From a virus: a stretch of 22,544 nucleotides of DNA. The stretch covers positions 1-22,544 of IMG/VR virus record IMGVR_UViG_3300037882_000774; one strand, 5' to 3'. Shown here piece by piece: positions 1-22,544 of this stretch (the stretch's first letter is position 1; each line of letters opens with the position of its first letter). The translations under genes and the position numbers were made by a program. Under the pieces are notes generated by a model. That model did not search any database. It had not been told where the DNA came from and saw only the letters and a list, made by a program, of their open reading frames with translations.

Positions 1-2
1 CC

Positions 3-230
3 AAGCCGGCAGCGGCCACCAAGCCGGCCGGCTACACGGCGCAGCACTCCCACGAAGAGATGGCTGCGGCGCTGGGTGAAGTCAAGGAGAAGTTCGGCGC
101 TCCCGCGGCCAAGGCCATCATCAAGGAAGTTGGCGGCAAGGACAAGATGGCCGAGATCACCGATCCAAAGACCATCGACGCCACCTATGACGCGGCCAAG
201 GCCAAGTTGCAGGAAGAAGACGGCATGTGA
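3..230 (+). CDS. Unknown Ala/Lys-rich protein, C-terminal part (5' end outside window)
   Basis: An open frame runs in from the left edge (codons in phase with position 3) and stops with TGA at 228-230, giving about 75 residues of a C-terminus. It is rich in Ala, Lys and Glu. After a low-complexity A/K/P start comes a compact helical segment containing KEKFGAPAAKAIIKEVGGKD and then a second helix ending in EEDGM. C-terminal tails of this kind, a short helical domain with an FG..AAK.I..E.GGK.K pattern, occur on many phage early proteins, but I do not recognise a specific family and assign no function. It sits directly upstream of a strong hairpin and then the nuclease operon, so it is probably the last gene of an upstream early transcription unit. 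Confidence refers to coding status; the true start is not visible. Confidence 0.7.
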   Translation, partial: KPAAATKPAGYTAQHSHEEMAAALGEVKEKFGAPAAKAIIKEVGGKDKMAEITDPKTIDATYDAAKAKLQEEDGM

Positions 231-236
231 TCGACG

Positions 237-256
237 GGCCACCCTTCGGGGTGGTC
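237..256 (+). terminator. Hairpin with UUCG tetraloop after the partial gene
   Basis: The arms GGCCACCC (237-244) and GGGTGGTC (249-256) pair over 8 bp, including one G-U pair, around a TTCG loop. The hairpin starts 7 bases after the upstream stop codon. The following bases are only weakly T-rich (ATTC), so it may be a leaky intrinsic terminator or an mRNA-stabilising hairpin. Confidence 0.6.
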
Positions 257-282
257 ATTCAAATGACCGAAAAGCACGCATC

Positions 283-507
283 ATGAGAGATCCAATAACG
301 GCGCTTCAGCAGTACAGAAACCGTGGTTGTCGTTCGCTCAATGACAAGGCGCTTGAGAAAAGATTGTTTGATCAGTTACTAGCCATGGAACGTACCGTTG
401 ACCTCATCGGGCCTTCAACGTTGCGATATGAATTGAGCGAGTTGATTGTGCAAATGCGCGGTGAGATCTGGGCGTTTGATCAACAACAAAGCCCTTGGCG
501 CGAATGA
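283..507 (+). CDS. Small unknown phage protein (74 aa)
   Basis: The ATG at 283 opens a 74-residue protein that begins MRDPITALQQY. It is predicted to be mostly helical, with an amphipathic second half (LDKALEKRLFDQ-like and TLRYELSELIVQM segments) and no membrane segment or recognisable catalytic motif. The frame is open further upstream, but ATG 283 is chosen because the hairpin at 237-256 separates it from the upstream gene. A seven-codon ORF (263-286) overlaps this ATG in an ATGA arrangement and could couple its translation, although no clear Shine-Dalgarno is seen. Its own stop overlaps the start of the nuclease gene (ATGA at 504-507), which suggests coexpression with the DUF2800 protein. 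Function is unknown. Confidence 0.6.
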   Translation: MRDPITALQQYRNRGCRSLNDKALEKRLFDQLLAMERTVDLIGPSTLRYELSELIVQMRGEIWAFDQQQSPWRE

Positions 508-1835
508 CCGAACACTCATTCTCTCTATCGCAACTGTCCAAGGCGAAGGACGGTACTGGACATTCGATCTACGGCGCGAGTTCGAGTCATATGTACCTAG
601 CCTGTCCGGGTAGTCTCATCCCGAACATCCTCGCTCCCGATGAGACAGGGCCTGACGCAGCTTACGGCACTGTGGCGCACGGCGTCACTGAAGAGTGGCT
701 CAATGCAGGCCGTGCGCCGACCCACCTGATCGGACAGAAGCGGTTCGTCGGTGAAATCGAGACGGGGCACCTCGTCTCGATTGACGATGAGATGCTGCAC
801 TACGCGGGCGAGTGCGTTGATCGGTGCGAGTTTGAACCAGGTGAACAGTTCGTCGAGGTGCACGTCGACTTCTCGCACCTCACCCCGATTCCGAATCAAG
901 GCGGCACGGCCGATTTCATTGCCGTGCTTGCAAGCAAAGAGCGCATGCTCATGGCCGATCACAAGTTCGGCGCAAGCCCCGAGAACATCGTGTACCCCGA
1001 GGACAACACACAGTTGATGCTGTACGCTATTGGCGCATGGCGGCTTCCTCAGTTCACCCATTTGCCGTTCAACGACTTCATCATTCGGATCAATCAACCG
1101 CGTCTCAATCACTTTGACGACTGGCACACCACTGCGAGTAGGCTTGCCGAGTTCGAAGCCTACGCGCGTGAGCGGATGGCGCTGGCCTGGCAACTCGATG
1201 CACCACGCATACCAGGCCCGAAGCAATGCCGCTTCTGCAAGGTGCGCTCAACCTGTGCGGCGAACGCCAAGATGCAGGAAGACCTGATCTCTGCGGTCTT
1301 CAGCGATGAGACGCAGACTGTTGAACAGATGCAGGACTTCGTCCGCCGTCTCGACGATGATCTCGACACCTTCAAGATGCACTTTCGGTCATCGCTCGAT
1401 CTGACCACGGCTCAACTGGCCAAGCTCAAGCCTTATCGCGGCATGGCTGAATCATGGTGGAAGTCAATGGCGGCCGAGCTTGATCGCAGGGCTGCAAGAG
1501 GTGAGAAGATCCCCGGCTACAAGGTCGTCGAAGGGCGCAGCCGCAGGAAGTTCATCAGTGAAACCCAGACTAGGGAACATCTGCTAGCGCTGGGCCTCAA
1601 GCGCAAAGACATCATTGAAGAGTCCCTCGTCAGTCCTGCACAAGCGGAGAAATTGCTTCGCAAGGCGGGGCACAAGACGAAGGAACTCCCCGAACTCTTG
1701 CAGGGGCTTGTTTTCAAGCCACCCGGCAGAGCCACTTTGGCGCCGCTGTCCGATCGGCGGCCCGAGGTGGAAGACGTGTCGGCCCTCGTGTTCGAGGGCG
1801 ACGAATCCGCAAACCGTGAAGACGAGGAAATCTGA
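504..1835 (+). CDS. DUF2800 RecB/Cas4-like PD-(D/E)XK nuclease with predicted Fe-S cluster
   Basis: This 443-residue protein carries the features of the DUF2800 branch of RecB-family nucleases. Visible motifs in order are Cys34 in a YLACPGS segment, a G-x3-H-like motif GTVAHG (His59), GGTAD (Asp137), the ADHK strand (Asp152 and Lys154, a D-x-K version of the catalytic E-x-K), Q-x3-Y (Gln170/Tyr174), and a C-x2-C-x5-C cluster (Cys242, 245, 251). One N-terminal Cys plus a C-terminal C-x2-C-x5-C is the layout of the 4Fe-4S clusters in Cas4 and AddB, so a metal-dependent exonuclease with a structural Fe-S cluster is inferred. ATG 504 is preferred over TTG 495 because it overlaps the previous stop (ATGA). 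It is followed one base later by the DUF2815 gene, a common partner in phage replication modules; a role in end processing or annealing-type recombination is likely but unproven. Confidence 0.85.
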   Translation: MTEHSFSLSQLSKAKDGTGHSIYGASSSHMYLACPGSLIPNILAPDETGPDAAYGTVAHGVTEEWLNAGRAPTHLIGQKRFVGEIETGHLVSIDDEMLHYAGECVDRCEFEPGEQFVEVHVDFSHLTPIPNQGGTADFIAVLASKERMLMADHKFGASPENIVYPEDNTQLMLYAIGAWRLPQFTHLPFNDFIIRINQPRLNHFDDWHTTASRLAEFEAYARERMALAWQLDAPRIPGPKQCRFCKVRSTCAANAKMQEDLISAVFSDETQTVEQMQDFVRRLDDDLDTFKMHFRSSLDLTTAQLAKLKPYRGMAESWWKSMAAELDRRAARGEKIPGYKVVEGRSRRKFISETQTREHLLALGLKRKDIIEESLVSPAQAEKLLRKAGHKTKELPELLQGLVFKPPGRATLAPLSDRRPEVEDVSALVFEGDESANREDEEI

Positions 1836-1836
1836 A

Positions 1837-2478
1837 ATGGCTCAAATGGAAATCAGCAAACGTGTCGCCAACGGCATTCTGTACACGAACGGCATGATCA
1901 AGGTCGAGAATGTCCGTCTCTCTTACCCTCACCTGTCCAAGCCGTACGCCGGCAAGGGCGATGATGGCAAACAGCAGACGCCGAAATACGGCATCGTTGG
2001 CATGCTGCCGAAGAAGACCCACGTCGCAGTTAAGGATCTCATTGTCGAGGCAATGAACGCCTTGCTGAAGTTGAACGACAACGCGACCGTCAGCAGCGAC
2101 AAGAAGTTTTGCCGCAACGGTGATGATCACGAGAAGGTCGAGACCTACGGCGGCCACTGGATTGTTTCGGCTCGCGAGACGAAGCGGCCCAGCGTGCGCA
2201 ACAAGCGGGGCGAGTTGATCACCGAGGACGCCAAGGTTGACGACTTGGTGTATGGCGGCTGTTGGGGTCACATCCTGATCCGCCCGTGGTATCAGGACGG
2301 CAAGAAGGTCGGGGCGGGCTACGGCAAGCGGGTCAACGCCGGCCTCGTGGGCGTCCAGTTCATCCGCGACGATGAGCCGTTCGGTGAAGGCCGCATCGAC
2401 GACACCGACGCATGGGGCAATGAGGACGACGGCAGCGGCCCGGCCGGCGACAGCAAGGACGAAGACGACGGGCTGTGA
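1837..2478 (+). CDS. DUF2815 family protein, probable ssDNA-binding protein
   Basis: This 213-residue protein has a beta-rich core. A strand-forming segment VENVRLSYPHL (near residues 27-37) is followed by YGIVGMLPKKT and a GGCWGHILIRPW segment, and the last 25 or so residues are strongly acidic (DDTDAWGNEDDG and onward, ending DEDDGL). DUF2815 proteins accompany DUF2800 nucleases and DNA polymerases in phage replication modules. An acidic C-terminal tail after an OB-like core is typical of phage ssDNA-binding proteins such as T7 gp2.5, which use the tail for partner binding. The ssDNA-binding role is therefore inferred from fold-like features and context, not from a catalytic motif. The start at ATG 1837 lies one base after the nuclease stop and has a GAGGAA ribosome binding site about 7 bases upstream. 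A strong hairpin follows. Confidence 0.8.
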   Translation: MAQMEISKRVANGILYTNGMIKVENVRLSYPHLSKPYAGKGDDGKQQTPKYGIVGMLPKKTHVAVKDLIVEAMNALLKLNDNATVSSDKKFCRNGDDHEKVETYGGHWIVSARETKRPSVRNKRGELITEDAKVDDLVYGGCWGHILIRPWYQDGKKVGAGYGKRVNAGLVGVQFIRDDEPFGEGRIDDTDAWGNEDDGSGPAGDSKDEDDGL

Positions 2479-2492
2479 CCTGACGCTGCAAT

Positions 2493-2520
2493 GAGAAAGG
2501 GGCCTTGCGGCCCCCTTCTC
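2493..2520. terminator. Bidirectional intrinsic terminator between converging genes
   Basis: The arms 2493-2504 and 2509-2520 pair over 11 of 12 positions, with one A-C mismatch, around a TTGC loop. The inner six pairs are GGGGCC with GGCCCC and the outer five are GAGAA with TTCTC. A-rich sequence on the left and T-containing sequence on the right make it usable from both directions. It lies between the DUF2815 gene on + and the coiled-coil gene on -. Confidence 0.8.
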
Positions 2521-2541
2521 TTGCCAACAGTGCGCAGCAGA

Positions 2542-2841
2542 TCAGGTCGCGATATCGCCGTCGCCGGCAGCCACCAGGCCCGCTTGGTTGGCATCGATCG
2601 CCGCAACGATCGCATCGACCTTCGCCTGCACCGTGGCAGACAGCACCTCACCACTCGACAGATCGCGCACGGCGGTCTCGATGCCGGTGACGTACGTCCG
2701 AAGTGCGGCAATGGTTTCACCTTGAGCCGTCACCTTGTCGTTCAGTTCTTGCAAAGAAGCCATGATTTTCTCCAACATGAGGCGGATGGGATCGGGTTCC
2801 GCACAGCACCCGTCGGGGACGTGAATTGAAATGGTAGTCAT
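2542..2841 (-). CDS. Small coiled-coil protein, the only minus-strand gene
   Basis: This 99-residue protein starts MTTISIHVPDG on the minus strand. After a short N-terminal part with a CC pair, residues 20-66 or so (IRLMLEKIMASLQELNDK onward) form a long heptad-rich helix, followed by a second Ala-rich helix and the end GDGDIAT. No catalytic motif is seen. The gene is supported by an AGGGG Shine-Dalgarno about 7 bases before its ATG, by an extended -10-like box upstream (2865-2873), and by a terminator just past its stop. It therefore looks like an independent transcription unit (a moron) inserted between replication genes. A long opposite-strand ORF exists over the same bases but lacks a plausible protein sequence. 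Function unknown; oligomerisation through the coiled coil is likely. Confidence 0.7.
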   Translation of the reverse strand: MTTISIHVPDGCCAEPDPIRLMLEKIMASLQELNDKVTAQGETIAALRTYVTGIETAVRDLSSGEVLSATVQAKVDAIVAAIDANQAGLVAAGDGDIAT

Positions 2842-2864
2842 CGTGTACCCCTGTTAGCCGATTG

Positions 2865-2873
2865 AGAATAGCA
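2865..2873 (-). promoter_or_regulatory. Candidate extended -10 promoter for the minus-strand gene
   Basis: On the minus strand this reads TGCTATTCT, a TGn element joined to TATTCT (5 of 6 matches to TATAAT). It lies about 25 bases upstream of the AGGGG ribosome binding site and start of the 99-residue gene. No good -35 hexamer is seen at 16-18 bases, which is acceptable for an extended -10 promoter. The box lies in the 51-base divergent gap before the polymerase gene. Confidence 0.4.
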
Positions 2874-2892
2874 CAGTGATGTGTAAGGCCCT

Positions 2893-4938
2893 GTGACCAT
2901 GCCCACGTACCTCGAATCCAGACCCGTCGTCATCGCGGACACTGAGTGCTATTGCGACTATTGGTCAATCGGATTCAAGTCACCCGACACCGGCCGCGCC
3001 GTGGTCTATGAGTATTTCGACGGTTGCCCGCTGGACAAGAAGCGCATAGCAAGCGTCTTCCGCAGGTACACGGTCATTACCTTCAATGGCCAAAAGTACG
3101 ACCTGCCGATGATCCTGTACGCCATGAGTGGCGCGACGAATGCGGAACTGAAGGACGCCAGTGATGACCTGATCCTCTACGGCACTCCGCATTGGGTCTT
3201 CATGGAGCGTCATGGGCTCAGCGTGCCCGACTTCATTGATCACATTGATCTGATGCCGGTGTCACCTGGCGCCCCGCAGATGCCGAGTTTGAAGATCTAC
3301 GCCGGTCGGCTGCATTCGCGCAAGATGCAGGAACTGCCGATCGAACCATCGGCAAGCATTGGTCCAGTCGAGCGGCAGGTACTTTGCGCGTACCACGTCA
3401 ACGACCTTGACGTGACGATCGACCTGCGGAATGACCTGAAGGCGCAACTTGAACTGCGCACGCTCATGTCAGCGGAGTACGGTGTTGACCTTCGCAGCAA
3501 GTCCGATGCGCAGATTGCCGAAGCAGTCATCAAGTCTGAGATCGAGCGATTGACGGGCACGCGCCTGTTCAAGCCCGAGATCCGATCAGGTTCATTTCAG
3601 TACAAGATTCCTTCCTTCATTGAATTTCAGACGCCTGCGCTGCAGGCATTGCTCAATGAGATCCGCACGGCGCAGTTCGGCATTGATCACGTGGGCAACG
3701 TGCACATGCCGGACTTGCTAAAGGACCACAAGGTTCACATCGGTGAATCAGTCTATCGCATGGGGATCGGCGGCCTGCATTCATCTGAGACTCGCGTCAG
3801 TCATTACAGTGACGACGAGTTTGTTCTGCTTGACCGGGACGTGACGAGTTACTACCCGATGATCAAGATCGTGCTTGGGCTGTTCCCTAAGCAGATCGGT
3901 TCGGCCTATCTGAAGGTCTACAAGTCAATCTTCGACAGGCGAATTGCGGCGAAGCGCGCAGGCAACAAGAACGTTGCGGAGACCCTGAAGATTGTCTTGA
4001 ACGGTGCATTTGGAAAGTTAGGCAGCCCGTTTTCGGTTCTCTACGCACCTGACCTGATGATCCAGGTGACGCTCACCGGGCAACTCGTCATCCTCATGTT
4101 GATCGAGCAAATGGAACTGCGCGGCATGCACGTCGTCAGTGCTAACACCGACGGCTTCGTCACCAAGGTGCCTCGCGCTCTCCGCTGGCAGTTCAACGCG
4201 ACATGCTTCGACTGGGAGTTGCAGACCGGCTTCAACCTTGAAGAAACCGAGTACCGTTCTCTGCACAGCCGCGATGTCAACAACTACATCAGCATTGCCG
4301 TAGAGAAGGGCAAACCGAAGGTCAAGGTGAAGGGCGCCTTCGCATCAAGCGGGCCCGGCCTGCCAGGCGCAGCCGGTCAGAAGAAGAATCCGAACATGGA
4401 CATCTGCACTGACGCAGTTGTCGCGTATCTGAAGGACGGCACGCCGATCGAGGACACGATCGAGTGGTGCACTGACCCCCGCAGGTTCCTCGTGGTGCGC
4501 CGCGTGACGGGTGGTGCCATGAAGGACGACGAGAAGATCGGCAAGGCACTCCGTTGGTACTACAGCAAGGATGTCCAAGGGGGCTTCGTCTATGCAAAGA
4601 ACGGCAATGCCGTACCTGAGTCAATCGGTGCACGTCTGATGATGGAATTGACGGATCGTGTGCCGGCCGATCTTGACTTCGACTACTACATCCGCGAGTC
4701 CTACGCCATCCTGCAGGATCTCGGGGTCGAGGTGATTGATCCGAAGTTGCGCGGCAGAACTGGGCGCATCATGGCCCGGCTGCCTGACGCCAAGAACGTG
4801 CACTACGTGGAAGCGTCAACCGGCGTGGCGCTGTGCGGCAAGACTCGTGACAGCATTCGTGACTCGTGGGTCGAGTACCGAGAGGTGCCTGACGGGCATC
4901 GGCTTTGTTCGAAGTGCAGGAAGGCAACAGAACTATGA
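2893..4938 (+). CDS. Family B DNA polymerase with 3'-5' exonuclease and C-terminal Cys/His tail
   Basis: This 681-residue replicative polymerase has an N-terminal proofreading exonuclease domain with Exo I ADTE (Asp16, Glu18), Exo II FNGQKYD (64-70) and Exo III YHVND (167-171). The polymerase domain shows motif A DVTSYYP (316-322), motif B K-x3-N-x2-FG (KIVLNGAFG, 366-374) and motif C NTDG (418-421), where TD replaces the usual DTD. The last 45 residues hold His637, Cys648, Cys672 and Cys675 (H-x10-C-x23-C-x2-C), a likely zinc site. GTG 2893 follows an AAGG by 4 bases; ATG 2899, two codons on, is an equally possible start at a spacing of 10. No terminal-protein gene is seen next to it. Its stop overlaps the next gene (ATGA). 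It probably replicates the phage genome with the downstream SNF2-type helicase. Confidence 0.9.
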   Translation: MTMPTYLESRPVVIADTECYCDYWSIGFKSPDTGRAVVYEYFDGCPLDKKRIASVFRRYTVITFNGQKYDLPMILYAMSGATNAELKDASDDLILYGTPHWVFMERHGLSVPDFIDHIDLMPVSPGAPQMPSLKIYAGRLHSRKMQELPIEPSASIGPVERQVLCAYHVNDLDVTIDLRNDLKAQLELRTLMSAEYGVDLRSKSDAQIAEAVIKSEIERLTGTRLFKPEIRSGSFQYKIPSFIEFQTPALQALLNEIRTAQFGIDHVGNVHMPDLLKDHKVHIGESVYRMGIGGLHSSETRVSHYSDDEFVLLDRDVTSYYPMIKIVLGLFPKQIGSAYLKVYKSIFDRRIAAKRAGNKNVAETLKIVLNGAFGKLGSPFSVLYAPDLMIQVTLTGQLVILMLIEQMELRGMHVVSANTDGFVTKVPRALRWQFNATCFDWELQTGFNLEETEYRSLHSRDVNNYISIAVEKGKPKVKVKGAFASSGPGLPGAAGQKKNPNMDICTDAVVAYLKDGTPIEDTIEWCTDPRRFLVVRRVTGGAMKDDEKIGKALRWYYSKDVQGGFVYAKNGNAVPESIGARLMMELTDRVPADLDFDYYIRESYAILQDLGVEVIDPKLRGRTGRIMARLPDAKNVHYVEASTGVALCGKTRDSIRDSWVEYREVPDGHRLCSKCRKATEL

Positions 4939-5582
4939 ATGAATGGATCGTTTCGCTCTGCGACCTGACCGGGCACATGGTTGAGCCGTGGGTTGAGAGC
5001 GGCTATCACGCTTTGCTTATCGACCCTCAGCACAAGCAGGGTGTGCATCGGCAAGGCCGCATAGTGAGAGTTGGTCAGGCGATCGATCACACACACACAT
5101 GGTCGACGTTGCGCCGAATCATTCAGAAGGACTGTATTTCATTCGTTGCGGGCTTTCCGCCTTGCACAGATCTCGCAGTCAGCGGCGCCCGCTGGTTTGA
5201 AGACAAAGGCCGGAAGGATTGGGCCTTTCAGTTCAAGGCGATGGAAGTCGTCTGGCAATGCCACGTCATTGGTGCAATGTCAGGTGCCCCGTGGATGATT
5301 GAGAACCCCGTGAGTGTCATTTCATCCATCTGGCGCAAGCCTGATCATTCTTTCAGCCCGAGCGACTTCACAGGCTACGACTCGAATGACAACTACAACA
5401 AGCAAACGATGCTGTGGACAGGCGGCGGCTTCATCATGCCGAAGCCCAACCGTGACGCAACGCTCGGCCCGCCCGACGACCGGATACATCGTGCACCACC
5501 GAACGCGGAGAGAGCGAACTTCCGCAGCGCTACACCACGCGGCTTTGCGCAAGCTGTCTACGAAGCGAATGGCGAACTGTGA
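4935..5582 (+). CDS. Small C5-cytosine-methyltransferase-like protein
   Basis: This 215-residue protein resembles a compact phage group related to DNA cytosine-C5 methyltransferases. Visible landmarks are an N-terminal SAM-site-like strand and loop (VSLCDLTGHM, residues 6-15), the motif IV-like GFPPCTDLA with its candidate catalytic Cys near residue 83, the motif VI-like WMIENPVS, a K-x-TMLW strand, and a C-terminal TPRGFAQAVYEAN that may correspond to motif X. It is much shorter than Dcm-type enzymes and has no obvious target recognition domain; motif I is CDLTGH rather than the usual F-x-G-x-G. Activity on DNA, or on a small cytosine substrate, therefore cannot be decided from sequence. ATG 4935 overlaps the polymerase stop (ATGA), and an AGGAAGG lies about 10 bases upstream. 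Modification of phage DNA is the simplest inferred role. Confidence 0.75.
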   Translation: MNEWIVSLCDLTGHMVEPWVESGYHALLIDPQHKQGVHRQGRIVRVGQAIDHTHTWSTLRRIIQKDCISFVAGFPPCTDLAVSGARWFEDKGRKDWAFQFKAMEVVWQCHVIGAMSGAPWMIENPVSVISSIWRKPDHSFSPSDFTGYDSNDNYNKQTMLWTGGGFIMPKPNRDATLGPPDDRIHRAPPNAERANFRSATPRGFAQAVYEANGEL

Positions 5583-5872
5583 CCACCTTTGACAAGCCCG
5601 TCCCCCGCATCCTTGAGTCCGACCTGCAGTCCGACATCATCGACTTCGCGCACGTCCGCGGTTGGTTCTGTGAGAAGGTCGAATCGCGCAGTGGCAGGGG
5701 CATCATGGACCTGTACGCACTGCGGCGCGGCCGGCACGTGTGGATGGAAGTGAAGCGCCATGGCGAACAGGCAACACCACAGCAAGCCAAGCGGGCACGC
5801 GAGATGAAGGCGCAAGGGGCAGAGGTCTACACCGTCGACTCGCTGGATAGGGCAAGGGAGATATTGAAGTGA
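5579..5872 (+). CDS. VRR-NUC domain nuclease
   Basis: This 97-residue stand-alone VRR-NUC protein of the PD-(D/E)XK superfamily has the expected layout: an N-terminal helix with ESDLQSDII (residues 13-21), a strand and Gly-rich loop SGRGIMD (Asp44), and the core strand WMEVKR (Glu57 and Lys59). An HGEQATPQQAKRARE helix follows, then the final strand AEVYTVDS. These residues form the metal site of structure-specific nucleases; relatives include the FAN1 nuclease domain and small phage enzymes that cut Holliday junctions. The start is GTG 5579, which overlaps the previous stop in a GTGA arrangement; the next in-frame Met (at 5705) would remove the first helices. It probably resolves replication or recombination intermediates, acting with the neighbouring polymerase, helicase and DUF2800 nuclease. 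Confidence 0.88.
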   Translation: MTTFDKPVPRILESDLQSDIIDFAHVRGWFCEKVESRSGRGIMDLYALRRGRHVWMEVKRHGEQATPQQAKRAREMKAQGAEVYTVDSLDRAREILK

Positions 5873-6228
5873 AAGTCATCATCGCCGGCAGCGGGTCTAT
5901 CAACAGCTACGCGCTTGTCGAGAAGACCGTCGCCGCAAGCGGCTTCACCATTACGGAAGTCGTTTCCGGTGGTGCACGGGGTGTCGATCAACTCGGTGCC
6001 ATGTGGGCCCGGCGAAATCACGTGAGATGCATCACTATGCCTGCCGCGTGGATGACACTTGACGGTGAGCGCAACATGAAGGCCGGCTTTGAACGGAATG
6101 AGCGAATGGCAGACTACGCTGATGCGCTGATTGCCGTGTGGGATGGGGTATCGAAAGGTACGCAGCACATGATGCAGTGCATGGGCAAGCGGGCAAAGCC
6201 CATCTGCTACATTGATCTGGATCTTTGA
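5869..6228 (+). CDS. DUF2493 / SLOG-family Rossmann-like protein
   Basis: This 119-residue protein begins with the strand KVIIAGSGS and carries the diagnostic SGGARGVDQLG (residues 33-43), followed by a conserved middle part with LDGERNMKAGFERNERMADY and the strand ALIAVWDG before GTQHM. This is the DUF2493 branch of the SLOG superfamily, related to DprA and LOG proteins, which bind nucleotides or nucleotide-derived ligands in a Rossmann-like fold. The ligand in phages is not known. The first loop reads GSGSIN where many relatives have GSR. The start is GTG 5869, overlapping the VRR-NUC stop (GTGA) with AAGGGAG about 10 bases upstream. Coexpression with replication genes is compatible with DNA processing or with sensing nucleotide signals; neither is shown. 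Confidence 0.85.
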   Translation: MKVIIAGSGSINSYALVEKTVAASGFTITEVVSGGARGVDQLGAMWARRNHVRCITMPAAWMTLDGERNMKAGFERNERMADYADALIAVWDGVSKGTQHMMQCMGKRAKPICYIDLDL

Positions 6229-7712
6229 TGGATCGCTTCGATATTGCGATGCGTGAGCGCTTTGCCGAAGTGCAGCGCCAACGCGAGGACATGCACACCT
6301 ATCAGTCTGAGATCGCTGTACCGTTTCTGCGTGACAACCCGTTTAGCGGATTGTTCTGTGACATGGGGCTCGGCAAGTCAATTTCATCGCTGACCGTCAT
6401 TTCCGACTTGCTTGCTGAGTTCACTTCCGACGATCCTGTCCTCGTGATAGCCCCGCTGCGCGTGGCCACCGACACGTGGCCGACCGAGATCGCAGCATGG
6501 CAGCACACAGCATGGATGAACCACGTGGTTATTCGAGATGACGGGCGGTTTGTTCGCAAAGAGGATCTTGCTCGATCCCGCGCGGCAATTCACATCATTA
6601 ATCGCGAACAGGTCGATTGGCTTGTGCATTTCCATCGGGAGCAATGGCCGTATCGGATCGTGTTTGTTGATGAGAGTTCGTCGTTCAAAGATCACACCTC
6701 GAATCGCTTCAAGGCACTTGCCAAGGTGCGCCGCACCCCCGGCTTGATCGAGCGTCTGCACATCCTCACTGCCACCCCTGCCGCTGAGTCTTACATTGGC
6801 CTGTTCACACAAATCTACCTGCTAGATTTGGGCCACAGGCTCGGCAAAAACATCACTGCGTACCGAGATCAATACTTCAGCTACAACAAGTATTCAATGA
6901 AGTACACGCTTCGACCTGGCGCCGAAGAAGAGATCCTTGAGAAGATTGCAGACATCACGCTCGTGATGAAGAAGAAGGACTATCTGCCAACAGCCGAGCC
7001 GACAGTCATTCAACACAAGGTCAAACTGGCACCCGCGCAGATTGATCTGCTGAAGAAGTTGGAACGCGACTTCTTGGTCACGCTGCCGGACGGCACCGAA
7101 CTTGAAGCGAAGACCGCGGCCATCCTGTCATCCATGCTGCTGCAGATGGCGTCAGGCTGTGTGTATGAGACTCTGCTAATCGAGGATTGGGAGACCGACG
7201 ATCTGAAGAAGGTCAAGAAGGTTCACGACCTGCATGATCACAAGGTTGAAGCGCTCAAGGAGATAGCCGAAGAGGCTGCGAATGAAGGCAAGCCGTTACT
7301 CGTGGCCTACTATTTTCAATCTAGCCTCGCGAAGCTGAGAAAGGCATTCCCGAAGGCCGTGGTCATGGACAAGTCCGGTAAGTGCATCAAGGCATGGAAC
7401 GCCGGCAAGATCCCGATGCTGCTTATCCACCCGCAGAGCGCTGGCCACGGGCTCAATCTGCAGTACGGTGGTAGCACACTGGTCTTCTTCGATCTGATCT
7501 ACTCGCTTGAGTTTTACCTGCAGACCATCGGGCGCCTTGATCGACAGGGACAACTCAATCCCGTCCTCGTGATTTTGCTCGTGGCTATGGGTTCGCGGGA
7601 TGAGTTGGTTGCTGAATGCCTTGCTGCAAAAGAGGATGCACAGGACAAGTTCTTTGCCATCCTCAAGCGGCTCATCAAGGCATTGCGGGCCAAGCGAGCG
7701 GAAGCCTTGTAA
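6228..7712 (+). CDS. SNF2-type DEAD/DEAH-box DNA helicase/translocase
   Basis: This 494-residue superfamily 2 ATPase has all main motifs in order: Walker A CDMGLGKS (residues 44-51), motif Ia VLVIAPLRV (71-79), motif II VDESS (147-151, Asp148/Glu149), motif III LTATPAA (180-186), motif V HPQSAGHGLNLQ (401-412) and motif VI QTIGRLDRQGQ (432-442). The arrangement is that of the compact SNF2-like helicases of phage replication modules. They translocate on duplex DNA and probably unwind or remodel it for the polymerase. ATG 6228 shares one base with the preceding stop (TGATG); TTG 6225 one codon earlier is less likely. The C-terminus is Lys/Arg-rich (KRLIKALRAKRAEAL). It is the last gene of the coupled polymerase operon. 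Confidence 0.9.
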   Translation: MDRFDIAMRERFAEVQRQREDMHTYQSEIAVPFLRDNPFSGLFCDMGLGKSISSLTVISDLLAEFTSDDPVLVIAPLRVATDTWPTEIAAWQHTAWMNHVVIRDDGRFVRKEDLARSRAAIHIINREQVDWLVHFHREQWPYRIVFVDESSSFKDHTSNRFKALAKVRRTPGLIERLHILTATPAAESYIGLFTQIYLLDLGHRLGKNITAYRDQYFSYNKYSMKYTLRPGAEEEILEKIADITLVMKKKDYLPTAEPTVIQHKVKLAPAQIDLLKKLERDFLVTLPDGTELEAKTAAILSSMLLQMASGCVYETLLIEDWETDDLKKVKKVHDLHDHKVEALKEIAEEAANEGKPLLVAYYFQSSLAKLRKAFPKAVVMDKSGKCIKAWNAGKIPMLLIHPQSAGHGLNLQYGGSTLVFFDLIYSLEFYLQTIGRLDRQGQLNPVLVILLVAMGSRDELVAECLAAKEDAQDKFFAILKRLIKALRAKRAEAL

Positions 7713-7778
7713 AGTACACCCGCCTTCCGGTTGGGGTGCTCCTGGGTTGCCGGTTGGCTTTGCGCCTCGCTTGGTGCA

Positions 7779-7824
7779 AGGGCGAACGTGATCACCGGCT
7801 CGATGGGTGCTCTCCGTTCGCCCT
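7779..7824 (+). terminator. Large hairpin with T-rich tail after the helicase
   Basis: A perfect 10-bp inverted repeat, AGGGCGAACG (7779-7788) and CGTTCGCCCT (7815-7824), encloses 26 bases that contain a small inner stem (CACC 7793-7796 with GGTG 7806-7809). It is followed by ACTTTT. It may terminate the replication operon. An operator or packaging signal is an alternative reading. Confidence 0.55.
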
Positions 7825-7839
7825 ACTTTTCGGTGCAGG

Positions 7840-7845
7840 TATCAT
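7840..7845 (+). promoter_or_regulatory. Possible -10 box before the HTH gene
   Basis: TATCAT (5 of 6 matches to TATAAT) lies 15 bases before the ATG at 7861. A -35 at the right distance is poor (TTCGCC, overlapping the hairpin arm), so the promoter would need an activator or be weak. If used, the transcript would start within about ten bases of the start codon, giving a nearly leaderless mRNA. Confidence 0.3.
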
Positions 7846-7860
7846 GTATGCATTGCACAC

Positions 7861-8073
7861 ATGAACGAAATCCTTTTGCACTTGGAAAAGACCACAGGGC
7901 TCGGGCCGACTTACGTCGCTCGTTTGCTTGGGGTTGCTTATCCGACTTACGCACAGTATCGGAGCGGGCTTCGCCCATTGCAGAAGTACCACGCGCGGCA
8001 CATTGAAGCATTGCTCATGCTGCCGACAAAGGCTGTGCGTCAGTTGATCGAGAGGCACGTCAATGGCACTTAA
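7861..8073 (+). CDS. Small helix-turn-helix DNA-binding protein
   Basis: This 70-residue protein is almost all helix. Residues 13-35 (GLGPTYVARLLGV followed by AYPTYAQYRSG) match the helix-turn-helix pattern of the Xre/Cro type, G-hhx-x-hA-x-hLGV-x-x-x-hxxhxSG, and the next helix (HARHIEALLML) matches the packing helix of that fold. ATG 7861 is chosen because the HTH is complete from here. No Shine-Dalgarno precedes it, and a GTG at 7807 in the same frame would add an unlikely Cys/Arg-rich leader inside the hairpin. The 3' end overlaps the small terminase gene by 11 bases, so the two are probably translated from one message. It may regulate the late operon by binding the adjacent intergenic DNA; this is inference from position. 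Confidence 0.75.
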   Translation: MNEILLHLEKTTGLGPTYVARLLGVAYPTYAQYRSGLRPLQKYHARHIEALLMLPTKAVRQLIERHVNGT

Positions 8074-8644
8074 GGGCACAGGCAACAGCGACGACGAATC
8101 GCTTGCCGCGATCTATCAAGGGGTCAATCAGGACCAGTTGATGCGCATGTTCAAGATGGACCATCGAACCGCAAAGCGGAAGATGATGGAAGCTCGTGAA
8201 GGTGGCGTCAAACCGATCGGCAAGAAGCACACGGCCGAACTCTATGCAATCCACGAGATCGCCCCGTACTTCTGCAAGCCGGTCATGGACCCGAGCGAGT
8301 ACATCAAGTCGATGGACCCTCGCGAGTTGCCGAAGATCCTCACCAAAGAGTTCTGGGCTGGCCAGCGATCCCGTCAAGAGTATGAAGAGAAGGCCGGCTC
8401 TCTTTGGAGAACCGAGAAGGTTGTTGAAGAAGTTGGCGAATTGATGAAACTCGTCAAGATGTCATCCTTGCTCATGCTCGATGCGGTGGAGCGGCAGACC
8501 GAACTGAGTGACCGTCAACGAGAGATCATTCGTTCATTGACGCATGGCATGCTCAATGATTTGATGAAGCGCGTGGACAGCAAATTCAAGGTGCCCGAAG
8601 CCGATGAGCAACTACAAGAAAAAACGGACGACCAAGACCTATGA
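8063..8644 (+). CDS. Terminase small subunit (DUF1441 type)
   Basis: This 193-residue protein matches the DUF1441 pattern of small terminase subunits. An N-terminal winged-HTH-like region (GVNQDQLMRMFKMDHRTAKRKM, residues about 20-41) would bind the packaging site. A linker with GKKHTAELYAIHEIAPYF follows, then the characteristic LPKILTKEFWAGQRSRQEYEEKAGSLWRTE core (near residues 89-118) and a C-terminal helical part used for oligomerisation and terminase contact. It recognises phage DNA and loads the large subunit. ATG 8063 has a GAGAGG ribosome binding site 6-8 bases upstream and overlaps the HTH gene by 11 bases. The large terminase gene begins inside its last 41 bases. Confidence 0.87.
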   Translation: MALKGTGNSDDESLAAIYQGVNQDQLMRMFKMDHRTAKRKMMEAREGGVKPIGKKHTAELYAIHEIAPYFCKPVMDPSEYIKSMDPRELPKILTKEFWAGQRSRQEYEEKAGSLWRTEKVVEEVGELMKLVKMSSLLMLDAVERQTELSDRQREIIRSLTHGMLNDLMKRVDSKFKVPEADEQLQEKTDDQDL

Positions 8645-10694
8645 GACGGTCGGCGAGATCATTTGCGATCTCGCCTTGATGCTCTCGCCACCTGAGAATC
8701 TAAGCGTCTCTCAGGCTGCCGAGAAGTATCGCTACATCAATCAACCCGGTGCCTACGTGGGCCAGTGGAAGAACGCGACCGTGCCCTACATGGTCGAGCC
8801 GCAGAACACCTTCACGTCTCGCGACTACAGTGGAATGATCTTCGTTGGTCCGGCGCAATGTGCGAAGACCGATAGTCTTGTGATCAACACGCTGGCCTAC
8901 AGCATCAAGGTCGACCCGATGGACATGATGGTCGTCTGTCCGACGATGCTCGATGCTCGCGACTTCGGCCTTCGTCGTATTGATCGTCTTCATCGACACA
9001 GTGAAGAAATTGGCGAGATGCTGCTGCCGACAGCGGATGCAGACAACCGCTTCGACAAGCAGTACACGACGGGCATGCTATTCACGCTGGCTTGGCCGAC
9101 ACCCAGTCAACTCGCAGGCAAGCCTATCGGTCGCATCGTGTTGACTGATCGTGACCGCATGCCTGACGACATTGATGGTGACGGTGAGCCATTCGACTTG
9201 GCGAGCAAGCGCACAACGACATTCGGCTCTTACGCAATGACCGTGGCCGAGTCCTCACCTTCGCGCGAGGTTGGCAATCTCAAGTGGATTCCTCAGTCGC
9301 TGCATGAATCTCCGCCGTGCGAAGGCATTCTCAAGCTGTACAACCGAGGTGATCGCCGCCGTTGGTACTGGCCCTGTCCGCATTGCGACGGGTACTTCGA
9401 AGGCAACTTCAAGCACCTCGATTGGGACACGGCAGCAGAAGGCACCAACAGGGACCGCGCAGCAACTGTGAGAATGATCTGCCCGCATTGCGGTGCCTAC
9501 ATTCACCCCGACTACCGCGAAGACATGCAGTTCTTCGGAATCTGGCTCAAAGATGGGCAGGCGATCGGGAATGACGGCAAGGTCTTTGGGCCGCAGCAGA
9601 GAACGTCAATTGCATCATTCTGGCTCAACGGGGTTGCTGCTTCATTCGCTTCTTGGCGATCTCTTGTCGAGACCTACCTGAATGCGAATGATGAGTACCT
9701 GCGGACAGGCTCTGAAGAGGCTCTGAAGAAGTTCTACAACAACGATCTCGGGCAGCCCTACTATCCGAAGTCGCAGAACGAGTCGCGGCTTCCCGAGGTG
9801 CTCAAGTCACGTGCAGAGAAGACGAATGAGCGCAAGGTGCCGCTCGGTGTGCGGTTCTTGGTCGCGACGATTGACGTTCAGAAAAATATGTTCGTCGTTC
9901 AGGTCTTCGGCATTGTTCCGGGTCTGAAGTTTGACATGGTGCTCGTCGATCGTTTCGACATCCGCAAGAGCAAGCGCACAGATCACGACGGCGAGCATCT
10001 TTGGGTCAAGCCGAACACCTACGTTGAGGACTGGGACGAGATCACAGAGCACGTGATCAAGAAGGAATACGAACTCGACGATGACACAGGCCGATTGATG
10101 TCAATCCGCTTTGTCGGCTGTGACTCAGGCGGCCGGGCAGGTGTCACGTCAATGGCGTACTCCTACTATCGCAACTTGCGCGAGGCGAACCTGCATCGTC
10201 GCTTCATTCTGCTGAAGGGTGACTCATCTCCCAATCAGCCGCGCACGCGGATCAGCTATCCAGACTCAAACAGGAAGGACATGAAGGCCGGCGCGCGAGG
10301 CGACATCCCGATTCTGATGCTCAATTCCAATCAGATCAAGGACGACCTGGACGGACGCCTTGATTGCCTTGAGCCGGGTAAAGGAATGTACCGTTACCCC
10401 GATTGGCTGTCCGACTCGTGGTTCGCTGAGTTGTGTGCCGAGATCCGCACAGACAAGGGATGGGAGAACCTGGCAGGGCATCGAAATGAGGCATGGGACT
10501 TGAGTTGCTACGTCATCGGTCTGTGCATTTCGGAGTTGCTGCGCGTCGAGCACATCAATTGGAAAGAACCACCCGGATGGGCCGCCGAGTGGGACAAGAA
10601 CGACTTGGTGCGAAACGCTGACAAGCCGGTTCCTTTCGCGAACCAGCTAAAATCAACGCACGACTTTGCGTCCTTTGCCAAGGCACTCGCTTGA
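8604..10694 (+). CDS. Terminase large subunit (lambda GpA family)
   Basis: This 696-residue packaging motor and nuclease is of the GpA family. The ATPase domain has a Walker A-like GPAQCAKTD (residues 82-90, Lys88) with Ala where Gly usually precedes the Lys. The Walker B position reads IVLTDRDRMPDD (178-189), so the canonical D-E is replaced by T-D. Two CPHC pairs (Cys258/261 and Cys293/296) form a likely zinc site. The C-terminal nuclease domain begins near VATIDVQ and includes the CDSGG segment. GpA enzymes cut concatemers at cos and drive DNA into the prohead through the portal. ATG 8604 overlaps the small subunit by 41 bases; the next in-frame Met is at 8679. Length is close to lambda gpA (641 aa). 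Confidence 0.93.
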   Translation: MSNYKKKRTTKTYETVGEIICDLALMLSPPENLSVSQAAEKYRYINQPGAYVGQWKNATVPYMVEPQNTFTSRDYSGMIFVGPAQCAKTDSLVINTLAYSIKVDPMDMMVVCPTMLDARDFGLRRIDRLHRHSEEIGEMLLPTADADNRFDKQYTTGMLFTLAWPTPSQLAGKPIGRIVLTDRDRMPDDIDGDGEPFDLASKRTTTFGSYAMTVAESSPSREVGNLKWIPQSLHESPPCEGILKLYNRGDRRRWYWPCPHCDGYFEGNFKHLDWDTAAEGTNRDRAATVRMICPHCGAYIHPDYREDMQFFGIWLKDGQAIGNDGKVFGPQQRTSIASFWLNGVAASFASWRSLVETYLNANDEYLRTGSEEALKKFYNNDLGQPYYPKSQNESRLPEVLKSRAEKTNERKVPLGVRFLVATIDVQKNMFVVQVFGIVPGLKFDMVLVDRFDIRKSKRTDHDGEHLWVKPNTYVEDWDEITEHVIKKEYELDDDTGRLMSIRFVGCDSGGRAGVTSMAYSYYRNLREANLHRRFILLKGDSSPNQPRTRISYPDSNRKDMKAGARGDIPILMLNSNQIKDDLDGRLDCLEPGKGMYRYPDWLSDSWFAELCAEIRTDKGWENLAGHRNEAWDLSCYVIGLCISELLRVEHINWKEPPGWAAEWDKNDLVRNADKPVPFANQLKSTHDFASFAKALA

Positions 10695-10731
10695 CGCAAC
10701 TGCGGTAATCATTCTCAACGAGGTAACTGAA

Positions 10732-10974
10732 ATGCCAGCAATCATTGCAACCAACTCGCTGTTGAATGAAGCCCGCAAGGCGTATCACTCCTTGATGACA
10801 GGCACCTCTGCGCGCGTCGTCGTGGATCAGAACGGTGAGCGGGTCGAGTTCGTTGCGGCCAACAAGCAAGCCCTCTTGGCCTACATCACCCAGCTTGAAC
10901 AGCAATTGGGCGTGCCTTGCGGGACTGAGATCAGCCCTTCGTCGGCCTTCCATCCCGCAACCTTCACGTTCTGA
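10732..10974 (+). CDS. gpW-like head-tail connector protein
   Basis: This 80-residue protein is a clear match to the lambda gpW pattern. It has a first helix LLNEARKAYHSLMTG, a beta hairpin SARVVVDQNGERVEF around a D-x-NG turn, and a second helix LLAYITQLEQQLG, i.e. an alpha-beta-beta-alpha fold. Lambda gpW has 68 residues and the same layout; here the C-terminus is longer and ends HPATFTF. gpW binds under the portal after packaging and allows gpFII and the tail to attach. ATG 10732 is preceded by a GAGGT ribosome binding site 7-8 bases upstream; the same frame is open further 5' but only with unlikely sequence. The portal gene starts two bases after the stop, as in lambda A-W-B. Confidence 0.92.
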   Translation: MPAIIATNSLLNEARKAYHSLMTGTSARVVVDQNGERVEFVAANKQALLAYITQLEQQLGVPCGTEISPSSAFHPATFTF

Positions 10975-10976
10975 AC

Positions 10977-12566
10977 ATGCAATTCGATCTTGACATTCGG
11001 CCCCCGACCCAACGGGCAATCGGCGGCGGCCTTGAGGGTGCTGAACGAACAAGCCGCGAGACCTTCGCATGGCGCCCCCCGATCATCTCGCCTGACCGAC
11101 AAATCAATCCGGTCAAGGAAGAGGCTGACGCGCGAGGGCGCGACTCGGTGCAGAACGACGGCTTTGCGACAGGTGCTGTACACACCCATCGGGACAGCAT
11201 TGTCGGCTCGCAATATCGATTGAACGCTCAACCCGACTTCGAACTGCTGGGTGCAGATCAAGCGTGGGCCGACGAGTTCCAACGGGTCGTCGAGAGTCGC
11301 TTCAACCTCCTGGCCGACAGCGATGAATGCTGGCTCGATGCCTCGCGCAAGATGAACCTGACCGAGATGGTTCGCCTTGCCGTTGGTGGTTTCCTCTTCA
11401 CAGGTGAAGTGCTGGGCACCGTCGAATGGCTGCGTTCAAGTGAGCGCCCATTCGCCACTGCGATCCAGATGATCAGCCCGAGCCGGCTGAGCAATCCCAA
11501 CGGAGTTGCCGACGATCGCTACTTGCGTCGAGGCGTGACGCGCAACATCTTCGGTGAGCCTCTTTCATACTCCATTCAGGTGGCGCATCCGACAGATCGC
11601 TACATCGACATGGAAAACTTGCGTTGGCGCGAGGTGCCTGCGCGCAAGCCATGGGGTCGTCGGCAAGTGCTGCACATCTATGACCCGCTACAGCCGGACC
11701 AGACGCGCGGCGTGGCCGACATGGTGTCCGTGCTCAAGCAGATGCGGATGACCAAGAAGTTCCAAGACATCGTGCTGCAAAGCGCCGTGGTGAATGCCAC
11801 GTATGCGGCTGCGATTGAATCGGAACTTCCCCGCGAGGTGATCTTCGGCGCAATGGGTGCAGGTCAAGCAGGCTTCGGCGAGATGCTCGGGCAGTACATG
11901 ACATCGCTGTCGGCCTACGTTGGCGGGTCGAACAACATCGCCATCGACGGGGTGAAGATGCCCCATCTGTTCCCCGGAACCAAGTTGTCCTTGAAGCCGA
12001 TGGGCACGCCGGGCGGCGTCGGTACGGATTTCGACTCGGCCCTCATGCGGCACACCGCGGCAGGGCTCGGCATGTCATATGAAGAGTTCTCTCGGGACTT
12101 CTCCAAGACGAACTATTCGTCGGCCCGAGCTTCCATGGGGCAGACCTTCAAGTTCACGCAAGGCCGCAAGAAGGTCGTGGCCGACAAGATGGCAACAATG
12201 ATCTATCACCTCGTGCTTGAGGAAGAGATCAACGCCAAGAATGTTCCGCTGCCCAAGGGCTTCACGATTGACACGTACTACAGTGATCCTGTGATGCGTG
12301 AAGCGATCGGTGCATGTGATTGGATCGGTGCGTCTCGCGGGCAGATCGACGAACTGAAAGAGACGCAAGCCGCAATCATGCGGATCAACAGCGGGCTTTC
12401 AACCTGGGAAGCCGAGTGCGCTCGCCTGGGTGGCGACTGGCGTCGTCTGTTCAAGCAACAGGCCCGTGAGCGTCGCATGCAAGAAGAATTGAATCTTGAA
12501 TTCTCGCAAGATGCCAAGCAGCCTGGCGCGAATGACGCGAAGAACACCATGGACTCGAACAACTGA
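10977..12566 (+). CDS. Portal protein (lambda gpB family)
   Basis: This 529-residue protein resembles lambda-type portals. Supporting segments are the N-terminal ETFAWRPPIISPD, the RGRDSVQNDGFATGAVHTHRDSIVGSQ stretch (near residues 53-80), FTGEVLGTVEW, the wing/stem region with QPDQTRGVADMVSVLKQMR, and the crown-side region with YEEFSRDFSKTNYSSARAS. Portals form a dodecameric ring at one capsid vertex through which the terminase pumps DNA and to which gpW binds. Lambda gpB has 533 residues, almost the same length. ATG 10977 lies two bases after the gpW stop without a strong Shine-Dalgarno, so reinitiation from gpW is likely. The charged C-terminus ends with a QPGANDAKNT-like tail of low complexity. 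Confidence 0.93.
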   Translation: MQFDLDIRPPTQRAIGGGLEGAERTSRETFAWRPPIISPDRQINPVKEEADARGRDSVQNDGFATGAVHTHRDSIVGSQYRLNAQPDFELLGADQAWADEFQRVVESRFNLLADSDECWLDASRKMNLTEMVRLAVGGFLFTGEVLGTVEWLRSSERPFATAIQMISPSRLSNPNGVADDRYLRRGVTRNIFGEPLSYSIQVAHPTDRYIDMENLRWREVPARKPWGRRQVLHIYDPLQPDQTRGVADMVSVLKQMRMTKKFQDIVLQSAVVNATYAAAIESELPREVIFGAMGAGQAGFGEMLGQYMTSLSAYVGGSNNIAIDGVKMPHLFPGTKLSLKPMGTPGGVGTDFDSALMRHTAAGLGMSYEEFSRDFSKTNYSSARASMGQTFKFTQGRKKVVADKMATMIYHLVLEEEINAKNVPLPKGFTIDTYYSDPVMREAIGACDWIGASRGQIDELKETQAAIMRINSGLSTWEAECARLGGDWRRLFKQQARERRMQEELNLEFSQDAKQPGANDAKNTMDSNN

Positions 12567-12581
12567 TCAAAGGGGATAGAC

Positions 12582-12707
12582 ATGGGAATCATTCGAGAAC
12601 TCATTCAGGCGATTCGTGAATTGACGGCTGAGATCAGGCTGCTTCGACAGAAGACATACCCCGAAGTACAGGGCGGGGGCGGGGGTGGCCCTGCACCTGT
12701 GAAGTGA
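12582..12707 (+). CDS. Tiny unknown protein with Gly-rich tail (41 aa)
   Basis: ATG 12582 opens a 41-residue ORF that begins MGIIRELIQAIRELTAEI and ends in a run of six Gly followed by PAPVK. The first 24 residues form one amphipathic, heptad-like helix (I, L, I, L, I and L on one face). Support for translation is a GGGGAT ribosome binding site 6 bases before the ATG, its position 15 bases after the portal stop, and the next gene starting three bases after its own stop. It has no membrane span and no family I recognise. It could be a helix-mediated adaptor or assembly peptide; no function is assigned. Confidence 0.6.
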   Translation: MGIIRELIQAIRELTAEIRLLRQKTYPEVQGGGGGGPAPVK

Positions 12708-12710
12708 CCG

Positions 12711-12917
12711 ATGGAAGACAAAGACCCGCCGAACTCAAAACCATGGACGGATTCAGATAAGGCGGATCTGGAATCTCTCCTACAGGAAAGGCGGCATCGC
12801 AAATGGCTAGCGGACAGCATGATGCAGTGGGCGAAATGGGTGGCCGCGATAGCTCTTGGGGCTACAGTGGTGTGGGACTGGATCGCCAAGATCATCAAAC
12901 AAGCTGGCACGCCATGA
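12711..12917 (+). CDS. Small single-span membrane protein (68 aa)
   Basis: This 68-residue protein has a polar N-terminal helix (WTDSDKADLESLLQERRHRKW, residues 12-32) rich in charge. A single membrane segment follows at roughly residues 40-62 (WAKWVAAIALGATVVWDWIAKII), bounded by Trp residues, with a short tail. Positive residues before the span suggest the N-terminus stays in the cytoplasm. The size and topology fit a holin-like or accessory membrane protein of phage, but no holin family is recognisable. ATG 12711 lies three bases after the previous stop. The stop overlaps the next membrane-protein gene (ATGA at 12914-12917), so the two are probably coupled. Confidence 0.7.
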   Translation: MEDKDPPNSKPWTDSDKADLESLLQERRHRKWLADSMMQWAKWVAAIALGATVVWDWIAKIIKQAGTP

Positions 12918-13375
12918 CCAAACTCTTCGTGAAGATTTCCCAACGCTGGATGTGGCTTGCGAATGTCACCATCCTGTTGTCATTCGTGATCATTGCAACC
13001 TACGCAGCGGATCGGGCCCCGCCGTTCAAAGTGCTGACAATGAATCCATTGCAAGTGGCGCGCGGTGAGACCGCTGTCTTCAAGGCGACTGTGTGGCGTG
13101 ATCCGACTCGGAAATGCTCAGCCGAGTTCTCTCGCTTCATTTTCGATTCAAGTGGTGCGCGGCACGACCTTGGTAAATCGACAGCCACAGCCGAAATGAT
13201 CAGCAGCATGGAGAAAGAAAGTCCAGGCATGCTTACCGTTTCCGTGCAGATCCCGATTGATGTTGCGACAGGGCACGCAAAAATGGTCACTGCGTTGCAG
13301 TATCGGTGCAATAAGGTACATGCTGTATGGCCAATCGAAACCACGACAGAACTACCGTTTACGGTACTGCCATAG
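12914..13375 (+). CDS. Membrane-anchored protein with periplasmic beta domain (153 aa)
   Basis: This 153-residue protein begins with a short basic end and a membrane anchor or uncleaved signal at about residues 11-31 (WMWLANVTILLSFVIIATYAA). The rest is polar and strand-rich: LQVARGETAVFKATVWRD, FSRFIFDSSGARHDL, TVSVQIPIDVATGHAKM and YRCNKVHAVWPIE. It contains two cysteines (Cys68 and Cys132) that could form a disulfide outside the cytoplasm. The strand pattern looks like one Ig-like domain and resembles small membrane-anchored proteins of unknown role in other phages; I cannot name the family. ATG 12914 overlaps the upstream stop (ATGA); the ORF extends 5' but only as antifunctional shadow of that gene. 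It may act in the cell envelope, e.g. lysis or exclusion of other phages. Confidence 0.7.
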   Translation: MTKLFVKISQRWMWLANVTILLSFVIIATYAADRAPPFKVLTMNPLQVARGETAVFKATVWRDPTRKCSAEFSRFIFDSSGARHDLGKSTATAEMISSMEKESPGMLTVSVQIPIDVATGHAKMVTALQYRCNKVHAVWPIETTTELPFTVLP

Positions 13376-13542
13376 GGCTCTTGGCCTTGGGTGCGGCGCT
13401 GCACTACGGGTGGGCGCTGGTGCCACCTGAGCATGCCGCTCAGGTCTGGAATGCCTGTGGAGCGGTAGCCCGTGCCGCATTGATCGTCTTCGTTGTCGCG
13501 CGGCTCATGCACCCGCTTGTCAGGGCTGTGCAACTGTCTTAG
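13327..13542 (+). CDS. Small two-span membrane protein, holin-like (71 aa)
   Basis: This 71-residue protein has two predicted membrane segments, about residues 12-31 (YGTAIGLLALGAALHYGWAL) and 44-61 (CGAVARAALIVFVVARLM), joined by a short polar loop (VPPEHAAQVWN). Charged ends put both termini on the same side. This is the topology of class II holins, but no specific family is recognised and no endolysin is seen in the window. ATG 13327 overlaps the preceding gene by 49 bases in another frame. An AAGG about 10 bases before the ATG supports this start. A role in lysis is inferred only from topology and neighbours. Confidence 0.65.
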   Translation: MANRNHDRTTVYGTAIGLLALGAALHYGWALVPPEHAAQVWNACGAVARAALIVFVVARLMHPLVRAVQLS

Positions 13543-13573
13543 CTTACAGGTGGCAGATCGACGATGACCTGTG

Positions 13574-13708
13574 ATGATGTCTCGCATGAAAGTCATCAAG
13601 ACGCGCCGCTTCCGACTGTGCTTCAAGCATGTCGTGATCACCGCTGTCGCTGTGCTTGTTGCAGTCAGTGCTCTGCTGGAATTGGCCCGCTGGATAGCAA
13701 GTCCGTAG
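13574..13708 (+). CDS. Tiny single-span membrane protein (44 aa)
   Basis: ATG 13574 (or the adjacent ATG 13577) opens a 44-residue ORF: a strongly basic N-terminus (KVIKTRRFRLCFKH, residues 6-19), then one hydrophobic span at about residues 20-35 (VVITAVAVLVAVSALL) and a short tail LARWIASP. The positive-inside pattern predicts a cytoplasmic N-terminus. No strong Shine-Dalgarno is seen, and a competing 55-residue ORF (13564-13731) in another frame is Cys-rich and less protein-like. The membrane-type composition and its place between two other small membrane-protein genes support it, but translation is not certain. It could be a holin partner or antiholin. Confidence 0.45.
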   Translation: MMSRMKVIKTRRFRLCFKHVVITAVAVLVAVSALLELARWIASP

Positions 13709-13720
13709 CGTGGGTGCCCC

Positions 13721-14092
13721 GTGGAGTGTGATGACTCCACAGCGCTGGCATTCCTTGCAGTCATTGCAGTTGCAACTGCAATTGCCTCTTGGCATCTTGT
13801 ACAGCCGATCTATCAAGCTCGATTCATACGCCTCAGAAAAATACTAGAGAGCGTCATGCTTAGGCTTGAAGAGGCTCGCCGCTACGTTGAGCGTGACCGA
13901 GCCATTGAGCAAAAGAAATATGAACGGCAACGCTTTCAGATTCTGACTTCGCGCGAGCGCTTGGCAGAACTTGAAGATCTGTTTAGGTCATACCTCCTGA
14001 CGCAGCAAAGCATTGACGCAATGGCTGCTGCAAATCTCACGAACAGGGCACGTGAGTCGCTTGCAAGTGACTTCGGCGAACTCAGAGATTGA
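13721..14092 (+). CDS. Membrane-anchored coiled-coil protein, spanin-like topology (123 aa)
   Basis: GTG 13721 starts a 123-residue protein with an N-terminal hydrophobic segment at about residues 8-27 (ALAFLAVIAVATAIASWHLV). A long charged helix region follows to about residue 90, rich in Glu, Arg and Leu (LEEARRYVERDRAIEQKKYERQR), and is expected to form a coiled coil. An N-terminal anchor plus coiled coil is the topology of an inner-membrane spanin (Rz type), but no embedded or following lipoprotein gene (Rz1 type) was found, so the assignment is only by shape. The ribosome binding site is weak, and no ATG exists in this frame before the membrane segment. The protease gene begins 76 bases after its stop. 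Confidence 0.6.
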   Translation: MECDDSTALAFLAVIAVATAIASWHLVQPIYQARFIRLRKILESVMLRLEEARRYVERDRAIEQKKYERQRFQILTSRERLAELEDLFRSYLLTQQSIDAMAAANLTNRARESLASDFGELRD

Positions 14093-14168
14093 CGCATTGG
14101 GTGCTTCGAAAGATGAGCACTTTCAGGTGTCGCTACAATTACGTCGAAATCGATCACAAGGCCGACAC

Positions 14169-15470
14169 ATGAGTGACCACGCTGCACGATCTGCGCTTTC
14201 GCGAATGCACTTGCGCGAACTCGCCGTGGCTGCCCATTACACGGGCATCGCCTCTGATCTGCGCATGTTGGCAATGGTGAAGTCCGACGAAGCGGAACAA
14301 GCCTTCATGGCTCGCCGAATCGAACTGGTGACAGCCTACGGCATGACCCCTGTTCAACAGACCAAGCCGTTTGCATTCAGCAGTGGCATCGCGGTCATTC
14401 CGGTGCACGGCACGCTGATCAACCGATTCGGCTACTCGTGGAGTTTCGTCACCGGGTACAACTTCATTCGCCAACAGACAGCATTGGCCGGGCAAGATCC
14501 TGACGTTCTCGGCATCGTCTATGACCACAACACCTACGGCGGTGAGGCTGCCGGCTGCTTTGAATGCTCGGCCGATCTGAAGCAACTGGCCAACGGCAAG
14601 CCCACACTTGCCGTCGTTGACAGCAACTCCTACAGTGCGGGCATGGCGTTGGCTGTCGGTGCTGATCAGATTGCAGTCACCCCGAGCGGTGGCGTCGGCT
14701 CGATCGGTGTTGTCGCAATGCATGTCTCCTACGAGAAGATGCTTGAGGACGTTGGACTCAAGGTCACGTTCATTCACGGTGGCGCCCACAAGGTCGACGG
14801 CAATCCGTACGAGGATTTGCCCGATGCGGTGAAGGCCGACATCCAGAAAAGCATTGACGTTTCATACGCAGCTTTCGTCTCTCTCGTGGCCAAGGGCCGC
14901 AAGATGGACGAGAAGGCCGTCCGTGCCACAGAGGCACGCACATTCAGGGCTGAGGACGCGTTGTCTCTCGGCCTGATTGATGCCGTCGCAACGCCTCAAG
15001 AGGCGGTGCGGGCATTCCTGGGCGAGCTATCCGGCTCGAATCCGCAACCACGCAAGAAGGAGGACGCTATGTCCGATGCAGCGAAGCCGGGCGCCGACAA
15101 CAAGGCCGCCCCGGAAGAACTGGCAAAGGCGCAAGCCGATGCCACCAAGGCGGAACGCGCTCGCGTTTCTGGCATCCAGACCTGCGAAGAAGCCAAGGGC
15201 CGCGAAACCCTGGCATCGCACCTGGCGTTCAAGACCGACATGACGGTGGATCAGGCCAAGGAGATCCTTGCCGCTGCGCCCATCACGGCAACCGACCCGA
15301 AGGCCACAGGCGGCAACGTCTTCAAGGAAGCCATGGACAAGGGCACGCACCCGAACGTGGGGGCCGAAGGCGGCGGTCAAGGCGGCGGCAACGGGCAAAG
15401 CGTTTCGTCGCGCATCCTGGCCAACGCGCGACTTGCAGGCGTCACCGGCATCAAGCCGGCGAAGCACTGA
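14169..15470 (+). CDS. S49 family capsid maturation protease (lambda gpC-like), with C-terminal scaffold region
   Basis: This 433-residue protein has the S49 (SppA/SohB-like) serine protease fold of lambda gpC in its first 290 residues. The nucleophile is predicted as Ser156 in NSYSAGMALA. The general base is Lys208 in GGAHKVDGNPYEDLP, 52 residues later, the normal Ser-Lys dyad spacing. GGVGSIGVV (174-182) is the conserved strand and loop between them. Residues 301-433 are Ala/Glu/Lys-rich and correspond to a scaffold domain that is also made separately (see 15069-15470). The enzyme degrades scaffold and trims head proteins inside the prohead. ATG 14169 has AAGG about 7 bases upstream. The frame is open to 14013, but that part overlaps the previous gene and does not resemble the family. 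Confidence 0.92.
   Translation: MSDHAARSALSRMHLRELAVAAHYTGIASDLRMLAMVKSDEAEQAFMARRIELVTAYGMTPVQQTKPFAFSSGIAVIPVHGTLINRFGYSWSFVTGYNFIRQQTALAGQDPDVLGIVYDHNTYGGEAAGCFECSADLKQLANGKPTLAVVDSNSYSAGMALAVGADQIAVTPSGGVGSIGVVAMHVSYEKMLEDVGLKVTFIHGGAHKVDGNPYEDLPDAVKADIQKSIDVSYAAFVSLVAKGRKMDEKAVRATEARTFRAEDALSLGLIDAVATPQEAVRAFLGELSGSNPQPRKKEDAMSDAAKPGADNKAAPEELAKAQADATKAERARVSGIQTCEEAKGRETLASHLAFKTDMTVDQAKEILAAAPITATDPKATGGNVFKEAMDKGTHPNVGAEGGGQGGGNGQSVSSRILANARLAGVTGIKPAKH
15069..15470 (+). CDS. Capsid scaffolding protein, nested in frame in the protease gene (lambda Nu3-like)
   Basis: An internal ATG at 15069 (Met301 of the protease) would produce a 133-residue protein identical to the protease C-terminus. 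It is preceded by AAGGAGG at 15057-15063 with a 5-base spacer, the best Shine-Dalgarno seen in the window, so internal initiation is expected. The product has an acidic/basic helical region rich in Ala, Lys and Glu (PEELAKAQADATKAERARVS), a middle helix TVDQAKEILAA, a Gly-rich linker and a basic C-terminal tail ending GIKPAKH that could bind the capsid protein. Lambda Nu3 is made in exactly this way from the C gene. The scaffold role follows from this arrangement and from the capsid gene downstream; no sequence motif proves it. Confidence 0.85.
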   Translation: MSDAAKPGADNKAAPEELAKAQADATKAERARVSGIQTCEEAKGRETLASHLAFKTDMTVDQAKEILAAAPITATDPKATGGNVFKEAMDKGTHPNVGAEGGGQGGGNGQSVSSRILANARLAGVTGIKPAKH

Positions 15471-15502
15471 TCCAGCACATCAACTGAGCCAAGGAGAAAA
15501 TC

Positions 15503-15871
15503 ATGGCTGTGAATGACATCGCGGGCGCCGCGACCTACGCCGGTCTGACCCCGCAGCAACTGCTGGCCGGCGACATGCCGATGAAGACGGACGCGGGTGC
15601 CGCTGCCGCCGACATCACCAAGTACCAACTCTGCGCCCTTCTGGCTGCAGGGACGCTCACGCCGTTCGTCACTGGCACCCACACCGCAGCACAAGCCGTG
15701 CTGGCGATGCAGGCGGCCCTGACGGGCCAACAGTGTGTCTACGCTCACACCGGCATCTTCAATGATGCGATCGTGACGTGGCCTGCTGGTGCCGCACTTG
15801 ACACCTACGTTGAGCGTCGGGCCTTCTTCACCGGCACTTTCAAGGTGTCGAAGCTGTATCCGTCCGTCTGA
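15503..15871 (+). CDS. Head decoration protein (lambda gpD-like)
   Basis: This 122-residue protein lies between the scaffold and the major capsid genes, where lambda has D. It is consistent with the family: a flexible N-terminal end, a Gly/Ala/Thr-rich beta-tulip core with no charge clusters, the segment GTHTAAQAVLAMQAALTGQQ in the middle, and FNDAIVTWPAGA then YVERRAFFTGTFKV at the end. gpD (110 aa) adds as trimers to the expanded capsid and stabilises it against DNA pressure. ATG 15503 has an AAGGAG ribosome binding site 6 bases upstream, a strong one that fits high expression. Confidence 0.88.
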   Translation: MAVNDIAGAATYAGLTPQQLLAGDMPMKTDAGAAAADITKYQLCALLAAGTLTPFVTGTHTAAQAVLAMQAALTGQQCVYAHTGIFNDAIVTWPAGAALDTYVERRAFFTGTFKVSKLYPSV

Positions 15872-15908
15872 TCGACGCTGACAGCAACTCAACCGAAAGG
15901 AATCGATC

Positions 15909-16970
15909 ATGACGATCACTGTCCCGTACGACACCGCAGAACTCTTGGAGGTGTCGAGCCAGATCAAGACGATCCAGCCGTTCTGGCTGTCCTTCTTCCC
16001 GCGTGTCATCACCTTCGAGACGCAGGAAATCTTCTTCGACAAGGTGGACCAGGACTATCGCCGGCTCGCGCCGCTGGTGGTTCCGAACGTCCAAGGCCGC
16101 AACATGACGGTCGGCGGGTACACCTCGCTGTCCTTCAAGCCGGCCTACGTCAAGCCCAAGCACGCCATTGACCCGAACATGGTGATCGAGCGTCGTGCGG
16201 GTGAGGCACTGGGCAGCGGCAGCCTGTCCCTGGAACAACGCAAGGACGCCTCGGTTGCCGAGATCCTGCGCATCCATGACGCGCTGCTGACCAATCGCGA
16301 AGAATGGCTGGCCTCGAAGGCCCTCATCGACGCTTCGGTCACGCTGTCGGGTGAAGACTACCCGAGCACCACGGTGGCCTTCCAACGGCATGCTTCGCTG
16401 ACCTACACCTTGACTTCCGGCGCCCGTTGGTCGCAGACCACGGCACTGCCGTTGACCGACATCCTGAATGCCCGGGTGAACGCCAACAACCGCAGCGGTG
16501 CTCGCATCCGCAAGTTGGTTTTCGGCGGCACGGCATGGAGTTACTTCAGCGCGCATGCCAACGTCAACCTCTACGGCACCAATGGCCTGCTTGATCGCAG
16601 CATCGGCGGCATCACCGGTGAGGTGCAACGCATGTGGGACGGCTACGAGGGCCAGGAATTCATGGGCTTCCTGTCGGGCTCGCAGGGCGGCGGCCGGTTG
16701 GAATTGTGGGTCGACACCAGCAAGTACGTCGATGATGCAGGGTCCGAACAGTTCTTCTTGGAACAGAAGACCGTCGTCGGCGTGTCGGAAGTTGAAGGCA
16801 TCCGCTGCTACGGCGCCATCAAGGACTTTGACCGCCTCATGGCCGTCTCGCGGTTCCAGAAGTCCTGGCGCCAAGAAGACCCGTCCGTCGAGTACGTCTT
16901 GAGCCAGTCGGCGCCGCTGATGGTGCCAAAGAAGCCAAACGCCTCTTTCAAGATCATCACTTCGGACTGA
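15909..16970 (+). CDS. Major capsid protein (lambda gpE family)
   Basis: This 353-residue protein is of the lambda gpE type (341 aa in lambda). Recognisable segments are FPRVITFETQEIFFDKVD (residues about 30-47), followed by LAPLVVPNVQGR. The N-terminal part also has YVKPKHAIDPN, where the chain enters the E-loop and spine helix. The long helix QRKDASVAEILRIHDALLTNREEW is followed by the P-domain and A-domain; a late strand reads CYGAIKDFDRLMA and the end is KKPNASFKIITSD. It forms the HK97-fold T=7 shell together with the decoration protein. ATG 15909 has a strong GAAAGGA ribosome binding site 7 bases upstream. A UUCG hairpin follows the gene. Confidence 0.94.
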   Translation: MTITVPYDTAELLEVSSQIKTIQPFWLSFFPRVITFETQEIFFDKVDQDYRRLAPLVVPNVQGRNMTVGGYTSLSFKPAYVKPKHAIDPNMVIERRAGEALGSGSLSLEQRKDASVAEILRIHDALLTNREEWLASKALIDASVTLSGEDYPSTTVAFQRHASLTYTLTSGARWSQTTALPLTDILNARVNANNRSGARIRKLVFGGTAWSYFSAHANVNLYGTNGLLDRSIGGITGEVQRMWDGYEGQEFMGFLSGSQGGGRLELWVDTSKYVDDAGSEQFFLEQKTVVGVSEVEGIRCYGAIKDFDRLMAVSRFQKSWRQEDPSVEYVLSQSAPLMVPKKPNASFKIITSD

Positions 16971-16988
16971 TCTTCGGCGTGACCGAAT

Positions 16989-17012
16989 GAGGGCGGCCTT
17001 CGGGTCGCCCTC
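16989..17012 (+). terminator. UUCG hairpin after the major capsid gene
   Basis: The arms 16989-16998 and 17003-17012 pair over 10 bp, including one G-U pair, around a TTCG tetraloop, followed by TATCTC. It is 18 bases beyond the capsid stop. Because the remaining tail genes are on the same strand without an obvious new promoter, it probably lowers downstream transcription or protects the abundant capsid mRNA rather than fully stopping it. Confidence 0.75.
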
Positions 17013-17044
17013 TATCTCAACCCAACCGAACCCAAGGACAGAAC

Positions 17045-17275
17045 ATGAAGCGCGTACCCCTGCAAAGCATCGTGGTCCAACGCAAAGGCGCAGCATTCAG
17101 CCCGCCCATCGGTGAACCCTTCGAGTTCACTGCCGAAGAGGTGAAGACTATCACCTCGGTCAATCCCGATGCCATTGGCACGGAAGCCGTTGTCGACGTT
17201 GCCGAAGCCAAGCCGCCTGCCGGCGAAGCCAAGCCGCCTGCCGGCGAAGCCAAGCCGCCTGCCGCGGATCTCTGA
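17045..17275 (+). CDS. Small protein in the lambda FI position with tandem AKPPAGE repeats
   Basis: This 76-residue protein begins with a strand-forming segment MKRVPLQSIVVQRKG, continues with an acidic helix FTAEEVKTITSVNPDAIG, and ends in three copies of a seven-residue AKPPAGE unit (the last one changed to AKPPAAD). It stands exactly where lambda has FI, between the capsid and FII genes. FI (132 aa) is a DNA packaging accessory protein, but the sequence shows no specific match, so only the position supports that. The acidic and proline-rich C-terminus is likely unstructured. ATG 17045 is preceded by a weak purine stretch CCCAAGGACAGAAC. The stop overlaps the next gene by one base (TGATG). 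Confidence 0.65.
   Translation: MKRVPLQSIVVQRKGAAFSPPIGEPFEFTAEEVKTITSVNPDAIGTEAVVDVAEAKPPAGEAKPPAGEAKPPAADL
17204..17266 (+). repeat. Three 21-bp tandem repeats inside the small FI-position gene
   Basis: Units at 17204-17224, 17225-17245 and 17246-17266 begin GAAGCCAAGCCGCC. The first two are identical over 21 bases and the third differs only at its end (CCGCG instead of CCGGC). They encode the AKPPAGE-type repeats and keep the reading frame, so their number can change by slippage without breaking the gene. Confidence 0.9.
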
Positions 17276-17634
17276 TGCCATTCGACTTCGCCGCTGCGAA
17301 GGCCACGGCACGCCGGGTGGTTCAAACCACGTTCGGCGTGCAGGCGTTCTACACGGACGATGTGATCAATACCTTTGTCGAGACTCGCGTGCGCTGGCAC
17401 AACCGACTTGCTCGCCCCGTAGGTGGCGACATGACAGACGGCGGCTACGCGGAAGTGATTGAAGGTATTGATCGGATCGTCCTGATCCCTGAAACAGTCG
17501 ACGGATACCCGATTGATCTGCGGCGCAACGGTGTTGTCCGCGTGCCATCTCTGCTTGAAGCCGAGTTCATTCTTGAGCACAAGGAGCCGGTGACCGGCCC
17601 GCTTGAGGAAGCATGGGCGGTGACTCGCAAATGA
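17275..17634 (+). CDS. Head-tail joining protein, FII-like
   Basis: This 119-residue protein has the length of lambda gpFII (117 aa) and lies next to FI-position and Z-like genes. It starts PFDFAAAKATARRVVQTTFG, followed by RPVGGDMTDGGYAEVIEGIDRIVLIPETVD and a strand-rich second half (RVPSLLEAEFILEHKEPVTGPLEEAWAVTR). The helix-then-beta layout and the terminal strand pattern EFIL.HKEP.TGP fit the FII-type connector that completes the head neck under gpW and accepts the tail. ATG 17275 shares one base with the previous stop (TGATG). Its own stop falls inside the start region of the Z-like gene. The assignment rests on length, layout and order rather than on a strong motif. Confidence 0.75.
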   Translation: MPFDFAAAKATARRVVQTTFGVQAFYTDDVINTFVETRVRWHNRLARPVGGDMTDGGYAEVIEGIDRIVLIPETVDGYPIDLRRNGVVRVPSLLEAEFILEHKEPVTGPLEEAWAVTRK

Positions 17635-18236
17635 CCGCAACGATCATCGCAGCAGGACTCAGCGACTTTGCGAAGTTCGTTGAACAGTTGCCCGACCTGG
17701 CGGTTGAGGCTGCCTACCTTGCCGTGAATGAGGCGGCTCGGGACACAGTTCCTGCGATCAAGCGGCGCATGCGTCAGCAGATCAACTTCCCGGCGAGTTA
17801 TCTCAACAAGGATCGCCTTGGGGTTCGACGCAAGGCGACCAAAGACCGCCTTGAGGCTGTGATCAGTGGCCGCGATCGGCCCACCTCGCTTGCCCGGTTC
17901 GCCGAAGGCGCGACGCGCCAGAACACCCGCGGGCGCCCGATCACGGTGAAGGTGAAGACCGGACATCAGACCCGCCTGAATCGCGCCTTCATCGTCGACC
18001 TGAAGAATGGCAACAAGGGCCTGGCGATCAGGCTACCAAAGGGCGAGACGCCGAACTCCGCGTACAAGCCTGTGCCGTTGACCCGAGGCGGCGGCAAAGA
18101 GACCGGCGCATGGCTGCTGTACGGGCCTTCCGTCGATCAGGTGATGAAGGGGGTCTCAGGCGAGGTGTCGGGCGACATCGGTGAGATGCTCAGTCGCAAC
18201 TTCTTGCGTCAACTGTCGAGGTTGACCCGTGGCTGA
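17613..18236 (+). CDS. Tail completion / minor tail protein Z-like
   Basis: This 207-residue protein occupies the lambda Z position and has the features of that family (192 aa in lambda). A helical N-terminal part (FAKFVEQLPDLAVEAAYLAVNEAAR) is followed by a positively charged middle with RRMRQQINFPASYL and LGVRRKATKDRLEAVISG, and by a strand-rich section (TVKVKTGHQ, AFIVDLKNG, LAIRLPKG). It ends with a helix that carries GDIGEMLSRNFLRQLSRL. Z-type proteins act at the tail terminus during head-tail joining. ATG 17613 has GAGGAA close before it; ATG 17631, which overlaps the FII-like stop (ATGA), is an equally possible start and gives 201 residues. It overlaps the next gene by 8 bases. Confidence 0.78.
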   Translation: MGGDSQMTATIIAAGLSDFAKFVEQLPDLAVEAAYLAVNEAARDTVPAIKRRMRQQINFPASYLNKDRLGVRRKATKDRLEAVISGRDRPTSLARFAEGATRQNTRGRPITVKVKTGHQTRLNRAFIVDLKNGNKGLAIRLPKGETPNSAYKPVPLTRGGGKETGAWLLYGPSVDQVMKGVSGEVSGDIGEMLSRNFLRQLSRLTRG

Positions 18237-18759
18237 TTCATATCGCCTGGTGGTCCTGAAGCGGCTCACTGCGCTGCTTGAAGGCACGCCTCTCACCCCG
18301 TATGACGGGATCACCTTGCCTGCTACCTTGGCGGGTGTCGTCTTTCGCGGGCGAGTTGCCTACGGTGAGAATGACCCCGACGTGTTGGTCTCGATCCTTG
18401 AATCGCCACGAGACCTTGGGTCACAACATCTTGATGACGGCACGCGCACCGAACTATGGTCGCTCGCCATTCAAGGGTGGTGCCCTGACGACAAGAAGAA
18501 TCCAACTGACCCGCTCTACGGCTTTGCCGATGATGTGGAGCGTCGCTTGTCGCGCGTTACGATTCAATCTCGCGGTACAGGCTACCCGAAGTATCCCGAG
18601 AACTACATGCTCGGTGCTGCAATTGACGGCAACGGGTCATTGATCACCAAGTTTCAGATTGGCAGGCCGAGCATTCGACCTCCCACTGAAGGCGTTTCGA
18701 GCAAGGCGTTCTTCTACCTCCCGGTGCAAGTCGGCATGGCTCGAATCTCGGTTGAGTAA
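18229..18759 (+). CDS. Tail terminator protein, U-like
   Basis: GTG 18229 starts a 176-residue protein in the lambda U position. It has a first helix SYRLVVLKRLTALLEG, a strand-loop part VFRGRVAYGENDPDVLVSILESP, a central strand with TELWSLAIQGWCPDD, a helix FADDVERRLSRV, and a last strand FYLPVQVGMARIS. That alpha-beta pattern is typical of the tail terminator fold (lambda gpU, 131 aa), which forms a hexameric ring capping the tail tube. The central loop insertion (roughly residues 105-145) makes it longer than gpU. GTG is the only start with a fitting ribosome binding site (GAGG about 9 bases upstream), and it overlaps the preceding gene. Confidence 0.7.
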   Translation: MADSYRLVVLKRLTALLEGTPLTPYDGITLPATLAGVVFRGRVAYGENDPDVLVSILESPRDLGSQHLDDGTRTELWSLAIQGWCPDDKKNPTDPLYGFADDVERRLSRVTIQSRGTGYPKYPENYMLGAAIDGNGSLITKFQIGRPSIRPPTEGVSSKAFFYLPVQVGMARISVE

Positions 18760-18802
18760 AATTCAGCCGCTGTTTCCCTCAACTCTCCACTAGGAGTCTG
18801 CA

Positions 18803-19624
18803 ATGCCCATCACGTCCGATCAAGGCGGAAAGAACTACACCCTCGGCCGTGGCCGGCTGTACTTCTCCCGTTTCACACCCGCGCAGGTTTCTGCCGGCAT
18901 CACCGCATCAACGCAAGGCGAAGGTGAGCGCTTCTTCGGCAACGTGCCCGAGATGTCGATCACCTCGAATGAAGAGACCCTTGACCACTTCGCTTCGACG
19001 GGCGGCATCCGCGTCAAAGACGACTCGGTGTCCCTGCAGTTGGACCGCACCGGCTCCTTCACCACCGACAACATCGACTTGCCGAATCTGGCGCTGCTGT
19101 ACCTGGGCGACAACCCGGCAACGCTGACGCAGGCGTCCATCACGGCTGCAACCTGGACGGTGACCGCCAAGCGCGGCATGTTCTACCAAATCGGTGAATC
19201 GAGTGTCTTGCCCAGTGGTGTGCGCAACGTCAGCACCATCATCGTCAAGACGGGCTCGCCTGGCTTTGCGACGACGGTGACCCAATCGGGCAACTACGAA
19301 GTCGACGAAGCGCTCGGCCGGCTGTACATCATCCCGGGCGCCCCGGGCATCGCCGACAACACGATCATCCAGGTGACCTACAACGCGGCGGCCGGCACGC
19401 GCAGCCAAGTCGTGGCCAAGTCGCAGTCGATCTACGGTGCACTCCGCTGGGTGGCTGACAACCCGAAGGGCACGAACTTCGACATGCTGATGCCGTACGT
19501 CAAGCTCTCGCCGAACGGGGATTACAACCTGCTGGGCGACGACTGGCAGTCGATGTCGTTTTCCTTCGAGGCGCTGACCAAGGGCGACCTGGCCACGATG
19601 TACCTGGACGGCCGGCAGGCTTGA
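18803..19624 (+). CDS. Major tail (tube) protein
   Basis: This 273-residue protein lies in the lambda V position and has the composition of a tail-tube subunit: Thr, Ser and Gly rich, with many strands and few charges. Segments of note are NYTLGRGRLYFSRF (residues 11-24), ERFFGNVPEMSITSNEETLDHF (near 42-63), DDSVSLQLDRTGSFTTDNI, and LRWVADNPKGTNFDMLMPYVKLSPNGDYNLLGDDWQSMSFSFEAL at the end. Pairs of beta sheets with a C-terminal WQSMSFSFEAL strand are usual for tube proteins, which form stacked hexameric rings that set the tail diameter. ATG 18803 follows a TAGGAG ribosome binding site 6-7 bases upstream, and a 43-base gap separates it from the U-like gene. I see no separate Ig-like domain of the lambda gpV type. 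Confidence 0.82.
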   Translation: MPITSDQGGKNYTLGRGRLYFSRFTPAQVSAGITASTQGEGERFFGNVPEMSITSNEETLDHFASTGGIRVKDDSVSLQLDRTGSFTTDNIDLPNLALLYLGDNPATLTQASITAATWTVTAKRGMFYQIGESSVLPSGVRNVSTIIVKTGSPGFATTVTQSGNYEVDEALGRLYIIPGAPGIADNTIIQVTYNAAAGTRSQVVAKSQSIYGALRWVADNPKGTNFDMLMPYVKLSPNGDYNLLGDDWQSMSFSFEALTKGDLATMYLDGRQA

Positions 19625-19647
19625 TGTCCTGACCTTCTGGGTGACGC

Positions 19648-20085
19648 ATGCCTCTCGCCGGCTATCAGCCTGAAACGCGCGAAATTCAGATCGGCAGGGG
19701 GCAGTCCGTGGAGATCCGCGGGCTGTCCCTCAATCACCTTGCCGTTCTCATTCGCGAGCACTTCCCTGACCTTGACGGCATCGTTGAGATGTTCCAAGGG
19801 GGGGCTAATTTCGAGAAGGCTTCAATCGAGGCTGTCGTGCTTGCGATCGTGTCGCAGGCACCCGGGCTCGCCGCGAACCTGATCGCGTTGGCGGCCGGCG
19901 AAGGGGATGCGTCTGATGCCGAGAAACTCCCTGGTCCAGTTCAGGTGAAGATCCTGAGTGCGATCGGGGAACTCACATTCACCGAAGTCGGTGGCGTGGG
20001 AAAAGCGATGGAGATGCTCGCGGCTCTCCTGAAGCGGACGGAAGTGACCGAGGTACTCGCGAGGGTTCGTCAGACAACCGAGTAA
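19648..20085 (+). CDS. Tail assembly chaperone (lambda gpG-like), frameshift donor
   Basis: This 145-residue protein directly precedes the tape measure region and has the size of lambda gpG (140 aa). It is helical after an N-terminal strand with QIGRGQSVEIRGLSL and has the segments HLAVLIREHFPDLDGIVEMF, FEKASIEAVVLAIVSQAPG and VQVKILSAIGELTF. It ends LARVRQTTE. gpG-type chaperones coat the tape measure protein and recruit tail tube subunits. Codons 118-119 are GGA AAA inside the slippery GGGAAAA, so part of the ribosomes will continue in the -1 frame to make the longer G-T product. ATG 19648 is preceded by GGGTGA; no other Met fits. Confidence 0.85.
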   Translation: MPLAGYQPETREIQIGRGQSVEIRGLSLNHLAVLIREHFPDLDGIVEMFQGGANFEKASIEAVVLAIVSQAPGLAANLIALAAGEGDASDAEKLPGPVQVKILSAIGELTFTEVGGVGKAMEMLAALLKRTEVTEVLARVRQTTE

Positions 20086-20324
20086 TTCGGTTCTACACGG
20101 GTCTTCGCCGCGAGGTGAGTTTGCTGTTGTCGGAAGGACATCCTTACGCACGAGATTACCCCGTAGCGATGGTCTGGTCTGAAGCGCGGATCGTCCGACA
20201 AAGGCGAGCGGCTGGCCGCAAGCAAGAGACGCTGCTGATGCAGATGGTCATTGGCTCGATCTTCAGCAAGGACGCCGGCAAACAACTGGCCAAGTTGCTG
20301 AAAGGACTTGACGAAAGCGACTGA
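19648..20324 (+). CDS. Tail assembly chaperone G-T fusion made by -1 frameshift
   Basis: Reading 19648-20004 and then re-reading base 20004 as the first base of AGC gives a -1 frame that is open to TGA at 20322-20324. The fusion is 225 residues: 119 from the G-like part and 106 from the T part. The T part continues with RFYTGLRREVSLLLSEGHP, a Trp/Glu-containing strand AMVWSEARIV and ends LAKLLKGLDESD. The best independent start (GTG 20115) begins mid-domain and has no good ribosome binding site, which supports frameshifting. In lambda, the GT protein is made at low frequency and its T domain binds tail tube subunits. The fusion stop lies one base before the tape measure ATG. Confidence 0.87.
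19998..20004 (+). promoter_or_regulatory. Programmed -1 ribosomal frameshift site GGGAAAA
   Basis: The heptamer G GGA AAA is in the correct zero frame of the gpG-like gene (GGA 19999-20001, AAA 20002-20004). Slippage by one base gives GGG AAA, with both tRNAs re-pairing well; lambda uses GGGAAAG. The -1 frame is open from here through to 20324. The following 90 bases are GC-rich, but I did not see a clear strong stimulatory hairpin. Confidence 0.9.
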
Positions 20325-20325
20325 C

Positions 20326-22544
20326 ATGGACCAGAAGGCCGTTGAACTGCTGATTCAGGCTAAGCTGAAAGGCGGCCGAGAACTCAACGCAATCGTCAAG
20401 TCAATCGGGGATCTCGAGAAGGCGATTGACGATCAGGCTGCTGCCGCCAAGCGAGGTGAGAACGCAGCAGATAAGCTCAAGGCGGCACAGGCAGCGCTCG
20501 CTGCCGTGCAGAAGGAACTGGGCGACCGCGGGGACACCGTTCGCCGGTTCCAAAGCCTCACCGATGCGATTGAAAAGCAAGGCGCAGCGGTCACCAAGGC
20601 GAAGGATCGTCTTGAGGCATATCAGACCAAGGTCGGCGATACGCGCAACGACAAGCAGCAAGCACAGGTTCTGAAACTCACTGCGGCCTATGAGGCACAG
20701 CGGAAGTCCCTGGCTCAACTCAAGTCGTCATCTGATCAACTCGGTCAAGGGCTCAGTGAAGCCGGCGTCGATGTCACGCGTCTGGCCGCTGCGCAGAAAG
20801 AACTCGCTGATCAGGAAGTTCGCGCCAAGGCATTGCTCGGCAAGGTCAATCAAGAACTGATTGACTACAGCACGAACATCGATCGTGCCCGCGAGGCAAC
20901 TCGAAAACTAGCCGACGAACAGGCCAAGTTGAACAGGCTGCAGAAGGGCAATGCGACTGACGCATCCCTTGGCCGCCAGCAAGCAGCGGCAGCCCGCAAG
21001 GCAGCCGAACAGACGGCGTTTGATCAACAGGCGCAGACCACCTCTTTCCGTTCCAACGATGCACTGACGCGGAACAAGGCTGCCGCTGAATCTGAACTGC
21101 TGGCAATCCGTGAATCCGAAGAGTTCATGCGCCGCTATGCCGCTGCCAAGGTGGACGCAGCAAAGCAGGATGCAGGCTTCAGGAAGACAGCGGATGAGGC
21201 TCAGGCGGCTGCAAAGCAGTACGCCACCCTCGTACGTGCCTCAAGCGATCTGCGGCCCCGTGTGGTGTCTTTGCGTGACGCCTTGGATGGCATCATCAAT
21301 CCAAGCGCGAAGGCCCGTGAGACATTGGCCGGTGTTGAACAGCAGATCAAGGAAATCAGTGCGGTCATCGCCGGCAGCAATGGTGCGGTCAAGGACTATT
21401 CGGAACAATTCAAGAATCTGTCTCAGGCTCAGAAGGCTATCCAAGGGCAAGCCGGCCTGATCGATGATTTCAGGAATCAGACTGCCGCCGTCCGTGCTGC
21501 GCGCACTGAGTTCACGACGGCGCGTGCGCAAGTCAGTCAGTACGCTGAGGCTTTGCGCCAAGGTGGCAGTGCGGCTACGCAGTTCACCAAGCCTCTCGCT
21601 GAGGCTCAGATCAGACTGAGGCAGGCCGCAAGTGCTCTGCGTGATCAGGTGCAGGCTGCCCGCGATTCACGCAACGCATTGCGGCAAGCCGGGATCGATA
21701 CCAAGAACCTTGCGGACGCACAGACTCGCCTCGTGTCCGCTACCCGGCAATCGGGTGAGGCTCTGCGGGCACTCGGCCAAGCCGCTGAAGCGAACGGCAA
21801 TGCCGTCACCAAGTCGGGCAAGGGGTTCTCGCTGTTTCGCGATGAGGGCCGGACAACTCTCTCAATCACCCAGCGGCTGAGGGGTGAGATCCTTGCGCTG
21901 ACGACGGCTTATATCGGCGTGCAAGGGGCCATCGGCCTTGCGCGCGACTCCCTCAAAGCGTTCAACGACATTCAAGGTCTCAAGTCGACCTTTGCGTTCG
22001 CACTTGGCACACAAGACACCGATGTCATTGGCAAGGAGATCGCGTACATCCGCGATCAGGCTGAGCGTCTCGGTGTGTCATTCGAGAAGGGCAGCAAGGG
22101 GTACGCGAAGTTCGCGGCAGCGGCATTGAAGTCGGGCGCGAGTGTCCAAGAATCCCGATTCATCTTCGAAGCCTTCTCTGAAGTCGCCCGAACAATCAAT
22201 CTCACACCGGATGAATTGAACGGCCTTTTCAACGCGATCGGTCAATCATTCAGTAAAGGAAAAATACAGGCCGAAGAATTGAGGCAGCAAATCGGCGAAC
22301 GACTTCCTGGCGCCTTCGCCTTTGCGCAGGAAGCCCTGAAAGACAAGTTCCCCGATCTGAACAAGGCACTTGAGGGCGGCTTGGTCGGTGCAGAGAACAT
22401 GCTGTTGATTGCCGAGTCGGTGCGCAAGGCTGCGCAAGGTGGCTTGGCGCAAGCTCTGAAGTCGCTCGATGCGGAACAGCAGCGCTTCAACAACTCGGTG
22501 CTGTTCTTCAAGCAGCAGATCGCAGAAGCCGGCTTTGCCGATGC
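20326..22544 (+). CDS. Tape measure protein, N-terminal part (3' end outside window)
   Basis: An ORF from ATG 20326 stays open to the end of the window (739 full codons). It has a short N-terminal domain MDQKAVELLIQAKLKG, then about 480 residues of Ala/Gln/Lys/Glu-rich coiled coil, as expected for the rod that sets tail length. Near residue 520 it has a small hydrophobic segment (EILALTTAYIGVQGAIGLA). After it comes the conserved tape-measure N-terminal domain with TFAFALGTQ, FAAAALKSGASVQE and the diagnostic GKIQAEELRQQIGERLPGAF (near residues 644-663), close to the TIGR02675 pattern. The start lies one base after the G-T stop, as in lambda GT-H. No strong Shine-Dalgarno precedes it (AAAGGA is about 20 bases away), so reinitiation is likely. 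Confidence 0.92.
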   Translation, partial: MDQKAVELLIQAKLKGGRELNAIVKSIGDLEKAIDDQAAAAKRGENAADKLKAAQAALAAVQKELGDRGDTVRRFQSLTDAIEKQGAAVTKAKDRLEAYQTKVGDTRNDKQQAQVLKLTAAYEAQRKSLAQLKSSSDQLGQGLSEAGVDVTRLAAAQKELADQEVRAKALLGKVNQELIDYSTNIDRAREATRKLADEQAKLNRLQKGNATDASLGRQQAAAARKAAEQTAFDQQAQTTSFRSNDALTRNKAAAESELLAIRESEEFMRRYAAAKVDAAKQDAGFRKTADEAQAAAKQYATLVRASSDLRPRVVSLRDALDGIINPSAKARETLAGVEQQIKEISAVIAGSNGAVKDYSEQFKNLSQAQKAIQGQAGLIDDFRNQTAAVRAARTEFTTARAQVSQYAEALRQGGSAATQFTKPLAEAQIRLRQAASALRDQVQAARDSRNALRQAGIDTKNLADAQTRLVSATRQSGEALRALGQAAEANGNAVTKSGKGFSLFRDEGRTTLSITQRLRGEILALTTAYIGVQGAIGLARDSLKAFNDIQGLKSTFAFALGTQDTDVIGKEIAYIRDQAERLGVSFEKGSKGYAKFAAAALKSGASVQESRFIFEAFSEVARTINLTPDELNGLFNAIGQSFSKGKIQAEELRQQIGERLPGAFAFAQEALKDKFPDLNKALEGGLVGAENMLLIAESVRKAAQGGLAQALKSLDAEQQRFNNSVLFFKQQIAEAGFAD

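Follow-up and report, generated by a model that had tools for sequence, protein, structure and literature searches.

A recurrent module of small inner-membrane protein genes at the portal-protease junction of a Casjensviridae-type phage: a candidate accessory of host lysis

Lysis timing sets burst size and phage spread, and apart from holin, endolysin and spanin most phage lysis genes are unknown. In the holin T of phage T4, a single N-terminal span is combined with a periplasmic domain that carries a cysteine pair, which is roughly the layout of one of the proteins (C) described below. T4 RI, an antiholin located in the periplasm, binds to holin T (PMC11413866, PMC8385771). The Mu releasin gp25 (DUF2730) is an accessory membrane protein, and its gene lies close to those for lysis in Mu-like phages (PMC9239132). 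Here we analyzed a group of six small open reading frames (ORFs; A to F) in a 22,544 nt virus fragment (IMGVR_UViG_3300037882_000774; referred to, as a whole, as the window), which carries lambda-type terminase, portal, S49 protease, decoration and major capsid genes.

Layout of the island and its insertion site

The isolate closest to the window virus is Burkholderia phage AH2 (Casjensviridae), with which the window shares the gene order TerL-W-portal-S49 protease-decoration-MCP (identity 64% for the portal and 50% for the protease). Judged by this gene order and homology, the window virus is a Casjensviridae-type phage. The features considered here are as follows.

10977..12566, plus strand: portal gene, lambda B type, upstream border (Pfam Phage_portal_2, E = 1.3e-80; PHROG 21)
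12582..12707, plus strand: gene A, 41 aa, first gene of the module, with a Gly-rich tail (...GGGGGGPAPVK)
12711..12917, plus strand: gene B, 68 aa, predicted cytoplasmic N-terminus and a single C-terminal span
12914..13375, plus strand: gene C, 153 aa, N-terminal anchor and a predicted periplasmic Ig-like domain
13327..13542, plus strand: gene D, 71 aa, a truncated form that retains the first two spans
13527..13574, plus strand: out-of-frame remnant of the former C-terminus of D, CATVLAYRWQIDDDL-stop, beginning at the deletion junction (alignment with contig L004)
13571..13708, plus strand: gene E, 43-45 aa, one span and a basic N-terminus (N-in); ATG start codons at 13574 and 13577
13721..14092, plus strand: ORF F, 123 aa, GTG start, N-terminal span followed by a basic coiled coil
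14169..15470, plus strand: S49-family capsid maturation protease gene (ATG start), downstream border (Pfam Peptidase_S49, E = 6e-33; PHROG 53)
L176:4520-5917, minus strand, on the contig adjoining the window: GH19 endolysin gene of the window phage

The start of C was taken as the ATG that overlaps the stop of B (153 aa); the listed 190-aa ORF uses a longer start. The overlap between neighbouring genes is 4 nt for B and C and 49 nt for C and D, and a GGGGA motif lies a short distance 5' of the gene A ATG. A scan for promoters and terminators within the island yielded no more than shuffled sequence. Hydropathy placed spans at residues 44-62 of B, 13-31 of C, 19-37 of E and 9-27 of F, with two spans in D and none in A; the original prediction of six small ORFs between portal and protease, five of them with spans, was thus borne out by coordinates and hydropathy.

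The portal and protease genes, described originally as directly adjoining in lambda, also adjoin in most relatives: of the 77 for which both genes could be located, 69 have a gap of 150 bp or less; in AH2, phiAxp-2, phiWae15 and SS2019XI nothing was found between them. Other relatives carry inserts of several kinds at this junction, i.e., tail-fibre-like genes together with an integrase (L006), other fibre-like genes (L010, L089/L090 and L091) or a single anchored coiled-coil gene (L053/L054 and L055; L005, which is too short to measure, begins one), and the junction therefore represents an insertion hotspot. As no C homologue was found in the approx. 34 Casjensviridae-like records searched, other than in the window and its sister contig L004, the module was probably acquired horizontally at the junction.

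The tail-fibre-like inserts measure 3-6.7 kb (L006:10587-17268, L010:7625-13044, L090:10803-16838 and L091:10875-13912), and that of L006 ends in a tyrosine-integrase-like gene. The coiled-coil genes are located at L054:10559-10969, L055:10635-10859 and L005:4072-4317; the L054 protein is weakly similar to AH2 gp44 (E = 5e-4), which is encoded beside the AH2 holin.

Conservation of A to E and the truncation of D

Comparison with L004, an IMG/VR contig with a portal 95% identical to that of the window, showed that genes A to E are present there in identical order. Values of dN/dS between the window and L004 (Nei-Gojobori) were 0.12 for A, 0.04 for B, 0.10 for C, 0.12 for D and 0.15 for E, as compared to 0.04 for the portal, and dS across A to E ranged from 0.6 to 1.7; for B and C, dN/dS values of 0.04-0.10 were found at a near-saturated dS of 1.2-1.5. 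The identical order in L004 and the dN/dS values of 0.04-0.15 indicate that A to E are real genes.

ORF F, on the other hand, is absent from L004, where E is followed by approx. 140 nt and then by the protease gene, and no relative of F was found in any sequence fetched (INPHARED single-sequence and IMG/VR pattern searches included). Coding support for F consists of an open frame and weak codon bias, with low GC3 and atypical codon use. F is thus the least certain gene and, on these comparisons, is not part of the conserved module. With a charge of 0 before and 4 after its span, F is predicted to be N-out/C-in, which would place its coiled coil in the cytoplasm; the anchored coiled-coil protein described originally therefore kept its span and its coil, with the coil on the predicted cytoplasmic side and with no relative. 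We also considered F as an i-spanin, given its coiled coil, but rejected this on its predicted C-in topology, and found no sequence support for F as a releasin, a spanin or a relative of AH2 gp44.

Searches with A to F against Pfam, PHROGs and NCBIfam gave nothing significant. Single-sequence searches of INPHARED with window B, C, D and F, and pattern searches of IMG/VR with C, D and F, returned the sister alone or no match.

In L004, the D protein is 136 residues long. In the window, 163 nt of this gene are missing; this deletion shifts the frame, so that D stops at residue 71, and removes the conserved C-terminal half of the protein. Six full-length D proteins conserve H26 Y27 G28, N42, W71, E75 E76, V79, C82, W91, G96, C100 S101, L103, D107 and G112, all of which, except the HYG motif and N42, are located in the lost half; the pattern EE..V.GC...QCS.L..D of this half is missing from window D and intact in L004. 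AlphaFold predicted four helices for L004 D (pLDDT 84) and placed C82 and C100 in the stretch from the end of helix 3 to helix 4; a structure search gave no PDB match under E = 0.6. The first half of D weakly matched the holin phrog_1356 (E = 0.18). The "two-span holin-like" protein of the original prediction hence does have two spans in the window, but represents the remnant of a four-helix protein. A 120-aa protein encoded 5' of the holin gene in the relative G003 resembled D by blastp (E = 8e-4; 1 of 500 shuffles), but was missed by the D family HMM and was rejected as a D homologue.

Relatives of the module and neighbouring lysis genes

The C family surfaced only with a motif pattern, and was thus found by sequence rather than by gene context; a DNA pattern for Y-x-C-N-x5-W-P-I returned 57 stretches, 19 of which encode C-like proteins. 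The 14 members aligned (alignment A6) are 23-82% identical to window C and have 16 invariant residues (D33, R34, P37, G51, R66, C68, R74, D78, G120, A122, Y130, C132, N133, W139, P140 and I141), among them two cysteines (C68 and C132) and those of the motif YxCNxxxxxWPI. AlphaFold predicted, with a pLDDT of 93.6, a helix (residues 2-32) and an Ig-like beta sandwich for C, in accordance with the membrane-anchored Ig-like protein with two Cys proposed from the window alone. The 50 best PDB folds listed by Foldseek for C were generic Ig-like or complement domains only, and the 14 members gave a single weak match in PHROGs. Window C itself has the features that define the family, i.e., an anchor, two invariant Cys, YxCN..WPI and a one-span B directly upstream.

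Relatives of C were found in 11 further sequence groups, i.e., in 12 groups including that of the window (<60% identity). The order A-B-C-D-E (in G066, G061/G070 and G071, where the tail and position of gene A are also repeated) or B-C-D-E (in G068 and G072) recurs in five of these groups; other C loci carry B-C without D and E, and a B-like gene is located 5' of C in nearly all. B was aligned across 8 contigs and E across seven. While HMM E-values for members used in building the HMMs are inflated by construction, independent matches were obtained for C in Rhizobium phage RHph_X3_2 (E = 2e-22) and for B upstream of C in G074 (E = 3e-4). RHph_X3_2, which carries C and small neighbours only, is the sole isolate found with a C-family gene. 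No isolate with the full module, no prophage copy (in two genome-collection scans), no plasmid copy and no homologue of tested function for any module member were found. Overall, comparison of the locus across relatives showed A to E to be conserved in L004 and to recur in unrelated viruses, with F not conserved.

Seven of the 12 groups have a recognised lysis gene no more than approx. 3 kb from the module; against a background roughly assumed to be 20%, the binomial tail is roughly 0.004. The Mu-like G070 shows the order Mor-like activator, holin (phrog_1356, 8e-11), M15 endolysin (phrog_894, 2e-25), Rz (phrog_312, 2e-28), embedded Rz1 (phrog_11621, 8e-21), A to E and terminase genes, with gene A overlapping the Rz stop by ATGA. 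In G071, A to E are directly followed by a phrog_1356 holin. The B-C pair is preceded by a GH19 endolysin and a holin-like gene in G073, by an endolysin (phrog_7) and a holin-like gene in G065, by an amidase in G062 and, with weaker E-values (0.003-0.007), by an endolysin and an Rz/Rz1-like pair in G069; in G073 and G062, an RlpA-like gene follows C. An endolysin (phrog_315) is also found upstream in G074 and, following B and C, in G063/G064 (phrog_315, 2e-39), and in RHph_X3_2 an endolysin (phrog_181, 4e-35) and two small genes precede C. Conversely, tail-fibre-like genes, with no recognised lysis gene, precede the module in G066, G068, G072 and probably G067, and no recognised lysis gene is adjacent in 5 of the 12 groups, the window and its sister among them. 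As relatives of B-C or A-E adjoin endolysin, holin or spanin genes in seven groups, a link to lysis is supported. Linkage does not equal function, however, as the ends of late operons near tail fibre and lysis genes also gather accessory (moron) genes.

The linked endolysins have C-terminal spans in G073, G065, G069 and RHph_X3_2 and lack them in G062, G063, G070 and G074. Two endolysins beside B-C, one GH19 (L203:5706-6851, minus strand) and one of the phrog_7 type (L204:8779-9765, minus strand), have a near-identical C-terminal span and basic tail. The genes directly 3' of C at L203:4147-4485 and L205:5554-5943 (both minus strand) encode secreted RlpA-like proteins, an unusual companion in a lysis operon.

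To locate the lysis genes of the window phage, we used contig G029, which begins with exactly the last 99 bases of the window, as is usual for adjoining contigs from a single assembly. The tape measure frame runs on into G029, and the contig shows collinearity with the sister contig G028; G028 and L004 overlap by exactly 127 bases. From this overlap we infer that G029 is the adjacent contig of the same genome. The endolysin gene of G029 follows the tail genes, approx. 19.6 kb beyond the island and at the usual lysis site of relatives, where G002 carries a holin, a GH19 endolysin and a spanin and G003 a holin and an M15 endolysin. Its product in G029, a GH19 enzyme of 465 residues (phrog_181, E = 7e-64), has two spans at the C-terminus. 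The view that no endolysin is near the island thus held, with none among A to F. As to a complete lysis set elsewhere in the genome, the endolysin was found, but no separate recognised holin, spanin or lipoprotein gene was found beside it on G029, and approx. 20 kb of the genome is unseen if a size of 57-60 kb is taken as for relatives. The coding strand of the window and of G029 has no lipobox ORF of at least 40 aa; the only matches in the window were two antisense ORFs. The AH2 lysozyme, used as a probe, missed the lysis genes of the relatives because the endolysins differ.

The C-terminal YGSSAGS of the window endolysin also ends phrog_1544 holin-like proteins, which would be consistent with an endolysin-holin fusion; the endolysin C-terminus and a phrog_1544-type holin have the motif GSSxGS in common in a weak match (E = 0.06).

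Function of the module and comparison with known systems

The five genes, their order, the selection on them, the conservation of their families, the repeated adjacency to lysis genes and the absence from related genomes were computed directly. A to E are probably a so far undescribed lysis accessory, and we propose with moderate confidence that they move horizontally between phages as a conserved set of genes for small inner-membrane proteins and serve host lysis in an accessory role. A complete lysis cassette is not what the island represents, as it gave no lipoprotein and no significant hydrolase, holin or spanin family match, and the module would be an accessory and not the cassette itself, as G070 carries it besides a complete holin-endolysin-Rz/Rz1 set. 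Of the relocated lysis cassette suggested originally, the link to lysis accordingly survives, without a significant family match to a holin, antiholin or spanin; a spanin within the island is not supported, given the lack of a lipoprotein ORF of at least 40 aa on the coding strand and the predicted topology of F, which is wrong for an i-spanin.

As a possible mechanism, insertion would have occurred at the portal-protease hotspot instead of beside the endolysin, which would stay approx. 20 kb downstream. B (N-in, with a short outside end) and C may act as an inner-membrane pair, in which C would be an N-in anchor with a disulfide-closed Ig-like domain in the periplasm, and D (four helices, two conserved cysteines in a predicted outer loop) and E would complete the complex in some phages. 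Such a complex would most likely control the timing or the site of action of the lysis proteins, in the manner of antiholins or releasins, and would not itself be a holin or spanin. As D has lost half its length, the window module may work without D or may be starting to decay and, with D damaged, it is not fully conserved even in the window. We tentatively put forward, as possible but speculative, the more specific reading that A to E represent a new lysis-control apparatus, i.e., a multi-protein inner-membrane complex with C as a periplasmic Ig-like sensor, which would delay or trigger lysis on an envelope signal (e.g., superinfection), and which many unrelated phages would have added as a unit to otherwise complete cassettes, moving whole and here split from the endolysin.

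Small inner-membrane proteins encoded in late operons are typical of exclusion genes, and the module could instead serve late superinfection exclusion or envelope protection, with the anchored Ig-like protein and its partners blocking DNA entry or a receptor step. Location in an insertion hotspot, patchy distribution and, in G070, presence alongside a complete lysis set would agree with this. We nevertheless consider exclusion rather unlikely; an exclusion module would not be expected to lie repeatedly next to endolysin, holin and spanin genes of several types, and neither the sequence nor the predicted structure of C matched a known exclusion protein. It is quite unlikely that the module makes up for an absent holin and/or outer-membrane disruption step in a phage with only an endolysin at the usual lysis site: the module coexists with a full set in G070 and with endolysin and Rz/Rz1-like genes in G069, no lipoprotein ORF of at least 40 aa is found on the coding strand, and the window endolysin has two C-terminal spans of its own. 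The lack of a separate recognised holin or spanin around this endolysin, where G002 has both, and the weak holin match of the first half of D would favor such a role, but phages without a detectable spanin occur (91 of the 677 surveyed; PMC6139136) and the missing genes could lie in the unseen part of the genome.

The 163-nt frameshifting deletion that strips D of conserved residues, together with an F that has no relative and atypical codon use, could also mean that the module is a decaying passenger in the window phage, with D truncated, F a chance ORF and the genes without present function there. This is very unlikely given the high conservation of B and C in comparison with the sister at near-saturated synonymous divergence; moreover, B-C without D and E is widespread elsewhere, and the deletion may be an assembly error.

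The module is shared by unrelated phages whose endolysins differ in type (GH19, M15, phrog_7 and phrog_315 types, and amidase) and, read as a lysis accessory, would show that a lysis-linked module can sit within a head-gene operon. The family libraries searched contain almost nothing that matches it; it offers a five-gene target for the study of lysis regulation, and YxCN..WPI plus an anchor provides an annotation motif for many hypothetical proteins.

Among known systems, T4 RI and T resemble C in having an anchor and a periplasmic domain with conserved cysteines, and the T4 system and the module are each encoded with lysis functions. However, no sequence match to them was found in Pfam or PHROGs, neither is among the 50 best PDB folds listed for C, and B, D and E have no T4 counterpart. 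The location of the G070 module between Rz/Rz1 and the terminase genes recalls Mu gp25, of which F also has the N-out/C-in layout and the size; on the other hand, no island protein matched DUF2730 (PF10805; hmmscan of A to F against Pfam, E up to 10), F is outside the conserved module, and the module comprises 4-5 proteins. As neither T/RI nor gp25 is a family match, the analogy would be limited to the mode of action. With Rz/Rz1 the module shares an anchored periplasmic protein (C) in lysis operons and overlapping small genes, but the periplasmic part of C is an Ig-like sandwich and not a coiled coil, there is no outer-membrane lipoprotein partner, and true Rz/Rz1 are found alongside the module in G070. 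The AH2 lysis cassette differs in being set after the tail fibre gene, and AH2 has no homologue of A to E; AH2 nonetheless belongs to the same virus group, and its lysozyme is likewise accompanied by small single-span and two-span proteins.
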